The notes beneath the pieces were generated by a model. The model ran no database searches and was not told where the DNA came from. It was given only the letters and a program-made list of their open reading frames with translations. Below, in pieces: positions 1 to 64,000 of a stretch of 64,000 nucleotides of DNA (its first letter is position 1; each line of letters begins with the position of its first letter). A program made the position numbers and the translations under genes. Source of the stretch: a virus. Location of the stretch: positions 1 to 64,000 of the IMG/VR virus record IMGVR_UViG_3300036790_000034. One strand, given 5' to 3'.

Positions 1-148
1 CACGATTGCGAACGAAGCGGAGTTTCTCAGCCGTCATCGGCTTCGTGACATCAGCGAATTGGTTGACACCTGATGCGGCCTTCCGCTTGAGCGTCATCAG
101 ATGTGGCTGTTTGTCTTTGCCAGTGACCCGGTGAAGTTTCGGTTTCAT
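1..148 (-). CDS. Partial small basic protein, C-terminus outside window
   Basis: A minus-strand reading frame starts at 148 and runs off the left edge of the window; 49 codons are visible. The product is rich in Lys and Arg (begins MKPKLHRVTGKDKQ) and shows no motif I recognise. Its ATG overlaps the stop codon of the upstream gene in an ATGA arrangement, so it is probably translationally coupled to it. It is the most distal visible member of the left minus-strand operon. Confidence 0.6.
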   Translation of the reverse strand, partial: MKPKLHRVTGKDKQPHLMTLKRKAASGVNQFADVTKPMTAEKLRFVRNR

Positions 149-366
149 ATTTTCTCACCTACTTTCGCGACAGCGTTGTTGAAGCGAACATCGCTTTTGA
201 CGCGGATACGTTCAGTCTCTGCACGGAAGTGTTCGACCATCACTTGTGCGAGGTCGGCACGGAATTTCTTATCGCCCGTGCTGGCTGCGTGCATGATGTT
301 GTTTGCGAACTCCCTTGGCGAGTAGTTCGGGCTTTTGATTTTTTGATTTGCTTTCAGTTTTGGCAT
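145..366 (-). CDS. Hypothetical 73-residue protein
   Basis: The start at 366 is preceded by CTAGGAGA, the extended Shine-Dalgarno sequence used by many genes of this phage. The protein is mostly helical and charged (ASTGDKKFRADLAQVMVEHF) with no known domain. Its first third overlaps the end of the upstream zinc-repeat gene by 98 nt in another frame, an unusually long overlap. It overlaps the next gene downstream by 4 nt (ATGA). Confidence 0.65.
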   Translation of the reverse strand: MPKLKANQKIKSPNYSPREFANNIMHAASTGDKKFRADLAQVMVEHFRAETERIRVKSDVRFNNAVAKVGEKI

Positions 367-1039
367 TTGTGTCTCCTAGAGTGTTGAGAATTTTCTTGAC
401 TACGATACCACGTTCGAGGATACCTGCTAACTCTTTCTCTGTCAAGCCGGGATGTAACGATTTATTACGCCGAAGAGTTGTAGCACAAGCCCTACAATGA
501 CCTTGTTGTAGGCGTGGTAAATCTGAAGCCCGTAGTTCCGAAATATTACCACAATCACAGAGGACAATAGCCCTTAGTAATTTTAATCTGCCGACAGCCC
601 GTATTTTTAGGACGACCCTCGAACCAAAACGTTGATTCACGGTAACCAGACTTCGATGTGCCTGGCTTGAACAAAGCCTACAAGATTTGCAACATCCCCG
701 GCGTAGCTTTGCACAATCAACCCAAGATATATCGCCGCATACACATACTGTTTTAGCCACCAAACGACCGTCTCGGGGTTTTACAACACGCACTGTGCGG
801 GTTCCGACTATTGTTCCAATCGGCATACTCCTCCGCTGGGTACACAGTTTACAATCTGGGGGCTTATTCCTCAGCATAACACTTGTTTTAAGCCACTGAG
901 TTGCTCCGCAGATACATCCCATTTTTACTTCACTTCCGGGTGTTCTTAAACTCGACGCTCCTATAATTCTTTTTGCTAGAACACGCCGAGACCCTAAGAC
1001 CATTCCGAAAGAGACTTTTTCATTTAGTGAGGGTTTCAT
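269..1039 (-). CDS. Triple CxCG/CxxC zinc-module protein, homing-endonuclease associated type
   Basis: The 256-residue product carries three copies of a module: a Gly-rich strand segment (GTIVGTRTVRVV, FGSRVVLKIRAV), then CxCG, then about 20 residues, then CxxC. The Cys pairs read CICG/CKLC, CVCG/CRLC (with an extra CCKSC) and CDCG/CRAC. Modules of this shape are known beside HNH or AP2 domains of phage homing endonucleases, where they bind DNA through zinc. No nuclease motif is visible here, so it may be a DNA-binding remnant or partner. Start chosen at 1039 (AAGGGACAC before ATG); an ATG at 1057 is in frame. The last 98 nt overlap the next gene. Confidence 0.7.
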   Translation of the reverse strand: MKPSLNEKVSFGMVLGSRRVLAKRIIGASSLRTPGSEVKMGCICGATQWLKTSVMLRNKPPDCKLCTQRRSMPIGTIVGTRTVRVVKPRDGRLVAKTVCVCGDISWVDCAKLRRGCCKSCRLCSSQAHRSLVTVNQRFGSRVVLKIRAVGRLKLLRAIVLCDCGNISELRASDLPRLQQGHCRACATTLRRNKSLHPGLTEKELAGILERGIVVKKILNTLGDTNAKTESKSKNQKPELLAKGVRKQHHARSQHGR

Positions 1040-1072
1040 GTGTCCCTTTCTACTCATTAGAATTGTCGGGCG

Positions 1073-1267
1073 TCACACTGGCACGCCCGCGTTTCGTTGG
1101 TGCAAAGTCAGGCAGAGAATCGAGCACATCTTGCACATTGCACAGCAACCCTTCTGCTTGATGAACGCGGCCTGATAGTCTTCATGCGACCAGCCTGTGA
1201 ATCGTTCACGATTACGTCGTGCGGCCTTCTCTTGTTTCCTCGCGAGGTACGCAGCGTTCTTGCTCAT
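1073..1267 (-). pseudogene. Truncated endonuclease VII-like HNH gene
   Basis: The 64-residue product has the N-terminal half of the endonuclease VII-type homing nucleases common in this window: a basic helix, then GWSHEDYQAAFIKQKGCCAMC. It then ends in 20 unrelated residues. The DHDH, RGLLC and CN...LG motifs that form the active site are missing and I do not see them in another frame downstream. The start at 1267 overlaps the stop of the upstream HNH gene (ATGA). A decayed or nicked copy is the simplest reading; a peptide with zinc-binding function is possible. Confidence 0.6.
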
Positions 1268-1599
1268 ATCGTGCTCACTCTCATAAACCACCAAGGCCAT
1301 CGCAGACAGAACTCTCTCCACAGCACGCCGGGGACATCAGCATCCCATGCAAACAAGGGCGATTGAAGACGCAGCAGCTTGACCACACGCCATTCCAGTA
1401 GGGACAGGTGATGCTTGTCGCGATTGCAGCCGAGACACGAGTATACGAGGTTGCGATGTATCTGTCCTCCGCATCTCTGCGGGACAATGTGGTCCTTGCT
1501 TCGTTGCGTGACCTTCTCGCGGTCCTCGTCATCCGTCAGCTTCACACCGCAGTACGGGCAGCGACCGTGCCAGTTCATTGCATATCCGCGTACGCTCAT
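1264..1599 (-). CDS. HNH homing endonuclease
   Basis: The 111-residue product has a compact HNH core: CPYCG, then KDHIVPQRCGG (the catalytic His region), N of LVYSC, and CLGCNRDKHH. The two CxxC pairs form the structural zinc site. Start at 1599 has a strong site (GGAGGCACG-ATG) and overlaps the stop of the upstream 61-residue gene by ATGA; the end overlaps the truncated gene by ATGA. Free-standing HNH genes of this type cut DNA lacking the gene and copy themselves in. The residues after position 70 are hydrophobic and unlike the usual family ending. Confidence 0.85.
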   Translation of the reverse strand: MSVRGYAMNWHGRCPYCGVKLTDDEDREKVTQRSKDHIVPQRCGGQIHRNLVYSCLGCNRDKHHLSLLEWRVVKLLRLQSPLFAWDADVPGVLWREFCLRWPWWFMRVSTI

Positions 1600-1781
1600 C
1601 GTGCCTCCGGTTTGAAGTGCCACAGCGACGGTGGCACGCTGTCATGATACGTGCGGCCCATGCCATAGAGTGCATCGTTGACGGCCTTCGTGTCGCGTCT
1701 CAATTGAGATGCGGTCACACGTTTCGCCAGCAACGCGTCACTCTTGGCAAACTCAGCGGACATGTCCAATTCGGTCTGCAT
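1596..1781 (-). CDS. Hypothetical 61-residue protein
   Basis: Start at 1781 follows a very good ribosome site (GGAGGATTTATG). The product (MQTELDMSAEFAKSDALLAKR...) is short and charged; I recognise no domain. It is first in a minus-strand group driven by the promoter just upstream and is coupled by ATGA to the HNH gene that follows. Confidence 0.6.
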   Translation of the reverse strand: MQTELDMSAEFAKSDALLAKRVTASQLRRDTKAVNDALYGMGRTYHDSVPPSLWHFKPEAR

Positions 1782-1797
1782 AAATCCTCCAGCGAAT

Positions 1798-1816
1798 AGT
1801 CTACCACAGGTGTCAA
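1798..1816 (-). promoter_or_regulatory. Extended -10 promoter, minus strand
   Basis: On the minus strand TGG-TAGACT forms an extended -10 box. A TTGACA lies only 7 nt upstream of the TAGACT, too close to be its -35, so activity would rest on the extended -10. The same TGGTAGACT occurs at 53606-53613. It lies 17 nt before the start of the 61-residue gene. Confidence 0.4.
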
Positions 1817-1876
1817 GAGAAAATCGAGCCGAGTCACCGAACAGGGACATCTTGGAAAGACACCGAATGGTGACAT

Positions 1877-1905
1877 TTGCATTCTCTTCGCCCATGTGAT
1901 ACGAT
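1877..1905 (+). promoter_or_regulatory. Promoter for plus-strand HNH gene
   Basis: TTGCAT, 17 nt, TACGAT, with TG one base before the -10 (TGATACGAT). It lies just upstream of the ribosome site of the HNH gene at 1922, which is the only plus-strand gene in a minus-strand region, so the cassette appears to carry its own promoter. Confidence 0.6.
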
Positions 1906-1921
1906 AAGAGCGGAGGACTCT

Positions 1922-2440
1922 ATGAAGAGACCAAAGATTAGTTCGTGGCCCTGCACGCTGCATCCCACGAGTCGGCCAACAAATGAACCCAGACCACGCT
2001 GTCGTGGGTGCAAGGCAGCATGGCGTCGTGCATCGTATCTGGATGACCAACAGGACAACCCGAAGGCACGATTCAGAACATGGTGTGCGAACGCTAAGAG
2101 CCGGGGGTTCGACGTTGACATCACATTCAGACAATGGCTCTATATCAAAGCTCAGCCATGCGTCTACCATATAGAAAGTGGCAAATCGGCCATCACAGGC
2201 ATCGACCGCATAAACAACAGACGCGGATATGTCCAACGCAACTGTCAACCATGTTGCGAACGCCACAATCGAATCAAGAGCGATGTGTTTACCCACGCCC
2301 AGATGATGGACCTTGTCCAACGATATAATGTAGAATGTGGAGACAACAAGTCTTCGCTTTCTCTTCGCTCTAAAGCCACGCCCACATCTTCGCCTATTGT
2401 TCGCCCTGTCGATTCGGCCACCAATTCGAGCACACCATAA
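1922..2440 (+). CDS. HNH endonuclease (GIDRIxN type)
   Basis: The 172-residue product contains GIDRINNRRGY, then QPCCERHNRIKSD, the signature of an HNH subgroup seen in phages, preceded by a Cys-containing N-terminal segment (LHPTSRPTNEPRPRCRGC). The same arrangement occurs in the gene at 12860-13279, so the two are paralogs. The start at 1922 has GGAGGACTCT before ATG. It is transcribed against its neighbours from its own promoter, as expected for a mobile homing cassette. The last 25 residues are Ser/Thr/Pro-rich. Confidence 0.8.
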   Translation: MKRPKISSWPCTLHPTSRPTNEPRPRCRGCKAAWRRASYLDDQQDNPKARFRTWCANAKSRGFDVDITFRQWLYIKAQPCVYHIESGKSAITGIDRINNRRGYVQRNCQPCCERHNRIKSDVFTHAQMMDLVQRYNVECGDNKSSLSLRSKATPTSSPIVRPVDSATNSSTP

Positions 2441-2613
2441 GACAGCCTATAGAGCAATGAGGGAGGCGTGTGGGTCTGACGTTCTATTGTGTAGAACGTT
2501 GTGTAATCCCTTTCGTATTCTATTCCCTGTTACCATGCAAACAGACGAGTAATAGCGAACAGACCGCGAAAGATTACGCTTTCCATTCGCCGTGGCCACG
2601 CCCGACGCACTCC

Positions 2614-2631
2614 TGTCTCAAAATGAGATTA
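2614..2631. promoter_or_regulatory. Dyad repeat, copy 1 (possible operator)
   Basis: TGTCTCAAAATGAGATTA contains the palindrome TCTCA-AAA-TGAGA. The identical 18 nt recur at 2774-2791 and the same half-sites with another spacer (TCTCA-TAT-TGAGA) overlap a promoter at 15099. A dimeric repressor site is the likely meaning. Confidence 0.45.
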
Positions 2632-2773
2632 TGACCGATTTGTCCCACTGGTCCCGCTTCGCCTTATTGGGACATACCGCTATCATCGTGTGTTATCATA
2701 GACTTAGCTCGCACCCAGCCTCGTGCCATGTCCCACCAATGGAATCAACGAGATGCGGACTGTCACCCTCGAT

Positions 2774-2791
2774 TGTCTCAAAATGAGATTA
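2774..2791. promoter_or_regulatory. Dyad repeat, copy 2 (possible operator)
   Basis: Exact second copy of the 18-nt sequence at 2614-2631, same orientation, 160 nt away. Two equal sites at this spacing could allow looping by a repressor. No gene for such a repressor was recognised in the window. Confidence 0.45.
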
Positions 2792-2967
2792 AGGGGTAGC
2801 AAGTCGTTGATTCGATTGGGGTTAGGGACAGGGGGTCGGTACTTAGCCAAACCGGGGGCGGGTGTCCACCCCACACGGTCGTCGCGGTCGCGGCTGGCTT
2901 GGCCTAGCCAACGCCCTGCTGTCAAAGGGAGGTAACCTCCTCCCGGCCCGCTCATGCCCGCCGCTCA

Positions 2968-3303
2968 TTACTTCGCCCTTTGTTCGCGGGGCTGAGATGC
3001 CCATATAAATTTTTGGGAATTTTTATAGAAAATAGAAAAGCCCACCGGGAGGCGGGCTATGAGGCAGTCGGGTATCGGTTTCCGTGCGTCGGTCCAGCGG
3101 ACGGGCCGGACGCGGTAGGACTTGCCGGGGAACTGTCGTCGGAGGGTCTTGCAGGCGTTTCTCGCGATGCACTCCGTTCTACAATGTAGATAAAGCTGAT
3201 GAGGAGTCCACGGGTTAGAGTCGGGACACAGCACTCTCGCGACATGCGGCTTCCACCGGGACTCGACATCCCAGCGGTCGGCCACCGACTTCTTCACTTC
3301 CAT
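2968..3303 (-). CDS. Hypothetical basic protein, 111 residues
   Basis: The product is Arg/Trp-rich with scattered Cys and His (HCRTECIARNACKTLRRQF). No domain recognised. The ribosome site before 3303 is weak, and a terminator-like hairpin lies inside the last third of the frame, so either the gene ends within a terminator or the frame is fortuitous. A competing 36-codon frame starting at 3325 overlaps the upstream stop by ATGA. Confidence 0.35.
   Translation of the reverse strand: MEVKKSVADRWDVESRWKPHVARVLCPDSNPWTPHQLYLHCRTECIARNACKTLRRQFPGKSYRVRPVRWTDARKPIPDCLIARLPVGFSIFYKNSQKFIWASQPREQRAK
3026..3058 (-). terminator. Rho-independent terminator, minus strand
   Basis: On the minus strand AGCCCGCC-TCCC-GGTGGGCT forms an 8-bp stem followed by TTTTCTATTTT. 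It would end transcripts of the long minus-strand operon. It lies inside the weak 111-residue frame. Confidence 0.6.
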
Positions 3304-3321
3304 CGAGATAGATGCTCTGGG

Positions 3322-3453
3322 TCATAGTGCCTTCTTCAACTCTTCGAGGACGCTCGGCTTCTGCATCAGTCGATAGAGGTCAATAGGAATTTGGCCGGAG
3401 CGTCCTATGAAGCCGCCATGAGGATGTGACAGACTGCGATTGATGCGTGCCAT
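3322..3453 (-). CDS. Small protein, 43 residues
   Basis: A short frame begins one base after the stop of the upstream gene and ends in a helix (SVLEELKKAL). Tight packing (TGA-C-ATG upstream, ATGA overlap downstream) is the main support; there is no recognisable domain. Confidence 0.45.
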   Translation of the reverse strand: MARINRSLSHPHGGFIGRSGQIPIDLYRLMQKPSVLEELKKAL

Positions 3454-3454
3454 G

Positions 3455-3754
3455 TCAGCCTCGGGGCGGTTGTAGTGACCTCAATCTCAACATGTCAAGC
3501 ATCTTCATCTTGACTTTCTTTCCCGCCGTCCCGTTCCCGGTAAATCCGTGGTAGTGGCTTCCTTGGGGAACGAGCGGCACAGGCGTGGCGATACAGACAG
3601 GATTCATCTCGGGCGGTTTCTCCCGTTCCAATCGTTCGCTTTCGCCGGGGGCTGGTATAAACAGCAGCCCCGTGAATTCGTGTTTGACGCCGTCATGCGT
3701 CTCGTACTTCGGCTCGAAGCCGAGGTCGCTCTGACTAGGCTTTGATTCCGGCAT
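3455..3754 (-). CDS. Hypothetical proline-rich protein, 99 residues
   Basis: The product is Pro/Glu-rich with a Gly-His segment (PQGSHYHGFTGNGTAGKK) and a basic C-terminus. It overlaps the upstream coiled-coil gene by 20 nt. No domain recognised. Confidence 0.5.
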   Translation of the reverse strand: MPESKPSQSDLGFEPKYETHDGVKHEFTGLLFIPAPGESERLEREKPPEMNPVCIATPVPLVPQGSHYHGFTGNGTAGKKVKMKMLDMLRLRSLQPPRG

Positions 3755-4421
3755 CTTTCAACTTTCCGCGATAGTACCGACGGTCAGAACTCGCTCGGTC
3801 GTAGCAACGCTTCGCGAGGAGGGCACGCTTCTGCCACACATCACGTTCGTGGGTCATCTTGCCGTACTCCGCAGCGAGATGATAGAATCGCTTCGCGACG
3901 TATTCAAATTCATGACGGAGTTGCTGGAGGATACTCACTTGTTTCGAGTTCACAATCTTCAGCATGAAGGACTCGAAGTAGGCTCCAAAAGTCTCCTGTG
4001 ACATCTTCGTGATTTTCTCGTCTTTGAAAAAATTCTTGACGAGCAGGTTCTCGATGTTCTCTCGCAGGCGGTCGTTCTGGATGACCAACTCAGCCTCGCG
4101 TGCTTCGAGATACTGATTGACCTGTCTGAGTGCATCGACCTCATTCAGAGCGAGAGCCAACTGATTTGCTTGGTCTTCAATGAGCAGAGTCGTGTTCTCA
4201 ATCGTCGCGGAGTCGCACGGGATGTTGTCGGACTCGGTGATGGCGAGTGCCTTGTCAGCACAATCATCGCAGCCGGGATTACCACAGCCTTTTGTCGTCG
4301 GGGCCATCGCCGCCAGTAGCTCGGGAGCCTTCTGGCATTCTTCACAGACGAACGGCAGGACCACGGAACGACTGGTCACTATTCTCGGTTCGCTGCATTC
4401 GGTACAATTCAGTGTTGTCAT
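3735..4421 (-). CDS. Zinc-finger / coiled-coil protein, 228 residues
   Basis: The N-terminus has CxxC pairs (CTEC ... CEEC, then CGNPGCDDC) that probably bind zinc. Residues about 75-215 are a long charged helix with heptad-like Leu spacing, ending in a basic tail. Such a layout fits a scaffold or nucleic-acid-binding protein, but the function is unknown. The start overlaps the stop of the GNAT gene (ATGA), placing it in the same operon. Confidence 0.7.
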   Translation of the reverse strand: MTTLNCTECSEPRIVTSRSVVLPFVCEECQKAPELLAAMAPTTKGCGNPGCDDCADKALAITESDNIPCDSATIENTTLLIEDQANQLALALNEVDALRQVNQYLEAREAELVIQNDRLRENIENLLVKNFFKDEKITKMSQETFGAYFESFMLKIVNSKQVSILQQLRHEFEYVAKRFYHLAAEYGKMTHERDVWQKRALLAKRCYDRASSDRRYYRGKLKDAGIKA

Positions 4422-4879
4422 ACGAGTTTCCTCCGCATCAAAAGTCCGCTGCCCTTGGGACCATAGTAGCCATCCAAAACTTTGGTGACTCTGAATCCCT
4501 CTTTCAAGTATAGCCTAATCGCATCGACGTTGTCAACGTTGACAGCCAGGCCGATTCCCTTCGACCACCGCAGTCCGTTCTCACGGACCTCACAGACGGC
4601 CTCATCAATCAGAGCCTTGCCGATGCCCTGACCACGCGATTCCTTGCGGACGGCGACGGCCCAGATGTACGGCTCACCATGCTTGTTCGTCCTGATGAGA
4701 AAGCCGAGAAGCGTCCGGCGACCGTATTCATTCTGGTCTCCGTACATGACGAAGACTTGGCCCGTGTCGTATTGCGTCCGCAGAATCCCACGCGGGGCAC
4801 GCTCAAAATCGTCGAACGATGCGTCGTTCAATTCGACGATGTCCTCGAACACCGTGTTCTCTCGTGTCTTCAGAATCAT
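4418..4879 (-). CDS. GNAT family N-acetyltransferase
   Basis: The 153-residue product is the length of a single GNAT domain. Residues about 75-100 hold the acetyl-CoA pyrophosphate loop VRKESRGQGIGKALI, which fits the Q/RxxGxG/A motif, followed by the typical NVDNVDAIRLYLKEGF helix and strand and a YYGPKGSG ending. It transfers an acetyl group from acetyl-CoA, most like RimI-type enzymes; the target is unknown (host protein, ribosomal protein or small molecule). It is coupled at both ends by ATGA overlaps. Confidence 0.85.
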   Translation of the reverse strand: MILKTRENTVFEDIVELNDASFDDFERAPRGILRTQYDTGQVFVMYGDQNEYGRRTLLGFLIRTNKHGEPYIWAVAVRKESRGQGIGKALIDEAVCEVRENGLRWSKGIGLAVNVDNVDAIRLYLKEGFRVTKVLDGYYGPKGSGLLMRRKLV

Positions 4880-5754
4880 CGGAACCTCCTGCCCTTGTCC
4901 TCAAATACATCAGTCGTCGGAGCCGCTGGCCTCGGAGCCGGGACGTGCTGCACAACAACAGGGACTTGCTTTATCTGAGACTTGGCCCACAGAATCTTGG
5001 CCTGAATCTCTTGGATTTCCAACTGCTTGAGTTGGTCTTTCTTTTCTTGCAACGCCGCGTTCAGCTTCGACGCGTCATCAAATTTCGCTTGCTCAAAAAG
5101 TTCATCGACCTCGCTCTGCATCTGACCAACCATCTCTTGGGCTTTCTTCTTATCACCCAATTGCAGTTCGGCAATTTTCTTCGCGAGTTGATAGTCGGTC
5201 AATTGAGATGCGTCGTACTTCTGCATCTGCTGCTGGATGATGGCCGCGTTCTGTGGCTTCTCGTCTATCATGGACCCCGCTTGTATCGGCAACGGCTTAT
5301 ACGAGGGCAAGTCCTTGAAGTCCACACTCACAGGCTTCATTTGGGCACCGCATCTTGCACAGCGAACCCAGATGTCACCATTCAACATCTGGTGCTTGAT
5401 AAGAGCAGAGCCGCCGTCGTTCTTCTTGTGCGAACACGGGTCGGGATTTGTCACGAGTGCTTTGCAAGTTGTGCCGTGACCACTCGGGCCTGTCAGGGCT
5501 TCGTGGGTCCACACTCCGCACAGTTCGCACTTCCATTTATCACCAGTGTGGGCGTGCAGCTTGACATACTCTTGGACAGCAAAATCAATCGTCTGGTCAT
5601 CAACAGGCTTCGAGCAAGTCATGCCGACGTTGCACACATCACAATGAAGGTGCATCCGATTCGTCAGGAACGCCATTGTAAATCTGACATTGCCCTTCGT
5701 CGCGGTCTTCAGCCATTGTTCCATGTAGGCGTCGATGCCGCCGAGTGACGCCAT
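4876..5754 (-). CDS. Zinc-ribbon protein of the KHQM-NGD family, 292 residues
   Basis: There are two zinc-binding regions: CDVC...C then CELCGVW near residues 40-80, and CSHKK...KHQMLNGDIWVRCARCG at about 105-135. The second motif recurs in two structural-region genes (30584 and 31819), defining a phage-specific family. The rest is a long Gln/Lys-rich coiled coil (QLTDYQLAKKIAELQLG) and a Pro-rich tail. The start at 5754 is set by GGAGATAGC before ATG; a TTG at 5775 is weaker. The end overlaps the GNAT gene (ATGA). Function unknown. Confidence 0.7.
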   Translation of the reverse strand: MASLGGIDAYMEQWLKTATKGNVRFTMAFLTNRMHLHCDVCNVGMTCSKPVDDQTIDFAVQEYVKLHAHTGDKWKCELCGVWTHEALTGPSGHGTTCKALVTNPDPCSHKKNDGGSALIKHQMLNGDIWVRCARCGAQMKPVSVDFKDLPSYKPLPIQAGSMIDEKPQNAAIIQQQMQKYDASQLTDYQLAKKIAELQLGDKKKAQEMVGQMQSEVDELFEQAKFDDASKLNAALQEKKDQLKQLEIQEIQAKILWAKSQIKQVPVVVQHVPAPRPAAPTTDVFEDKGRRFR

Positions 5755-5755
5755 G

Positions 5756-5902
5756 CTATCTCCGTAATTCGTCAAGCAACTTCGAGCCGAGGATGTATAT
5801 ACCTATGACGGCTGGGAACAGCGACCAGATGGGACAGTTGACGTAAAGCAGGCCCGCAGCAAATGCCTCGAAGAGAAGTCCGACAACCCATCTCAGGTCC
5901 AT
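5756..5902 (-). CDS. Small membrane protein, 48 residues
   Basis: The frame from 5902 to 5756 encodes two hydrophobic stretches (WVVGLLFEAFAAGLLYV and FPAVIGIYILGSKLL), so two short membrane helices. GGGAG precedes the ATG and the stop lies one base before the ATG of the next gene. Small membrane proteins of phages are often superinfection or holin-type factors, but nothing specific can be said. Confidence 0.55.
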   Translation of the reverse strand: MDLRWVVGLLFEAFAAGLLYVNCPIWSLFPAVIGIYILGSKLLDELRR

Positions 5903-5931
5903 GCTACGCTCCCAGTTCAGCCATGATGCTC

Positions 5932-6063
5932 CTAGCTCTGCATCGCCAACGCGAGAACTTGCTTCGCGGCGTTGCGATAGAATTCAGCGAGTGCCGGACG
6001 GGTCTTGACGCGTTCCGCTCGGTCTTCGTACTTGCGAACTAAATTGACGAGTGCTGTGTTCAT
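5932..6063 (-). CDS. Hypothetical helical protein, 43 residues
   Basis: Start at 6063 follows CTAGGAGGCTCC, a near-ideal ribosome site. The product (MNTALVNLVRKYEDRAER...) is a single charged helix with no known domain. Confidence 0.6.
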   Translation of the reverse strand: MNTALVNLVRKYEDRAERVKTRPALAEFYRNAAKQVLALAMQS

Positions 6064-6071
6064 GGAGCCTC

Positions 6072-6218
6072 CTAGAAAGTGTAAGCGGTCGTGTTGATAC
6101 AACAGGCGAAGAACCAATACGCCGCGAGTTTCCAGTTCCCGGTCCATGCGAACGCGACACTAGTCGCGAGGCATTCGACCGACATCACTGCGATGACGAC
6201 TTTGGCAAACTTGTTCAC
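6072..6218 (-). CDS. Small membrane protein, 48 residues, GTG start
   Basis: The GTG at 6218 overlaps the TGA of the upstream gene (GTGA), which decides the start. Two hydrophobic helices follow (VVIAVMSVECLATSVAFAW; WKLAAYWFFACCINTTAY). Probably an inner-membrane protein; function unknown. Confidence 0.6.
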   Translation of the reverse strand: MNKFAKVVIAVMSVECLATSVAFAWTGNWKLAAYWFFACCINTTAYTF

Positions 6219-6478
6219 TTCGCCATCATCTCCGTCAGCTTGTGTGTGTTCTTGACAGTGCAAGTCTGCTCGTAAACAATCCCATCGACGACGACAAACT
6301 GGCGGTCGAACATATTGATGAGAACCGCGTCAATGACGGTCGGATTCTTCAGTAGGAACGCCATATCGAACGGGTGAATAAGTGCGACGTTCTCAGCCGC
6401 GACTGCACGGCGGACTTCGCTGCGTGCCGCTTCGATTCGCTCTTGAACTTGCGGGTCGATTGGTGTTGGTGTGCTCAT
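6215..6478 (-). CDS. Hypothetical protein, 87 residues
   Basis: Start at 6478 follows CTAGGAGACCT. The product has a helical N-terminus and a mixed C-terminal part (MFDRQFVVVDGIVYEQ); no domain recognised. It is coupled to the downstream membrane gene. Confidence 0.6.
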   Translation of the reverse strand: MSTPTPIDPQVQERIEAARSEVRRAVAAENVALIHPFDMAFLLKNPTVIDAVLINMFDRQFVVVDGIVYEQTCTVKNTHKLTEMMAK

Positions 6479-6485
6479 AGGTCTC

Positions 6486-6680
6486 CTAGAATACGTCGAT
6501 GGTGCCCGAGAACTTTACCTCTTTGACCACGGGTCTTTTCAATCCGTCGTTACGCTTCGCGAAGGTGATTGCTTTGCGACCAGCGGCCTCCGCAGTCGAA
6601 GCCAAAATCCACAGGCTCTCGTACGACATGTGCTGCATCGTCACGCTCCACAAATTTCTTGATGTTGCTCGTTTCGGCAT
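6486..6680 (-). CDS. Hypothetical protein, 64 residues
   Basis: Start at 6680 follows TAGGAGGAGAT. The product is basic and mixed helix/strand (AAGRKAITFAKRNDGL). It is the first protein gene downstream of the tmRNA region in the same direction. Confidence 0.6.
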   Translation of the reverse strand: MPKRATSRNLWSVTMQHMSYESLWILASTAEAAGRKAITFAKRNDGLKRPVVKEVKFSGTIDVF

Positions 6681-6699
6681 ATCTCCTCCTAAAGTCGGT

Positions 6700-6839
6700 G
6701 GGCCGCTGAGGGATTGAACCTCCGGCTCCCAGAGATTACTAGGCGTGGCTTGTTCTAGAATTGCCAGCCGTTCAATCAGTCAGGGACTCTCTGTGATGCT
6801 GGCAGGACTTGCGGTCCCGTTGCGAACCAGCGTCGGCCC
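6700..6839 (-). ncRNA. tRNA-like structured RNA of about 140 nt
   Basis: Read on the minus strand, GGGCCG (6839-6834) can pair with CGGCCC (6705-6700). Just inside the 3' arm is a T-arm-like element, GGAGG-TTCAATC-CCTCA. The body is about 65 nt longer than a tRNA and gives no convincing anticodon arm. It contains competing hairpins (GCTGG/CCAGC and TGCCAGC/GCTGGCA). It directly follows the tmRNA coding piece and could be its 3' portion, a degenerate tRNA, or a separate RNA. Confidence 0.35.
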
Positions 6840-6894
6840 GTATAGAAATTTTGTCCCCGTTCTTTGACACGGTGGGGACCAAGCCGCGTGACTA

Positions 6895-6939
6895 CTACCG
6901 ACCAGCGGCAGCAGCCATTGCACGAGGTTTAGTCGTAGC
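6895..6939 (-). other. tmRNA tag reading frame
   Basis: After AATACTT, which matches the position and shape of the conserved bases before the resume codon (TAGTC/TAGTT in known tmRNAs), the frame reads GCT ACG ACT AAA ... GGT CGG and two stop codons TAG TAG. The peptide is ATTKPRAMAAAAGR. Usual tags end in Ala-Ala (LAA, VAA, MAA); this one ends in Gly-Arg. Confidence 0.65.
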
Positions 6940-7087
6940 AAGTATTTTTTCTGATGTCTCGTTGGCGTTCCGACATCGAACGCTCTAACCTGAAAGCGAA
7001 AACACCTTTCAAGTCGGTGAGCCACAGCACCCCGACACGCAAGTTGAAACGCTGACTCATCCCCGTCGAAACCATGACGCCCCCATC

Positions 7088-7203
7088 AAGCGTGCTCACT
7101 CCACGAGACCAGACCTTTAGAGCCGCACAATCGCGGCGGGCTGTCATACCTTGCCCACTTGCCGACGGTGGAACGTCGAGGGGCGGTCATCGTGAGCACG
7201 CTT
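7088..7203. repeat. Inverted repeat flanking the tmRNA intervening segment
   Basis: AAGCGTGCTCAC at 7088-7099 and its perfect complement GTGAGCACGCTT at 7192-7203 enclose about 92 nt. They lie 3 nt beyond the mature 5' end and at the CCA end, extending the acceptor helix in the precursor, as expected for processing of a permuted tmRNA. Confidence 0.8.
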
Positions 7204-7435
7204 GGTGGAGGCGGCGGGAATCGAACCCGCGTCCGAGAACAGCAACGCCAACCCTCAACGTGTGTAAACTTATCGAGCGTGATGCGGTGTTAGGACTCCC
7301 TCGCCCTGCCGTCGCAGTATAGTGGGTGTTGATTCACCGTACCAGTATCCGCACTACTCATCGCACGCTCAATCTTTATCCCGGTCTCGGGCCAAAGCCT
7401 TGTCCGCTGGCAAGCCAGCCACTCGCTACCCATCC

Positions 7436-7756
7436 CTATTTAGCGACCGGAATCTTCAGAACTGAATTCTCTTCCGTGGTCTCGATGCGGTGACAATTCG
7501 CACACAGCACGTCGCACTTCTTGACCTCGGATTTTATTTTCGAGAGTGCCCATCCCGCAGTAGCGGCTCGGAGCACTCCGAACAATTTCGTCTTACGATT
7601 TCGATGAGCAAAGTCCAAAGCCGCTGGGTGCTCTTTGTAGCCGCATCGTCTACAGCCCCGTTTTAGGCGATAGGAATCCAGCCATGCTTTGGTCTTCGCA
7701 ACTCGTCGTGCTCGACAAGCCTTCCAACTTGCATAAACGTGAGACGGCTTGCCCAT
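7436..7756 (-). CDS. HNH endonuclease (CDVLCANCHR type)
   Basis: The 106-residue product has CRRCGYKEHPAALDFAHRNRK, a helical spacer and KCDVLCANCHRIE. This is the HNH layout with CxxC, a central H and CxxCH, shared with the genes at 58034 and 58587. It sits immediately upstream of the tmRNA acceptor piece, in the same direction. The ribosome site before 7756 is weak; the upstream stop is 4 nt before the ATG, so coupling to the preceding membrane-anchored gene is likely. Confidence 0.85.
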   Translation of the reverse strand: MGKPSHVYASWKACRARRVAKTKAWLDSYRLKRGCRRCGYKEHPAALDFAHRNRKTKLFGVLRAATAGWALSKIKSEVKKCDVLCANCHRIETTEENSVLKIPVAK

Positions 7757-7760
7757 TGTT

Positions 7761-8000
7761 TTACAGCTTTTTCGCGAGGTCTTCGACAGCAGTGTGCAGG
7801 TCTTCGACGACTTCGGTATGAGCATCGACAGCAGCCTTCACCGCATCCGTCTTCACCTTCACCGCTTCCAAATTCGCGGTCGCAGACAGGGTGTTGGCTT
7901 CCTTCCCCGCCTTGTTAAACAGTTTTCCAATCTGACCACGGAAGCCGTAGCCAAGAGCCACGCCTGCGAGAATCAGAATTGCATAAACCAGAATATCCAT
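7761..8000 (-). CDS. Membrane-anchored helical protein, 79 residues
   Basis: Start at 8000 follows GGAGGAAAC. Residues 3-20 are a hydrophobic anchor (VYAILILAGVALGYGF), the remainder an amphipathic Ala/Val/Lys/Asp helix that may form a coiled coil. The build resembles small phage lysis or membrane-associated accessory proteins, but no motif identifies it. Driven by the promoter at 8038-8067. Confidence 0.6.
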   Translation of the reverse strand: MDILVYAILILAGVALGYGFRGQIGKLFNKAGKEANTLSATANLEAVKVKTDAVKAAVDAHTEVVEDLHTAVEDLAKKL

Positions 8001-8037
8001 GTTTCCTCCGTATGCGGCAAAGTCTTCCGCTCTTACA

Positions 8038-8067
8038 ACTCTATCAGACCTTGATTCGCGGTGTCAA
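8038..8067 (-). promoter_or_regulatory. Promoter, minus strand
   Basis: Minus strand TTGACA, 18 nt, TAGAGT with TGA just before the -10 (TGATAGAGT). It lies 38 nt upstream of the membrane-anchored gene and should drive that gene, the HNH gene, the tmRNA and the genes beyond. Confidence 0.7.
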
Positions 8068-8127
8068 GTTTTCTTTCAGAAAAACTTCTTGTGAAAGGGT
8101 CTGTCACAGTGGCCGGGGCGTGCTGTT

Positions 8128-8199
8128 CTAGTTCAGGCCACTTTCGTCCCGGCTAAACCCACAGCCAATGCTAGGGTTCAAGCCTTCATCTTTGCTCAT
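8128..8199 (-). CDS. Tiny reading frame, 23 residues
   Basis: A 23-codon frame has an excellent ribosome site (GGAGGACAC-ATG) and sits between two promoters, 23 nt downstream of one. Its end overlaps a GTGGCC/GGCCAC hairpin. It may encode a small peptide or act as a leader. Confidence 0.4.
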   Translation of the reverse strand: MSKDEGLNPSIGCGFSRDESGLN

Positions 8200-8221
8200 G
8201 TGTCCTCCAGTGCGTAGTCCC

Positions 8222-8250
8222 AAGGTATCCCAACCCTCGCCCGCTGTCAA
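8222..8250 (-). promoter_or_regulatory. Promoter, minus strand
   Basis: Minus strand TTGACA, 17 nt, TACCTT. It begins just 2 nt beyond the end of the DNA polymerase gene and points to the 23-codon frame and the genes after it. Confidence 0.6.
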
Positions 8251-8251
8251 G

Positions 8252-10351
8252 CTACTTTCGATAGTACGCACAATCGTATCCTTCAGCCGCGAGAACGAAG
8301 CCCATGCCCTCTGCCCAATCAGGCGTTCGTGTCATCGCGTGCTCCATGTCCTTGTAAGTTAGCTTCGATGTCAGAGGCGATTCCCCGACAACTTCATCGT
8401 GAATCGTCATGATGATGATGAAGCCAATCTTCTCAGCCTCTAACATTCCGTTCAGCAGAATGTCGCGGGCCACAGCTTGAACAACATTCTCACAGATGAG
8501 ACCGCCGTAGAGCCTGTTCTCTTGCAGACCTTTCGCGTCCCATTTGTCAAACAGAACGTTCTCTTGCATCGCACCCCAACTGGTCTCGCTCATCTCGACG
8601 CGAGGATTGAGGTAGTGAAGTGCTCTGCCACTCGGCAACTTAATCTTGAGCATCTTCGGATTGCGACCATCGACCACGACGCCGCTGACGTAAATCGCTA
8701 CGCCGCCCTTCGTCGCTTTGATGACCGCAGCGTTCAATGCTTTCCAGTACGCCGGAATCTCACTGTACTTTTCACGGAATGCAGTGACGTAAGTCTTCGC
8801 TGTTTTCTCATCGAGTGTGACGCCGAACGTCGCAGCGTATTCGATGAACTTCTCCCAGCCCATTCCGAATCCGCAGCCGAGGATGATGACCTTGCCGTTC
8901 GCACGCTCTGCCGACGTGATTGTGTCGTAGGGTTTGTTCAACAGGAAGGACATGATGTCCTTATACAAGTCGAGACCCTTCGCGTACGCGTTAATCATCG
9001 TCTGGCAACCTGCAAGAGCCGCCAGCACACGAGATTCGATTTGAGCCAAGTCACTGACGCTGAGTTTATTTCCCGGCGTAGCAGAGAACGAGGCTCGGAT
9101 TGTTCCTGCGACCGCAGCCATCAGAGTCATTGACTTGATTGGCTTGCGTTCTTTCTTTGGGTCTGTGTTCGTCGCGTTGAACGCCAAACATTCCGTGTTG
9201 TACTCTGTCACCAACCCCGCGACATCGAGCGTGTTGTTTCGGATTGCGTTGACAATTCGCTCACGCAGAGTGCCGACATCTTTGCTCGGCTTGAAAAGGT
9301 TCTGAAGCTGAACTCCTCGTCCGCTCCATCGTCCAGTATGAGCACCGTGGTAGACGAACTGGTCACGCAGCCGACCATCCGCTCCGATGCGGTCCTCAAT
9401 CGTTTGAAGTTTCGTGTAAGCCGACCCGCCGAGTTTTTCTTTCAACTGGAGAACCTGATATGCGACAGGGTCCATCTTCCAGTGAATGAGTCCGACTTTC
9501 AATGCCTCCGCGATGTGAGCCTTGTCGAGCGAGTCGAACTTGTAGCCCTTCGATTGCAGCCACTCGTCTAGCTTACTTAGGCTCTTACCAGACTTCGTGT
9601 ACGCGAGGCCCGTCAACGTCTGCATCGTGACGTTGATTTCTTTAATCTCACCGAGAGCGTATGCCTTCGCATTCTGGACAAAGATTTTATCAATCCACAC
9701 GCCCTGCTCGTTCATCCTCTGGTCGAGAAGCCATGCTTGCGTCTCGCCTTCAGTGATGGGACAGTTCATTGCGACAGCGGCGTACCACACACCCCGCTCC
9801 GCACGAACGTCCTGTAAGCAATATTCTTTGAACGTCTCCCACGCGTCCGGGTCTGAATTCCAATCGCGGTAATAAAATTCCGCAGCACCCGGATTTTTCT
9901 TGAGAAACGTTTTGTTCCGCTTCGACGGCTCGGAGAAAATTTTCGTCGGCTTCTTCTTGCCGAGGATGACCGTCTTCTGCAACTCGATGTTGATGTTCAG
10001 TGCATCGGCTGCACGGTCCAGACCGATTGGCAGCGACATATAAGCACACAGCACACTCGGGTCGAACCACTCTTGCTGCGGGATGGCGTATCCGAGTCGG
10101 TACTGGAAAATATCCTTCTCGAAGTTGTAGTTCCAAGCCATCTTCATGACCGTGGGGTCAATGAGTCCAGCGTGGAGTTCCATCGGCATCGGCTCTCCGA
10201 GGATGGGAAGCCACAGCTTGGGTTCGTCATCATCGAACGCCCACGCCAGCATCAGGACTTCAGTCGTGTCGTCCTTCGAGTACCTGTCGAGACCAAAATC
10301 GGGAAGGTCGATGAACGACCGCGTTTCAAAATCAAGCCACAGCTTTCTCAT
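8252..10351 (-). CDS. Family-A DNA polymerase with 3'-5' exonuclease
   Basis: The 699-residue product has the exonuclease motifs LDFETRS (Exo I, residues 6-12), NYNFEKDIF (Exo II, near 95) and YCLQDVRAER (Exo III, near 180). The polymerase motifs follow: SDLAQIESRV (motif A), ANGKVIILGCGFGMG (motif B, O-helix) and IHDEVV (motif C). There is no 5'-3' exonuclease domain. It should be the replicative polymerase, working with the PrimPol-helicase and SSB-like protein of the same operon. The start overlaps the stop of the 80-residue gene (ATGA). The O-helix lacks the usual Tyr in the YG position (MG here), which may alter nucleotide selection. Confidence 0.93.
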   Translation of the reverse strand: MRKLWLDFETRSFIDLPDFGLDRYSKDDTTEVLMLAWAFDDDEPKLWLPILGEPMPMELHAGLIDPTVMKMAWNYNFEKDIFQYRLGYAIPQQEWFDPSVLCAYMSLPIGLDRAADALNINIELQKTVILGKKKPTKIFSEPSKRNKTFLKKNPGAAEFYYRDWNSDPDAWETFKEYCLQDVRAERGVWYAAVAMNCPITEGETQAWLLDQRMNEQGVWIDKIFVQNAKAYALGEIKEINVTMQTLTGLAYTKSGKSLSKLDEWLQSKGYKFDSLDKAHIAEALKVGLIHWKMDPVAYQVLQLKEKLGGSAYTKLQTIEDRIGADGRLRDQFVYHGAHTGRWSGRGVQLQNLFKPSKDVGTLRERIVNAIRNNTLDVAGLVTEYNTECLAFNATNTDPKKERKPIKSMTLMAAVAGTIRASFSATPGNKLSVSDLAQIESRVLAALAGCQTMINAYAKGLDLYKDIMSFLLNKPYDTITSAERANGKVIILGCGFGMGWEKFIEYAATFGVTLDEKTAKTYVTAFREKYSEIPAYWKALNAAVIKATKGGVAIYVSGVVVDGRNPKMLKIKLPSGRALHYLNPRVEMSETSWGAMQENVLFDKWDAKGLQENRLYGGLICENVVQAVARDILLNGMLEAEKIGFIIIMTIHDEVVGESPLTSKLTYKDMEHAMTRTPDWAEGMGFVLAAEGYDCAYYRK

Positions 10352-10590
10352 TTCAACTCCCCACTCTTCAACATCTCAAGACGAACTCGGTCTCGCTTTT
10401 CTTTGCTCGACACGAGCCGACGCCGTTTTGTTCCCGGCTTCAACTTCGGCCAGCCGAACGCGTCGAGCAGCTTCAGAATCTCCGGCGTGACTGATTGTCT
10501 GATTTCCTCGCGGGCATCCACCATCTCTTGACGGGCCTCCCCGGACCTCTCAGCCTCTCGCATACTGTCTCTGAGCCATTCTGGTATCAT
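10348..10590 (-). CDS. Hypothetical protein upstream of DNA polymerase, 80 residues
   Basis: Start at 10590 is set by AAAGGGAACGAC; a TTG at 10605 is less likely. The product is highly charged and helical (MIPEWLRDSMREAERSGEAR) with a basic middle (KPGTKRRRL). Strict ATGA coupling with the polymerase suggests a role in replication. Confidence 0.65.
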   Translation of the reverse strand: MIPEWLRDSMREAERSGEARQEMVDAREEIRQSVTPEILKLLDAFGWPKLKPGTKRRRLVSSKEKRDRVRLEMLKSGELK

Positions 10591-10677
10591 GTCGTTCCCT
10601 TTCAATCACTTACCTCTGCGGCGTGGCGTGTTCACGATTCGTTTTGTTGATAACACAAGAGTTTAGAGCCTGATAAG

Positions 10678-10781
10678 CCTAATGCGTGGGATTGGTGGGC
10701 TGGCACCCCCCTTGTAAGTATAAGAAAAATAATGTCCTCGTCATAAGGGGGTGCCCCAGCCAACGGAAACTACGCATTAGG
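10678..10781. repeat. Large interrupted inverted repeat between PrimPol and polymerase genes
   Basis: Outer arms CCTAATGCGT (10678-10687) and ACGCATTAGG (10772-10781) are perfect complements. Inner arms at 10698-10713 and 10745-10761 (GGCTGG..CACCCCC-CTT against its complement) form a GC-rich stem with a small bulge. The loop (about 31 nt) is AT-rich. The right arm covers the PrimPol stop codon. Candidate origin, cruciform or RNA regulatory element; there is no U-tract typical of a terminator. Confidence 0.7.
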
Positions 10782-12872
10782 ATTTCCGAAAATCCACTTC
10801 TGCTTCGTCTTGTTCCACATCGCGTCATCGAACCCGAATTTTTCCTTACCCCGGTCGCTAGTGATTTTTAGGACCACCAACTTGTCGGCCTTCAGAAGAT
10901 TCGTCCACGCTCTGTTCCATGCCTCGTATCCGCCGTCGGCACTCGCCGCATTGGAAAATTTCTGAATGCCGGACTTGGTCATCGGGCCATGTTTCATGAG
11001 AGCGGTGACAATTCGCTTCTCAAACTTTTCGACAGCCCCGCCTTGGTCTACAGGCCACAGTTCCTCTCGCAACATCAGTTGGTGTTTCGCCCACGCCCAC
11101 GATTTTTCGACGAGCGTCTTGGTGATGCGACGTTCGGGAGTCATTACGACACGGATGAGTAAGTCACGCTTGAAGTGGGCCTCGATACGCGAGGCGTACG
11201 ATGAGTCGGGATGGTCCTTCTGAATTCGAGTCTTCTCTTCAACAAGCCATTTCTGGAATTGAGTACGAGCAGCCTTTGCGTCTTCGTCTTCCTCTGGCAC
11301 CCACGCGAAGTCTTTCAGGTCCGCTTTCTTGTTGATGACCCAATTGATGCTCTCTGCGATTCCTGTGATTGCGGTATTGACTTTCTGCGTGTCCATCGGT
11401 TCCCAATCACCCTGATAGATAAGTCCGTCAGAATAATCGAGCACCATACGTGACAAGAAGCCGTCTCCACCAGCACCTTTGCCAGCAACGCAACGGTCGA
11501 AGCCTGCACGCGTGAAGTTCCCCGCCATCGACAGTGATACGTTGGAAAAAGACGACGCATTGTGTGTCAAACTGCCAACGGCTGATGCCTTCTGCTCATA
11601 AAGTTCAAGCAGCTTCGGAAAGAGAGTTGAGCCGGAGCCGTTCCCTTTCTCGAAGAGAGTCTTCATCTCATCGAAGTAGAGAATATGCGACTTACCATCG
11701 TTCTCCGCGAGAACTTTGATGGCGTGTTCACCGCTGGAGAAAAATCCGGCGGGAGGAAACTTGACATCGTGCTTCTTCAACGTCTCCGCAAGTAGAACGA
11801 CGCAACGTTCCCAGCAGACGGACTTGCCGGACTCAGGCCGTGAAGACACTACGCCCGTCCAGTGCCGCATGTGGAGCGTTTCTTCGCCGGGGAACGCGAC
11901 ACTGCCATCGAGCATTGCAGCGACGATGGTTTTGATGTCTGCACGAGCGAATGACGGCGGGATGAATGTCCCACTCGTGATTGCAAGTGCGAGGTCACCG
12001 ACATAATCACCCTCAATCGTTGCGAGAGGGATGTTTGGGATGCCGTTCTCGGCTTCTGGGTCAGGACTTCCGATGGTGACAATGCCGGACTGTTCGACAG
12101 AGTCGCACGCATCGCTCGAAGCCCACTCAGCAAGTGCTTGAATTTTATCGTCAGGATAGTTCGCACCGTTCTCGCAATTCAAATCGCAAAAATTCTTGAG
12201 TGCGGAGTAGATGCCTTCGTATCCGAGTCCGAGATTTTTGAGCACGCCCGCTTTTTGTTGAAGATGTGCCCAACGATTTCCTTCGGGGATAAGATTGCCG
12301 GACCCCGGCTTGAAGTCGGCCATCGACTTCTTTTTGTCCATCGCCATTTTGACGAATTTCTCAGGCAATGGTACGATGTTTACATCACAAACGATGTTAT
12401 ATTTGTTTCCATCTGGGTGAATCGAACCGGGGCCGACAACGTAAGCACCGTTGCCACGCAGTTCTCCCACGACGCCGTCCATGTCGTACGGTGTGGTCGG
12501 CACGGCACCGCTGTAAAATAAATGTGCCCCAAAACCCGTCCGACCCGATTGGACGATGAGTGTTTCCGGCAATCCTTGAATGTCCATCCATGAACGTAGT
12601 GCCTGATAATTTGGTATGCCTTTGTCAACGTCGATGATGGTGATATTTGAAGGTCCGCCCGCGATTCCATAATTTGCTTCATGACCATCGTCCCACGCAG
12701 CAAAGGCGACGTTCGGGTCGCGAGTGGCTGAGTTGATTGCATGAGGGGAGTATTTAGCCCACGGTGCTTTTTCGTGTGGCTCACATGTCAAAATAGCAAA
12801 GCCCCGGTTCACCGCGTTTTGTGCAGCGGCTCTTAGTTCGGATACAATCTTCGGGTCACTCACAATCGGCAT
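10770..12872 (-). CDS. PrimPol primase-polymerase / DUF3987-type helicase
   Basis: The 700-residue product begins with a bifunctional primase-polymerase domain. Visible are NITIIDVDKG (the metal-binding DxD), GFGAHLFYSG (the His motif) and GAYVVGPGSIHPDG. The C-terminal half is an ATPase with Walker A RPESGKS and Walker B HILYFDEMK, as in DUF3987 phage helicases. Together it should unwind and prime DNA for the family-A polymerase. Start at 12872 is supported by GGAGACCGACC-ATG; an ATG at 12887 is in frame. It overlaps the upstream HNH gene by 13 nt. Confidence 0.88.
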   Translation of the reverse strand: MPIVSDPKIVSELRAAAQNAVNRGFAILTCEPHEKAPWAKYSPHAINSATRDPNVAFAAWDDGHEANYGIAGGPSNITIIDVDKGIPNYQALRSWMDIQGLPETLIVQSGRTGFGAHLFYSGAVPTTPYDMDGVVGELRGNGAYVVGPGSIHPDGNKYNIVCDVNIVPLPEKFVKMAMDKKKSMADFKPGSGNLIPEGNRWAHLQQKAGVLKNLGLGYEGIYSALKNFCDLNCENGANYPDDKIQALAEWASSDACDSVEQSGIVTIGSPDPEAENGIPNIPLATIEGDYVGDLALAITSGTFIPPSFARADIKTIVAAMLDGSVAFPGEETLHMRHWTGVVSSRPESGKSVCWERCVVLLAETLKKHDVKFPPAGFFSSGEHAIKVLAENDGKSHILYFDEMKTLFEKGNGSGSTLFPKLLELYEQKASAVGSLTHNASSFSNVSLSMAGNFTRAGFDRCVAGKGAGGDGFLSRMVLDYSDGLIYQGDWEPMDTQKVNTAITGIAESINWVINKKADLKDFAWVPEEDEDAKAARTQFQKWLVEEKTRIQKDHPDSSYASRIEAHFKRDLLIRVVMTPERRITKTLVEKSWAWAKHQLMLREELWPVDQGGAVEKFEKRIVTALMKHGPMTKSGIQKFSNAASADGGYEAWNRAWTNLLKADKLVVLKITSDRGKEKFGFDDAMWNKTKQKWIFGNPNA

Positions 12873-13279
12873 GGTCGGTCTCCACATTCACTCACGGCGG
12901 GAAACAGAGTTACAATCTGTTTCATGTCCTCATAGGAAAACCATCTCCCTTTTATGAGGTTGTGCTTATAACAGCACGGCAAACAATTTTCAACTGAATA
13001 TCCAAGAGAGTTGTCACGGCGGTCTAGGCCGACACGAGTTCCATTCCCATACGCACATGGGTGCGAAACTATCTCGGTGAACTGGTCAAGAGTTAAATCG
13101 AATGGAATGTTTCGGTATCCCGCGAAAGTCCTAGCAGAGAACCATTTGTCTTTTGGGCGATGATTTCGTTTTCGTAGACATGCGAGGCATAGTGGGCCTC
13201 GTCGGTGAAGTTGTCCGGGGCTGAACTCTCCAACAGGGAGTTTTGAGCGGTGTCCGCAACAATACTTGAGTTCCGACAT
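12860..13279 (-). CDS. HNH endonuclease (GLDRRDN type)
   Basis: The 139-residue product has two N-terminal Cys pairs (CLAC with an upstream CCGH) and the core VGLDRRDNSLGY...LPCCYKHNLIKG. It is paralogous to the gene at 1922. The start at 13279 follows AAAGGAAATAA. It is inserted directly before the PrimPol-helicase gene, between that gene and its operon promoter. Confidence 0.8.
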   Translation of the reverse strand: MSELKYCCGHRSKLPVGEFSPGQLHRRGPLCLACLRKRNHRPKDKWFSARTFAGYRNIPFDLTLDQFTEIVSHPCAYGNGTRVGLDRRDNSLGYSVENCLPCCYKHNLIKGRWFSYEDMKQIVTLFPAVSECGDRPCRL

Positions 13280-13296
13280 TTATTTCCTTTCCGAAC

Positions 13297-13332
13297 AAAA
13301 AGCACAGCCGGAATCTGGCGACTCCGGCTGTG
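13297..13332 (-). terminator. Rho-independent terminator, minus strand
   Basis: Minus strand CACAGCCGGA and TCCGGCTGTG form a perfect 10-bp stem followed by CTTTTTG. A second hairpin (TTCTACGT/ACGTAGAA, 13333-13357) lies just upstream. It separates the SSB-like gene from the HNH/PrimPol genes and would make the former more abundant. Confidence 0.8.
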
Positions 13333-13362
13333 GATTCTACGTCCTAGAACGTAGAAGGTGAG

Positions 13363-13761
13363 TTAGAAATTCTCGGCGGGGGCTGAAGCCTTCTTGAGAG
13401 GCAGCACGCTGGCGATGTTGGCGTATGTTTTGCCGTCGCTCTCTTTGTGCTGAATCACGACTTGGCACTTGATGCCGACGATGTCGTTGAGGTCGAATTC
13501 TCCACCGACCTGAACCTTCAGCGTGTTGAGCAGCTTGCCCAACGCGGACTTGGAGTGGAGCGACTTGGTGACGCTCATACGACAATCGACTGCTTTGCCT
13601 TCCTTGTCCTTCTGGTCCGACGCGGTGAAATAAATCGCCGCACGGTCCTTCGTTCCGAATTGCGTTTCCTGCAATCCGAGGTCTTCGATGCGAGTGATGG
13701 TGACGTTGTGAAGCCCTTCCGTCAACTGCTCGAAAACCTTGTCCTTGATTACCAAACTCAT
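13363..13761 (-). CDS. SSB-like OB-fold protein, 132 residues
   Basis: The protein is small, beta-rich and acidic at the end, with a pattern common in phage single-stranded-DNA-binding proteins: HNVTITRIEDL, FGTKDRAAIYFTASD, KSALGKLLNTLKV and GIKCQVVIQHK. It is first in the replication operon, has its own promoter and terminator, and precedes the primase and polymerase genes. These point to ssDNA binding during replication. There is no obvious Phe/Pro C-terminal tip except PAENF. OB-fold assignment is inference. Confidence 0.5.
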   Translation of the reverse strand: MSLVIKDKVFEQLTEGLHNVTITRIEDLGLQETQFGTKDRAAIYFTASDQKDKEGKAVDCRMSVTKSLHSKSALGKLLNTLKVQVGGEFDLNDIVGIKCQVVIQHKESDGKTYANIASVLPLKKASAPAENF

Positions 13762-13833
13762 CTGTCCTGCTTTCTGGCCTCAATAGGCATACTGGTCGTA
13801 CAGGCGGACCCGTGCTCTGGTTCCGCTCTTTCG

Positions 13834-13862
13834 AGTCTATCAAACCCATTACTCTTTGTCAA
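13834..13862 (-). promoter_or_regulatory. Replication-operon promoter, minus strand
   Basis: Minus strand TTGACA, 17 nt, TAGACT with TGA before the -10 (TGATAGACT): a near-consensus extended -10 promoter. It should drive the SSB, PrimPol and polymerase genes. Confidence 0.8.
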
Positions 13863-13865
13863 GTG

Positions 13866-13894
13866 TTGCTTTCTGATTTGTGATGTGGTATGCT
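13866..13894 (+). promoter_or_regulatory. Divergent promoter, plus strand
   Basis: TTGCTT, 17 nt, TATGCT preceded by TGG. It begins 4 nt from the oppositely directed promoter, so the two start regions are back to back and may compete or share a regulator. Confidence 0.65.
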
Positions 13895-13920
13895 TTGAGA
13901 GAACGAGAAAGAGGCGGTCT

Positions 13921-14151
13921 ATGCAAACTGCATCCCAGAAAGCGTGGCGTACGAAGGGTTTCGATGGCGATGGATGCCGTGTAGGATTCCACCATCCTAA
14001 CAGATGTCATTGCTATGGGTGTACCCGCGTAGCGACCCGTTTCGTGGGGTCGAAAAAGCGGGGGTGGATTCGCTTTTGTTCTCTTCAAGAGCACAAGAAT
14101 GCGGCCTTTGCGTATAATGAGTATCTTCGCTTACACCCAAACGCGAGGTAG
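13921..14151 (+). CDS. Small Cys/His protein, 76 residues
   Basis: Start at 13921 follows GAGGCGGTCT. The product contains HHPNRCHCYGC and a later Cys (RFCSLQEH), a possible zinc site, and ends in an aromatic helix. It is the first plus-strand gene after the divergent promoter. No family recognised; an endonuclease-derived zinc knuckle is possible. Confidence 0.55.
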   Translation: MQTASQKAWRTKGFDGDGCRVGFHHPNRCHCYGCTRVATRFVGSKKRGWIRFCSLQEHKNAAFAYNEYLRLHPNAR

Positions 14152-14166
14152 AAAGAGAGGTAAAGC

Positions 14167-14853
14167 ATGAATTATCTACAGAGCCTTCGGCAACAATGGG
14201 GCAACGAGCTATATGAATACGTCAAGCGGACGATGGCTCGGCCCGTAGTCGAACCCCTAAGATACCAGGCCCCGTCGCCACCAACAGAGCCGCTATCTAA
14301 AAAAGTTTACATGCCACCTAGTGTAGAGAACATAGAAATGAATCGGTCCTACGTGGCCTCGACATTCGGATGTCCCGGCCTAGCTAGAGCATTCCCTGAA
14401 TCACAGGGTGTTAGTTATGGTTGGACTCCCGGCGTTTCTCCCTCCGGGGGTCGGTACGACGCTGCAAATACGCGGGTTCAAGAGTGCAAAATCATGGTGA
14501 CTTACTTTATTTTGTGTGGTGAGACGGGTTTTGTTAAAATCGGAAAATCGAACAGGGTGGGGAAACGATTAGCCTCTCTACAAACCGCCAACCCCCACAA
14601 ATTGGACCTCATCCTCTGTTTGCCGGATGTGTGTGGCTTTACTGAGGAACACCTTCATCAAAGATTTGCAAAACACCGCACGCAGGGAGAGTGGTTCAGC
14701 TACGTTGATGACCTTGTTGATTTCGTTGAAGAAAAAGTATCCCTGCAAGCGGCTGCGATGGATATGACGCTTCGGCCTACAAGAGCCGATATGCAGGCGT
14801 TGAGCAATTGGTATGGTGAGGGGGCGGATAGTGAAGGCGTCGAAAATAAATGA
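14167..14853 (+). CDS. GIY-YIG-like (T5orf172/Mug113 type) protein, 228 residues
   Basis: The C-terminal half is clear: VTYFILCGETGFVKIGKS, then RLASLQTANPHKL, then EEHLHQRFAKHRTQGEWF. This is the GIY-YIG-related T5orf172 domain, with the catalytic Arg and His-Glu pattern. The N-terminal 110 residues are Pro/Ser-rich and unassigned. Proteins of this group are nucleases often linked to mobile DNA. It lies among the homing-endonuclease genes of this phage but has its own long N-terminus, so it may instead be a host-directed nuclease. Confidence 0.8.
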   Translation: MNYLQSLRQQWGNELYEYVKRTMARPVVEPLRYQAPSPPTEPLSKKVYMPPSVENIEMNRSYVASTFGCPGLARAFPESQGVSYGWTPGVSPSGGRYDAANTRVQECKIMVTYFILCGETGFVKIGKSNRVGKRLASLQTANPHKLDLILCLPDVCGFTEEHLHQRFAKHRTQGEWFSYVDDLVDFVEEKVSLQAAAMDMTLRPTRADMQALSNWYGEGADSEGVENK

Positions 14854-15016
14854 ACTAAAAAGATGGAAAAAAGCGGCTGAGGATGCTGCCAAGTTGCAGA
14901 AGAAGTGGGAGGATGTGCTGGCCGAAGAAGGGCTTACGATGAACTGTGGTATCAGCAACAAGTTGTCGTACGCGGGCACTATTGCTGAGTTGGTGGTCAT
15001 TGAGAAGTTGAACTAG
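14831..15016 (+). CDS. Hypothetical helical protein, 61 residues
   Basis: The GTG at 14831 has a G-rich sequence before it; an ATG at 14813 is in frame and equally possible. The product is a Lys/Glu-rich helix (LKRWKKAAEDAAKLQKKWED). It overlaps the end of the GIY-YIG-like gene. Confidence 0.5.
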   Translation: MKASKINELKRWKKAAEDAAKLQKKWEDVLAEEGLTMNCGISNKLSYAGTIAELVVIEKLN

Positions 15017-15098
15017 TACACAATGAGTAACTAGTAAAAAGCCTTCTGTGGGAAAACGCAGCGACAATATATTTTCTGCGTTTTCAATCACTTGGGTG

Positions 15099-15135
15099 TC
15101 TCATATTGAGAAAATGGCTCTTACCCGTTTAGACT
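15099..15135 (+). promoter_or_regulatory. Promoter overlapped by an operator-like dyad
   Basis: TTGAGA, 18 nt, TAGACT forms a promoter reading into the late-gene direction. The -35 box is the right half of the dyad TCTCA-TAT-TGAGA (15099-15111), the same half-sites as at 2614 and 2774. Binding there would block the polymerase, so this looks like a repressed promoter. Confidence 0.6.
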
Positions 15136-15368
15136 GTGGAGAGGGACACAAACAAGTTTTAAGGCTGACCGTAGCCACACACAGCAAGGATTCGGGTCCA
15201 TAGCGACCTAAACTCAACCTGTTAGCCTGCGATGAAAGACGGTCAAATTTCTACGACAAACGCCGGAGACCTCCTCCTCGGTGCCCTCAGTGGCATCGAC
15301 TCCGGTGAGATTGAGGCCGACTCTCCTGCCAAGGATTGAGTCAGCCTTCGTTGTTTCTAGGAGGAAAC
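15136..15368 (+). other. Leader region before the glycosyltransferase operon
   Basis: About 230 nt follow the promoter before the next strong ribosome site. Apart from the weak 35-codon frame listed separately, I see only short imperfect hairpins (for example GGCTGACC...GGTC). It may act as an untranslated leader. Confidence 0.45.
15232..15339 (+). CDS. Possible small protein, 35 residues
   Basis: A 35-codon frame encodes an acidic peptide (TTNAGDLLLGALSGIDSGE). There is no good ribosome site, so expression is doubtful. Confidence 0.25.
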   Translation: MKDGQISTTNAGDLLLGALSGIDSGEIEADSPAKD

Positions 15369-15722
15369 ATGTCTACAGTACGAGACTCACAAGGCAACAT
15401 CTTGAATGCTCCCGGCCCCGGCTGCGGACGTTACACCGACGCGAACTCGACAGAGATTGATTGGTTCGCCACTCACCCGCGTCCGGTCGAAGTCACTCTC
15501 GCCGCGACGGTTGAATTCCACGCGACGAAAAGTCCCGCGACACTTCCACCGAACTCCGGCGACACACTGAAGGTTGTCGAAATGGAATCCGATGACAAGC
15601 TGAAAGTTGTCGAAGTGGAATTGCCGAAGACGGCTGAGATTGAGCCGACGGCTCCGGTCGCTGAAGCACTATCCGCTGGCGTCACGACCTCCGTTCTTCC
15701 ACAGACCGCTGTCATAGCGTGA
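15369..15722 (+). CDS. Hypothetical low-complexity protein, 117 residues
   Basis: Start at 15369 follows CTAGGAGGAAAC. The first half is Gly/Asn-rich, the second half Thr/Val/Glu/Pro repeats with a near-duplicated segment (LKVVEME and LKVVEVE). It overlaps the next gene by GTGA. A structural or linker protein is plausible. Confidence 0.6.
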   Translation: MSTVRDSQGNILNAPGPGCGRYTDANSTEIDWFATHPRPVEVTLAATVEFHATKSPATLPPNSGDTLKVVEMESDDKLKVVEVELPKTAEIEPTAPVAEALSAGVTTSVLPQTAVIA

Positions 15723-16420
15723 AACTTTTAATCGCGGTGATGACGTGCCACAAGCTGGATTACTTCATCGACGCGGATACGAAGGACTGGCTCGACGGCA
15801 AACGCTGCATGAGTCAATCACGACGCGTGATGACACAGCGTGCGACATGGATTAAGCGACTGCCGCAAGGCGTCGATTACAAATTCTTTTATGGAACGCG
15901 GCTTCGTCCTTCTCTCGATACACGCCGCGACACCATCCAACCCACCATTGACCGAGACCCGCTGTCCGATGAAATCTTCCTGACATGCGGAGACAACTAC
16001 ACAGCTAACCCCGAAAAAATGAAAGCGATTTGCCGCTACGCTCTCGCACGCGGATACGACTATTTGTTGCGTCTGGATGATGACACCTTCATCTTTCCTG
16101 AACGCCTTCTTTGCGAAGACTGGCAGCACGACTACGCCGGAGCGAACAAAGGTTCGTTTCATCCCGGTGGATGTCTCTTTCTGTCCCGGCGTGCGATGGA
16201 GTTGGTTGTTGCGTCCCGGCCCACATCTTATGCAGACGACCTTTGGATTGGACAGGTCATGGCGGACAATCGAATCCCGATGCACGGCATCGCTGCGATT
16301 CACAACGAGTTCGGAAACGGATACAATGTCATTCCTGAATCCCTCCCGATACACCGCCTCGCTTCCTTTCATTCGTGTCAGCCTGCGGTCATGGAATATC
16401 TCGATAAACATGCGGACTAA
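15719..16420 (+). CDS. Glycosyltransferase, GT31-like
   Basis: The 233-residue product starts at a GTG that overlaps the upstream stop. It has the GT-A features of beta-1,3-galactosyltransferase-like enzymes: FLTCGDNY, DYLLRLDDDTFI (metal-binding DDD, near residue 122), GGCLFLSRRAMEL and DDLWIG. It should transfer a sugar from a nucleotide-sugar donor. Two more glycosyltransferases follow in the same operon. The acceptor could be phage DNA, a virion protein or the host surface; no base-hydroxylating enzyme is visible in this window, so the target is open. Confidence 0.8.
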   Translation: MKLLIAVMTCHKLDYFIDADTKDWLDGKRCMSQSRRVMTQRATWIKRLPQGVDYKFFYGTRLRPSLDTRRDTIQPTIDRDPLSDEIFLTCGDNYTANPEKMKAICRYALARGYDYLLRLDDDTFIFPERLLCEDWQHDYAGANKGSFHPGGCLFLSRRAMELVVASRPTSYADDLWIGQVMADNRIPMHGIAAIHNEFGNGYNVIPESLPIHRLASFHSCQPAVMEYLDKHAD

Positions 16421-16453
16421 TTACCCGCGTGGGGCGGTGCTAACTCACCGCCC
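16411..16453 (+). ncRNA. Twin-hairpin RNA motif, copy A
   Basis: Hairpin 1 is GCGG-ACTAATTAC-CCGC, hairpin 2 is GGGCGGTG-CTAACT-CACCGCCC. Hairpin 1 contains the stop codon of the GT31-like gene. Copies B (20298) and C (32527) share loop 1 and the form of hairpin 2 while the stem bases differ and stay paired. Confidence 0.7.
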
Positions 16454-16491
16454 ATCTTGAAAGCCATGATTGATTACCTTGGGAGGCATTC

Positions 16492-17454
16492 ATGAGTTTG
16501 GACGCGACGAACGATGTCATTGTAGGCACAGCCAAAGGATACGGCTGGAAAGACCTAGAAAATTACGCAGTCAGTCTCGCAGCGTCCGGCTTTCGAGGCC
16601 GCAAGGTGATGTTCATCAACACGCTGACGCAAGCCGCGAAAGACACGCTGACCAAGCTGGGCTTTGAACTGGTCGAGTACACTTCGACGGCGGGTAACAC
16701 CGTTTACGAACGGTTCAGAGTTCTCCGTGACTGGCTGAACAAGGAAATCTTCAACATCCGCTACATCATTCATTGCGACGTTCGTGATGTTGTTATCCAG
16801 ACCGACCCGTCGGCGTGGATGGAGAAACAGACCACGAGATTGTTCGGGGCGAGTGAGTTCATTCTCTACCGCAACGAAATGTGCAACCCTGAGTGGGTCA
16901 AGAAACTTTACGGCGACCAGACGCTTGCATCTCTCGCCAATGAAGAAGTCATCTGTGCAGGCACCATCGCGGGAGAGGCGAAAGCAGTCCTCCAACTTGT
17001 CACTGAGATTTACGGCAGTTGCACAGACCGCTTTGGCGATGACCAAGCCGCGTTGAACGTTCTACTCCGCAACGAGTTCAAGAATGAGATGCGGATTCCG
17101 ACATGGGACGAAGGTTTCATCCTGACCGCAGGCTGGTGGTTGATTGGCCGCGTCAATGGAAATCCCGACCAACTCATCGGACAGAAGTCGCACCTTGGGA
17201 TGAACCCGCCGCAATTGAAAGATGGTGTGGCGTATCCTTACGGAAGCGACAAGCCCTACTGCATCGTCCACCAGTACGAACGCGGTAATGAATGGGCACC
17301 ACTGATTTCCAAGCACTATCACGCGATGGCTCCAGCGGTCGCAGACGACACTGCTCAAACAACGGCTGCTGTCCGGCGACGGAGAGCGGGTCCGCTGAAG
17401 TACGCGAAAGACGGATTGACGCTCGACTGGTTCGACATGCACGACGTGGGGTAA
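16492..17454 (+). CDS. Glycosyltransferase, GT-A type, 320 residues
   Basis: Start at 16492 follows GGGAGGCATTC. Residues about 90-105 hold IIHCDVRDVVIQTDP, a DxD-like donor and metal site; VICAGTIAGEAKAV and DRFGDDQAALN follow in the way seen in GT-A enzymes. The final 20 residues (KYAKDGLTLDWFDMH) closely resemble the C-terminus of the next glycosyltransferase although the catalytic domains differ. The enzyme likely acts with its two neighbours on a shared acceptor. Confidence 0.75.
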   Translation: MSLDATNDVIVGTAKGYGWKDLENYAVSLAASGFRGRKVMFINTLTQAAKDTLTKLGFELVEYTSTAGNTVYERFRVLRDWLNKEIFNIRYIIHCDVRDVVIQTDPSAWMEKQTTRLFGASEFILYRNEMCNPEWVKKLYGDQTLASLANEEVICAGTIAGEAKAVLQLVTEIYGSCTDRFGDDQAALNVLLRNEFKNEMRIPTWDEGFILTAGWWLIGRVNGNPDQLIGQKSHLGMNPPQLKDGVAYPYGSDKPYCIVHQYERGNEWAPLISKHYHAMAPAVADDTAQTTAAVRRRRAGPLKYAKDGLTLDWFDMHDVG

Positions 17455-17455
17455 C

Positions 17456-18124
17456 ATGCGATACAGCCTCCTGACGCCGACACTTTGTCGGTCAACACTC
17501 AAGCGGTTGTGCGATTCGATTGACGCCCAGACTTCACCGAGTTGGGAACACATAGTCATTGTTGACTGTGACCCGACTCCCGAACAGGGGGTCATTCTTG
17601 AATCAATCAAGCATCCCCAGCGTCGAATCGTGCGATGCTCGAAGCAACACAAAATGGATTACGGCAACACCGCCCGCCGCGAGGGGTTCGACATTGCTCA
17701 AGGGGATTACATACTCCAGATTGATGACGACGATTACTACGCGGACAACGAAGTCTTCACGACGCTCGAACGCGTCACGAAGCCGTGGGCTGCGTTCCCG
17801 GTTCTTGCACGCGGCATTCGATGCCACAACAAGCCGCCAGCCCTTCATCTGACTGGCTCCGCGATGTTCATGTATCGCCGCGACACGGGATTGAAGTTTC
17901 CTGATAACGCGGATTACTCTGCCGACGGCCAACTCGTCGAGGAGTTGAAGAAGCGATTTCCATACGAAACGTTGGACGACTGTCGGGAACTGGTTATCTA
18001 CCCGAAAGCGAATCACGGCAGGACACAGGCTGAAATTGATGCGTGGCGTCCGACCCTGAAGGCAATTAAGTACGCGGCTGACGGTTGCACCATTGATTGG
18101 CACGACCAACGCACACGCGGCTAA
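17456..18124 (+). CDS. Glycosyltransferase family 2 protein
   Basis: The 222-residue product opens with YSLLTPTLCRSTLKRLCDSI, typical of GT2, then YILQIDDDDYYAD (DxD motif) near residue 88. The ATG lies one base after the upstream stop. It ends in KYAADGCTIDWHDQ, matching the tail of the preceding enzyme (KYAxDGxTxDW). A nucleotide-sugar transferase acting in the cytoplasm. Confidence 0.82.
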   Translation: MRYSLLTPTLCRSTLKRLCDSIDAQTSPSWEHIVIVDCDPTPEQGVILESIKHPQRRIVRCSKQHKMDYGNTARREGFDIAQGDYILQIDDDDYYADNEVFTTLERVTKPWAAFPVLARGIRCHNKPPALHLTGSAMFMYRRDTGLKFPDNADYSADGQLVEELKKRFPYETLDDCRELVIYPKANHGRTQAEIDAWRPTLKAIKYAADGCTIDWHDQRTRG

Positions 18125-18136
18125 AAGGAAAAACAC

Positions 18137-18481
18137 ATGGCAGCAGTTCTTGAACCCGCTGGCTCCGGCGTAGCGGGCACGCAGACACAGGGCGTGACAA
18201 AGCAGTATCAGGCATCTGGCACGGGAAGTTCGGCCTCCACTCTGGAGACCATCACTCCGTACGACAGCGGCACTATCCTTGGCACCGTTCCTCCCGGCAA
18301 AGCTGGGCTGAAGCTGGTCGATGGCACAGTGCAGCGTGCATCGCAGTTGCTTGCAGACAGCACCCCCGGTGCGGTAGGCAACGCTCTCGTGCCGACGTTC
18401 TCAACATTGAATACGGACCCGACGCCGCCGTCTGGTTCACAGCCCGCCGACGGATTGTCACAGGCACCGAACCGCGAGTAA
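18137..18481 (+). CDS. Hypothetical Gly/Thr/Ser-rich protein, 114 residues
   Basis: Start at 18137 follows AAAGGAAAAACAC. Low-complexity and beta-prone (GTILGTVPPGKAGLKLVDGT), resembling small virion decoration proteins, but there is no firm family. Confidence 0.6.
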   Translation: MAAVLEPAGSGVAGTQTQGVTKQYQASGTGSSASTLETITPYDSGTILGTVPPGKAGLKLVDGTVQRASQLLADSTPGAVGNALVPTFSTLNTDPTPPSGSQPADGLSQAPNRE

Positions 18482-18494
18482 TAGGGAGGGAGCC

Positions 18495-18845
18495 ATGCGT
18501 TCCGATAAGACGTTACGACGCTGGTATCTCCTCATCAACAAGAAATTCTTCTACGGCGAGTTGCCCACGAATGTCATTATTCGATGGGCACTCCCCGGTG
18601 AAGAGAAAGACATCGCGTGTACGGAACGTTTGCTCGAAGGCAAATACTGCTACGAGGTTCTTCTCAATCGCGACAAGAACAAAACCAATTCGCAGAAGTT
18701 GAGTTCGCTCCTTCACGAGATGGTTCACATCGCTACCCACTACAAAGATAATCACGGTCCTCTCTTCAGTGATTGGCATGACAAACTCGTCGAGCGTGGG
18801 GCATTCAAGAAGGGAGCCTTGCTGGTAGGAATCAGCCTGTTCTGA
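18495..18845 (+). CDS. SprT-like zinc metalloprotease, 116 residues
   Basis: LLHEMVHIATHY has the HExxH zinc motif (near residue 75), followed by NHGPLFSDWHDKL with the third ligand His, in the SprT-like spacing. The N-terminus (RWYLLINKKFFYGELP) matches the usual SprT start. SprT-like proteins act on proteins bound to DNA in other systems; in this phage the substrate is unknown. Compact, without the C-terminal zinc ribbon. Confidence 0.75.
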   Translation: MRSDKTLRRWYLLINKKFFYGELPTNVIIRWALPGEEKDIACTERLLEGKYCYEVLLNRDKNKTNSQKLSSLLHEMVHIATHYKDNHGPLFSDWHDKLVERGAFKKGALLVGISLF

Positions 18846-18854
18846 GGAGGGCAG

Positions 18855-19133
18855 ATGCCGAGAAAATCGGAACATATCGTGTTCGCGATGAACACTGCCG
18901 CAGCAATTGCGAGAGATAAGAAATGTCCGCACGCCACACGCCTTCGTGCGTTAGACCGATTCTGCGTGTTGGCGAAACTGTACGACATCAAGATGCAGGA
19001 CAACGACCCGCGAAACGACGGTCGGAAGCCAGAAGAGTTGCCCGTCACGCCAGACTCAGCGGATGCGGAATTGGATAGGTTAGTCGCAGAGCGAGTCAAG
19101 AAGTACAAACCAGAGGGGAACAATGGGCGTTAA
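18855..19133 (+). CDS. Hypothetical protein, 92 residues
   Basis: Start at 18855 follows GAGGAGGGCAG. The N-terminal half is helical (ATRLRALDRFCVLAKLYDIK), the rest charged. Its place two genes before the homing cassettes and terminase would fit a small terminase subunit, but there is no diagnostic motif. It overlaps the next gene by 11 nt. Confidence 0.55.
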   Translation: MPRKSEHIVFAMNTAAAIARDKKCPHATRLRALDRFCVLAKLYDIKMQDNDPRNDGRKPEELPVTPDSADAELDRLVAERVKKYKPEGNNGR

Positions 19134-19404
19134 CTATCCGACAGTGAAAGAGTCCGACATCGACGGCTTTGCCCGCGTGTGGGACCATCGCGGCCTCAAG
19201 CTGATTATGGACGCGACTTCAAAGCGATTCGCGGTTGATTTCGCGAACGTTGTACTTCGGTCGTATATCGACGACCTTCGGGCCAAGGCTGCTCTAGCTC
19301 TCAAGGCAAAGCAGGCAGCGACGACCCCGGCACCCGCCGAGGCGTTGCCCGCCCCGGTTCCTGCCCCGGAACCTGTCAAGTCCACCATCATCCTCACGGA
19401 CTAG
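19123..19404 (+). CDS. Hypothetical protein with Pro/Ala-rich tail, 93 residues
   Basis: The N-terminal 60 residues are helical (AVDFANVVLRSYIDDLRAKA), the last 30 are Ala/Pro repeats ending STIILTD. GAGGGGAACA precedes the ATG. No domain recognised. Confidence 0.55.
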   Translation: MGVNYPTVKESDIDGFARVWDHRGLKLIMDATSKRFAVDFANVVLRSYIDDLRAKAALALKAKQAATTPAPAEALPAPVPAPEPVKSTIILTD

Positions 19405-19406
19405 TG

Positions 19407-19820
19407 ATGGAAAAGTCCTGTAGGTACTGTGGAGATTCTTACACTCCGACTCGGAGTCTGCGAGTTTACTGTTCGGAACAGTGTGGTAAGAACGCCCGCA
19501 ACAAGAAATGGCGTGATGCGAAGGATATGGGGGCATACTTTCGCGGATACCGATATGGTTTTATCCCCGGTGAATTTGAACGACGTATCAAAGACCAGAA
19601 TGGTCTGTGCTTGGCTTGTGGTCAACCTTTCGGGGACGAAACTCCCTGCGTAGACCATGACCATTCCTGCTGTGCCAAGGCCGCTCCAACGTGCGGTAAA
19701 TGTACCAGAGGGTTGCTTCACCAAACATGCAATAGGATTCTTGGTCAAGCGAAGGATGATTCTACTCTCCTAGCATCCTTGGTTTCTTATCTTCGGGAGG
19801 CACCGTGGAAGAAATCATAA
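19407..19820 (+). CDS. HNH endonuclease VII-like with N-terminal zinc finger
   Basis: The 137-residue product starts with CRYCGDSY...YCSEQCG, a two-pair zinc finger. It then has the endonuclease VII core: NGLCLACG, CVDHDHS, RGLLHQTCNRILG and a C-terminal helix. An 11-residue insertion with CCAKAAPTCGKC interrupts the space between DHDH and RGLL. The next gene starts inside its 3' end. Confidence 0.85.
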   Translation: MEKSCRYCGDSYTPTRSLRVYCSEQCGKNARNKKWRDAKDMGAYFRGYRYGFIPGEFERRIKDQNGLCLACGQPFGDETPCVDHDHSCCAKAAPTCGKCTRGLLHQTCNRILGQAKDDSTLLASLVSYLREAPWKKS

Positions 19821-20299
19821 AAGGATTGTGGCTTGGCAGCGACGAAGATGTCCCCAAGGCGAAGGAGCGAGGGTGGGCACGTTTATGTGCCTGCAAAGAC
19901 GGGATTGATTCGCATCGTTCGATGCTTGAATACGAGACTCGCGGTGCTCCTGACGGAAAAGATTATTACTTCGCCCGCAAAGGCGATGTGCTGGCACTCA
20001 ATTTGATTGACAGCGAAGACCCTGAGATGATTCCTGATAAGGTCATCGACGCGGGCCTGAAGTTCATCAAGGAGATGCAGGACAAACACCGCATCCTTCT
20101 TGTTCACTGCAACGCGGGTCACTCGCGGTCTCCGATTATCACGCTGATGTATCTTCATGCAGTCGGAGAGTTACCGCAGAATTACATCACCGCGTCTAAG
20201 CGGTTCAAGTACCTGTACGATAAGTTCGACCCCGGCGTCGGCATGGAAAGTCACGCAAGGGAAAGATGGAAAGCGTTGCCACAATTTTTCAACAAATAG
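19805..20299 (+). CDS. Dual-specificity / tyrosine phosphatase-like protein
   Basis: The 164-residue product has the Cys-phosphatase signature HCNAGHSRS (HCx5R, near residue 100) preceded by ILLV and followed by a helix, and a general-acid Asp candidate in NLIDSEDPEM. This is the compact dual-specificity fold. The GTG start follows GGGAGGCACC and lies inside the HNH gene. It could dephosphorylate host or phage proteins, or a phosphorylated sugar or nucleotide. Confidence 0.82.
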   Translation: MEEIIKGLWLGSDEDVPKAKERGWARLCACKDGIDSHRSMLEYETRGAPDGKDYYFARKGDVLALNLIDSEDPEMIPDKVIDAGLKFIKEMQDKHRILLVHCNAGHSRSPIITLMYLHAVGELPQNYITASKRFKYLYDKFDPGVGMESHARERWKALPQFFNK

Positions 20300-20344
20300 A
20301 CGGCTTAATTACCCGTCTAGGGCGGTTGCTGATACCAGCCGCCC
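20298..20344 (+). ncRNA. Twin-hairpin RNA motif, copy B
   Basis: Hairpin 1 AGACGG-CTTAATTAC-CCGTCT; hairpin 2 GGGCGGTTG-CTGATAC-CAGCCGCCC with one T-G pair. It starts at the phosphatase stop codon and ends 9 nt before the ribosome site of an HNH gene. Confidence 0.7.
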
Positions 20345-20365
20345 ATTCTTGTATCAGGAGAAAAC

Positions 20366-20728
20366 ATGAACAAAACAAAGTACGACAAACAGTATTACCT
20401 CGACCACAGAGAAGAGTTTCTTGCCCGGGCTTCAGTGTCTTATGCTTCGCCTGAAGGCAAGCGTCGAAATCTAGCCAATCGCCTTCGACGAGAGTTTGAT
20501 ATGACTCTCGAAGAATACGAAAGGAAAGATACAGAGCAAGCGGGGCTTTGTAAGATTTGTGGACACTCGCAGCATGGTGGTAAGCGGTTAGCCGTTGACC
20601 ATGACCACGATACGAAGGAAAATCGAGATTTACTTTGCGACCTCTGCAATCGTGCATTGGGGTTGTTCAAAGACAACCTTGATACACTTCGTAATGCTGT
20701 CGCGTATCTAGAAAAGTGGAAGAAATAA
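20366..20728 (+). CDS. HNH endonuclease VII-like, 120 residues
   Basis: A basic N-terminus is followed by GLCKICG, LAVDHDHDTKE, RDLLCDLCNRALG and a helix DNLDTLRNAVAYLEKW. This is the full endonuclease VII-type core used by homing genes of this phage. Start has AGGAGAAAAC. The gene after it begins one base beyond the stop, so it is neatly spliced into the operon. Confidence 0.9.
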   Translation: MNKTKYDKQYYLDHREEFLARASVSYASPEGKRRNLANRLRREFDMTLEEYERKDTEQAGLCKICGHSQHGGKRLAVDHDHDTKENRDLLCDLCNRALGLFKDNLDTLRNAVAYLEKWKK

Positions 20729-20729
20729 C

Positions 20730-21407
20730 ATGGGCATTCTCGATAACCCGATTGTCAAAGGTCTTGTAGACAAGGCCAAAAATACAGCAGCCGCAGTTAA
20801 GACGGGCAATCAGGAAACTGAGGGTCTCGGCAATGAGCTCGCAGCCAAGAGCGACATGATTAAGGCTGCACGCGGTGAGACGAATGAACCCGCACCCAAG
20901 GCTCCAGTAAAACGTGAGCCTTCGACGTGGGAGAAAGTTCACCCCATGCCTTACGGCTCCCGCCCCGGCGAGAAACGTATCGACGTGACCGATGCTTTGA
21001 AGCCTCTCGGTTCGTACAAGAAAGGAACACCCTACGTCCCTAAGACTGGAGTCTACAAACTCCACGAGGGAGAGGCGGTCGTCCCAAAGGAAAAGAACAC
21101 CATGAATGCAGCAGACGCGATGGCGGGCATCACAGGCAAAGCCAAGCCGCCCAAAGAAATCAAAGAAATGGTGCATACGAAGACTCACAATAATAAGCAC
21201 ATTGTGACTCATCGACACCATCACCCGGAGCATCACCCTGATGAAACTCATGCTTTCGATAACATGAGTGACGTTCACTCTCATATGGAAGACCACGCGG
21301 GTGTTCCTAATGCGGGAGAGGCTGCTCCTACTGGTGCTGAGGCACCTTCGCCGTTGACCGCAGCCCCCTCTCCGGCCCCCACTCCAACCCCGACGCCGGG
21401 AATGTAA
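20730..21407 (+). CDS. Virion-associated protein with His-rich segment, 225 residues
   Basis: A helical N-terminus (ILDNPIVKGLVDKAKNTAA) is followed by GTPYVPKTGVYKLHEGEAV, a motif widespread in phage structural proteins (VPxTGxYxLHEGEAV). Next is a His-dense segment (about residues 150-185, for example HRHHHPEHHPDE) and a Pro/Ala tail. It sits just before the terminase. Function unknown; metal binding is possible. Confidence 0.65.
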   Translation: MGILDNPIVKGLVDKAKNTAAAVKTGNQETEGLGNELAAKSDMIKAARGETNEPAPKAPVKREPSTWEKVHPMPYGSRPGEKRIDVTDALKPLGSYKKGTPYVPKTGVYKLHEGEAVVPKEKNTMNAADAMAGITGKAKPPKEIKEMVHTKTHNNKHIVTHRHHHPEHHPDETHAFDNMSDVHSHMEDHAGVPNAGEAAPTGAEAPSPLTAAPSPAPTPTPTPGM

Positions 21408-21418
21408 AGGATAATTCA

Positions 21419-21631
21419 ATGGAACATTCACCCGAAGAAAAATCACATTTTTCCCGCTCTATGCATAAGCTGCATGGTGGGGCACTTCATCGGCATTTCG
21501 ATATACCGGAAGACCAGCCGATTCCGATGGAGAAGAAACAAGAAGCCGCAAACTCTGACAATCCGCACGTTGCCGCGATGGGACGTATGGCGGTAGCGAT
21601 GCACGGTTGGAAACATCCGGGTAAGAAATAA
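21419..21631 (+). CDS. Small protein before terminase, 70 residues
   Basis: AAAGGATAATTCA precedes the ATG. The product (MEHSPEEKSHFSRSMHKLHG...) is His-rich and helical with a second helix HVAAMGRMAVAMHGW. Its position between a structural gene and TerL fits a packaging accessory protein, but there is no identifying motif. Confidence 0.6.
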   Translation: MEHSPEEKSHFSRSMHKLHGGALHRHFDIPEDQPIPMEKKQEAANSDNPHVAAMGRMAVAMHGWKHPGKK

Positions 21632-21703
21632 CGAAATGTGAGGAGACCGTTCGTGTGGCATCGGCCATCTTGGAGTCTGCTTTATGATATTTGAGGGGGA
21701 GTA

Positions 21704-23698
21704 ATGACGCCCGAGACACTGGCTGAACTGGTACACAAGCACAAATCGGACAAGAACTACCAACACCGCGACATGTCGTGGGAGGAGTTCGACGCGAAGG
21801 CTGAAACGTCGTTCAAGCGAATGACGGCTGAACGCATCGCGAAAGTGCTCAAGGTGTGCTTCAAGTTCCAGTTGACTGATGAGAACCTCATCAAGCGGGC
21901 ACGCTTCATGGCCCAGACCAATTTGTTCTTTCTCTGCAAACTCCTTGAACTTTATAAGGACATGAGCGACCAAGAATATACTTGGATTGACGGCACGGTC
22001 CACAACACTCACGAAGAAATTTGCAACGAGTTCTTCGTTCGCAAAGACCCGACGTACAAGAACTTCAAAGAGTTCTCGTCCATCAAGAATTACATCGACA
22101 AGAAGGAACGTCTCCTGCTCGTCCCCCGTGGTGGATTCAAATCCACAATGAACATGGCGGACTGTGTGCAGTGGACAATCGCATTCCCCGAGATTACGAT
22201 TCTCGTGCTCTCCGGCGTGCTTTCCCTTGCGAATAAGTTCGTTGGCGAAATCAAAGGTCACTTCACGCTCGAAGAGGGCGGGGCTGACTACGCGGGTCTG
22301 TTCGTTGAAAAGAAGAATTATCGTCCACGCACTATGGACGACGGCACATCGTTCTTGTTCCAAGCATTGTTCGCGGAGCATTGCATTCCGCTGGATGACG
22401 GCAAGGCGAGTGAGTTTCAAACTCCCGCTGTCTCCAATCGACAGAAAGAGCCGACGGTATTTTCGGCGTCTATCGAACAGTCCTTGACAGGTTTCCACGT
22501 CTGCATCCTCAAACTGGATGACGTGGTCACCAACGAGAACTCGCTGACGGTCGAACGCTTGAAGGCAGTCAATAAGCAAGTCTCCATCAACCAAGCTATG
22601 TTGCACCCTTACGGGTTCTACGACAAGATTGGAACGTGGTACGACTCTGAAGACACCTACGGCCAAGACATCAAAGCCATCAAGATGTATGAGGAAGAGG
22701 GCGAAATAAGCCCGATGAAACTTTATCTGCGTCCGGCGTGGTGGCCCAACGAGGCTGCACGCAAAGCAGGTAAAATCGAAGAAGAGATGACGAAGGCCGA
22801 TTACGACTTGTGGTTCAACGTCGAGGGCCAACTCACCTACGAATTCCTCTATCACAAAAAGAAGACCGACCCGTACTTCGCAATCAAGTACTTGAATGAC
22901 CCGACACAGATGCACGTCATCAAGTTCCCTCGTGAGATGCTCATCCGTAAAACGGTGAACGCCGTCGAGGTTCCCGGCACCGGGATGATTGTGACTTGCG
23001 TGGACACCGCGTACTCGACTAAGTCGTGGGCGGATTACACGGTCATCATCACAGCACTTATTAGTCAGGGACGATTCTACATCATAGACATGTCGCGAGG
23101 CCGTTACGACGAGTACACTCTCCCGGCCATGATTGCGGCAACGGCTCTCAAGTGGAAACCCAAACGGGTTTGCATCGAAGAGACGGGAGCTATGAAGTAT
23201 ATTCAGCGTGAAGTCTATCGCGAGATGGATAAGCTGAAGTGTCGTGCCCCGATTGAGTTGGTTCCGCTCGGCCAAGGCTCGAAGAAGAACTCGAAGCAGA
23301 TGAAGGCCGGACCAGTCCTCCGATTCCTCGGAGATGACCGACTGAAGTTTGTCAACACCTGCCCCAGCCTCGAAGACTTGTACGATGAGTTGTCGAAGTT
23401 CGGCACGGCAGCAAGCACGCACGACGACATCGTTGATGCTCTGTCAATTCTCGTGAATACCTTTGCGAGTTACGCAGACATCGAAGCCAAGATACAGGCC
23501 GCTTCGCTAGAATACTCGCCGGACCCCAAAGGGAAGTCGTTCTATGACCAAGTCTACGGACTCGGGAAGTACGACAAATACAACGCACTCAACGCTGCGT
23601 TGGAATTCCCAGAACAGGCACCGGACACACTCGCGAAGCAAGCTGCGGAAGATGCCGTGTATGCGGCTCAAGACCCGCTCAACGATTTGTTCGGCTAG
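21704..23698 (+). CDS. terL: Terminase large subunit
   Basis: The 664-residue product has an N-terminal ATPase with Walker A-like LLVPRGGFKST (near residue 150) and a Walker B region ILKLDDVVTNENS. The C-terminal nuclease has three acidic motifs: CVDTAYSTKSWADYT, CIEETGAM and STHDDIVDAL. It pumps DNA into the procapsid and cuts it. The order and motif style resemble T7 gp19-type terminases. GAGGGGGAGTA precedes the ATG. Confidence 0.92.
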   Translation: MTPETLAELVHKHKSDKNYQHRDMSWEEFDAKAETSFKRMTAERIAKVLKVCFKFQLTDENLIKRARFMAQTNLFFLCKLLELYKDMSDQEYTWIDGTVHNTHEEICNEFFVRKDPTYKNFKEFSSIKNYIDKKERLLLVPRGGFKSTMNMADCVQWTIAFPEITILVLSGVLSLANKFVGEIKGHFTLEEGGADYAGLFVEKKNYRPRTMDDGTSFLFQALFAEHCIPLDDGKASEFQTPAVSNRQKEPTVFSASIEQSLTGFHVCILKLDDVVTNENSLTVERLKAVNKQVSINQAMLHPYGFYDKIGTWYDSEDTYGQDIKAIKMYEEEGEISPMKLYLRPAWWPNEAARKAGKIEEEMTKADYDLWFNVEGQLTYEFLYHKKKTDPYFAIKYLNDPTQMHVIKFPREMLIRKTVNAVEVPGTGMIVTCVDTAYSTKSWADYTVIITALISQGRFYIIDMSRGRYDEYTLPAMIAATALKWKPKRVCIEETGAMKYIQREVYREMDKLKCRAPIELVPLGQGSKKNSKQMKAGPVLRFLGDDRLKFVNTCPSLEDLYDELSKFGTAASTHDDIVDALSILVNTFASYADIEAKIQAASLEYSPDPKGKSFYDQVYGLGKYDKYNALNAALEFPEQAPDTLAKQAAEDAVYAAQDPLNDLFG

Positions 23699-23711
23699 AG
23701 AGGATTGCTAG

Positions 23712-25844
23712 ATGGAAGCGACACAAGTTGCAGCACCACAGCCTGACGGCAATCCGAATGCGGTCCTGACAGGTCAAGACTTCAAGAATGACGGCACACT
23801 GAAGACAGTGAGTAATGAACTTGCTCTCGTCGTCCAGAGTGCCGCTCAAGCTAAGGCTTTTATTGCAAACCGCCAGTGGACACTACTCTGGCGAGACGCG
23901 GACCTCCTGTACCAATCTCCTCGGCCAATGACGGTCTACGAGAACACTTACGTTCTCGAACCGAACGTCCAGAGATTCACGGTTGCAAAGGTTGTCAACT
24001 CGGTTGTTCCGCAACTTTACAAGGGTCTGTTCTATGATGACCCACCGATGCTCATGCGGCCACGTCCCGGCACAAGTCAGGAAGTGGTTGATGCGAAGAC
24101 GGCACTGTTCTCCTTCATCATGGACAACTGCGAATTCAAAACGCAGACCAAGTGGGGACTCGAACAGATGGCCTTCCTCGGCACGGGCATCTTCAAGTGG
24201 GGCTACGATTGGAAGGACATCGTAACCTACAAGCGTAAGGCGACCGTACACGAAATTAACAGCGGTGAGCCGGGAGCGGAAGCGACCATTCGCATTCCGT
24301 CAGATGTTCCTCCCGACATCACTGAAGAAATCATGACCGTCCCGATGCCATTCTTCCAATGGCGTCCGATTGACAAAGTGCTCGTAGACCCGCAATTGTG
24401 GGTCAGCGACATCCGACGTGCAGCATGGGTAGTCGATGTCCAGTACATGGACTTCTACCAACTCAATGCTCTCCGTACGGCAATCGAAAATGCAATCAAG
24501 GACGGCGAGAACGGCGAAGCAATCAAGGGATGGTCGTTCCCCTCAGAGGCAGAGTTGAAAGCCCTGTGGGAGACTCCCGGCAACATTAAATCCCAGACGC
24601 TTGAATCTGAACAGGCGACGTACATCGAAGGCGTGGTTCATCACGCTGAGAAGATGAACATCAAAGCCTCTCCCGACCCTCTTCGCACAAAGCTGGAGAT
24701 TCTGGAGTATTGGGACAAGGAACGAAAAATCCTTGTGCTCAACCAGTCGAACGTCATTTGCTCGACGAAGAACGAGTTCAAACGGATTCCGTTCCTGTCT
24801 GCGAACTGGTGGAACCGTCCGCGTGCATTCTACGGCATGGGCCTTGGCCTCATTGTCGGACAGAATCAACGCGTTGACCAAGGCACCATCAACGCCATCC
24901 TCAAAATTTTGAGCTACGGCGTCAACCCGATTTACCTCCGTAACCGCGAGGACAATGCTCCGACCCAAACGATTCGTACGGGCCTCGGCAAGATTCTGAG
25001 CGTCACGGACACTGAGAAGTCGTACCGTCTGATGGAGACTCCGAAAGTCCCCGGCGACATCTGGGCTGCATTGAAAGAGAGTGAACAGGCAACTGAGTCA
25101 TCCTCTGGAGCAGACCAAACGCTCGTCCAAGGTTCTTCGGCTGGCCCACGCTCTGGCATGGGACGCTCCGCAGCGGGTGCGAACATTATGGCAGGGGCTT
25201 CGGCCACTCGTCTTGATGGTCCGCTCGACAACTTCATCGAACAAGTCTTCAAGCCGTTCCTTGGCGTCATCGACATGCTCGTCTTTAACGTCATGTCTGA
25301 TGCGGCCATCTTGCACATCCTCGGCAACGAGATGGGCACGGACTTCCTGAAGGGCTTTAGCATCCAGTCCTTCCACGACTCGCAGATTGAATACGAAGTA
25401 CTCGCTGGGTCCAGTCTCGCTGCAAAGCGGACGATGGCACAGTCGATGGTCATGCTCACGCAGATTCTCGACAACCCACAGATTCAGCAGTCACTCGCTG
25501 ACATCAACCAAGAGTACATCGACTTCAAGCCAATCATCAGCATGTGGCTCGAAGCGTCGGAATGGAAGAACAAGAACGACATCATCAAGAAGATGTCGCC
25601 CGCAATGATTCAGCAACGCCAGCAGAACTCGAAGGCGGCGTTGATGCAGCAACAGATTCAGGCGAAGCAACAGTCAGAGTCGCAGAAATTCCAACAGAAG
25701 CAACAGTTGGAAGACCAAGCCTCTGACAACCGAATCAAACGCGACATCACTCGCGAGGCCGCGAAAGAGTCCGGTATGAGTGAAGCGGTTGAGGGTGTGC
25801 CAAGTCCGAGTGGGTTGCAAGGGCAGCTTCCACAAGTTGCGTAA
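23712..25844 (+). CDS. Portal protein
   Basis: The 710-residue product directly follows TerL. It has the long mixed domain and central GLGLIVGQNQRVDQGTINAI segment seen in podovirus-type portals, and a C-terminal Gln/Lys-rich coiled coil (about residues 630-690) that could form the barrel. It should form the dodecameric DNA channel at the head vertex. Family assignment rests on position, length and the YGMGLG/GxNQR pattern. Confidence 0.85.
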   Translation: MEATQVAAPQPDGNPNAVLTGQDFKNDGTLKTVSNELALVVQSAAQAKAFIANRQWTLLWRDADLLYQSPRPMTVYENTYVLEPNVQRFTVAKVVNSVVPQLYKGLFYDDPPMLMRPRPGTSQEVVDAKTALFSFIMDNCEFKTQTKWGLEQMAFLGTGIFKWGYDWKDIVTYKRKATVHEINSGEPGAEATIRIPSDVPPDITEEIMTVPMPFFQWRPIDKVLVDPQLWVSDIRRAAWVVDVQYMDFYQLNALRTAIENAIKDGENGEAIKGWSFPSEAELKALWETPGNIKSQTLESEQATYIEGVVHHAEKMNIKASPDPLRTKLEILEYWDKERKILVLNQSNVICSTKNEFKRIPFLSANWWNRPRAFYGMGLGLIVGQNQRVDQGTINAILKILSYGVNPIYLRNREDNAPTQTIRTGLGKILSVTDTEKSYRLMETPKVPGDIWAALKESEQATESSSGADQTLVQGSSAGPRSGMGRSAAGANIMAGASATRLDGPLDNFIEQVFKPFLGVIDMLVFNVMSDAAILHILGNEMGTDFLKGFSIQSFHDSQIEYEVLAGSSLAAKRTMAQSMVMLTQILDNPQIQQSLADINQEYIDFKPIISMWLEASEWKNKNDIIKKMSPAMIQQRQQNSKAALMQQQIQAKQQSESQKFQQKQQLEDQASDNRIKRDITREAAKESGMSEAVEGVPSPSGLQGQLPQVA

Positions 25845-25853
25845 CAATGATGT

Positions 25854-25883
25854 GAGGCAGGGATTGTCATTGGTCCCTGCCTC
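25854..25883 (+). terminator. Intergenic hairpin after portal gene
   Basis: GAGGCAGGGA and TCCCTGCCTC form a perfect 10-bp stem with a 10-nt loop, starting 9 nt after the portal stop. No U-tract follows, so it may be a processing or stabilising hairpin more than a terminator. Confidence 0.55.
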
Positions 25884-25904
25884 GTAGGGTTACTCGGGGG
25901 AGAT

Positions 25905-26276
25905 ATGCTGAAAATCACGGACGACATCAAAGGTCTCGACATGACCTTCGAGTTGACTGAGCGACAGGTTGCGATTCTCGCAGCCGCTTGTAAGCAAGAA
26001 TGGTTCGACATCATTCAGAAGATGATGGAGAACGAAGTCAAGATGCTCAACGTCAGACTCATCAACACTGAGACCGCGAACCCGAACGAGATTCTGGCAA
26101 ACCACGCGATGGCAAAGGGTGCCGGAATGTTCTATGTCGGATTCATCCAACGGCTGCAACACTTGCTGCAAGTGGAAGCGTACAACGCTCAAGCCATTGG
26201 GACGCCGGAGAACCCGGAGCAGCCGCCATACCAGCCGGAATTCGCCGGACAGGCGTTCGCAGATGAAGTTGGTTAA
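25905..26276 (+). CDS. Hypothetical morphogenesis-region protein, 123 residues
   Basis: GGGGGAGAT precedes the ATG. The product is largely helical (ERQVAILAAACKQEWFDIIQ) with a Pro-rich C-terminus. It lies between portal and scaffold genes in the late operon. No domain recognised. Confidence 0.65.
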   Translation: MLKITDDIKGLDMTFELTERQVAILAAACKQEWFDIIQKMMENEVKMLNVRLINTETANPNEILANHAMAKGAGMFYVGFIQRLQHLLQVEAYNAQAIGTPENPEQPPYQPEFAGQAFADEVG

Positions 26277-26297
26277 GAAAATTCGGAGGAGAATTTT

Positions 26298-27410
26298 ATG
26301 GCTTTGACATTGCTCGACATCGAGAATCTGTCTTCGGCGGAATACGCCAAGAAGTTGAAAACGGACCCCGCATTTGCTGCGGAGGTCAATGCGTTGCTGG
26401 CGAATCCGCCACGCAACCCCGTAGCACCTGTTGTGCCCGTTGAGGAAGTTGCTCCGGCACCAGTACCCGCTCCCGCAGCCCCGGTCGAACTACCGGAACT
26501 GCGATACGAGTGGCAACCGACCGATGAGAACGACCGTCCTATCGGTGGTCGTCAGGTCATCAAATATCGCACAGAGGAAGAGAAGTTCGCCAAGGTTATC
26601 GAAGCGAACAACCTCCTAATCCGTCAGCTTCGCAAAGTGAATCGCGACAAGGCGGTAGGTTCGGCGGAAGAGATTCCGTCCGACGCAGAAAGATTCCAGA
26701 ACGTCACGGAGTTCAAACCCCGCGTCTTGACATCGGATGAACGATTCAAGCTGGCACAGGGGTTGACGAACCCAGAGACGTTCGATGAATCGCGTGACGC
26801 GTTGATTGAGTCAGCGTTTGGGGTCAAACCCGCAGTGCTGGCCTCAACCTTGAATGACACGCAACGATTCATCATTCAGCAACGTGCTGTCGAGAATTAC
26901 ATCGACTTCGTCAATACGACGGGCGTCTATGACAGCATGAACAATCGACAAGTCCTGACAGGTTGGCTGGGCAAGCGAAATCTCGCTCCGACCGTCGCAA
27001 ACTTTAACATTGCCCTATCTCAGTGTCGTCAATCTGGATTGATTGAAGATGCTCCTGTTGTGCAGCAGGTAACTCCGGCCCCGGCACCCGCTCCAGTAGC
27101 GGTGCCCGTCGTGCCCGTGGTAACGGAACCGAATCCGCAGGTTCCAGCAGCAGCCGCCCCCGGATTGGGGAATGAGCCGCAGCCGCAAGCAAAGCGTCAT
27201 AGTCACGTACCATCCGGTCTGAATGCCACAGTTGCTTCAGCAGCGGGACCAATCGTCCCTGTGGATGGAAATTCGGTGACTCTTGAGATGATTGATAAGA
27301 TGTCAGCCGCACAGTTCAAGGAATGGGCGAAAGTCCCCGCGAACCGTGCGTTGAACGAACGTCTTGAGCAGGAAGCTGCCCAGCGTCGTCGTGCTCGACA
27401 GAATCAATAA
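26298..27410 (+). CDS. Probable scaffolding protein, 370 residues
   Basis: The gene lies between portal and major capsid genes, the usual place for a scaffold. The protein is Ala/Pro/Val- and Glu-rich with two low-complexity blocks (about residues 38-62 and 255-290), helical elsewhere, and ends in a basic helix (ERLEQEAAQRRRARQNQ) suited to binding the capsid protein. GGAGGAGAATTTT precedes the ATG. Inferred from position and composition. Confidence 0.65.
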   Translation: MALTLLDIENLSSAEYAKKLKTDPAFAAEVNALLANPPRNPVAPVVPVEEVAPAPVPAPAAPVELPELRYEWQPTDENDRPIGGRQVIKYRTEEEKFAKVIEANNLLIRQLRKVNRDKAVGSAEEIPSDAERFQNVTEFKPRVLTSDERFKLAQGLTNPETFDESRDALIESAFGVKPAVLASTLNDTQRFIIQQRAVENYIDFVNTTGVYDSMNNRQVLTGWLGKRNLAPTVANFNIALSQCRQSGLIEDAPVVQQVTPAPAPAPVAVPVVPVVTEPNPQVPAAAAPGLGNEPQPQAKRHSHVPSGLNATVASAAGPIVPVDGNSVTLEMIDKMSAAQFKEWAKVPANRALNERLEQEAAQRRRARQNQ

Positions 27411-27434
27411 TCAAACAACTAAGGTAGAACCACT

Positions 27435-28466
27435 ATGAGTTTTTCTCCGGCTGGCAATCAGCTTTCTAACCTGCCTCAGTCCACGGTGAAGCATTACGAC
27501 AAGAAGTTCCGTGAGAACCTGAAGGCCAACACCCCGTTCGTCCGTTGTGCAGAGCGTCTCGACCTGCCCATGAAGTCCGGTAACCAGTACGAAATGTTCA
27601 TGTACGTGCCTCTGGCAGCGAACACGAACCAGACGACTGAAGGAACCGTGGGTTCGTCCCTGAGCGTCAGCGTGCTGACCACGACTGCGACCATCGGTGA
27701 GTACGCCGACTACGCGAACTTCTCGTCTCTGTCGCTGGCAACCTCCATTGACCAGACTGTCGAGAACGTCGCGAAGGAAATGTCGTATCGCCTTGGCGAG
27801 TCCCTCTCGGCTCTCGTCCGTGCAACCGCCGACGGTGCGTCGAGCATTGATGCCAGCGTCCTCGTGCAGCTTGCTGCGTCGAGCACGTCCAGCTTCACCG
27901 CTCTGTCTCTGAGCCAGATTCGTAACAGCGTTCAATCGCTGGCGGGTCGCTCCGTCCGTCCGTTCGACGAGGCAAGCAAGGCATTTATTGGCGTCATCCA
28001 CCCGTTCGCCCTTGGCGACGTGCTGGCTGACAACAGCAACGATTCTCCAATCGACATCCTGAAGCATACCCCTGTGGGTCAGGCCAAGATGGATGAACTC
28101 GTGAGTGTTGACCTTGAGGAAGTAATCGAACTGCCGTCCACTGGCGTTCACTTCTTCCAGACCAACCTCGTGACCAAGACCTCGAACTACAAGGGCGTCA
28201 CGGGCCTCACTGCTCTCCGTACCTACATTTTCGGTAAGGACGGCATCTTCGCTATCAACCTCGGTGCCCAGAACGACACCAACTTCGGTGATGGCGACTG
28301 GCGTAACATCAAGTGCAACATCGTTCAGAACGCTGAACCGACCGTTGCCGACCCCGAAGGTTTGATTCCGGGGTGGACGAGCTACCGTGTTCACTTCACG
28401 ACCTCGCTCGGTCCTGACACCACGATTCGTATGCGGCAGATTGACGCCGCTTCCGCAATCAGCTAA
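27435..28466 (+). CDS. Major capsid protein
   Basis: The 343-residue product has the size and composition of an HK97-fold capsid protein; the pattern GNQYEMFMYVPLAA...TTEGTVGSS...ATIGEYADYANFSSL resembles the N4-gp56-like capsid group. It follows the scaffold gene and is followed by strong hairpins. Codon use looks strongly biased to C-ending codons, as expected for a very abundant protein. It builds the icosahedral head. Confidence 0.85.
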   Translation: MSFSPAGNQLSNLPQSTVKHYDKKFRENLKANTPFVRCAERLDLPMKSGNQYEMFMYVPLAANTNQTTEGTVGSSLSVSVLTTTATIGEYADYANFSSLSLATSIDQTVENVAKEMSYRLGESLSALVRATADGASSIDASVLVQLAASSTSSFTALSLSQIRNSVQSLAGRSVRPFDEASKAFIGVIHPFALGDVLADNSNDSPIDILKHTPVGQAKMDELVSVDLEEVIELPSTGVHFFQTNLVTKTSNYKGVTGLTALRTYIFGKDGIFAINLGAQNDTNFGDGDWRNIKCNIVQNAEPTVADPEGLIPGWTSYRVHFTTSLGPDTTIRMRQIDAASAIS

Positions 28467-28478
28467 TCGACGAAGCGA

Positions 28479-28539
28479 AGGGGTGGGCCATCCCACCCCT
28501 AAGTCGAAATAGTGTCGCACGCTGGAATGTACAGCGTGC
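28479..28539 (+). terminator. Two hairpins after capsid gene
   Basis: AGGGGTGGG/CCCACCCCT (28479-28500) and GCACGCTG/CAGCGTGC (28517-28539) follow the capsid stop. Neither has a clear U-tract; they probably stabilise the capsid mRNA or cause partial termination. Confidence 0.6.
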
Positions 28540-28557
28540 CTAGATAGGAAGATTCGC

Positions 28558-29148
28558 ATGGCAAATCCCAATCCACAGCACACTCCGACCGACGGTCTGG
28601 GCGTAGCTGCATACGTGACCCTCAGCGGGTCCAGCGGGAGTTCGGTTATCACCAACTCCAGCGGCGGGGCGGACAAGTCGCAGGGTTCCAACGGTCAGGG
28701 TATCGGCCCCGGCACCGCAGCGTCAGGTTCTTTCCCGGTCGCACAGTACGCTCTGACATTGAGCGTGTCCGCAGCGGGCGGATATGCGAGTTCCCTCGCA
28801 GTGACCGCAGCACTGACGGATGTGCAGAACAACGCATACACTCCAGTCGGGTCCATCGAGGCGAAGTCGTACAACAACCCATCGGCGGGTTCACCGTCGT
28901 GGTATCGCCCAAGCAACTTCGCGGGTTACTCTGCGGACGTTGCGTCCGTCACGGACACTTCAGCATCGGCTGGTAACGAAGTCTTTACCATCACCGCTCT
29001 GAACCCCGGACAGGCTATCGTTGAGTGCCTCTTTCCCACTTTCGATAACACTTTGGGGAATCAAGCATCCGCGACAACTCCCAACACAGAATCGTTCAAT
29101 CCGACAATGGCGATATATGTGCAGGTAGTTGTGACCGTAATTCCTTAG
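28558..29148 (+). CDS. Capsid decoration protein with Ig-like fold, 196 residues
   Basis: The product is Ser/Gly/Thr/Ala-rich beta sequence. FTITALNPGQAIVECLFP near the C-terminus resembles the last strands of bacterial Ig-like (Big2-type) domains. It follows the major capsid gene, so a head decoration or fibre protein is likely. TAGGAAGATTCGC precedes the ATG. Confidence 0.6.
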   Translation: MANPNPQHTPTDGLGVAAYVTLSGSSGSSVITNSSGGADKSQGSNGQGIGPGTAASGSFPVAQYALTLSVSAAGGYASSLAVTAALTDVQNNAYTPVGSIEAKSYNNPSAGSPSWYRPSNFAGYSADVASVTDTSASAGNEVFTITALNPGQAIVECLFPTFDNTLGNQASATTPNTESFNPTMAIYVQVVVTVIP

Positions 29149-29198
29149 GCTTAGCGGCCTATGGCTAGATGGCGGGATGCCTAGAACATCCCGCTGTC
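29148..29198 (+). ncRNA. Twin hairpin before HNH gene (variant form)
   Basis: TAGGC-TTAGCG-GCCTA is followed by GCGGGATG-CCTAGAA-CATCCCGC. The layout recalls the A/B/C motif (hairpin, short spacer, GC-rich hairpin), but loop 1 lacks TAATTAC. It directly precedes a homing-endonuclease gene. Confidence 0.45.
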
Positions 29199-29217
29199 GC
29201 TCTTTCTAGGAGATGAG

Positions 29218-29634
29218 ATGGCGTACAAAGATTTAGAAAATCGGCGTGCTGCGGGTCGTAAAGCCTCGCAACGATTCCGCGATATCCACGGTGCGGAATC
29301 AAAGAAGTACCAACGTGAGTGGGCAAGGAATCTGAGTCCCGAGAAAAAGAAACTCCGGGCGAAGAAGGGTAATCGTCGTCGATATGGTTTGACGATTGAA
29401 AAGTATGATGCGAAGTTGGCATCCCAAAATAATTTGTGTGCGTTGTGCCACAAGCCCTTCAATTCAAAAATCGAACGAGAGCGTCCCGTTTTAGACCATA
29501 ATCATCGGACGAAAGTTTTACGAGATTTTATCCATAGCCAGTGTAATATCGGCATCGGAAATCTATTGGATGATGCTGCGATTTGTCGTCTCGCGGCGGA
29601 ATATTTAGAACGACACAAACAGGAGGAAGCATGA
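29218..29634 (+). CDS. HNH endonuclease VII-like, 138 residues
   Basis: A long basic helix is followed by NLCALCHKPF, VLDHNHRTK, RDFIHSQCNIGIG and the terminal helix. RGLLC of the family is degenerate here (RDFIHSQ), although CN is kept. CTAGGAGATGAG precedes the ATG. ATGA overlap with the next virion gene. Confidence 0.85.
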   Translation: MAYKDLENRRAAGRKASQRFRDIHGAESKKYQREWARNLSPEKKKLRAKKGNRRRYGLTIEKYDAKLASQNNLCALCHKPFNSKIERERPVLDHNHRTKVLRDFIHSQCNIGIGNLLDDAAICRLAAEYLERHKQEEA

Positions 29635-30086
29635 GTTGGGATACGGATTGGTCAACAGGAGTTTCGGAAACTATAACCGAGATACAAAGCATTGCTGCGA
29701 ATCAAGCTACTGATGAAGCGGACATCGCTGCTTTGCAAGCAGCCGCACTATATGTAGTGCAAACGACGGGAACTTCACTGACGGTAAGTTCTTCTGGACA
29801 AGGGAAGTTTCTGAAAGTCTATGCTGCGGGGGTTGTGGCGGGTAACGCTTCTACGACTGTCAGTGCGTCGATAGGCGGCGGTTTGGTGGTAGCGACCCCG
29901 TTCAATACGAATTCTTCAGGGTTGTTTATCCTTGAATTCGATATGTATTTCGACGGAAGCCATCTCTTCGTTCTGAAACCGGGGAGCAATCCTCAGGTGG
30001 CATCTTCATCGTCAACATCCTTCGGCGTATCACTCAGTAGCGGCGGGGGAGCCATCACGATTAGCAATTTCGTCGTGGAAGGCTAA
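29631..30086 (+). CDS. Probable virion beta protein, 151 residues
   Basis: The start is fixed by the ATGA overlap and the CAGGAGGAAGC site inside the HNH gene. The N-terminal 45 residues are helical, the rest Ser/Thr/Gly beta strands (TGTSLTVSSSGQGKFLKVY), like trimeric fibre or decoration proteins. Confidence 0.6.
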   Translation: MSWDTDWSTGVSETITEIQSIAANQATDEADIAALQAAALYVVQTTGTSLTVSSSGQGKFLKVYAAGVVAGNASTTVSASIGGGLVVATPFNTNSSGLFILEFDMYFDGSHLFVLKPGSNPQVASSSSTSFGVSLSSGGGAITISNFVVEG

Positions 30087-30093
30087 AGATTCA

Positions 30094-30136
30094 GAGGCCG
30101 CTTGACAGTTAACGCTGTACGAGCGGCCTTCTTTTT
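30094..30136 (+). terminator. Rho-independent terminator
   Basis: AGGCCGCT (30095-30102) pairs with AGCGGCCT (30122-30129), followed by TCTTTTT. The loop contains a smaller ACAGTTAACGCTGT hairpin. Confidence 0.75.
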
Positions 30137-30153
30137 CATCTCTAGGAGGAGAT

Positions 30154-30438
30154 ATGTCGGAGGAGCTAGATAAGGACCAAATCATCGCGTCCTTGATGGA
30201 ATCAGTAGAGAATCTGCGAGGCGAGTTAGCACAGCTTCGCAACAACAACCGCATTCTGCGTAGAGTGCATAGTGCCCTTCGTTCTGCCAACCAGTCCTTG
30301 CAGAACCGAGTGGCGATTGCCCAGCAGAACGACGAGTTGTTCAAAGAATTATGCACGAGCGACTTTGGTGCCAAGGTCACGAGTCCCGAGGATGGTGGAT
30401 TACCGGAGCCGGGAACACAGGTGGAAGCGTCGGTCTAG
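30154..30438 (+). CDS. Coiled-coil protein, 94 residues
   Basis: CTAGGAGGAGAT precedes the ATG. Residues 5-70 form a strong coiled coil (SLMESVENLRGELAQLRNNN). Role unknown; it sits between structural genes. Confidence 0.6.
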   Translation: MSEELDKDQIIASLMESVENLRGELAQLRNNNRILRRVHSALRSANQSLQNRVAIAQQNDELFKELCTSDFGAKVTSPEDGGLPEPGTQVEASV

Positions 30439-30509
30439 AACGGCGTGGATACGTCAATGCTCATCGCGGCTTGCTACCGTGACAGAGATTGATATACAGC
30501 ACTGAAGTG

Positions 30510-30563
30510 AAGGCTTCTCCCTGCGTGGGTAAGCCGTCCGTGAAGCCGCACCGGAGAAGCCTT
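30510..30563 (+). terminator. Long hairpin, possible terminator
   Basis: AAGGCTTCTCC and GGAGAAGCCTT are perfect 11-nt complements with a 32-nt loop, followed by TACATTTC. Weak U-tract; attenuation or RNA processing is possible. Confidence 0.55.
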
Positions 30564-30583
30564 TACATTTCTTGGAGGAGAAA

Positions 30584-31096
30584 ATGAAAAGTTTGAATTT
30601 GTTTTTGCGTGACCTGTTTTACAATCTCTACCTGCGATACGCAGGGCAGTTCCGAACCCAGCAGCAGGTTGCTGAAGCGAAGATGCACGGCAACGTGCTT
30701 GAAGGATTTGAGAGAGCAATTATCAAATCTCAGATGAAGTGTAACCATCACAAAGGTGGGACCATCTTCCGTGTTGTGGGTGAGTCAACTAGCCCCGCGA
30801 AGATTGCGGAGTGCTTACAAAATGGCACGGGCAACCAGTACAGCGTCATGAAGCACCAGATGATGAATGGTGATTGGCGTGTCCGCTGCACACGATGCGG
30901 TAAGACTTGGACCGCACCGATTCGTCAGGAGTATCGGAATGACCGCGAGTTCTGGGCGGCGATTGAGGATTACGAACGAGCCAAGAAGTTCGAGACGAAC
31001 AACCACACGAGCACGTCACTTCAGTTCCAGTGGCGGTATCGTGATGGCAGCGACGGCTCTGAGGTTCCTCGCAAAGCAATGGCAGCGAGGGTCTAA
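30584..31096 (+). CDS. Zinc-ribbon protein of the KHQM-NGD family, 170 residues
   Basis: Start at 30584 follows GGAGGAGAAA. An N-terminal helix is followed by CNHHKGG, then VMKHQMMNGDWRVRC and TRCGKTW, then a W/Y-rich helix and FETNNHTSTSLQFQWR. All these elements recur in order in the protein at 31819, and the zinc core also in the early protein at 4876. The four Cys/His pairs suggest one zinc ribbon. Function unknown; the location suggests a virion or assembly role. Confidence 0.7.
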   Translation: MKSLNLFLRDLFYNLYLRYAGQFRTQQQVAEAKMHGNVLEGFERAIIKSQMKCNHHKGGTIFRVVGESTSPAKIAECLQNGTGNQYSVMKHQMMNGDWRVRCTRCGKTWTAPIRQEYRNDREFWAAIEDYERAKKFETNNHTSTSLQFQWRYRDGSDGSEVPRKAMAARV

Positions 31097-31809
31097 TGCC
31101 AACGAACGAGGAATATCTCCAACGCTGGGAAGACGCTGCCCCGACGCCAGTCGCAACTGACTTGACGCCGGAAGAGATTGCCAAGATGCAGGGGACGCGT
31201 AACAGCGACAAACCCTCTTGGCAGACGTACGACGAAGAGATGATGGGTGATGTTGAAGACGCCGTTCTCCTCGAAGCGATGGCAGAGTACGCCAGTCGCG
31301 GGCCCAGCGGGGCTGAAGCAACCACCCAGACAAAAGAAGAACTGGCTCGGTTGAAAGAAGCATCCGCAGAACAGGTCAAAGAATATCAGTGGCTTTCGCC
31401 GGAAGAGTACAAGGACGAGAAAGAACGCATCGGTCACATCATGCACTCTGTCGTTTTCTTGAACAAACTCCAGAAGGCCGGGGTGAATTGCTGGTATCGA
31501 AGTCACCCGCAAGCCGGAAAAATCACGCTCATCGTCCAGCGTGCTGCATTGCCGCCTGAAGTTGGATGCTGGTGCCAAGAAGGATTCGCACCTGAACTTT
31601 CAATCATGCGGTTTGATGACCACGGCATTCCCCTCGCGGAGAAGTATCGCGGGTGGAGAACGCCACTCTTACAGTTGATTCTCAAGGGAGTCATCAGTGA
31701 GAAAAAGGCCGACGAGATTTTCGGGAAGCCTAAGACGACTCCCGCGTTCCATCGGTACAACTCGACCCTACGGAGATTCCGTGATGCGGGTTCGAGGTTA
31801 GAAAACTAG
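31096..31809 (+). CDS. Hypothetical protein between two zinc-ribbon genes, 237 residues
   Basis: The ATG overlaps the upstream stop. The first 110 residues are acidic and helical; the second half is a compact region, ITLIVQRAALPPEVGCW then FDDHGIPLAEKYRGWR, that reads like a conserved enzyme-like or binding domain I cannot name. It is sandwiched between two paralogous zinc-ribbon genes, so the three may work together. Confidence 0.65.
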   Translation: MPTNEEYLQRWEDAAPTPVATDLTPEEIAKMQGTRNSDKPSWQTYDEEMMGDVEDAVLLEAMAEYASRGPSGAEATTQTKEELARLKEASAEQVKEYQWLSPEEYKDEKERIGHIMHSVVFLNKLQKAGVNCWYRSHPQAGKITLIVQRAALPPEVGCWCQEGFAPELSIMRFDDHGIPLAEKYRGWRTPLLQLILKGVISEKKADEIFGKPKTTPAFHRYNSTLRRFRDAGSRLEN

Positions 31810-31818
31810 GAGGAAGTT

Positions 31819-32511
31819 ATGAGCAAAGAAACTACGAAGCCGACGGGATTCCCCGAGGTTGACCCCACAGCGTCCGTTGAAGACCAGATTAAGCAGGCTG
31901 AACTCGCTGCGAAGCTGATGGAACTGGAAATCAAGCGTCAGGAACTCGAAGCCAAAGGGCTTGAGATTCAGGAACGCAAGTACCACATCCAAGACCTCAA
32001 AGCGAAGCTGGCCGACCGCGAAATCAGCGAGAAGCAGGCGAAGGAAGACCGTGAGCAGCAAGGTAAGACCATCGCCCAGCAGGAAGCAACCGACAAGTAT
32101 CGGTTCAGCGTTTGCACTCACCGCAAGGGTGGACTTGTTTCGCCCCGCGACCAGCGAGTGCTTTCGACGGGAGGCAACGCTAACCAGCGTGCAGTCCTGA
32201 AGCACCAGATGATTAACGGTGACATCTGGGTTCGCTGTCTCCGTTGCGGTAAGACTTGGGCACCCCCGGTCATGAACAACTTCTTCTTCGACGCAAAGGG
32301 CCGTAATGTGGCTCCGGTCGATGGGGAGTTCAACAAAGAGAAGTTCGAGAAGTCCGTCGCAGAGTACAAGGAAGCGACGATGTTCGAGACGAACAACTCG
32401 ATGTCCACTTCGGTCCAGTGTCGCTTCAGCACGGTCGATGCAGAGACGGGCAAAGTGATTGACGCGTCAGACCTCTACCGCGAGAATCTAGGCTCGACGA
32501 CTCTGCGATAA
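31819..32511 (+). CDS. Zinc-ribbon protein of the KHQM-NGD family, 230 residues
   Basis: CTAGGAGGAAGTT precedes the ATG. An N-terminal coiled coil (AAKLMELEIKRQELEAKG) is followed by CTHRKGG, VLKHQMINGDIWVRC and LRCGKTW, an acidic helix and FETNNSMSTSVQCRF. It shares the full core with the gene at 30584 and the zinc part with the early gene at 4876. A coiled coil attached to the ribbon is also seen in the early paralog. Confidence 0.7.
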   Translation: MSKETTKPTGFPEVDPTASVEDQIKQAELAAKLMELEIKRQELEAKGLEIQERKYHIQDLKAKLADREISEKQAKEDREQQGKTIAQQEATDKYRFSVCTHRKGGLVSPRDQRVLSTGGNANQRAVLKHQMINGDIWVRCLRCGKTWAPPVMNNFFFDAKGRNVAPVDGEFNKEKFEKSVAEYKEATMFETNNSMSTSVQCRFSTVDAETGKVIDASDLYRENLGSTTLR

Positions 32512-32526
32512 GTTGCAATTGCAAAT

Positions 32527-32573
32527 CTCATGGTCTAATTACCCATGAGCGGGGCGTGCTAGTAACACGCCCC
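32527..32573 (+). ncRNA. Twin-hairpin RNA motif, copy C
   Basis: Hairpin 1 CTCATGG-TCTAATTAC-CCATGAG; hairpin 2 GGGGCGTG-CTAGTAA-CACGCCCC. It lies between the zinc-ribbon gene and an HNH gene, 12 nt before the ribosome site of the latter. Confidence 0.72.
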
Positions 32574-32596
32574 AAACTCTTTTACTAGGAGAGAAC

Positions 32597-32983
32597 ATGA
32601 AACGTAAGACGTATTGTGTGCGAGGGCATCTTCGCACACCTGAAAATCTCATTCGCAACAATTGTAAGTTGTGTATGAAACAGTGGAACGTAGAACACCC
32701 GGAAGAACGCAAGAAAATCGCTCGTGAATATTCCCGACGATACAGAATGCGGAAACTTTACAACCTGACTGAAGAACAATATCAAGAATTGTTCCAGAAA
32801 CAAAGAGGGTTGTGTGTTCTCCCATCCTGCGGTGAACCCGCTACGGATATCGACCACTGTCACGTCCGCAGCAAGACGCGTGGGTTGATGTGCAATCGGC
32901 ACAACCTCGCCCTTGGATTATTCGGTAACAGCCCGATTCTGCTTCGTGAAGCCGCTGTATATCTGGAGACTTTCAATGGGTAA
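32597..32983 (+). CDS. HNH endonuclease VII-like, 128 residues
   Basis: An N-terminal CVRGH...CKLC zinc pair is followed by GLCVLPSCGEPATDIDHCHVRSK, RGLMCNRHNLALG and the closing helix. The core has DHCH in place of DHDH and RH in place of CN's Cys, which are family variants. CTAGGAGAGAAC precedes the ATG; the next gene starts within its last codons (ATGGGTAA). Confidence 0.87.
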   Translation: MKRKTYCVRGHLRTPENLIRNNCKLCMKQWNVEHPEERKKIAREYSRRYRMRKLYNLTEEQYQELFQKQRGLCVLPSCGEPATDIDHCHVRSKTRGLMCNRHNLALGLFGNSPILLREAAVYLETFNG

Positions 32984-34043
32984 CAGTTCCTTTACGCTCC
33001 AAAATCTGGTTGACATCGCACGAGCGATGGGTGACCTCGCACCAACACTGCCCACGGGTGGTTCGTACGAAACTATTGCTCTGTCTGCCATCAATGACGC
33101 GATGACCGCGATGTTGGCAGGCAGTTCAAAAGGTTCGCAGTTCAACTTCAAGTTCAACCGCATTGACATTCCGCCATTTTTCATCAACTCATATCAGCAG
33201 GACTATGCGTCCTCTGTTGTGAATCTGGGCTGGCTGGAAAGTTGCGGTGCGTACAACACGAGTTCAACGCAGCAACCAAAGCCGTATCGAGTCATCGAAG
33301 TCAAGCGTGACGTGCTCATCACGAACGCTCAGACTGGCAACCTCGCGAAAATTGCTTGGATGCAAAACGACACTCTCCAGTACGGCGTGTGGGGACAGGT
33401 AGCAACGGTCTCTCTCACAGGTCTCTCAAATCCCGGCCCCGGCGTCAAGTACACGGACCCGACAGGTCTGACTGCACTTCCGGCCAATCCTGTGACACAA
33501 GTCAAGGATGCGTTCGGCAACCTCTGGATTGTCACGGTCTATGGGACGTGCGGCAACACAAATCCTTTCATCACCAATCTCAATCCTGTCTTCCCGTCAC
33601 TCGCGAATCCGACGCAAGTCGCGACGACCGCGACCGACGGCGGCGTCACATGGACCGCAGTCAACCCCAAGGGGCAAGGCTTCCGGCTCAACCCGATGCC
33701 AACCCAGACCGGACCAGTGTGGCAGGTTGCACCTGTGGGCCAAGCCCGCATTGCACAGTTCACTACGCTTGACCAGTTCCTTGAACCAGTCCCCGACGAC
33801 TACTTCTCGTATCTCAAGACTGGTTTCTTCGCACAGTGCTATCGCTTCCATCCCGACCCAAAACAACGAGGGAAGTTTCAGACAGAGTTCACTCTGTGGA
33901 TGCAGGCACTCGACAACGCAGTTCGTCAAGGTTCTCGTGAAGAGGACGATTGGAGTTTCGTGCCATCATCGAATGTGCTCGATACAGGTTGGGCCTTTAA
34001 TCCAGTAAATCCCGCGATGCCCTATGGTCCTTGGGCCGGTTAG
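32976..34043 (+). CDS. Probable head-tail connector / tail protein, 355 residues
   Basis: The start at 32976 overlaps the HNH stop. The helical N-terminus (LQNLVDIARAMGDLAPTLP) and C-terminal half (DYFSYLKTGFFAQCYRFHP...FTLWMQALDNAVRQGSREED) resemble tail tubular or adaptor proteins of podoviruses. A beta insertion in the middle (about residues 130-235) contains TDGGVTWTAVNP. Position after the capsid genes supports a connector role. Confidence 0.55.
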   Translation: MGNSSFTLQNLVDIARAMGDLAPTLPTGGSYETIALSAINDAMTAMLAGSSKGSQFNFKFNRIDIPPFFINSYQQDYASSVVNLGWLESCGAYNTSSTQQPKPYRVIEVKRDVLITNAQTGNLAKIAWMQNDTLQYGVWGQVATVSLTGLSNPGPGVKYTDPTGLTALPANPVTQVKDAFGNLWIVTVYGTCGNTNPFITNLNPVFPSLANPTQVATTATDGGVTWTAVNPKGQGFRLNPMPTQTGPVWQVAPVGQARIAQFTTLDQFLEPVPDDYFSYLKTGFFAQCYRFHPDPKQRGKFQTEFTLWMQALDNAVRQGSREEDDWSFVPSSNVLDTGWAFNPVNPAMPYGPWAG

Positions 34044-34097
34044 AATAAACAACTTACGGGGATTATCGAAAATAATTGAGGCGAATAGAAATAGAAC

Positions 34098-34126
34098 TTG
34101 CTACGGGGTGGATTCTGTGTTATGAT
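34098..34126 (+). promoter_or_regulatory. Promoter before HNH cassette
   Basis: TTGCTA, 17 nt, TATGAT with TGT just before the -10. It lies inside the late operon immediately before an HNH gene. A 19-nt sequence at 34042-34060 recurs upstream of another HNH gene with its own promoter (42124-42142). Confidence 0.65.
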
Positions 34127-34143
34127 GAGGGTTAGGAGGAACT

Positions 34144-34581
34144 ATGCCTTCAGAAGTAACACAATTCAAATCGGGTTCGGCTCACCATTTTGGTCAAAGG
34201 GACCGCTGTTCTAGTGGTCATCTATACCTTGAGGGTTCGTTCAAAATTGTTGATAAGGACGGGTACTCATACCGACATTGTCGAGTGTGTAGTCGTCTCG
34301 CGACAAAACGTGCTCATCAGATGAGGTACTACGGTATCACACAAGAACAGCGGGACGATATTTTCGTCAAGCAAGGCTCTTGTTGTGCTATCTGTAAGTC
34401 GAAGTATCACGGCGGACGAGGTTGGCATACCGACCACGACCACGTAACGAAGAAGGTGCGGGGCATTCTTTGCCATCCGTGCAATCTCGCATTGGGGAAC
34501 GTTAAGGACAATGTAGAGATTCTACAGGCACTCATCGAGTACCTGCGTGGAACAGAGGGCCGTGAACAACGGGCCACGTAA
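34144..34581 (+). CDS. HNH endonuclease VII-like, 145 residues
   Basis: An N-terminal CSSGH...CRVC pair is followed by GSCCAICKSKYHGGRGWHTDHDH, RGILCHPCNLALG and the DNVEILQALIEYL helix. TAGGAGGAACT precedes the ATG. It is nearly the same in layout as the gene at 35027, so recent duplication or repeated invasion is likely. Own promoter upstream. Confidence 0.92.
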   Translation: MPSEVTQFKSGSAHHFGQRDRCSSGHLYLEGSFKIVDKDGYSYRHCRVCSRLATKRAHQMRYYGITQEQRDDIFVKQGSCCAICKSKYHGGRGWHTDHDHVTKKVRGILCHPCNLALGNVKDNVEILQALIEYLRGTEGREQRAT

Positions 34582-34605
34582 TATGGATGCTCTGTCGGAT
34601 AAGCC

Positions 34606-35022
34606 ATGTTGAATTTCTTTCGTAAAACCGCCCTATGGATTGTCGCTATCCCGATGCTTTGTTTTTTCCTCGGTGCCGCGTCGAATCAAGCCGTCCTTGT
34701 TGCTAATCATGACAAATTTCCCGTCATGTGGAATGACGCCAAGGTCAACCTCTACCGACTCGAAGCGACCAAAGCCGCCGAAGCTGGAAATGAAGATGCC
34801 GAAATTGCTCTCGCCCTCTTGGAGCATGGCTACCTCGACGATACACATTGTTTGATGACAAAAGAGACGCATCTCAATTTTCTCGCAGACTGGATTGACT
34901 TGAAGTCCGCGACATACAGCCTCGGAGACCTCCTACTTGAATTAGGTGAGCGAGGAATGGGATACTCCTCGGTCGCATGGGTGGTTGTTGTCCTCGGAGG
35001 ACTCCGCAAGAAAGAAGAATAA
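34606..35022 (+). CDS. Membrane protein, 138 residues
   Basis: Residues 8-30 are a hydrophobic segment (LWIVAIPMLCFFLGAASN), followed by QAVLVANHDKFPVMWN, a small acidic helical domain, and a second hydrophobic helix near the C-terminus (SSVAWVVVVLGGL). It lies between two HNH genes. Function unknown. Confidence 0.6.
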   Translation: MLNFFRKTALWIVAIPMLCFFLGAASNQAVLVANHDKFPVMWNDAKVNLYRLEATKAAEAGNEDAEIALALLEHGYLDDTHCLMTKETHLNFLADWIDLKSATYSLGDLLLELGERGMGYSSVAWVVVVLGGLRKKEE

Positions 35023-35026
35023 AGAC

Positions 35027-35404
35027 ATGGCATTGGCAACTTGTAGAAACGGACATTATCGTACTTCCTCGAATTCCAGAACCCGCTCGAATGGTGATGT
35101 TCGTTGTCTACAATGCGAACGTGAGAACAAACGTTTTCATAGATACGGCTTATCCGGCAAAGAATGGGAGGAGTTGTTTGATTCGCAAGGTCGATGTTGT
35201 GCTGTTTGTAAACGCACAGAAACTAAGGGTTGGGATTGGCATACCGACCACAGTCATACAACCAGCATAGTTCGTGGCATCTTGTGTGATGGATGTAATC
35301 GTGCTCTTGGAGCCGTCGATGATAATATCGACATTCTGCTGGCTCTTGTTGAATATCTTAAACGGAGTTCTTATGGCGTTGGCAACGTATACGATTGCAA
35401 ATAG
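35027..35404 (+). CDS. HNH endonuclease VII-like, 125 residues
   Basis: CRNGH...CLQC pair, then GRCCAVCKRTETKGWDWHTDHSH, RGILCDGCNRALG and the closing helix DDNIDILLALVEYL. The ATG lies 4 nt after the upstream stop with a weak ribosome site, so it is probably coupled. The next virion gene starts 32 nt before its end. Confidence 0.9.
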   Translation: MALATCRNGHYRTSSNSRTRSNGDVRCLQCERENKRFHRYGLSGKEWEELFDSQGRCCAVCKRTETKGWDWHTDHSHTTSIVRGILCDGCNRALGAVDDNIDILLALVEYLKRSSYGVGNVYDCK

Positions 35405-36317
35405 TATTGAGTGGGCAAAGAAGTTTGCATTTGCACGCGGAATGGTTTTGGGAAATTCGTTGGAGCCTGCTCTTACGAGTGCGTATTTGGTTACTCAAAC
35501 GATACTCAGCCCCCCTTTCGAGTGGTGGTGGAACAATGAGGAGTTGGTGTTCACTTGCAATCCGACACCGAACTCCGCGACGAGCACTGCAATCAGCATC
35601 TCTGCGGGTATCGTCACTGTGACAGCGGCGAACACCTTCGCTGTCGGCAATCTCTTGATGCCCTCGCTCATCGCGGGCGGCTCAATCGCACTCAACGGTC
35701 AAATCATCGAAGTGCTGACTGCGACAGGCTCCAGCTTCACGGCCGAAATCAATCTGCCGAATTCGACAGATACTGTCGGCACCTTTACGAACCTGACCAC
35801 TCAGGATTACACGATTCCGACGCCGGAATTTTCGCACATCGAACACGCAAGTGTCCTCGACCTAGATGCGACGGGCAATCCGATTAAGTGGTACGAACTC
35901 ACGGTCAAGAACATGCTGAGTCTCGAAACCTCAAAAGGCCGTCCTGAGTTCATCTCTCCGCACACGGAAGATGGAGCAGGAAACACGACCTTCCGCGTCT
36001 CGGCAGCACCTTCCAAGAAATTCCCTGTCTCTGTTCACATTCAGAAAGTCGCACCACTTTACACGAGCATTAACCAAGTGTGGGCCGTGCCGGATTTCAT
36101 GATGAACATTTACAATTGGGGATTCCTATCCTTGATGTGGCAGTTCGCTGATGATCCGCGTGCTGCATTCGCCAATAACCAGTTCAAGGCGGCTCTGCTC
36201 GGTCGGGCCGAAGGTTTGACAGAGGAACAGAAGAACATCTTCCTCAACAATTGGCAGGACTTGCAAATGGGCTTCATGGCAAAGATGCAGCAAGGCATAG
36301 CAGCACGAGGCCAGTAG
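35373..36317 (+). CDS. Virion structural protein (connector/tail), 314 residues
   Basis: GGAGTTCTT before the ATG at 35373 sets the start inside the HNH gene. An N-terminal helical domain (AKKFAFARGMVLGNSLEPAL) and a C-terminal helical domain (PDFMMNIYNWGFLSLMWQFADDPRA...) flank a beta insertion. The final part resembles podovirus connector or portal-adaptor proteins. Role inferred from composition and position. Confidence 0.55.
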   Translation: MALATYTIANSIEWAKKFAFARGMVLGNSLEPALTSAYLVTQTILSPPFEWWWNNEELVFTCNPTPNSATSTAISISAGIVTVTAANTFAVGNLLMPSLIAGGSIALNGQIIEVLTATGSSFTAEINLPNSTDTVGTFTNLTTQDYTIPTPEFSHIEHASVLDLDATGNPIKWYELTVKNMLSLETSKGRPEFISPHTEDGAGNTTFRVSAAPSKKFPVSVHIQKVAPLYTSINQVWAVPDFMMNIYNWGFLSLMWQFADDPRAAFANNQFKAALLGRAEGLTEEQKNIFLNNWQDLQMGFMAKMQQGIAARGQ

Positions 36318-36326
36318 GAGTTTTGG

Positions 36327-36620
36327 ATGTCCGCACCCACTAAGCAGTCAGTCACCTTCAATTTTCAAGACCCTGCTGGACGCCCTCTTGCTTTAGGGTC
36401 AGTGACTTTTCGTCTTCAAGTAGATATTTCAACTTTTTCTGATAGCGGACCCCAGATATCTGCTGGGCGGCTGGTGACGGCCTCTCTTGATTCAAGCGGT
36501 TCTTGCACTGTCCTGCTCTGGCCCAATAATCTTCTTGCCCCTGCCTCGATTTATTTCGTGGTGGCGTATACCGCTCAAGGGCAACCCGCGTGGCGGGGAG
36601 AATTGACCGTCACTGAATAG
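36327..36620 (+). CDS. Small beta protein sharing the fibre N-terminal domain, 97 residues
   Basis: TAGGAGTTTTGG precedes the ATG. The whole protein is one domain, FNFQDPAGRPLALGSVTFRLQ...YTAQGQPAWRGELTV, that is also the N-terminus of the next gene (FQDSEGNILTNGQLKFRLS...YTFAGQPAWGP). It may be a separate copy of a virion-anchor domain. Confidence 0.6.
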   Translation: MSAPTKQSVTFNFQDPAGRPLALGSVTFRLQVDISTFSDSGPQISAGRLVTASLDSSGSCTVLLWPNNLLAPASIYFVVAYTAQGQPAWRGELTVTE

Positions 36621-36626
36621 AGGTTT

Positions 36627-37787
36627 ATGCCTTCCAAAGTACAACTTATCGGTGGTGCCTTTCAGGATAGCGAAGGCAACATTCTCACTAACGGCCAGCT
36701 TAAATTTCGACTCTCCCAAGACGCTTCGGTGTCCGGGGTAGGAAATATATGTTCCGGGGTAGAGGTTATCATCCAGCTTGACGCAGATGGCAACGTGGTC
36801 AGTTCTCCGGCCCAATACCTTTGGGGGAATGACAGCCTTCTCCCTATTAACACTTACTATCGTGTGACGGGATATACCTTCGCTGGCCAGCCCGCGTGGG
36901 GGCCGAATAATCAACAAGTCGAGGGTTCGGGGACTTTTGATCTCGGAACGTGGGTGCCTAACAGTGTGATTAGCTGGCTGCCTGTCGTAAACCAGCCTCT
37001 CGTGCTGAAGAATAACGGCGTGCTGAATAGCAGCCAAGCACTTCTCAATTTGGAATCCTCTGACTCCAGCGTGACTATTACCGACGAGGGTGGAGGAAAT
37101 ATCAATCTTCAAGCGGGTGGTGGAACATTCCAAAACACCATCGGCAGTACGGCGGCTGGGGTAGTGGGTAATTCTTTCAGTCAAGGTTCCAACATCGGCA
37201 TGGCTCTTACCCCCATCGGAAATTCTGCACTAGGGATCAGTAGTGGCCCGTCCGCAACCGAGGGCTGCTTCGTCCCGCTACAGGGCTCTTCCAGCGATCA
37301 AGTAGGAGCGTTGATTGATGTGACTTTCAATATCTCATTGGGGATTTTGAAAGACTGGTTTTGCAAAGTCACCTTAGTGGGTACAACGTCTTCTCGATAT
37401 TGGATGGGAATTTCGGATACCACATCATCGAATGTCGGCAACGTATTATTTTCTGATACACCCGCCGCGAACTTCGTTGGATTCTTGTGGTCCAGTAGCG
37501 TCGGGGGTGGGGGAAACTACAACGCTGTCTGCCAGACAGATGCAACTCATCAAACGCTGGTAGACACCGGAGTATCCCTTGGCGTTGGGGATAAATTGGA
37601 ATTCAAATCATCTGGTAGCTCCGTGTTGTTCTACATCAACGGCTCCCTCGTTGCGACGATTAGCACCAATGTTCCTTCGACATCTCTAGGACTATCTTCT
37701 GTGCTTACCAACGACTGCGATGGAAATGTTGAGGCGTCAAACTACCAGATGAACTGGTATTACGTCTACGCTATCCTGAATTATTAA
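36627..37787 (+). CDS. Tail fibre / receptor-binding protein with lectin-like domain, 386 residues
   Basis: Residues 1-110 are the anchor domain shared with the preceding small protein. A short linker (SSQALLNLESSDSSVTIT) follows. Residues about 180-385 form a beta-rich concanavalin A/LamG-like domain with GVGDKLEFKSSGSSVLFYIN and GSLVATISTNVP strands. This layout fits a fibre that binds host glycans. Base use is slightly more AT-rich than in neighbouring head genes, as common for exchanged fibre genes. Confidence 0.65.
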   Translation: MPSKVQLIGGAFQDSEGNILTNGQLKFRLSQDASVSGVGNICSGVEVIIQLDADGNVVSSPAQYLWGNDSLLPINTYYRVTGYTFAGQPAWGPNNQQVEGSGTFDLGTWVPNSVISWLPVVNQPLVLKNNGVLNSSQALLNLESSDSSVTITDEGGGNINLQAGGGTFQNTIGSTAAGVVGNSFSQGSNIGMALTPIGNSALGISSGPSATEGCFVPLQGSSSDQVGALIDVTFNISLGILKDWFCKVTLVGTTSSRYWMGISDTTSSNVGNVLFSDTPAANFVGFLWSSSVGGGGNYNAVCQTDATHQTLVDTGVSLGVGDKLEFKSSGSSVLFYINGSLVATISTNVPSTSLGLSSVLTNDCDGNVEASNYQMNWYYVYAILNY

Positions 37788-37799
37788 CGAAAGGCCACT

Positions 37800-40700
37800 A
37801 TGAGTCAGCTTGCAGCGAACGGCGGACAGCCGCAAAAAGCACCGAAGTACGCTCCAATCTATCAGGGACGTTTCTTCAACGGCATCAACACAAATCGTTC
37901 CCCGTTGCGTGCAGCCAGTGCAAGCCACATCGCTGAGAAGTTCTACTCGGATAACTCCGGCGATGCGATGATTGCAGGGTCTAACATCGAAGTTACTAAC
38001 CGTCTGACTCTCGGTCGGCGTCCCGGTAACCCGATTTTCGATTTGGCCCATCAGTACAATGACCCGGATGCGTTCGATGAATTCCGCGTCAATAAAGCAC
38101 AGAGCGATGTGTTCGGTACGACTATCGAACAGATTTTTACGATGATTGACGAAACGGGTTCGGGGAATTTCCTCTACTCTTTCGACGCATCGAGTGGCAA
38201 ACGTGGCGGTGATTCAGCTTACAAATATGGACTGAAATTCCAGAAAGCCTCTGGAGCCGGACAAACGTTCATGCAGGAAGTGGGCAACTCGCTCTATCTC
38301 GCGAACGGCGTCCAGAACAAGAAGTGGTTGACCAGTCTCTTCGTTCGTAATTCCGCAGGAAACAATCAGTTCCTCCAAGGTTCTGACGGTCTCGCTGGGA
38401 CGTATCCTTTTGGCACTTATCTTATCGACCCTGCCACGGGGAATATCCAGCAATTCATCGGCATTAGCATCGGCAACGTCACCAACGTCAACGTCTCGAA
38501 CAACATCTTGACGTTGACCATCACTGTCACGGACGACACTCGCGACTACCCAATCGGAACATCCTTCCAGTTGTGGGGTATGACAAGTAATCCGTGGCTC
38601 AATGGTGCGACCATCACGCTGACCTCGGAGTATGACCATACGCTTTTCGGTCGAACATTCGTCGGAACAACGACGCACGCGAATACGAACACGCCGGAGT
38701 CCGGTCAAGCGTTCGTCATTCAGACAGGCACTCAAGGCGGCGGCAGCACGATTTACGTCGCTGAGACGGGCAACAGTGTTCCGACATGGGGCACGACTCT
38801 CCCCGCTATCTCGAATGACTTCCAAGGAAGTTTGACCGAAGATGGCAACACCATCTGGCTCAATCGTGGCGTTAACTACCCGAATGAGTCTCCTGTCCAG
38901 CAGCCTAGCGTCATGAATTGGGGAATTAAAGCCCCGAAGACGGCTCCAGCTTTCACATCTTCAGGTGCAGCGGTCTCGTGGCAGACCAACACGTATTATT
39001 CTCCGGTCTCAGTCTTCATTGACCCTACGTTCGGAAACCTCTGGCAGATTACAACGCCGGGAACGACGGGGTCCGCACAACCGACATGGCCCGCGTCACC
39101 CGTGCATCAGCAGAAGGTCATCATCACTGGCCTCTATGCCGATGGCACGAACATCTTCGTTAAGACGGACACACAGTCCCCAGCTCTTGTAGCGGGCGAC
39201 ACGGTCGTCTTCCAGAACATGTGTACCTTCGCCAACGGTCAAGGTTCATTCCCTGACCTCGAAGGCGTATCCGTGACGGTGTCCGCGACTGGTCTCACCA
39301 CGACGGCCTTCCAAGCACCTTACACTGCGAACGTCATCGGCTCCGGCTCACCTATCGCGGAGTACGGACAAGCAATTAAGACCGCCGGAACGAACCCTCC
39401 GACTACAGTGTCGGAATCAGGTCACGGTGGAACTGCGGTGTGGACGAGCATTCAGTTGGCTGCATCACTGACATGGCAGGCTCACACGCACTACAACGTC
39501 GGAGACTTCATCGTCTCTCCGACCAAGTTCTTGTTCCAGCTTGGCCGCAAGACACAACCTTTCATCAACACAGCACTCGGGCTGCATATCAATATGAACT
39601 CTCTGAACGAGCCACAATCTCTTCAGAACAGTGCGTATCAAGGTGCGTTCCCGTATTTCAACTCTGGTGACCCAGCTATCAGCGGACTCCCTAATTGGCA
39701 AGCTGAGTCAGGCTTCTACACCAATCAGAATTTGTCATCCGTCTGGTTACAGCGTACTCAACCGCCGGGGAGTGGAAGTTCAAGCACTCCATATGGTGAG
39801 AACGCTGTCAACGGTGCTGGAGAAGTTGGTGCGAACTCATCACTGGCCGCAGTGTCTTCAAGCTGGGTCGGCGTCATCAAGTGCTATGTCTTTATTCCTC
39901 GACCGGGAACGTACACCTTCACTTGTCAACACAACGATGGTGCGATTTTCTGTTTCGATTCACAAGGTATTGACACAGGCACCGTTGCTCCGGGTGCGTT
40001 CAAAGCATCTGGTGGAACGGACAACGTATCCCAAACAATCTCTCCCGGCTTCGGCTTCGGTCGTCCCGGTGGGGTTGACCTCTGTGGCACGAACACCAGT
40101 GACCGCACAGGTCCGGGTCCATTCGCACAATCGGCAACAAAACCCGCAGACTCCGCGACGTGGAACTTCCCGCAAGCGGGAAATTATGCGTTGGAAATTG
40201 ACTACGCAAAGTGGTATCACTCCGGTGGTTACATGGTCTTTATGTGCCCCGGCTCAGGTGGTGCCCCGGCCCAGACTCTCGCAGTAGGACGCGATGAGTC
40301 AGGTACGTCCGCTCCGTCGTGGCCCGCGTTCACCAAAACAGGTGCAGGGTTCGACACAACGAATGAAGTAATCATTTGGGGTGGAAACGTAGTTGAGGTC
40401 TCGACTGCTGGACAGCAGTACCTTTGGAACAACGTCGGACCCAAGAGTGACTTCGTGTGGGTCGCGGGGAAGAATTACACCCTCCCCGGAACAGTCATCA
40501 TCGACACGAACAGCAATCAGCAAGGTGCCTACGAAACAGGCATCACCGGGACGGTTCAACCGACGTGGTCAAACACGACGGTCGGTTCGATTCTCGCAGA
40601 CCCTAACCCACCGCTTCAGTGGATTAACGAAGGGTCGGTGCCCAATTCCTCGACGCAAGGCAACACCATCACGGCGTTGTCTCAACAGGGTTGGCTCTAC

Positions 40701-42125
40701 TGGATTGCACTGGTCAACACGCTTGACCAGACAGTGTCCAACGTCAGTCCGGTTTCTCTGCCGACTGGCCCAATCAGCAAGGGTCAAATCACCTTCCCTG
40801 CTGGCTCGGGCTTGGATGTGACGCAGATTGACCCACAGGCTGATTACGTTGCGATTTTCCGTTCAGCAGATGGCTTCAGTACGCCGCTGCTCATTCCGGG
40901 GTTTGTCAACTCGCCGTACACGGTTCCGCTGGCACAATATCTGGCATACGGATATGTGGACACGGTGCCGGACGCGGAGTTGAACAACCTCGAACAAGGT
41001 GCTCAGGCTGGCGAGAACACGCCTCCTGCCACTGGTGCAAAGAATCTGTCTTACCATCTGTCCCAAATCTGGTACAGTATCGGTAACACGGTTTACTATA
41101 CGACAGGCCCGCTGGCTCCCATCGGCAACGGAACTGACGGCACTGCACCGGGGAACTTCGCAGAGTGCTCATCCCAAGTTCGACGACTCGTGCCGACGGC
41201 AATCGGCATGTTGGTCTTCACGGTGAGCGATGTCTATATCATTGCTGGGAATGGAACGTCCACGAGTCCAATCCTTCCCGCGATTCCGTACCTCACAGGC
41301 ATCGGTCTCGCAAACTACAACGCCCTCGACATCAATGGCGGCCTTATCGGGTTCTTCACGACCGACAAGCAGTTCGTCATCTTTGATCCGAGTGCAGGAC
41401 TTAGCTACGTGGGCTTCAACATCGGCGACCAGTTCCGTCTCAACAACGGACAACCAGGGCAGAGTTGGAACACTTCGACGGTTTACGTCACTTGGTATGT
41501 GAACGGCGAAGACGCAGCATGGTACGTAGCTGACGGCGTGAACGGATGGTTCAAGTGCATCGCAACTCCTGCCCCCGAACAGGGCAGTGTTGCGTGGTCA
41601 CCGTTTGCGACAATCGTTGGTGGTGCAGGTGCGATTAGGAGTGTCGAGACTACTCCCGGCGTTCACACGTTGCTCGTCGGACAAACAACATCGACAAGCA
41701 ATTTGCTTTACCGTAACTTGTCCGCGACCACGGACAACGGAACAGGTAACTCGAACGGTTCGACGTATAGTGCATACGGCGTCATCGGCTCAATCGTCCT
41801 AGCTCAACCGGGCCAGATTGCGAAACTCGCATTCATCACGACCGATAGCGTCAACGTTGGTTCCCCACTCATCCTTGGGGTCATTCTCGACGAAGCCCTG
41901 CCGTATTACACGGGTTCGTTTGATATCCTCAAGGACTGGAAGACCGACCCCACGAACATGCCACAGAGCACTTCAATCCTTTCGCAAAGGTTCTATCTTG
42001 CGGAAAATACTGAAGACTCCGCGTACTGCAAGCACTTGCAGATTATGTGCCAGTGGCCTCCCGAAGCTGCGATGAACGAATTGCAGACTTTGACCGTGTT
42101 CGGGGCCTACGAAATTGAGCAATAG
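37800..42125 (+). CDS. Large tail protein (tail nozzle-like) with PA14-like insertion, 1441 residues
   Basis: The N-terminus (FFNGINTNRSPLRAAS...NRLTLGRRPG) and C-terminus (LQIMCQWPPEAAMNELQTLTVFGAYEIE) bracket a very long beta-rich chain, in the place of the podovirus tail tubular B/nozzle gene. A block near residues 640-830 (RPGTYTFTCQHNDGAIFCFD ... GNYALEIDYAKWYHSGG) looks like a PA14 carbohydrate-binding domain. Several short modules of the PTW/TDGG kind are repeated. It likely forms the tail tip and contacts the cell surface. Confidence 0.65.
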   Translation: MSQLAANGGQPQKAPKYAPIYQGRFFNGINTNRSPLRAASASHIAEKFYSDNSGDAMIAGSNIEVTNRLTLGRRPGNPIFDLAHQYNDPDAFDEFRVNKAQSDVFGTTIEQIFTMIDETGSGNFLYSFDASSGKRGGDSAYKYGLKFQKASGAGQTFMQEVGNSLYLANGVQNKKWLTSLFVRNSAGNNQFLQGSDGLAGTYPFGTYLIDPATGNIQQFIGISIGNVTNVNVSNNILTLTITVTDDTRDYPIGTSFQLWGMTSNPWLNGATITLTSEYDHTLFGRTFVGTTTHANTNTPESGQAFVIQTGTQGGGSTIYVAETGNSVPTWGTTLPAISNDFQGSLTEDGNTIWLNRGVNYPNESPVQQPSVMNWGIKAPKTAPAFTSSGAAVSWQTNTYYSPVSVFIDPTFGNLWQITTPGTTGSAQPTWPASPVHQQKVIITGLYADGTNIFVKTDTQSPALVAGDTVVFQNMCTFANGQGSFPDLEGVSVTVSATGLTTTAFQAPYTANVIGSGSPIAEYGQAIKTAGTNPPTTVSESGHGGTAVWTSIQLAASLTWQAHTHYNVGDFIVSPTKFLFQLGRKTQPFINTALGLHINMNSLNEPQSLQNSAYQGAFPYFNSGDPAISGLPNWQAESGFYTNQNLSSVWLQRTQPPGSGSSSTPYGENAVNGAGEVGANSSLAAVSSSWVGVIKCYVFIPRPGTYTFTCQHNDGAIFCFDSQGIDTGTVAPGAFKASGGTDNVSQTISPGFGFGRPGGVDLCGTNTSDRTGPGPFAQSATKPADSATWNFPQAGNYALEIDYAKWYHSGGYMVFMCPGSGGAPAQTLAVGRDESGTSAPSWPAFTKTGAGFDTTNEVIIWGGNVVEVSTAGQQYLWNNVGPKSDFVWVAGKNYTLPGTVIIDTNSNQQGAYETGITGTVQPTWSNTTVGSILADPNPPLQWINEGSVPNSSTQGNTITALSQQGWLYWIALVNTLDQTVSNVSPVSLPTGPISKGQITFPAGSGLDVTQIDPQADYVAIFRSADGFSTPLLIPGFVNSPYTVPLAQYLAYGYVDTVPDAELNNLEQGAQAGENTPPATGAKNLSYHLSQIWYSIGNTVYYTTGPLAPIGNGTDGTAPGNFAECSSQVRRLVPTAIGMLVFTVSDVYIIAGNGTSTSPILPAIPYLTGIGLANYNALDINGGLIGFFTTDKQFVIFDPSAGLSYVGFNIGDQFRLNNGQPGQSWNTSTVYVTWYVNGEDAAWYVADGVNGWFKCIATPAPEQGSVAWSPFATIVGGAGAIRSVETTPGVHTLLVGQTTSTSNLLYRNLSATTDNGTGNSNGSTYSAYGVIGSIVLAQPGQIAKLAFITTDSVNVGSPLILGVILDEALPYYTGSFDILKDWKTDPTNMPQSTSILSQRFYLAENTEDSAYCKHLQIMCQWPPEAAMNELQTLTVFGAYEIEQ

Positions 42126-42157
42126 AATCAACAACTTACGAGTTTGAATTATGCTCC

Positions 42158-42186
42158 TTGACTTTCTTGTCGCAACATGAGATACT
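42158..42186 (+). promoter_or_regulatory. Promoter before HNH cassette
   Basis: TTGACT, 17 nt, GATACT with TGA just before the -10. It lies between the large tail gene and an HNH gene and follows the 19-nt repeat also found at 34042. Confidence 0.5.
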
Positions 42187-42202
42187 GGCGATGGGAGAAG
42201 AT

Positions 42203-42820
42203 ATGGAGAAAAGATACAAACTTGAAGGTCATGAACAAGACGTTGTTGATGCGTATCAGAGTGGACAACCGACCACTCTGATAGCTCGAACATTCGGGGT
42301 GTCTGCGACCTCAGTTAATCAACTGCTAAGAAAACTCGGGGTGCCTCGTCGTGATATGAAGACGAGTCACCCTCAAAAATCGCACTGTCGGTATGGGCAC
42401 CCCCTATTCGGGGATAACCTCTATACGACGCAACGTGGGACTCGGGGATGTCGAGCATGTCGTAAGGCGTGGTTCGAGAAACATACACAGACGGAAGAAC
42501 AGAAAAATCGTAGTCGTGATTGGGGGCGACGAAAGCGAGAGAGCGACCCCGAATATCAGCGTAATGCGGATTTGTGGTCTTACTATCGTTTACGTCGGCC
42601 TGAGTACGACCAGAAACTTCAGATTCAAAAACATCAATGTGCCGTGTGTAAGCAGTTGATGGAAAAACCTTGCGTTGACCACGACCACACTACGTTTCAA
42701 GTGCGAGATTTAGTTTGTCGAAATTGTAATCTCGCTATCGGCCACGTAAGGGAAAGTCTCGAAATCGCAGAGGCTCTCGTCGCTTACCTCAAGAAATGGA
42801 GCACTCATGCCGCCTCTTAG
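42203..42820 (+). CDS. HNH endonuclease VII-like with N-terminal HTH, 205 residues
   Basis: The N-terminal 50 residues hold a helix-turn-helix (TTLIARTFGVSATSVNQLLR), then CRYGH...CRACRK, then the core CAVCKQLMEKPCVDHDHTT, RDLVCRNCNLAIG and a final helix. The HTH should add DNA-binding specificity. Start at 42203 follows GGGAGAAGAT. It is the longest HNH protein here. The next gene overlaps its end by 14 nt. Confidence 0.88.
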   Translation: MEKRYKLEGHEQDVVDAYQSGQPTTLIARTFGVSATSVNQLLRKLGVPRRDMKTSHPQKSHCRYGHPLFGDNLYTTQRGTRGCRACRKAWFEKHTQTEEQKNRSRDWGRRKRESDPEYQRNADLWSYYRLRRPEYDQKLQIQKHQCAVCKQLMEKPCVDHDHTTFQVRDLVCRNCNLAIGHVRESLEIAEALVAYLKKWSTHAAS

Positions 42821-43517
42821 TCATATGATTCGTAGTTCAAGCCCGAAAGGGTTCGAGGCTGTAGAAAATAAACCTGAAGCACCCCCGGTCGTTCAACCGG
42901 GGCGTGCTCAAGGCGGAAATCCCTACATCCGTTGTCCTCTCCCACCCTTCAATGCGACCGTCGATACAATGCGACAGTTCAATGAAGAAGGAAAGGTTCC
43001 GACACGTCGAGTTATCCCTATCCCTGTTCTACTCTCAGGCGGGGGTGGAACGACTGTAACTAAGACTTCTGTCATCAATCAAGGTGGTGGAGGTTCGGGC
43101 GGTGGCTCAACCGTAGTACCTACTAAGTTGGTCTCGGCAACAGTTACTCTGAAGGTACCTGCTTTGACTCCCGGCGGAATCTTCACGGCCACGGTGACAA
43201 TGGCAAAGTCATTCCAGCTTTTGCAATTGACATCTTCGGCACCACTTGAGATTCGCGTATACGGAGATGCACTTACTCAAGGTTCAGACGTACCGCGTTC
43301 GACGGACACCGCTGTCCCTTTTGAGACAGTTCCCGGCGTCATTACGGATGTGGTCTTCGACACCGCCCCGTTTATTTGGTCCTGGCAAAATAGGGTCGGA
43401 GCGAATGCCGATTCACCGATATCGACAAGCATCTATATCACGGTAATAAACCCTTCGCAAATCGTGGGTTCCTCTGCGGCTATTCTTTCTTTTTCGTATC
43501 TTCCTTTGGAGTCTTAG
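42807..43517 (+). CDS. Virion structural protein, 236 residues
   Basis: GGAGCACTC precedes the ATG inside the HNH gene. A Pro-rich N-terminus and Gly-rich linker (SGGGGTT, QGGGGSGGGS) lead to a beta domain (residues about 115-236). It belongs to the tail or fibre region; no named family. Confidence 0.6.
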   Translation: MPPLSHMIRSSSPKGFEAVENKPEAPPVVQPGRAQGGNPYIRCPLPPFNATVDTMRQFNEEGKVPTRRVIPIPVLLSGGGGTTVTKTSVINQGGGGSGGGSTVVPTKLVSATVTLKVPALTPGGIFTATVTMAKSFQLLQLTSSAPLEIRVYGDALTQGSDVPRSTDTAVPFETVPGVITDVVFDTAPFIWSWQNRVGANADSPISTSIYITVINPSQIVGSSAAILSFSYLPLES

Positions 43518-43526
43518 GAGTCTTTT

Positions 43527-43889
43527 ATGAACAGGGAGACTTTCCCTTCGTCACAATCACCACTGACAGGCGACATCAGCGGTGCGGCTGGGCAAACGAA
43601 CGTCACCGTTGTCGGCCTCCAGACAATTCCAATCGACCCCACACCGCCGACAGCGGAAGAGGAACTTTATTATGATGTGGGTCTGCTCGAATGGTCTCCG
43701 CGATTGGACGCGAACCGCAGTATCACACTCGGAACATTCGCGACTGACAGCGGGGATATTATTTCACGCGGCCAAAAGCTGAGTGATGATTACGATTTTC
43801 TCGTCAACTGCGTCGGCCTTGAAGTTCTTGTAGGCTGGACGTACGGGTTTAGTTTTCAAGTATTTTGCAACGGCACGGGGGTCGCATAA
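43527..43889 (+). CDS. Virion protein, 120 residues
   Basis: The N-terminus has SPLTGDISGAAGQTNVTVVGLQ, the phage-fibre repeat style. The rest is beta-rich (WSPRLDANRSITLGTFATD). Likely a short fibre component. Confidence 0.6.
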   Translation: MNRETFPSSQSPLTGDISGAAGQTNVTVVGLQTIPIDPTPPTAEEELYYDVGLLEWSPRLDANRSITLGTFATDSGDIISRGQKLSDDYDFLVNCVGLEVLVGWTYGFSFQVFCNGTGVA

Positions 43890-43891
43890 CT

Positions 43892-44374
43892 ATGTCAATC
43901 AATTTAAGCAATACTACACCTGCTGCACCTTCCGGCGGTACGAACATCCTCTGGCAGAGTGATGGTTCCGGGAATGTCTCTGGCTATGTCCAATCCGCTG
44001 TTGAACTCGTCGGTGATGGCGTTGACCTCACTGCCCAGACAGCCGACATCGGCCCGAACACTCTGGTCACTACGCCGAACGGCTACTATCGCATTTCGGC
44101 CTACCTCATCGTGACAACCGTGGATGGTGCGTCCTCGACGCTCCCGAAGCTGACAATCACATGGAATGACCTCGACAACGGACAAACCCAGACCTTTGAT
44201 TTGACACCAACTATATCGGGGGCGGGTTCCAACCTGTTGACCACGTTTGAGCAATCTGATATGATTGTTTCAGCAGGAAGTTCCGCCACTCTCGACTACG
44301 CGACCTCTGGGTATGCTTCTGGCACGCCCGCGACCATGCAGTACGCGATTCACATCCGAGTCGAACAACTGTAA
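43892..44374 (+). CDS. Virion beta-sandwich protein, 160 residues
   Basis: Start at 43892 is 3 nt after the upstream stop. The entire chain is beta strands (GYYRISAYLIVTTVDG, SDMIVSAGSSATLDYATSG), the pattern of C1q/TNF-like or jelly-roll fibre heads. Possible receptor-binding or decoration protein. Confidence 0.55.
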   Translation: MSINLSNTTPAAPSGGTNILWQSDGSGNVSGYVQSAVELVGDGVDLTAQTADIGPNTLVTTPNGYYRISAYLIVTTVDGASSTLPKLTITWNDLDNGQTQTFDLTPTISGAGSNLLTTFEQSDMIVSAGSSATLDYATSGYASGTPATMQYAIHIRVEQL

Positions 44375-44398
44375 TTCTATCAAATAGAATGGAGGAGC

Positions 44399-44815
44399 AT
44401 GGGCATCGAAATTCGTCCGTTCTCAGAAACGGACATCCCATCGTTGCAGGCTGCTATCGACCGCGACACAATCCATCCCGGCGAGTGGAGCGTCAGACAC
44501 TTCTATGACGACCCCGAAGACCCGGATGCACTCAACATTCCTAAAGAAGTGACCACGATGTCGGACCAACACGGCCCGATTGCTTTCGTGCGTTACACGA
44601 AATCGCTCCGCATTTCTTGCATTTGGGATGACGAAAAAGATGTTCATAGAAATGCTCGGGCAATTGTCGCCGGCATTCTTGACGCAGTACAAAAAGCTAG
44701 AGCCAGTGGTTTTACGGAGATAGTCATCCAAACACAAAGTGAGAAACTTGCTATCTTTTTCGAGAAAGTTCTAAGAATGAAGCGTAGCCGGGAAGAATTT
44801 TTGCTGCAAGTATAG
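44399..44815 (+). CDS. GNAT-like protein, 138 residues
   Basis: The N-terminus (IEIRPFSETDIPSLQAAIDR) and later IAFVRYTKSLRISCIW and AIVAGILDAVQKARASGF follow the order of GNAT secondary structure, and the C-terminus ends with FFEKVLRMKR. The acetyl-CoA loop is poorly kept, so catalytic activity is uncertain. Similar small GNAT-like proteins occur between virion genes of podoviruses. Confidence 0.55.
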   Translation: MGIEIRPFSETDIPSLQAAIDRDTIHPGEWSVRHFYDDPEDPDALNIPKEVTTMSDQHGPIAFVRYTKSLRISCIWDDEKDVHRNARAIVAGILDAVQKARASGFTEIVIQTQSEKLAIFFEKVLRMKRSREEFLLQV

Positions 44816-44825
44816 AAAGGCTCTC

Positions 44826-45239
44826 GTGAAGAAATCGAAATGTAGCCGAGGGCATCTCCTAACAAAAGACAACCTCATCATTAACCGAAAAGGTCGCCAA
44901 TGTAAGAAATGTCATCGAGTTACTCAGCAGAGGTATCGTAAAACCCAGCAAGGTGTTTGGACTTCTAAATCGCGAGAAATCCGGGATTCTGGGTGGACAT
45001 TAGAAAGATACCAAGACTTTTTGCGTGTCCAAGATAATGCTTGTGCTATCTGCAAAACTCCGTTTGAGCAATTTACAAGAAATCCTTCTTGCGACCACGA
45101 CCACGCGTGCATGACCCCGCGAGGGTTGTTGTGTGATGCTTGCAATCTGGGAATCGGAAAGTTCAAAGAGAACCCTCTGCTCTTAGAACTTGCGGCTCAA
45201 TATTTGAAGAAGTGGAAGGTATACGATGTGCGGACCTAG
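44826..45239 (+). CDS. HNH endonuclease VII-like, 137 residues
   Basis: GTG start. CSRGH...CKKC pair, then NACAICKTPFEQ...SCDHDHACM, RGLLCDACNLGIG and the closing helix. It is inserted before the Hint-domain gene, whose start lies 14 nt upstream of its end. Confidence 0.9.
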   Translation: MKKSKCSRGHLLTKDNLIINRKGRQCKKCHRVTQQRYRKTQQGVWTSKSREIRDSGWTLERYQDFLRVQDNACAICKTPFEQFTRNPSCDHDHACMTPRGLLCDACNLGIGKFKENPLLLELAAQYLKKWKVYDVRT

Positions 45240-46242
45240 TTCAGCCCTGAAAGCTGTCAATACTCAGATACAGAATCTCGCCACGACCGTCGGTGACGAG
45301 GGCCAACAAATCTTCGGTGATGCCAGCACGGTATTCAATAAGATTACAGGTGCTCTTAACGGCATCATCAGCGGTGGACCCGGCCAGAATGGATGGAGTG
45401 CTTCGGAGAACGCGGCACGTACCGCAGCAACAGTTCAGGCGGGGGCTACGGAAGCACGTAACCTCAAAGGTGCAGCGGCCTCGTCGGTCGCGGCCATTGG
45501 TGGCGGTAACACAGTCGCTCCCGCAGGCAGCACCCAGCAGATTGTCCAGAATGCCAACATTCAAGCGGCGTCTGATACCGCAGCGGGCCTCAACCAAAAT
45601 CAAATCGCCAACGCTGAAGCAGGACGTTCGGAATTTAATACCGCCGTCCAGCAAGAAGAAGGTGCGACCCAGATGTTCAATCCGGCGACTTCGGCAAATC
45701 AAGTATCTGTCGGTGCCAACCAGTCAGCATTCCAGTCTCAATCCCAGATGGATACCCAAAGTAATTGGGCGATGAACGACATCATGAAACTCGGTGTCGC
45801 GGGCGTTCAAGGTCTCGGAACCGCGATGTGTCCGGCTGAGGGTAGCAAGTATCTCATGGCCGACTACATGGAACTCCCGGTCGAAACGCTCAACGTTGGC
45901 GACCGCATTCTCGGTATCGACGGTCTGCCAGAAACGATTCTGGAAATCCAGTCTTCGCTCATGCCGATTGTTCGAGTCGAAACGGAAGACGGTCATGTCT
46001 CGCGAAGTTCGAGGGTTCACGCCTTTGCACTTCCTCATGGCGGATTCGTTGTCGCAACGGACTCGATGAGCAAGACGATTCGTACCTCGCTCGGCAAGAG
46101 CAAGGTCATCAACATCAAGTTTGACGGCATGGCACGCGTATTCAACGTCATCACTGACGGGTCACACACTTATCGGGCTGACGGAATTTGGGCCTTGGGT
46201 GTGGGCGAAGCCGAACGTAAGACGATGGCACAGGGAGCATAA
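45226..46242 (+). CDS. Ejection-type virion protein with C-terminal Hint domain, 338 residues
   Basis: Residues 1-200 are Ala/Gln/Asn-rich helix, like the small ejection protein (gp14 type) of podoviruses. From Cys202 a Hint (hedgehog/intein) fold follows: MCPAEGSKYLMADY, VETLNVGDRILGIDG, a strand pair, SRVHAF (the block-B His265), then VFNVITDGSHTYRADGIWA. There is no C-terminal His-Asn and no C-extein, so a self-cleaving rather than splicing domain is expected. Two ejection proteins follow directly. Confidence 0.75.
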   Translation: MCGPSSALKAVNTQIQNLATTVGDEGQQIFGDASTVFNKITGALNGIISGGPGQNGWSASENAARTAATVQAGATEARNLKGAAASSVAAIGGGNTVAPAGSTQQIVQNANIQAASDTAAGLNQNQIANAEAGRSEFNTAVQQEEGATQMFNPATSANQVSVGANQSAFQSQSQMDTQSNWAMNDIMKLGVAGVQGLGTAMCPAEGSKYLMADYMELPVETLNVGDRILGIDGLPETILEIQSSLMPIVRVETEDGHVSRSSRVHAFALPHGGFVVATDSMSKTIRTSLGKSKVINIKFDGMARVFNVITDGSHTYRADGIWALGVGEAERKTMAQGA

Positions 46243-46243
46243 G

Positions 46244-48562
46244 ATGACTGTCGAACAAAACGCACCACAGCAGCCAAACGCAATGGGCGGGGCATCGACC
46301 ACAACGTCGGATGTCAACGACCAACTACAGCCACGCACGCCTGACCAGTTGACTGCCGGGACATCCCCCGACCAGAAGACAGCGGGCACTCCCGACGTAA
46401 CGCAGGCTGCTGCGGTCAAGCAGAATCAGACTGACGGTGGGAAGAATCTTCCTCCGGCAGCCGCTCCTACGCAGGACAAACCACATCCGGTCAGCCGCAT
46501 CTTCGACAGCATTCTGAAGACGATGACAGGCGGGCCTGTGATGTACACGGCTCCCGATGGCTCCCGCAAGGAAGCCCCTCAGAGTCGCGGAGCGATGGGC
46601 AAGGCGATTGTCGCCGCTGCTCTCGCGGGACTTTTCACGCCGACGCAATATCGCGAAGGTGCATTCGGTTCCAAGGTCGAAGATTTCGGTGCGACCGCAG
46701 CCGGAGCAGCCGGAGCGGGCAAAGGCGTGATGCAGGAGTTCCGCAACAAGCCTCAGCAGATTTCTGATGAGCAGCAAGCGAAGCATCTCCAGACTGTGCT
46801 CAACACGACTAACCTCGCGACCACGATGGCCGCAAGTACGATTCAGAAACACAACGCTTTGGATGCGATGGTCAAGAGTTCGACTCCTCTGCTCGACAGC
46901 ATCCGAGATTATGAGAAGACTCGCGTTGACAATCAGCCACAGGCTTTGATTCAAGGTGACATGACCCACGAGGAAGCCCTCGCGAAGTTGAAGGGTCACA
47001 CAGGCGAGTGGACCGCAGTTCTTTCGGGAACTAAGGCTACTCTCAATCCTGAGACGGGTGAGACTGAAGAACACCCTGTCTACTCAGTCGTCAACCCGCA
47101 CGTCAAGGTTCCTTTGAACGAGGAAGCTGTCAAGTTGTATTCGACAGTCAATCCGACTTACAAAGGTGCGTGGGAAGCGACGAATGGGAAGGTTGAAGTT
47201 CCGTTGAACATGGCTGTGTCCGCACAGAACCTTGTCAATGAATCTCACGTTCTCCAAGCGTTCGCTAACAGCGACGAAATGAAGTCCGCATTCCCGAAGG
47301 TGAAGCCTGCGAACATCGCGGCTGTCATGAGCGGGCCGGACGGCAAACGCGTTGCTCAAGCACTCGACACGACTCGCGATGCTATCGCAGCGGGTGCCCC
47401 GGCGTACCAGACGTTGAACGCATTACAGCAGGCTCCCGGTGGACGCACGCTGATGCAGGCTCTCGGACTCGACCCCGGTCAAGTCAACGAGTACGTCAAA
47501 GACCAAACGAACAAAGCCATTCGCGAACAAGCACTCGCGAAAGAAGGCGGCGTAGGCGACAAGGCTCCAGTGTCCGCAGCACAGCAACAGACCCTCCAGT
47601 CGGCCATCAACAAAGTTGAAGACCCGACAGAGCATCAGACACTCTCGGCTCTTATCCCGCCCGACCGTCCGTTGACGATGGGCGAGTTCCAAAAGGTCGG
47701 AAACGAATTGCGTCAGACAGTCCAACGTCTGCACGAAGATAAATTGAAGACGGGTGACCCAGCGGTCCTCCAGTCTGAAGCTGATAGCATGTTGAATGGC
47801 AATGTGTCGAATCCAAAAGACCTCGCAACAATCCGGTCTGGCGGAGCACGTACGCTGATTGACAGCTTGCTCCAGAAGGGTGCTGAAGCACGCGGCCTGA
47901 ATCCTGTGAACCATACGTTCGCAACTCAGGAAGCAAAGGCTCGGGCCTTCGCAGAGTACAGTGACCCACAGAGCAAGATTGGTGCTCAGTTGAGTTCGTT
48001 CGATACCCTGATGCGACACACCGCAGAAGGTCTTGACGCGAACGAGAATTGGGTCCGGTCGGGTTCTCCTCTCATCAACGAGAAGTTGAACTGGCTGGCA
48101 GAGAACGCGACGAACGACCAAGACTATCAGACGTTCCGCGACACCATCATCGCTCCGGCGAAAGAGTACATGAACTTCCTGAATCAGAATCGTGCAGAAC
48201 ACGATTCTGACATCAAGGCAATGGACGGTATTCTCGGACCTAACGCAACTGCAAAGTCCGCACTCACGGCACTTCGGGTCATCACACAAACCGCTGATGC
48301 TCGTGCAGCGGGTCTCGGTCAAAAGTATCTCAACACGGTCAAGAACAACTACGAAGGACTCATCTCTCCGGTCGCTCTGCAAGTCATGCAGAAGTTCGGA
48401 ATCAAGAGTCAATCGGGTCCGTTGTCCGTGCAGTTGCCGCGTGGCTGGCAGGGCAACTCAGCATCGCCTCTTACGCCCCAAGCGTTGGATTCGTTCTGGG
48501 AAGCATCTGGTCACAACAAGCAATACGCGATGGACCTCGCAAAAGAAAACGGCTGGCGATAA
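46244..48562 (+). CDS. Internal virion (ejection) protein, 772 residues
   Basis: The start is 1 nt after the upstream stop, with GGGAGCATAAG before it. The N-terminal 80 residues are disordered and Thr/Gln/Pro-rich; the rest is long helical sequence without membrane segments. Its place between the Hint protein and the 1596-residue protein matches the T7 gp14-gp15-gp16 order, so it should form part of the periplasmic DNA-ejection tunnel. Confidence 0.65.
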   Translation: MTVEQNAPQQPNAMGGASTTTSDVNDQLQPRTPDQLTAGTSPDQKTAGTPDVTQAAAVKQNQTDGGKNLPPAAAPTQDKPHPVSRIFDSILKTMTGGPVMYTAPDGSRKEAPQSRGAMGKAIVAAALAGLFTPTQYREGAFGSKVEDFGATAAGAAGAGKGVMQEFRNKPQQISDEQQAKHLQTVLNTTNLATTMAASTIQKHNALDAMVKSSTPLLDSIRDYEKTRVDNQPQALIQGDMTHEEALAKLKGHTGEWTAVLSGTKATLNPETGETEEHPVYSVVNPHVKVPLNEEAVKLYSTVNPTYKGAWEATNGKVEVPLNMAVSAQNLVNESHVLQAFANSDEMKSAFPKVKPANIAAVMSGPDGKRVAQALDTTRDAIAAGAPAYQTLNALQQAPGGRTLMQALGLDPGQVNEYVKDQTNKAIREQALAKEGGVGDKAPVSAAQQQTLQSAINKVEDPTEHQTLSALIPPDRPLTMGEFQKVGNELRQTVQRLHEDKLKTGDPAVLQSEADSMLNGNVSNPKDLATIRSGGARTLIDSLLQKGAEARGLNPVNHTFATQEAKARAFAEYSDPQSKIGAQLSSFDTLMRHTAEGLDANENWVRSGSPLINEKLNWLAENATNDQDYQTFRDTIIAPAKEYMNFLNQNRAEHDSDIKAMDGILGPNATAKSALTALRVITQTADARAAGLGQKYLNTVKNNYEGLISPVALQVMQKFGIKSQSGPLSVQLPRGWQGNSASPLTPQALDSFWEASGHNKQYAMDLAKENGWR

Positions 48563-48577
48563 CAGAAAGGGTAGCAC

Positions 48578-51500
48578 ATGGAAAGCATGTTCCAACAGAA
48601 GGAAGACCAGAGCAAGCAACCACCAACTCAACCCAATGCTACCCCTGCTCCGGCCCCAACTCCGGCTGCGGCGGCTCCTGCTGCCCAGCCTAATCCTGCC
48701 GCTGGCGGGATGGACGCCATGTTTAGCCAGAAGGAAAAATCTGAGAACCCGCCTGCTGTAGCTGCGGGTGCAACTCAGCACACCGCGAACGAGGACAACT
48801 CCGCAGCGGCGAAAGAACTCGCAAGCAAACAGGGTGCCGCAAAACACGGCATCCTTGCTCGTGCATGGGATTGGGTCAACGAACCTATTCTCGACAACGT
48901 TCTTCCTGAAGGTGTGAAGACCGCTGACATCATCAAGGGTGCAGCGTTTGAGAAGATGTACAACGAAGCGTACATCCCCGGCGTCAACGATTTCAACACG
49001 AAGGCAGCAACTCACTTCGAGCCTGCTGAGAAGGCTCTGTCGGCTCTCGGGCCACAGGAGAAAGACGGAGCAATCAAACGAAACATTCGCCAGTTTCTCA
49101 TCGACCACGCGTCTTCACTCGACGCGGCTGCGAACGCAGGCAATACGTTCGTTGCTGGTGCGACACGAGATACGGCGGACATGGGAGCGGGATTCACTTC
49201 GCCTCTATCTCTTGGTACACTCGGACTCGGTAAGGCGGGACGTGTTGGCAAGGTGCTGGCTCCGCTCGTCGGAACCGCATTCGGCCTGCAAGGTCTCGGT
49301 CAAGCGGGTGAGGGTGCCCAGAAACTCGCACGTACAACGACGTGGGAGAATTTGAAGCACGGATACCTCGACCCAGATGCAGTTCAAGAAATGCTCGGTG
49401 GGGCTGGACAAGCGGCATTGGCAGGTACGGCTCCTGTTCATGGGGCTGGCGACCTCGTCGATTTCGCTAAAGGGAAAGCACGTCCGGTCATGTCTACGGT
49501 CGGCGGACAAGAAGTCCCTGTTCGTGCATCCGGCACTGTTGCGGAAGCAGTTCAGAAAGGCGTGTCGCCGGAAGTCAATCAGGCCGCGACTGCGAAGACA
49601 CAAGCCGCAGTTCAGGAGGGTGTTGGCAACGTCGTTGGTGAAGGCGTCGGTTCTAAAGCCCCGACGAAGATTGCAGGACAAGACCGTCTCGGCATTCGTG
49701 CTCACGCAGCCGACCTCAAAGAAGCTGCGACTGACGCGATGGATGAACTCAATCGTCTCAGCAACGGTGATTACGAAGACGCTAAGGACATGATGGAGAA
49801 GTCGAAACGCGACTTCACTACCAAGGGTCGTGAGGACTTCACCACTGCACAAGGACTCCACGACGACATCATCGACCAACATCGCGAAGCAATGGCGAAC
49901 GCTGGGTACGATGTCGATGAGATGAAGGCAAATTATCGCAAAGCTATTGCTCTCGAAAAGATTGCCTCTCGCATGGACACAGCCACAGGTCCGTTGGAAG
50001 GTGGGACAGGATATGAAGTCAAGGGTGAACGTCTTGCGAAAATTATCGACGACATGCGACGGGTTCCCGGCAACGAAAATCCCTCGCTCTCGAAGAACCT
50101 CTTCGAGCGTGCTGGGCTGACCGAGGACCACATCAACGCGTTGGCTGACCTCGCGGATACTCTCCGTGACCAGCAAGAGATTCCGAAGTTCGGGTCTCTG
50201 ACCAAGTTGGCTGCGAAGGCAATCTCTATCGCGGCGACGACACACATCGCCGGAGCCTCCGGCTTGTCTGGACTCTTCGAGGGTCTTGCGGGCGAGAAGG
50301 CGGGCGAGGTTGTCGGCAGCAAGGTCATGACCAAACTGTTCGGTGACGCTCTGACCTCAGAGCCGTTGGCGAAGGAACTCAACCAGAAATTGAAAGGCGG
50401 TGTCGCGGCCTTGAGCACTTGGGATAAATTCCAGAGTGCCGTGAAGGACGCGTACGCAAAAGCCAAGAGCGTAGACCTCGGCGGTGAAGAAGGTGCCGTA
50501 GGTGCCAACGTCACACGTCGGAATGTCGGTGAGCCACAGACGGGGAAATTCTCCCGTGGTGCCCAGCCCGTCAATGACACGCCGATGAAGGACATGGAAG
50601 TTAAGAAACGCGAGAACGGCGATTGGGAATTCAATCACCCGAATGGCACAAGCCAGATGGTGTTGCACCCAGAGCCGGACACGCGACCGGGATATGAAGG
50701 TAAGACTCAGCTTCGCCAGACGGGAATCTCCGCTGTCGATGCTCCCGGTGCAGGTCAACAGATGATGGACGATGCCGTTGCTCGGATGAAGAATCTCGAC
50801 AACGTCAGTCGCGTCGTCTCGGACCACCCTGACCTCCGGTCGCCGGAGAACGAAGGGCATTGGTCAAAACTCGCTCGACGCGGTCACAACGTCGAAACAG
50901 AGCCAGCGATGGATAGCGACGGCAAGCCGTTCACTGGTCCGAATGGAGAAGAGGGTAAAGCCTACTCCATCTCGAACGAGGACAACGGAGCCAGTCAAGT
51001 CGCGGCTCACGAAGAAAAGGGTGGTTCGACGTTCGACTCTAAAGGTCGCAACCTCGATGGCTCGGACAAGTATACCGTAGCTACACACCCCGAACGCACT
51101 CAGGTAGTCGATGGGAAGTTGACGCCCGAACGTCTTCGTCAATTTAAGACTTTGAATGCGGACCTTCTGAATCAGGAAGGCTACGGCATCGGGACTTGGG
51201 ATGATACGGACTCAGGCAAAACGACTCTCGACATCGTGAAGTTGTTCGACGACCGTAAGGACGCGGTTCAAGCTGGAAAGTCAGCGAACCAGAAAGCAAT
51301 TTATCATCTCGGTGGTGAAGGTGAAATTCCGACGGGCGGAACGGATAAGGTTCCCGGCTCGGTCGCGGATGCTGGAGCACGTTATAACAAATCAGTCGGC
51401 AAGAACCCAGAGATTGACAACACGAAAGTGGGTGTTGACTCTCGGGCGAATGCTATCGCTGACGCGTATGACGCGTTGAAGCACAACCCTAACGACCCCA

Positions 51501-53368
51501 AGGTGAAGGCAGCATACGACGCACTCATCAAAGAGACGAAGGCTCAGTGGAACGCGTTGAAAGACGCGGGTTATAAGTTGGAGCCGACGGCCCAAGACCC
51601 TTACAAGGGTTATGAAGAGATGCGTGATGACATCAACCAGAACAAGCGAATCAAGGTGTGGACGGGCGGACAACCTCCGGCTGACCATCCTCTGTCGGCG
51701 GTAGACCCGGAGACGGGCCTGACGCACAACACGCTGTTCCGTGCGGTTCATGACATCATGGGTCACGTCGCGGGAGACAACGACTTCTCGCAAGCCGGAG
51801 AAGAGAATGCCTATCAGCGTCACGCACAGTCTTACAGCAAAGAAGCACTCCCGGCTCTGACTACAGAGACCAAGGGTCAAACCTCGAACTTCTTCAACAG
51901 TAGTAAGGTTCGTTCGGGTGCGGCCCCGGATTTCGCAGAACAGAAAGCTGGACTGCTCCCCGATAAGTTCAACGGGCCTCAGCAATCTGCGACGGCTGAG
52001 AGTAGTGAAATCGCAACGCGTCGTCCGACATCAAAGAAAACTGATGTGACGAACGCTCCCGGCCAACACGCAGATATGGCCGGAGTAGAAGCCGCGACCA
52101 AGGCCAACCCCGGTGGGGGTGGGAAACTTGGATACGCGGAGAAGTTGGCACGAACTGTCGCGAAGTACACAGGGATTGAATTCTCGGAAGAAGACCTCCA
52201 GAATCCGCAGAAGGTGATGGAGAAATTCATCAACCACATGACGGACAATCTCGTGTCGCTGCACGATTCGATGCCGGAGCCAATGCGTCAGCTTGCTCGT
52301 CAGTGGTACGATACTGCGAACACGATGGCAAAGCAGATGGCTCAGAAGCACGGGGTCACACCTGAGCAGTCAGCCGGAGTCTTGGCAGCGTTGTCCCCAC
52401 AGAACGCGTGGGACAACAACGTCGCACTGGCCGACCGCGTCATGGACACCTACAAGAATCGCCAGAACTTTGAGTACTCTCCGAAGATGGAAGCCCAAGC
52501 AGCGAAGATTAAGCAAGGGCAACTGTCGCGGGCGGCTCAAGGGATGTTGAAAGACATCCACGGCAAGACGCTGAGTGAGATTGATGCCCAGCAGATGCCG
52601 GAGCGATTCGCAAAGAAATGGGGTGATGAAGCGGACCAAAAGTGGGCGAACGTCAAAAAGGCTCAACAGGCGATGTGGGTTCGGTTGTACGACGAAGCAC
52701 ACAATTCTCCTCAGAACCCGATGTTCCACCCGAACGGCGACATAGTTGGAATGTCACCCAACTCTCGTTCGTGGATTGGTCTCGACCGCGTAGCGAAGTC
52801 TCTCCGCATCCTTGACAATGGCAGCGTCGATAACATCAACGCAGTCATGGGGGACGGAAACAAGATTCGCAACTTCTACAACAACATCATCAATCCCGAT
52901 TCACCCAACGGGCACACGACGATTGATACGCCCGCAGTTGGTGCGGCTCACTTCCAGCCGTTCTCCGGCGACGATGCTGAAGTTCAACACAACTTCGGCA
53001 ACTCTCCAAAAGGAATCGCTGGTGCCCCGAAGCACGCAGGAACAGGAATGCGTGGGACGTATCCGCTTTATGCGGAGGCGTACAAGCGTGCGGCTGCGAA
53101 GCTGGGCCTCCAGCCCCGCGAATTGCAGTCAATCACTTGGGAAGGGATTCGGTCGCTGATGGGCGACGAGAAAAAGACTCCAGCGTTGAAAGCCTTCGCC
53201 CGCGAAACGTGGGATAAGGTTCAAACAAAAGAGTTGACACCGCAGCAGGCTCGTGATTTAATTATCGAGAAGGCTGGCGGATTCTCAAAACCGTCTTGGA
53301 TGACCGATGAGCAATGGGATGAGGCTATGGGTACAGGCTTCAACCCAGAGGAGTTCAACCATGAGTAA
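48578..53368 (+). CDS. Giant polyvalent ejection protein, 1596 residues
   Basis: Residues 1-60 hold two copies of an MFxQKE motif around an Ala/Pro linker. Helical regions follow to about 650. Residues about 690-780 look like a GNAT-type domain (APGAGQQMMDDAV...VVSDHPDLRS...W). Residues about 960-1130 contain THNTLFRAVHDIMGHVAG, GEENAYQRH and TTETKGQTS, a module common in phage polyproteins. Residues 1180-1590 match a C-terminal module with ALSPQNAW and TIDTPAVGAAH. The likely role is ejection into the host with enzymatic domains acting there. In the T7 order this is the gp16 position. Confidence 0.7.
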   Translation: MESMFQQKEDQSKQPPTQPNATPAPAPTPAAAAPAAQPNPAAGGMDAMFSQKEKSENPPAVAAGATQHTANEDNSAAAKELASKQGAAKHGILARAWDWVNEPILDNVLPEGVKTADIIKGAAFEKMYNEAYIPGVNDFNTKAATHFEPAEKALSALGPQEKDGAIKRNIRQFLIDHASSLDAAANAGNTFVAGATRDTADMGAGFTSPLSLGTLGLGKAGRVGKVLAPLVGTAFGLQGLGQAGEGAQKLARTTTWENLKHGYLDPDAVQEMLGGAGQAALAGTAPVHGAGDLVDFAKGKARPVMSTVGGQEVPVRASGTVAEAVQKGVSPEVNQAATAKTQAAVQEGVGNVVGEGVGSKAPTKIAGQDRLGIRAHAADLKEAATDAMDELNRLSNGDYEDAKDMMEKSKRDFTTKGREDFTTAQGLHDDIIDQHREAMANAGYDVDEMKANYRKAIALEKIASRMDTATGPLEGGTGYEVKGERLAKIIDDMRRVPGNENPSLSKNLFERAGLTEDHINALADLADTLRDQQEIPKFGSLTKLAAKAISIAATTHIAGASGLSGLFEGLAGEKAGEVVGSKVMTKLFGDALTSEPLAKELNQKLKGGVAALSTWDKFQSAVKDAYAKAKSVDLGGEEGAVGANVTRRNVGEPQTGKFSRGAQPVNDTPMKDMEVKKRENGDWEFNHPNGTSQMVLHPEPDTRPGYEGKTQLRQTGISAVDAPGAGQQMMDDAVARMKNLDNVSRVVSDHPDLRSPENEGHWSKLARRGHNVETEPAMDSDGKPFTGPNGEEGKAYSISNEDNGASQVAAHEEKGGSTFDSKGRNLDGSDKYTVATHPERTQVVDGKLTPERLRQFKTLNADLLNQEGYGIGTWDDTDSGKTTLDIVKLFDDRKDAVQAGKSANQKAIYHLGGEGEIPTGGTDKVPGSVADAGARYNKSVGKNPEIDNTKVGVDSRANAIADAYDALKHNPNDPKVKAAYDALIKETKAQWNALKDAGYKLEPTAQDPYKGYEEMRDDINQNKRIKVWTGGQPPADHPLSAVDPETGLTHNTLFRAVHDIMGHVAGDNDFSQAGEENAYQRHAQSYSKEALPALTTETKGQTSNFFNSSKVRSGAAPDFAEQKAGLLPDKFNGPQQSATAESSEIATRRPTSKKTDVTNAPGQHADMAGVEAATKANPGGGGKLGYAEKLARTVAKYTGIEFSEEDLQNPQKVMEKFINHMTDNLVSLHDSMPEPMRQLARQWYDTANTMAKQMAQKHGVTPEQSAGVLAALSPQNAWDNNVALADRVMDTYKNRQNFEYSPKMEAQAAKIKQGQLSRAAQGMLKDIHGKTLSEIDAQQMPERFAKKWGDEADQKWANVKKAQQAMWVRLYDEAHNSPQNPMFHPNGDIVGMSPNSRSWIGLDRVAKSLRILDNGSVDNINAVMGDGNKIRNFYNNIINPDSPNGHTTIDTPAVGAAHFQPFSGDDAEVQHNFGNSPKGIAGAPKHAGTGMRGTYPLYAEAYKRAAAKLGLQPRELQSITWEGIRSLMGDEKKTPALKAFARETWDKVQTKELTPQQARDLIIEKAGGFSKPSWMTDEQWDEAMGTGFNPEEFNHE

Positions 53369-53576
53369 CGCGATTCTCGATGTCATGGATTATTACGGTG
53401 ATGCCATGACCCGCGACAACTATCTGAAGACAGCCTACCCCGGCAAACCGCCGAGTAAGCTGGACAACGAGAGCGAAGCGGAACTCCCACAGGACGACAT
53501 CCGGTTCATGGCCCACCGACCCGTGACCCACGAGGAAGAAGTTGCCGAAGCAGCGGCAAAGACCTCGAAGAAATAG
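53361..53576 (+). CDS. Small acidic protein, 71 residues
   Basis: The start at 53361 lies in the end of the giant gene, with GAGGAGTTCAACC before it. The product is acidic and Pro-containing (TAYPGKPPSKLDNESEAELP). Function unknown; coupled to the ejection gene. Confidence 0.6.
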   Translation: MSNAILDVMDYYGDAMTRDNYLKTAYPGKPPSKLDNESEAELPQDDIRFMAHRPVTHEEEVAEAAAKTSKK

Positions 53577-53613
53577 CGAAGGGTTGACATCCGTCAGCCC
53601 TTCGTGGTAGACT
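53577..53613 (+). promoter_or_regulatory. Promoter overlapped by a 12-bp hairpin
   Basis: TTGACA (53584-53589), 18 nt, TAGACT (53608-53613) with TGG before it. CGAAGGGTTGAC and GTCAGCCCTTCG (53577-53604) are complementary over 12 nt (one G-T), so the -35 and spacer form a dyad that could be an operator or end upstream transcripts. Confidence 0.6.
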
Positions 53614-53634
53614 TGTCAAAGAGGACTCCCAGAC

Positions 53635-54099
53635 ATGTTGAAGCAAGACGACTACATCAAGGGTCGTCTGGTTGAGATGGGTTGGCGTTTCGGTCAATCA
53701 TACACCGGAGCAGCCGGACACATCGCAGGCCAGATGATTATGCAGACTCTCGCCAATCGCGTGCGTGCGGGTTGGGCGTCATGGCTACAGGTCATCGACC
53801 GCATCCCGAATCACATGGCAGAGAACGAAATGCCGCCTCTTGTGCATCCACCGATTCATGAGCCGACCTTCGTCAAGCTGCTTCAAGCTGTTGACGGCGT
53901 CTTCGATGGTGCCATCAACGACTTGTCGAAGGGTTCTCTCTATTGGGGCGACCTCGCGAAGATTGAACGCGAATGGTTCCGTGACAAAATCATCCACGCA
54001 AAGAAGCACATCAACATCAGCGACGGCGGATTAGAGCTAGTCGAAGTTCCGGCACACCAACGTGTCGCGAACATGAACGGTCTGACGTTCTGGAACTAA
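53635..54099 (+). CDS. Possible cell-wall hydrolase (SleB-like), 154 residues
   Basis: The core IAGQMIMQTLANRVRAGWASW...VDGVFDGAINDLSKGSLYW...VANMNGLTFW has the NRV, helix and GSLYW (GALYF-like) order of SleB-type hydrolases. The catalytic Glu at the expected N-terminal place is not clear. Driven by the promoter at 53584 and followed by two membrane proteins, a lysis cassette is plausible. A non-enzymatic virion role is the alternative. Confidence 0.4.
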   Translation: MLKQDDYIKGRLVEMGWRFGQSYTGAAGHIAGQMIMQTLANRVRAGWASWLQVIDRIPNHMAENEMPPLVHPPIHEPTFVKLLQAVDGVFDGAINDLSKGSLYWGDLAKIEREWFRDKIIHAKKHINISDGGLELVEVPAHQRVANMNGLTFWN

Positions 54100-54124
54100 G
54101 AAGTAGCCGGAGGAGAGAATTGAG

Positions 54125-54400
54125 ATGGGTATGGAGACTGTGATAGCTGGTCTCAAGAAAATGGTCAGCGACAAAACACTGTCTGACCTGAAGGACTATC
54201 ATCTGCCAATCATGATTTTTATGTTTCTTGGCGGCGGGGTTCTGGCTTGGTTCGGCAAAATGACGTACGCATTCGTTGCCTTCACGGGAACGATTGTTGG
54301 GGGAATTACGGGCCACGCTTTCTCCCCGGCCCAACGAGACAAGGACGACTCCGATGTTGCATCTTCCTCTGGCAGCACTGATTCAGGTAGTAGCAAGTAA
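54125..54400 (+). CDS. Holin-like membrane protein, 91 residues
   Basis: Two hydrophobic helices (LPIMIFMFLGGGVLAWFG and AFVAFTGTIVGGITGH) with short charged ends and a Ser/Asp-rich C-terminus, the build of a class II-type holin. It follows the possible hydrolase gene and overlaps the next membrane gene by 47 nt. Confidence 0.5.
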   Translation: MGMETVIAGLKKMVSDKTLSDLKDYHLPIMIFMFLGGGVLAWFGKMTYAFVAFTGTIVGGITGHAFSPAQRDKDDSDVASSSGSTDSGSSK

Positions 54401-54662
54401 CCCCACACCTTTTGAGTGGGCATCCCAACATATTCATCTCATCGCGTGGCCGACCATCGTATTCTTCGTTGCCAAGGCAGCGTGGTACGCCGCGAAATTT
54501 TTCACTGAGACAAAACAGCAGGTTGACAAGACCATCGGGCAAATCAACACGATGGCGACCAACCACTTCCCCCACATGGAGAAGAGTCTCATCAACATGG
54601 ACAAGAACGTCACTCGCCTCGTGATGCACCAGACAGGCGATGCAAGCGTAGTCGAAAACTAA
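54354..54662 (+). CDS. Membrane / coiled-coil protein, 102 residues
   Basis: Start at 54354 (AAGGACGACTCCG before ATG) inside the holin-like gene. One hydrophobic helix near residue 35 (AWPTIVFFVAKAAWYAA) is followed by a coiled coil (ETKQQVDKTIGQINTM). A spanin- or holin-type accessory is possible; embedded lysis genes of this kind are common. Confidence 0.5.
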   Translation: MLHLPLAALIQVVASNPTPFEWASQHIHLIAWPTIVFFVAKAAWYAAKFFTETKQQVDKTIGQINTMATNHFPHMEKSLINMDKNVTRLVMHQTGDASVVEN

Positions 54663-54674
54663 GACGGAGGACTC

Positions 54675-56306
54675 GTGGCAAAGACGAAGGACCAGTGGGT
54701 AACAACTGAGTTGGTTTCCGAGGAGTTTGTGAAGCAGGGTGGGAACCAGTCAGCAACGGCTCGTGCGTTGGGCATTCATCGTCGCACTGTAGACCGACAC
54801 CTGAGACAGACGGGTCTTCTGAAGAAGCCTCTCGCGGGCGGCAAACGCCATGCTGAGGGACTCAAAACAAATCTCCCGGCCAAGGGAACCATCAAACGTT
54901 TCATCCTGACATCGGCACAGAACAACACCCACGTCCACAAGGCGTTCTGGGCGAATCTGACTGCGATGGCAGACCACTATGATGCGAAGATTCTGGTCGG
55001 CACGTTTTCGTACAACCAGAACAATTTCGGTCGCCTCGCTGTCAAGCAAGGCACGAAGAAAGCATACGAAAGCACGCTGTGGTTCGACCCAGCGGTCAAG
55101 CCGTACATCGCGGACGAGAAAATTGAACTCGCTCCGGGGTTGACATGGTGCGGCAACATGAACATTCTCCCGACGATGGACAATCCCATCAGCGGGCTAG
55201 AGACCTATGAAGGCTCTAATAGCACAATCTTCCCGCACACGAAGATTGAGATGCGGTCCATCGCGACAACGCCAGACCTCCCGACGAAGATGATTTACAC
55301 CACGGGAGCCTGCACGCTGATGAACTACATCCAGAAGAAGGAAGGCATCAAAGCAGAGCATCACCACCGTTACGCGTTCCTGCTCGTCGAAGTTGACGAC
55401 AAGGGCAACTGGTGGGCACGACAGGTCGCGGCCCGTAAGAGCGGACGAGTCATCCAAGATTTGAATGTCATCGTCGAAGGCGGTGAGGTCATCACTGACG
55501 ACGCGAAGGTCGATGCGATTACGTGGGGCGATTTGCACGGCACGCTGGCCCAGCCGGAAGTTGTCGATGCTTCACAAATCATGCTCGATGAATTGAAGCC
55601 GCGTTACCAGTTCATTCACGACATCTTTGAGGGCATCTCGGTCAATCCGCACCTTCGGAAGTACAAAGCGATTCACGAGAAATTCTCCGCATGGAAGCGG
55701 GGTCTGCATCGTGTCGAAGAGGAGTTGAAACAGACGCGGCCAGTGCTTGAACGCTATCTGCGTCCGTGGTGTAAGACAGTTTGCCCCGATGCAAATCACG
55801 ACCGTGCATGGTTTAAGAAGTGGCTTCGCGAGTACGACTATCGCCCGGACCCACCGAACACTCAAATTTTCCTGCGGATGCAGGACTTCATGTACTCCCA
55901 ATTGGATAAGGGAGTTCTGGCAAAGAACGTCAATTTGACGAAGTTCGTGCTGGAGAGAGAAGCTGGTTTGAAAGAAGGGGCTATCAAGTTCCTTCTGCCG
56001 GACGAGCCGTATCAGGTTGAAGAGGTCGAGTGCGGAATGCACGGACACCTTGGGCCGAACGGAGCGTTTGGTTCGCCATCGAACCTTGCGAAGATTGGAA
56101 AGAAGGCATCGACCGCACACACGCACTCATGCGGCATCTATCACGGGCTGTATGTCGCAGGAACGTCGTCGAAGCTGACGACCGAGTGGGATTATACTAG
56201 CGGCCCGACATCATGGTCTCACAGCCACGTCGTGCAGTATCCGAACGGCCAGCGTGCCATCGTGACAATGAAAATTGTTGACGGGGTCGCGAAATGGCGG
56301 GCATAG
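54675..56306 (+). CDS. HTH protein with phosphoesterase-like domain, 543 residues
   Basis: GTG start after GGAGGACTC. Residues 22-52 form a helix-turn-helix (NQSATARALGIHRRTVDRHL). The remainder has the order of a metallophosphoesterase-like fold: a TSAQNNTHVH start, AITWGDLHG (Asp and His of a metal site), VECGMHGHLG (GxHGH) and SWSHSHVV (HxH). Similar proteins occur in phages and include the T5 A1-type pre-early protein, which acts in host DNA degradation. The link to A1 is from memory of its pattern and is not proven here. Confidence 0.5.
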   Translation: MAKTKDQWVTTELVSEEFVKQGGNQSATARALGIHRRTVDRHLRQTGLLKKPLAGGKRHAEGLKTNLPAKGTIKRFILTSAQNNTHVHKAFWANLTAMADHYDAKILVGTFSYNQNNFGRLAVKQGTKKAYESTLWFDPAVKPYIADEKIELAPGLTWCGNMNILPTMDNPISGLETYEGSNSTIFPHTKIEMRSIATTPDLPTKMIYTTGACTLMNYIQKKEGIKAEHHHRYAFLLVEVDDKGNWWARQVAARKSGRVIQDLNVIVEGGEVITDDAKVDAITWGDLHGTLAQPEVVDASQIMLDELKPRYQFIHDIFEGISVNPHLRKYKAIHEKFSAWKRGLHRVEEELKQTRPVLERYLRPWCKTVCPDANHDRAWFKKWLREYDYRPDPPNTQIFLRMQDFMYSQLDKGVLAKNVNLTKFVLEREAGLKEGAIKFLLPDEPYQVEEVECGMHGHLGPNGAFGSPSNLAKIGKKASTAHTHSCGIYHGLYVAGTSSKLTTEWDYTSGPTSWSHSHVVQYPNGQRAIVTMKIVDGVAKWRA

Positions 56307-56363
56307 GCTGGGAGTCAGGGAAGTTCTACAACATATAACGTCCGGCATCTCTGGGAGGAGAAC

Positions 56364-56630
56364 ATGGCAGACGAACAGCAAGGACAGCAGCAGGGGTTCA
56401 TTCAAATCCGGCTCGACGGCTCTTACGGCCCCGGCCCGATGGCTGAACTAACAATCACAACCAAGACCGAGACTGGTGGGGAAACGTCCGTACAGTTCAC
56501 GATTCCCTACCTTCTCATTGACATGAAACGTCTTCAGTACATGAGCGACATCAATCTCATTGTGGGGTACGGCGTCAAGAAACAGCCAGAGGCTCGGCTG
56601 GCCGGACTACGGGAATTGGGGCTGGGCTAA
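56364..56630 (+). CDS. Hypothetical protein, 88 residues
   Basis: GGGAGGAGAAC precedes the ATG. Beta-rich (QIRLDGSYGPGPMAELTITT) with a helical C-terminus. It overlaps the next gene by one base. No family recognised. Confidence 0.6.
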   Translation: MADEQQGQQQGFIQIRLDGSYGPGPMAELTITTKTETGGETSVQFTIPYLLIDMKRLQYMSDINLIVGYGVKKQPEARLAGLRELGLG

Positions 56631-57256
56631 TGGCACAGGCTAAAATCAATTTCCTGAAAGACCACAAGAAGGTTGTCGGTTGCGACCTTGACGATGTCCT
56701 TGCTAACTTCATCCAGAAGTTCATGGACATTGCTCATGAGTTGCATGGCGTGGACCCGACCATCCGTCCTTCCGATTGGGAGTGGACAGGTCTCGGCAAG
56801 ACGCCCGAGGAGACAATCAAAATTACAGAAGACGTGTGGGCGGCAATCATCGCTGACCCGTATTTCTGGACAACCCTCGAAGTCGAGCCGGGGGCCAGCG
56901 TGGACCTTGTCCAACGTCTGGAGTCGAAGACGAAGCTGTATTTTCCGACGGCTCGTGCAGTCACAACAGGCGGCGTTGATGTCGGCTTCCAGTCGGCACG
57001 ATGGCTGCTCAACAAATTCGGAATCCCTTTCCCGACGGTCATCGTTGGCGACCAGAAGGGTCCGTTGGCGAACGCCCTGAAGTACGACTACTTCGTGGAC
57101 GACCGTCCGAAAAACTGTGTGGAAGTCAAAGCAGCCCGTCCTGAGTGTCAGGTGTTCATTAAGACCGCCTCGCACAACACGACGATTGTGCTGCCGGGAG
57201 TGCAACGCGTCGAAAACTTTGACGAGTTCGCCCGTATCGTGTTAGCTGAAGCATAG
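56630..57256 (+). CDS. HAD-family 5'(3')-deoxyribonucleotidase-like protein
   Basis: The 208-residue product has HAD motif I DLDDVLANF (nucleophile Asp and acid Asp, near residue 19), FPTARAV (motif II-like), a Lys in VGDQKG (motif III) and DYFVDDRP (motif IV). It lies directly before a dNTP diphosphohydrolase, so nucleotide-pool control, hydrolysis of dNMP, is the likely role. Confidence 0.8.
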   Translation: MAQAKINFLKDHKKVVGCDLDDVLANFIQKFMDIAHELHGVDPTIRPSDWEWTGLGKTPEETIKITEDVWAAIIADPYFWTTLEVEPGASVDLVQRLESKTKLYFPTARAVTTGGVDVGFQSARWLLNKFGIPFPTVIVGDQKGPLANALKYDYFVDDRPKNCVEVKAARPECQVFIKTASHNTTIVLPGVQRVENFDEFARIVLAEA

Positions 57257-57265
57257 GAGGAAGCA

Positions 57266-57745
57266 TTGTCCGAGAACGAGAAGGTTGCCCCGAAGTCGAA
57301 AGCACTCGGCAGCAACCCAAAGGATTTGCTGGGCAGCAAGAAGCCCTCACTCACCAAGATTCCCAGCATCGCTCTTTTGTGGGAATCTCTCGCAATGATG
57401 GACGGCGGTGGTAAGTACGGGCCGTATAATTGGCGGGCGAACAAAGTCATCGCAAGCATCTACATCGACGCGTGCAAGCGACATCTCGACGCATGGTTCG
57501 AGGGTCAACAGTTCGCGGAAGATTCCGGCTGTCATCACCTTGGTCACGCTAGAGCGTGTCTCGGGATTCTGCTCGACGCGGAAGCGACGGGCAATTTGAT
57601 TGACGACCGCCCTACAACCGACGGGTCCACTGAAGCGTATCAGCGGACGATGGACGCCGTCATCGCAAAAATCCCAGCAATGACGGAACGGCACAAGAAG
57701 TTCCATGCTGAGAAATCCGCGAAAGAAGCGGCAAAGACGACATAA
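57266..57745 (+). CDS. dATP/dGTP diphosphohydrolase-type (DUF5664) protein
   Basis: The 159-residue product matches the family closely by pattern: NPKDLLGSKKPSLTKIPS, KYGPYNWRANK, YIDACKRHLDAWFEGQ and SGCHHLGHARACLGIL. The E/H/D residues of the all-alpha MazG-like site are present. The family hydrolyses dATP/dGTP and is linked in some phages to base-modified genomes. TTG start with GGAGGAAGCA. Adjacent to the HAD nucleotidase. Confidence 0.85.
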   Translation: MSENEKVAPKSKALGSNPKDLLGSKKPSLTKIPSIALLWESLAMMDGGGKYGPYNWRANKVIASIYIDACKRHLDAWFEGQQFAEDSGCHHLGHARACLGILLDAEATGNLIDDRPTTDGSTEAYQRTMDAVIAKIPAMTERHKKFHAEKSAKEAAKTT

Positions 57746-58033
57746 CCCTCGTGCTCCCGGCGACCCCGGTTTGAGCGAGGGCAGCGTGACTCCCCACCAG
57801 TTAGAGACAAAGCGGGAGCGGTGGACGGGTAGACCGGAAGCGTGAGCCGAACTGCCCGACAAATTCTATGACCCCGTGAAGATGAGAAATGTGGTCAGCA
57901 TCGCTCATTCGAGAGCGAGGAACGAAGGGCACACCACCTTCCACGGGGACCAGTTTAAGCGTTCCGAGACGTAAACTCGGTGGGGTGACACAGCACAGAG
58001 CCGCGACCTATCGTCACAAGATAGGAGTTCTTC
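57746..58033 (+). ncRNA. Structured non-coding leader of about 290 nt
   Basis: No gene is visible. Stems seen: CCCTCG/CGAGGG at the start, CGGGTAG/CTGCCCG, CCGAG/CTCGG and CCTATC/GATAGG. The last one covers the first bases of the ribosome site (TAGGAG) of the HNH gene at 58034 and could hide it. Not a tRNA, tmRNA or RNase P RNA that I recognise. Possibly an intron remnant or regulatory leader. Confidence 0.5.
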
Positions 58034-58330
58034 GTGGGCTACAAAAGTAAGTTGGATAAACAGGCTTGGGACAAACGCCGCATGGCGGATACCAAGCAAC
58101 GAATTGAGCAGTATCTCCGTGAACATCCCTGCGTGGATTGCGGAAATGATGACATAAATGTGTTAGAGTTCGACCATGTACGAGGATGTAAGTCTTATAA
58201 CGTGGGTCGATTCGGAACGCTTCGCTTTGAAACTCTATTGAAAGAAATTGCGAAGTGTGATGTTCGATGTGCGAACTGTCATCGTAAGAGACATAGACTT
58301 TGTGGTGCGTACCGTCCGATGACGGCGTGA
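58034..58330 (+). CDS. HNH endonuclease (CDVRCANCHRKRH type)
   Basis: GTG start after AGGAGTTCTTC. The 98-residue product has CVDCGNDDINVLEFDHVRG, a helical spacer and KCDVRCANCHRKRH, the same subgroup as the genes at 7436 and 58587. Translation may be regulated by the upstream hairpin. Confidence 0.85.
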   Translation: MGYKSKLDKQAWDKRRMADTKQRIEQYLREHPCVDCGNDDINVLEFDHVRGCKSYNVGRFGTLRFETLLKEIAKCDVRCANCHRKRHRLCGAYRPMTA

Positions 58331-58388
58331 GCCTGTGATGCTCATCGAAAAGGGTTTGACTCCCTGCGTACCCTCCAATCGAGGAAGC

Positions 58389-58586
58389 ATGAAAGCACCA
58401 TCCATTGGTCCGCAAGACGGAGCACGGTTCAACATCGCAGTTCAACGACCGACCGTCAACATCAAAGAAGCTGAGAACGTTGGTGAACAGGCTCAAGCAG
58501 CCGCCCATGTGACTCCGCGAGTATCATTCTCCAAGCACGCGACCTTCGGCCCGAAGGCCGTGACGCATCCGGGTTTGGAGAGTTAG
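58389..58586 (+). CDS. Hypothetical protein, 65 residues
   Basis: Start at 58389 follows GAGGAAGC. The product (MKAPSIGPQDGARFNIAVQR...) is short with no domain; it is flanked by two HNH genes. Confidence 0.5.
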   Translation: MKAPSIGPQDGARFNIAVQRPTVNIKEAENVGEQAQAAAHVTPRVSFSKHATFGPKAVTHPGLES

Positions 58587-58955
58587 ATGCCTAAGGGTGT
58601 TTATAAGCATCGGAAAGGGCGTAAGTCGCCCAACTGGAAAGGCGGGGTCTACTTGTCGAACCCGCAACGATACCAGAAATCCTATCGCCAGTCTCACTAT
58701 ACCAGCACTTATAAACGTGACCGTTATCGTGTATTCAAGGCGATGTGGGTCGCGTACAAAGGTGGGAAATGCGAAGATTGCGGTGGGACTTTCCCCAACT
58801 GTGTATTCCAGTTTCATCATCGTAACCCCGAAGAGAAGAAGTTTACTATCGGGAGCGGGGCACACAAGGCTTATGAGGTAGTGAAGGCCGAAGTTGATAA
58901 GTGTGATTTGCTTTGTGCGAACTGTCATTTCATCCGAGAGTATGAAGATGATTAA
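58587..58955 (+). CDS. HNH endonuclease with NUMOD3-like N-terminus
   Basis: The ATG directly follows the upstream stop. The N-terminus MPKGVYKHRKGRKSPNWKGG resembles the NUMOD3 DNA-binding motif (GKxxPxWxGG) of homing endonucleases. The core is CEDCGGTFPNCVFQFHHRNPEEK and KCDLLCANCH. 122 residues. The next gene starts in its last codons. Confidence 0.87.
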   Translation: MPKGVYKHRKGRKSPNWKGGVYLSNPQRYQKSYRQSHYTSTYKRDRYRVFKAMWVAYKGGKCEDCGGTFPNCVFQFHHRNPEEKKFTIGSGAHKAYEVVKAEVDKCDLLCANCHFIREYEDD

Positions 58956-59430
58956 CATCAAATTCACGAAAGAACAGGTCGGGTTTGAATCCCCGGCCAA
59001 AGGGCCTCATCATTGTGGAGAGTGCCGCTATTTTCTAGGCGGTCGATGTGCTATCGTCTTCGGAGTTGTCACTTCTGGAGACTGGTGTGAAAAATTCCAA
59101 GAGAAGGAAAATATGAACGCGAAGAGTCCCGCAGAGTTGAACAAGGCCGAGGCGTGCGAAGCACGTTGCGGTGAAAAGAAGGCCGACGAGAGGTCCAACC
59201 ATCCCGGCCAAGGTATCAAAGAGCATGGTTTGAAAATCAAAAGCCGGACAACCGGACGTGTCGTTGATGTGGGTTTCGGTCCACAAGGCGGCGGTCTTGT
59301 CCCGAAGAATCCGTTCGCGTCCCTCGCACAAGAGGGCTATCTGCACGCACATCCTGAGAAGCTGGGTGCGAAGAAGCTGGCCGAGTTCGATGCGGCGACG
59401 AAGGGGAAGAAACTTCCCAAGAAGAAATAG
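58942..59430 (+). CDS. Cys-motif protein, 162 residues
   Basis: The N-terminus has HHCGECRYFLGGRCAIVFG...DWCEKF, four Cys in the pattern CxxC...C...C seen in small iron-sulfur or zinc proteins of phages (HiPIP-like). The rest is Lys/Gly-rich with no domain. Start at 58942 or 58948 (both in frame), overlapping the HNH stop. Confidence 0.55.
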   Translation: MKMINIKFTKEQVGFESPAKGPHHCGECRYFLGGRCAIVFGVVTSGDWCEKFQEKENMNAKSPAELNKAEACEARCGEKKADERSNHPGQGIKEHGLKIKSRTTGRVVDVGFGPQGGGLVPKNPFASLAQEGYLHAHPEKLGAKKLAEFDAATKGKKLPKKK

Positions 59431-59440
59431 TGGAGGAGCA

Positions 59441-60190
59441 ATGAGTACACCGACAGTGACACCAGAAACTCCCGTGGCAGGGGTCTCAGCACAGACTTGG
59501 TTTCAGAAGCATGAGCGGATTGTCATCGCTCTCTTTGCTCTGACACTCGGCGTGTGGGGATTCAACAAGTGGGTGGATGTTTCCGCGAACAACGCGAAGA
59601 CTCAAGCAGCCGTCTCGGAGCAAGCACGAGTCGCACAAGACACGACCGTCAAGCAGTTGCAGGCTCAGATGGCAACACAGGCTCAACAGTTCTCCCAGAG
59701 CCAAGCAGAGATGAAGGCAGAGGTTCTTTCCCTTGTCTCCGCAATCGCTCAACGGGATGCGAAAGCTGCCCAACAGATTCAGATTGTGACCGCTCCGAAG
59801 ACGCCGACACAAGCTGTCGCGGATTTGACGACGGCCTATCCGAAACTACCGGATGCTCCAGTTGTCACCGATGGTGGTGCGACGGTCTCGACCGCCGATG
59901 TTCAGCAGTTCACAGTCGCTAAGATTGAAGGCGACACGGCGAAGGCGGACCTCGACGACACGAAGACTGAATTGACCAAGACGAACACGACGCTGTCGCA
60001 AGCAGTCTCGCTCCTCGGAACGAAGGACACTGTCATCGCTGGATTACAGTTGGATGTCACGAAGCACGACAAAGCGTGCGAAGACTCGAAGACGGAATTG
60101 AAGAGAGAAGCACGCAAGGACAAGTGGCACGCGTTCCTCGCTGGTGCAGGCACCGTCGCCGTCATCGCAATGAAGTTCATGAAATTCTGA
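59441..60190 (+). CDS. Membrane-anchored coiled-coil protein, 249 residues
   Basis: GGAGGAGCA precedes the ATG. Residues 27-46 are a membrane helix (IVIALFALTLGVWGFNKWV), residues 50-220 a long coiled coil (QLQAQMATQAQQFSQSQAE), and the C-terminus is hydrophobic (FLAGAGTVAVIAMKFMKF). This could be a spanin-like or membrane-organising protein. The stop codon abuts tRNA-Gly. Confidence 0.6.
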   Translation: MSTPTVTPETPVAGVSAQTWFQKHERIVIALFALTLGVWGFNKWVDVSANNAKTQAAVSEQARVAQDTTVKQLQAQMATQAQQFSQSQAEMKAEVLSLVSAIAQRDAKAAQQIQIVTAPKTPTQAVADLTTAYPKLPDAPVVTDGGATVSTADVQQFTVAKIEGDTAKADLDDTKTELTKTNTTLSQAVSLLGTKDTVIAGLQLDVTKHDKACEDSKTELKREARKDKWHAFLAGAGTVAVIAMKFMKF

Positions 60191-60264
60191 GCGGGTGTGG
60201 GCCATTGGTAGGCTAGTTGGCTTCCACCCAACTTATGGGAGTTCAATCCTCTCCACCCGCTCCA
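60191..60264 (+). tRNA. tRNA-Gly (anticodon TCC)
   Basis: Acceptor GCGGGTG/CACCCGC, anticodon arm GTTGG-CTTCCAC-CCAAC, T-loop TTCAATC, encoded CCA. It begins on the base after the stop codon of the preceding gene. Confidence 0.9.
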
Positions 60265-60327
60265 TCGACGTAAAGCAAGCATACCCCGGTGATGCCGATT
60301 AAAAGGATTCGCCGGGGATTGTGATGT

Positions 60328-60414
60328 TGGCATGTAAACCGTAACTGGTAGCGGGCTGCACTGTTAATGCAGTAGCTCACGCTTCTGTAGGTTCGAGTCC
60401 TACCTTGCCAGCCA
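60328..60414 (+). tRNA. tRNA-Asn (anticodon GTT)
   Basis: Anticodon arm CTGCA-CTGTTAA-TGCAG, T-arm GTAGG-TTCGAGT-CCTAC, acceptor TGGCA/TGCCA, encoded GCCA end. The variable region is about 14 nt, long for tRNA-Asn, and the D-arm is weak, so folding or identity could be unusual. Confidence 0.75.
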
Positions 60415-60774
60415 ATTTGTCTGCCTCTGTTGAAACAGGCTTGCCCCGGATTCAGGGTAACGAACGCCCACGCGACACAGATGGCGTGGTGATGGTCTGC
60501 TGCTCGGTGAAACTCCGGGCGTATCCGAGATGACGAGAAGGATTACGCACGACGCGTGCTGGCGTTGCATCGTGTGACTTCGCTCGTCGGTTCCACCAGC
60601 AAAGACTTGCCGTAGAAGACCCCTGAACTCGTCGAAGGCGTTGCAGCCGAGAGTTCATGCCTCTACGCCCCACCTTTCCGGCCCGATGCAACTAAGGCTA
60701 GTGAGGTTGCGTGCAACGGGGAACTCGCTAGGTCCGTCGAGTGGGCATTTTATAGATGCCTGTTACGGACCCAC
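60415..60774 (+). other. Non-coding stretch in the tRNA island
   Basis: About 360 nt with no convincing gene. It has many potential stems: GCCT/AGGC, GTTGC/GCAAC, GGCAT/ATGCC inside GGTCCGT/ACGGACC (about 60731-60771). This suggests a structured RNA or degraded tRNAs. I do not recognise a known RNA family. Confidence 0.4.
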
Positions 60775-60849
60775 GGGCCTTTATTTCAATTGGCAGAATC
60801 CCTCCCTTGCACGGAGGAGATGGGGGTTCGAGTCCCTCAAGGTCCACCA
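60775..60849 (+). tRNA. tRNA-Ala (anticodon TGC)
   Basis: Acceptor GGGCCTT/AAGGTCC with one G-T pair, anticodon arm CCTCC-CTTGCAC-GGAGG, T-loop TTCGAGT, encoded ACCA. Confidence 0.9.
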
Positions 60850-60887
60850 TTCTTTTTGTCCGTTACTAATGGACACGCAACGAACAC

Positions 60888-60963
60888 GGACAGATAGCTC
60901 CAATGGTAGAGCGTCGGTTTGAAACTCCGAAGGTTCGTGGTTCAACCCCACGGCTGTCCACCA
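60888..60963 (+). tRNA. tRNA-Phe (anticodon GAA)
   Basis: Acceptor GGACAG/CTGTCC, D-arm GCTC/GAGC, anticodon arm TCGGT-TTGAAAC-TCCGA (last pair mismatched), T-arm CGTGG-TTCAACC-CCACG, encoded ACCA. Shifting the loop by one would read TGA, but standard spacing gives GAA. Confidence 0.82.
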
Positions 60964-60981
60964 TCTTCCCGAAAGGTAATC

Positions 60982-62781
60982 ATGCCACGAGGACTCAATC
61001 GCAGCGGTGACTTCCGCAACGGCTCACCCGTAACAACTCCAATCGACTTCGGTACAGACATCACTCTGCCACATGACTTCGGGAATGACGTGACGTGGCC
61101 GACTCCTGACCCAACTCACTTCGGCAACGCGGTCACTTGGCTCCCAGACCCCGCACACTTCGGCAACAAGATTCAACCACCGTTTCCGGCTCCGACGTTC
61201 ACGAGTGCAACTCCGAACAATGGACCGACGACAGGTGGAACGCCCATTGCCATCGTAGGCTCGGGCTTCACAGCGACAGGTCTCGAAGTTCTCATTGGTG
61301 GAGTACCGTGTACGAGTGTCGTCGCAAGCGATGACAACAATCTGACGTGCGACTCTCCGGCGGGTTCCGCTGGGTTGACCGACATAGAAATTATCACGGA
61401 TGGCGGCAGCGTCGATGTACCGAATGCATGGACGTACAACGTCCCGGCCATCGCAATCGTCGCTCACACGATTCAGACGGGCGTTACATTCACTCCCGGC
61501 ATCACGACTTCAGCCATCAATTCATCTGGGGCATCGTTGCTGTTTCTCGCGGTCAACGGCTACCCAGCCGTCAATGCTCAAACGAGTAACTCTATCGTCA
61601 TCACGGACTCAAAGGGTAACACATTCCGTCCGGTTCCGAACGGGAACACGGCACCATCTCCCGGCATCGTTCTCTTTTATTGTTCCGAACCTGTGACTGG
61701 CTCCGGCCACACAGTCAAGGTAGCATTCGGTGATTCAGGTGCGGGCGGTTACATTGCGTTTTCTGCATGGTCGAGCACACACAATCTTGTTCCGCAAGGC
61801 CAGGTTGTCAACTCGGGCACGACGAATCATGCGGCTCCATTCCAAGGCGGTTCACTCAACAGCAACACGGGCGACCTCATTCTGTCGGTCATCGGTGGAT
61901 ACAACGGCTTCAGCACGAGCACGGGTCTCCCAGCAACAGTTGACACGGGCTTCACCATTCTTGATAGTGCCTTTGACTTGACGCCCGGTGCTGGCAGCGG
62001 TTGCGGTGGACTATCATACGGATATCTATTAGCACCGAATGCAACGCCCGTCAACCCGACGTGGACAATGCAGGCATCTGTTACTGCTGCGATGGTGGTC
62101 AATGTCGTCTTCGCGAAGGCTTCTACGGCGACGGTTCAACTCATTGTACAGGCAAAAGCTACTTCTGCGAATGCGACAACAACGACTCCGGCGGTCAATA
62201 CGACAGGAGCCAACTTCCTCATCGCATCCGTTCAGAAGTTCTCAGATACGGGTGGTCCTGCGGGCATCACGGACAGTTTCGGCAATACGTGGCACAATGT
62301 CGCGTGGAGTCAATCTCAGAGCAACGGCAAACCTGCATTCTACTACGCGTTCAACGCAACGGTAGGAGCAGGGCATACGTTCACAGTGACAGATAGCGAT
62401 GGAGCTATTTGTGTCATGGCCTTCTCCGGTGTCCAGTCTAATGCTGACCCGTTGGAGTCCGGTAATGACATCGCGGCTCTATCCGGGTCCGCGACATATC
62501 AAGCGGCATCACCAATTACTCCGGCGTCGGCGGGTGACCTAGTTGTCACGGCTCTCGGCAACATCTTCGCTACGACTCCTCTGACGACCTTCCTCAGTGT
62601 TGACCAGACCAATCTGTCTGGTGGTTTGACTTCACCGAACAGCAACGATTGTGCTGGAGCTATCGCGTTTAGCATCGCACAGGACAATACGACTCCACTT
62701 CAACCGACGTGGACCGGATTGACCAGTGGTGCAGACTTCAACCGAGGTTACAACATCTTCGCCGTGTTCAAGCACGCATAA
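60982..62781 (+). CDS. Adhesin-like virion protein with IPT/TIG domain, 599 residues
   Basis: The N-terminal 70 residues have repeats with HFGNxVTW (HDFGNDVTW, HFGNAVTW, HFGNKIQ). Residues about 75-155 form an IPT/TIG domain (ATPNNGPTTGGTPIAIVGSGF). Residues about 160-375 and 385-599 are two copies of a beta domain (TxGxxLLxxxVxxF...DSxGNTFxxV...CSEPVTGSGHTV / YAFNATVGAGHTF). This modular build fits a surface fibre that binds the host. It stands apart from the other tail genes, after the tRNA island. Confidence 0.7.
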   Translation: MPRGLNRSGDFRNGSPVTTPIDFGTDITLPHDFGNDVTWPTPDPTHFGNAVTWLPDPAHFGNKIQPPFPAPTFTSATPNNGPTTGGTPIAIVGSGFTATGLEVLIGGVPCTSVVASDDNNLTCDSPAGSAGLTDIEIITDGGSVDVPNAWTYNVPAIAIVAHTIQTGVTFTPGITTSAINSSGASLLFLAVNGYPAVNAQTSNSIVITDSKGNTFRPVPNGNTAPSPGIVLFYCSEPVTGSGHTVKVAFGDSGAGGYIAFSAWSSTHNLVPQGQVVNSGTTNHAAPFQGGSLNSNTGDLILSVIGGYNGFSTSTGLPATVDTGFTILDSAFDLTPGAGSGCGGLSYGYLLAPNATPVNPTWTMQASVTAAMVVNVVFAKASTATVQLIVQAKATSANATTTTPAVNTTGANFLIASVQKFSDTGGPAGITDSFGNTWHNVAWSQSQSNGKPAFYYAFNATVGAGHTFTVTDSDGAICVMAFSGVQSNADPLESGNDIAALSGSATYQAASPITPASAGDLVVTALGNIFATTPLTTFLSVDQTNLSGGLTSPNSNDCAGAIAFSIAQDNTTPLQPTWTGLTSGADFNRGYNIFAVFKHA

Positions 62782-62784
62782 CAC

Positions 62785-62846
62785 AAAGGCCCGCTGTCAA
62801 CATGGTTCCATTACGGAACTATATTGACAGCGGGCCTTTTTCTTTT
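62785..62846. terminator. Strong bidirectional terminator
   Basis: AAAGGCCCGCTGTCAA and TTGACAGCGGGCCTTT are perfect 16-nt complements with a small internal TTCC/GGAA helix; TTCTTTT follows on the plus strand and TGTGTT on the minus strand. It separates converging transcripts. Confidence 0.88.
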
Positions 62847-62922
62847 GGTGGCTAGGGGACGATTTGAACGTCCGACGGCGGGCTTATGAGGCCCGTGCTC
62901 TACCAGACTGAGCTACCCAGCC
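62846..62922 (-). tRNA. tRNA-Met (anticodon CAT)
   Basis: Acceptor GGCTGGG/CCTAGCC with one mismatch or wobble, D-arm with GGTAGAGC, anticodon arm GGGCC-TCATAA-GCCC type loop, T-loop TTCAAAT, encoded CCA. A G1-C72 pair suggests an elongator; a lysidine-modified Ile tRNA cannot be excluded. Confidence 0.85.
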
Positions 62923-62925
62923 ATG

Positions 62926-63426
62926 TCAGTAGCCGAGGTCGATGAGGACCGATTGGTCATGATTCATTCTCCTCTTCCTGACGTTCTCCGTATGAATGTC
63001 TTGACATCGAATCCTGACGACTGCGAAGATGAGCCGCTGAATCATCTGGCCCATCGCATCTGCTTGGTCTTCAAAGCTGTCGTACTTCGGATACTTCCGC
63101 ATGACAATAATCCCTCGGGCCTTGTCGTAGTAGAAGACCTCTGGTAGATGTGGGAGCATGACGCGATGCTTCTTCAGTCGTTTCAATCGTGCCATCTCCG
63201 TCGCCGTGTGGCGTCGGCCTGACACGTACTTCTTGCGTGACAGTGGAAACTTGACGACGAGGTCACAGTTCAAAATCTCACAGCACTCGCGGAAAGCCCC
63301 GGTGCCAATCCAACGGAGCGGAAGTCCGATGGCCTTGAAGTCCTTATGCGTTTGCGGTTTCGCCGCCCGAATCTTCTTGAGTGCTCGGGCGATTGGGATT
63401 TTGCTGCGACTTCGGCGTTTGCTCAT
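62926..63426 (-). CDS. Protein-kinase-fold protein ending at the DFG-like motif, 166 residues
   Basis: Visible kinase features are a glycine-loop region GTGAFRECCEI, VVKFPL (Lys), TATEMARLKRL (alpha-C Glu), hinge region VMRKYPKYD, the catalytic loop CQDIHTENVR (D and N) and IDLGY in place of DFG. The chain stops right after that motif, so the C-lobe is missing. It resembles atypical phage kinase-like proteins. It could phosphorylate host proteins or be an inactive regulator. It ends 3 nt from tRNA-Met. Confidence 0.65.
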   Translation of the reverse strand: MSKRRSRSKIPIARALKKIRAAKPQTHKDFKAIGLPLRWIGTGAFRECCEILNCDLVVKFPLSRKKYVSGRRHTATEMARLKRLKKHRVMLPHLPEVFYYDKARGIIVMRKYPKYDSFEDQADAMGQMIQRLIFAVVRIRCQDIHTENVRKRRMNHDQSVLIDLGY

Positions 63427-63727
63427 TCGGACTCTCTGCGGTCAACTGCGGTGTGCGGTGCGGCTGGATGCGGTCTATTTCGCGTCCGAAGTCGCTGTAC
63501 TGCGATGCCTCCGTCGAATAGCTGACGAGGTATGCCAGCCTCTTCTCAATCATGCCGACCGTCGTTGTCAGGTCCGCCTTCATCTTCTTGTCAGTGTCGC
63601 TGACATACGACTGGTTCATCCGGTCGATGACATCAATGCCAAGCAGGAAGACTTCCTTCAATTCCATGTAATGACTGTAGCGAGTCCCCGTCTCCATGAG
63701 ATTTAGTTTGGATGCGACAGAATCCAT
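63344..63727 (-). CDS. Hypothetical helical protein, 127 residues
   Basis: CTAGGAGGGACG precedes the ATG at 63727. The first 90 residues are helical (YMELKEVFLLGIDVIDRMNQ), the last 35 are Gln/Pro/Thr-rich and disordered. It overlaps the kinase-like gene by 83 nt in another frame. Confidence 0.6.
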   Translation of the reverse strand: MDSVASKLNLMETGTRYSHYMELKEVFLLGIDVIDRMNQSYVSDTDKKMKADLTTTVGMIEKRLAYLVSYSTEASQYSDFGREIDRIQPHRTPQLTAESPNEQTPKSQQNPNRPSTQEDSGGETANA

Positions 63728-63735
63728 CGTCCCTC

Positions 63736-64000
63736 CTAGACCCATTGCTGGGTCGCCATCTGTTGAACCAATCGTTTTGCCCTGTCACCAACCTGAGTAT
63801 ACCAGAGCGATGCCCTCATGTCGGCAGCGGCTTGAACGTAGTTCCCGGCCTGTACGTCCGCCAGCATGTGGTGGAACGTTTCTTCCCCGGCCACACCCAT
63901 GTTGAACGCCATGTTGACAAGGACGCCTTGGATGACGAGCGGGAGCCGCTGTATCCACGGGAGGTCTTTGAACAATTTCATCTGAATGCGGGCCACATCA
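63736..64000 (-). CDS. Phage lysozyme (GH24, T4-like), C-terminal part
   Basis: The 88 visible codons contain LVNMAFNMGVAGEETFHHML, AAADMRASLWYTQVGDRAKRLVQQM, the C-terminal half of T4/P22-type muramidases. The catalytic Glu-Asp-Thr part lies beyond the right edge. It cuts peptidoglycan for cell lysis. It is upstream of the 127-residue gene on the minus strand. Confidence 0.85.
   Translation of the reverse strand, partial: DVARIQMKLFKDLPWIQRLPLVIQGVLVNMAFNMGVAGEETFHHMLADVQAGNYVQAAADMRASLWYTQVGDRAKRLVQQMATQQWV

Follow-up and report, generated by a model that had tools for sequence, protein, structure and literature searches.

Sequence analysis confirmed that positions 7295–6850 (minus strand) of the window, the 64,000-nucleotide stretch of IMG/VR virus record IMGVR_UViG_3300036790_000034 analyzed here, form a circularly permuted tmRNA (ssrA) gene. 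We consider it highly probable (roughly 0.87) that this is a complete permuted ssrA of alpha-type architecture, inherited vertically, which would supply a two-piece ribosome-rescue tmRNA to a tailed phage of approximately 97 kb. Judged from the sequences compared, what is new about this tmRNA is the recurring Gly-Arg end of its tag; its retention downstream of the DNA polymerase gene in a clade related to Tunturiibacter phage Tunturi_3 is likewise newly recognized.

The permuted gene and the clade that carries it

ARAGORN called a permuted tmRNA at 6804–7295 (minus strand) with the tag ATTKPRAMAAAAGR followed by two stop codons, and the Rfam covariance model RF04321 (tmRNA_permuted) matched 7239–7060 (minus strand) with 62.0 bits (E = 1.4e-9; gathering cut-off, 47 bits). 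Two independent finders therefore agreed, bearing out the earlier sequence-only reading, which had proposed such a gene in a virus and a check against permuted Rfam models; the source record is a 97,491-bp virus. With the alpha_tmRNA model RF01849, the window scored below the cut-off (50), and the relatives L191 and L192 scored 72.8 and 51.7 bits. The standard one-piece model RF00023 matched each half of the gene only separately and below its cut-off.

The 3' tRNA-like half precedes the 5' half in the gene, with an intervening segment between them. The acceptor (3') piece (7203–7295, minus strand, by ARAGORN) comprises the T-arm GCGGG-TTCGATT-CCCGC, the acceptor 3' strand CGCCTCC, A, and an encoded CCA ending at 7203; conservation begins at approximately 7266, and its 5' boundary at 7295 is tentative. 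A 118-nt intervening segment (7085–7202, minus strand), closed by a helix and then carrying a GAT leader, is expected from its sequence to be removed on maturation. The coding (5') piece (6850–7084, minus strand; ARAGORN and sequence, exact 3' end inferred) contains the acceptor 5' strand GGGGGCG from 7084, the D-loop motif TGGTTTCGACGGGG, the tag frame, and a 3' hairpin, GTCCCC (6879–6874)/GGGGAC (6858–6853). The earlier reading had placed the CCA end, GGGGGCG, and the motif after it correctly. Its overall extent of 6850–7385 roughly suits the gene, in which the hairpin of the coding piece ends at approximately 6853 and conservation of the acceptor piece begins at approximately 7266.

The acceptor stem, previously described as perfect, consists of six Watson-Crick pairs and one G3.U70 wobble, the alanine identity pair of AlaRS. 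This wobble was invariant in 17/17 tmRNAs (clade members plus Tunturi phages), across which stem positions 4, 5, and 6 covaried with compensation. The perfect 12-bp inverted repeat reported at the intervening segment (AAGCGTGCTCAC/GTGAGCACGCTT) proved real, and the closing helix of the segment is perfect (AGCGTGCTCAC/GTGAGCACGCT); a helix of at least 11 between the two ends of the 118-nt segment arose in 3/200,000 shuffles when solely bases 3' of CCA were counted. Such a helix was present in 13 of 14 distinct ARAGORN calls from the clade and Tunturi_4, built from 13 different arm pairs in the clade, and in 32/65 other permuted calls. The helix is thus ordinary for genes of this type: the alpha-like permuted tmRNAs of other phages commonly have a terminal helix and a TGAT leader, whereas cyanophage-like permuted tmRNAs have an intervening segment of just 4–6 nt. 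The full CCA is not encoded in four relatives (G012, G024, G036, and G045).

The clade set consisted of TerL relatives from viral contigs, whose records were searched with RF04321. A permuted tmRNA was found in 14 of the 15 TerL-relative contigs of at least 47 kb, the exception being a 58-kb contig that terminates right past DNA polymerase; short fragments mostly lacked the tmRNA region. In the window, an HNH endonuclease gene (7436–7825, minus strand; PHROG 3106, E = 1.3e-24) lies directly upstream of the tmRNA, and the clade-conserved upstream neighbor is the DNA polymerase gene (8252–10351, minus strand; PHROG 17, E = 3e-97). The window, L390, L391, L392, L394, L395, L397, L176, L187, L407, and Tunturi_3 all have the tmRNA on the strand of the DNA polymerase gene and downstream of it. 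By this sequence comparison, the permuted tmRNA is a vertically inherited feature of an approximately 97-kb phage clade related to Tunturi_3. Unannotated permuted tmRNAs were also located in the GenBank records of Tunturi_3 (L198:38396–38172, minus strand) and Tunturi_4 (L003:2937–3471; 33-aa tag, adjoining an RF-1 domain gene). Stenotrophomonas phage DLP6 (L002:2947–3290) has one too.

Genes of the record include DNA polymerase, primase-helicase, terminase, portal/connector, and major head protein. By TerL, the nearest cultured phage is Tunturi_3 (97,608 bp, 45% identity), with which the record shares gene order, a portal 62% identical, and a major head (capsid) protein 82% identical. A podovirus that infects an Acidobacteriota strain, Tunturi_3 was described in a paper whose main text makes no mention of a tmRNA (PMC11924767). 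Since this nearest cultured relative infects Acidobacteriota, the window phage probably also has an Acidobacteriota host. The sequence-only reading had taken the permuted form as a hint at host lineage; this was misleading, as the form is alpha-type, yet Acidobacteriota are absent from the three main permuted-tmRNA clades named in PMC11915505. A prophage search for the host gave a sole genome match, a contig in a Bacteroidetes MAG that is probably a misbinned phage and was therefore left out of the host assignment.

The record has one 127-bp sequence at each end and a further copy in its interior (1–127, 80445–80571, and 97365–97491), which may reflect k-mer overlap in the assembly of a repeat; the record is likely near-complete, with circularity only a possibility. 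About a dozen ORFs, in the window (19404–20728, 29218–29634, 32597–32983, 34144–35404, 42158–42820, and 44826–45239) and in the record beyond 64 kb, match one endonuclease VII gene of Tunturi_3. The sequence suggests that many homing-type endonucleases are scattered through the genome.

From the gene form, identity pair, tag frame, and conservation, we infer that the tmRNA is expressed, processed, charged, and used with host SmpB in ribosome rescue. As the transcript folds, the intervening helix would keep both acceptor strands together; cleavage by RNase P before G7084 and by 3'-end nucleases after CCA at 7203 would yield a two-piece tmRNA. Charged by host AlaRS through G3.U70, this RNA would be brought by host SmpB to stalled ribosomes during infection, and rescued peptides would gain Ala plus ATTKPRAMAAAAGR. 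The phage may also control tagging in its host, as the sequence-only reading proposed. Neither SmpB nor an RF-1 domain rescue factor was found in the phage record; Tunturi_3 and Tunturi_4 each encode an RF-1 domain gene.

Two other accounts of the gene were weighed. It could be a non-functional piece of host ssrA, left behind at an attachment site or when a prophage excised imprecisely, given that ssrA is often a prophage integration site (discussed in PMC9004378) and that an annotated integrase gene is common to Tunturi_3 and the window phage genome. However, the integrase homologue lies far off, at 84.8–85.3 kb, relatives have the gene at the same place beside DNA polymerase, and both pieces, the tag frame, and the intervening helix remain intact and show covariation throughout a deep clade; covariation and synteny thus largely refute this origin, which we regard as very improbable. 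It is unlikely, if less so, that the RNA serves as a decoy or inhibitory tmRNA that competes for SmpB and AlaRS and dampens host rescue, with the tag secondary. A tag-less phage tmRNA (DS6A) is reported in PMC11915505 to inhibit host tmRNA in E. coli, and the lack of a detected SmpB gene in the record would fit such a role, but a pure decoy would have no use for the tag frame, the resume context, or the stop codons, all of which the relatives keep.

The tag and its Gly-Arg end

The tag frame (6892–6939, minus strand, by ARAGORN) reads GCT ACG ACT AAA CCT CGT GCA ATG GCT GCT GCC GCT GGT CGG TAG TAG, with a GCT resume codon and a TAGTAG stop, and relatives have homologous frames. Instead of a canonical (L/V)AA-like degron, the tag terminates in AAAAGR, an unusual end that the sequence-only reading had passed over. 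Its final AGR was shared by seven distinct clade tags (the window and six others), with four kinds of Gly-Arg codon pair: GGT CGG (four tags), GGA CGC, GGA AGG, and GGG CGC.

The clade tags were as follows: the window (ATTKPRAMAAAAGR), G031 (AETEKPRAFAAAAGR), G026 (AETKPLAMAAAAGR), G012 (ATPKRAFAAAAGR), G004 (AKTNTLAMGAAAGR), G036/G038 (ATTEKPKAFAATAGR), and G045 (ATKPLTFAAAAGR); G024 (ATTEKPKAMSATAGM) and G044 (ANTNVKAMSASAGA); and G034 (ATTEKPKAFAAAA), G021 (AETKPLAFAAAA), G008 (ATPKAKAFAAAA), and G006 (AKTNVKAFAAHA). Long tags ended in LVMA in G013/G019 and in LAA in Tunturi_3; the tags of G024, G019, and Tunturi_3 are manual readings. Besides Gly-Arg, tag ends in the clade included AAAA, AAHA, GM, and GA.

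The importance of the Gly-Arg end for the clade is uncertain, because it is not universal there. Its distribution would fit either an ancestral end with repeated loss or repeated gain, and identical Gly-Arg coding DNA in some relatives (GCTGCCGCTGGTCGGTA) means that recombination could have spread it. For E. coli ClpX, recognition of the ssrA tag depends on a C-terminal (L)AA and its carboxylate; AAAAGR should therefore be a poor degron and AAAA a working one. The Gly-Arg end would thus weaken recognition by ClpX, which predicts that rescued peptides bearing it escape ClpXP.

For the tag alone, it is a real possibility, short of probable, that Gly-Arg is a drifting neutral extension, the host degrading the peptides anyway or the degron lying upstream (AMAAAA). 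On the TerL tree the Gly-Arg end comes and goes, with at least five changes and clustering no greater than with shuffled labels, and GM and GA occupy the same place in other clade tags. Against neutrality, Gly-Arg, where present, shows synonymous differences in both codons, so that the amino acids appear to have been kept through synonymous change, and none of the 65 other permuted calls had a Gly-Arg end.

A neighboring tRNA-like RNA

A separate tRNA-like RNA (6840–6697, minus strand), not part of the tmRNA and likewise unnoticed in the sequence-only reading, was identified by BLAST and a covariance model. On sequence comparison, it is a previously undescribed, conserved, structured RNA. BLAST also found it in G004 and a 332-kb phage, and the covariance model added copies in G026, G012, G034, and a 463-kb phage. 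Beyond the window, copies lie at L390:10221–10367, L395:9744–9893, L392:10325–10479, L391:10710–10554 (minus strand), L284:6854–7032, and L430:1644–1501 (minus strand). The RNA is about 145–180 nt long overall (143 nt in the window). Shared features are a tRNA-like closing stem (GGGCCG/CGGCCC in the window), a T-arm-like hairpin with TTCRAYY (window, GGAGGTTCAATCCCTC), an ACC(A) end (ACC in the window), an inserted hairpin at the place of the D-arm, and a long branched arm at that of the anticodon. In the alignment of seven copies, both sides were changed in 21 of 35 pairs (8.6 in shuffles), and the covariation score was 0.478 against 0.171 in shuffles, with 0/500 shuffles as high; fitting the alignment to the structure favors covariation, but a one-column slide lowered the score to 0.07.

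No Rfam family, tRNA included, matched this RNA, ARAGORN called no tRNA there in default mode, and no cloverleaf of approximately 75 nt with an anticodon was recognized. An intron-containing tRNA and a known Rfam family were both unsupported as identities. A GCT...TAGTAA frame within the RNA, present in the window and G004, was rejected as a tag, other copies being without it.

Five clade members have the tRNA-like RNA next to the tmRNA: two carry it downstream of the tmRNA, and the other three between the DNA polymerase and tmRNA genes. Its copies in the two huge phages (332 and 463 kb), both of which also bear permuted tmRNAs, sit beside tRNA-Lys within tRNA arrays. Several CTA-anticodon tRNAs (Pyl by ARAGORN) occur in these huge phages (L284 7297–7583 and L430 886–1204), and the sequences suggest amber recoding there. 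Two phage groups that differ greatly thus share a conserved non-Rfam RNA that neighbors a permuted tmRNA or co-occurs with one.

A more far-reaching interpretation, which we consider doubtful, is that the clade has retuned rescue: the tmRNA would free ribosomes, the ..AGR end (AAAA in other relatives) would go unseen by host ClpXP, and the tmRNA would work with the adjacent tRNA-like RNA. The usual assumption about phage tmRNAs is that they duplicate both rescue and degradation by the host; as clade tag ends switch between the degron-like AAAA and AAAAGR, separation of rescue from proteolysis by phages is directly testable.

Comparison with known permuted tmRNAs

As a kind, the phage-borne two-piece tmRNA is not new, because two-piece tmRNAs are established in phages, with 53 among 133 unique phage tmRNA structures from 402 genomes (PMC9004378). 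A further study curated 79 phage tmRNAs (PMC11915505), and about half of the tmRNAs in the viral contigs scanned here were permuted. With the present gene, permuted tmRNA is now placed in a phage lineage that has a member infecting Acidobacteriota.

Methylophilales phage Melnitz and the pelagimyophages (PMC9004378) likewise encode an alpha-type permuted tmRNA, and in them too the RNA appears to come from a lineage other than that of the host. They are marine T4-like myophages with a glutamine riboswitch nearby, whereas the window belongs to an approximately 97-kb phage related to the soil podovirus Tunturi_3 and having AGR tags. With the permuted tmRNA of Alphaproteobacteria (RF01849; general model, RF04321), the window shares the 3' piece placed first, a long helix-ended intervening segment, a TGAT-like leader, the TTTCGAC motif, and G3.U70; it differs in that its tag lacks an LAA/VAA-type end and its score with the alpha model is below the cut-off. 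The tmRNAs of Tunturi_3 and Tunturi_4 have the same gene form as the window, and that of Tunturi_3 likewise lies downstream of DNA polymerase. Unlike the window, however, both have long tags, ending in ..TMLAA and ..YAVAA, and Tunturi_4 is a siphovirus whose tmRNA adjoins the gene of an RF-1 domain protein.
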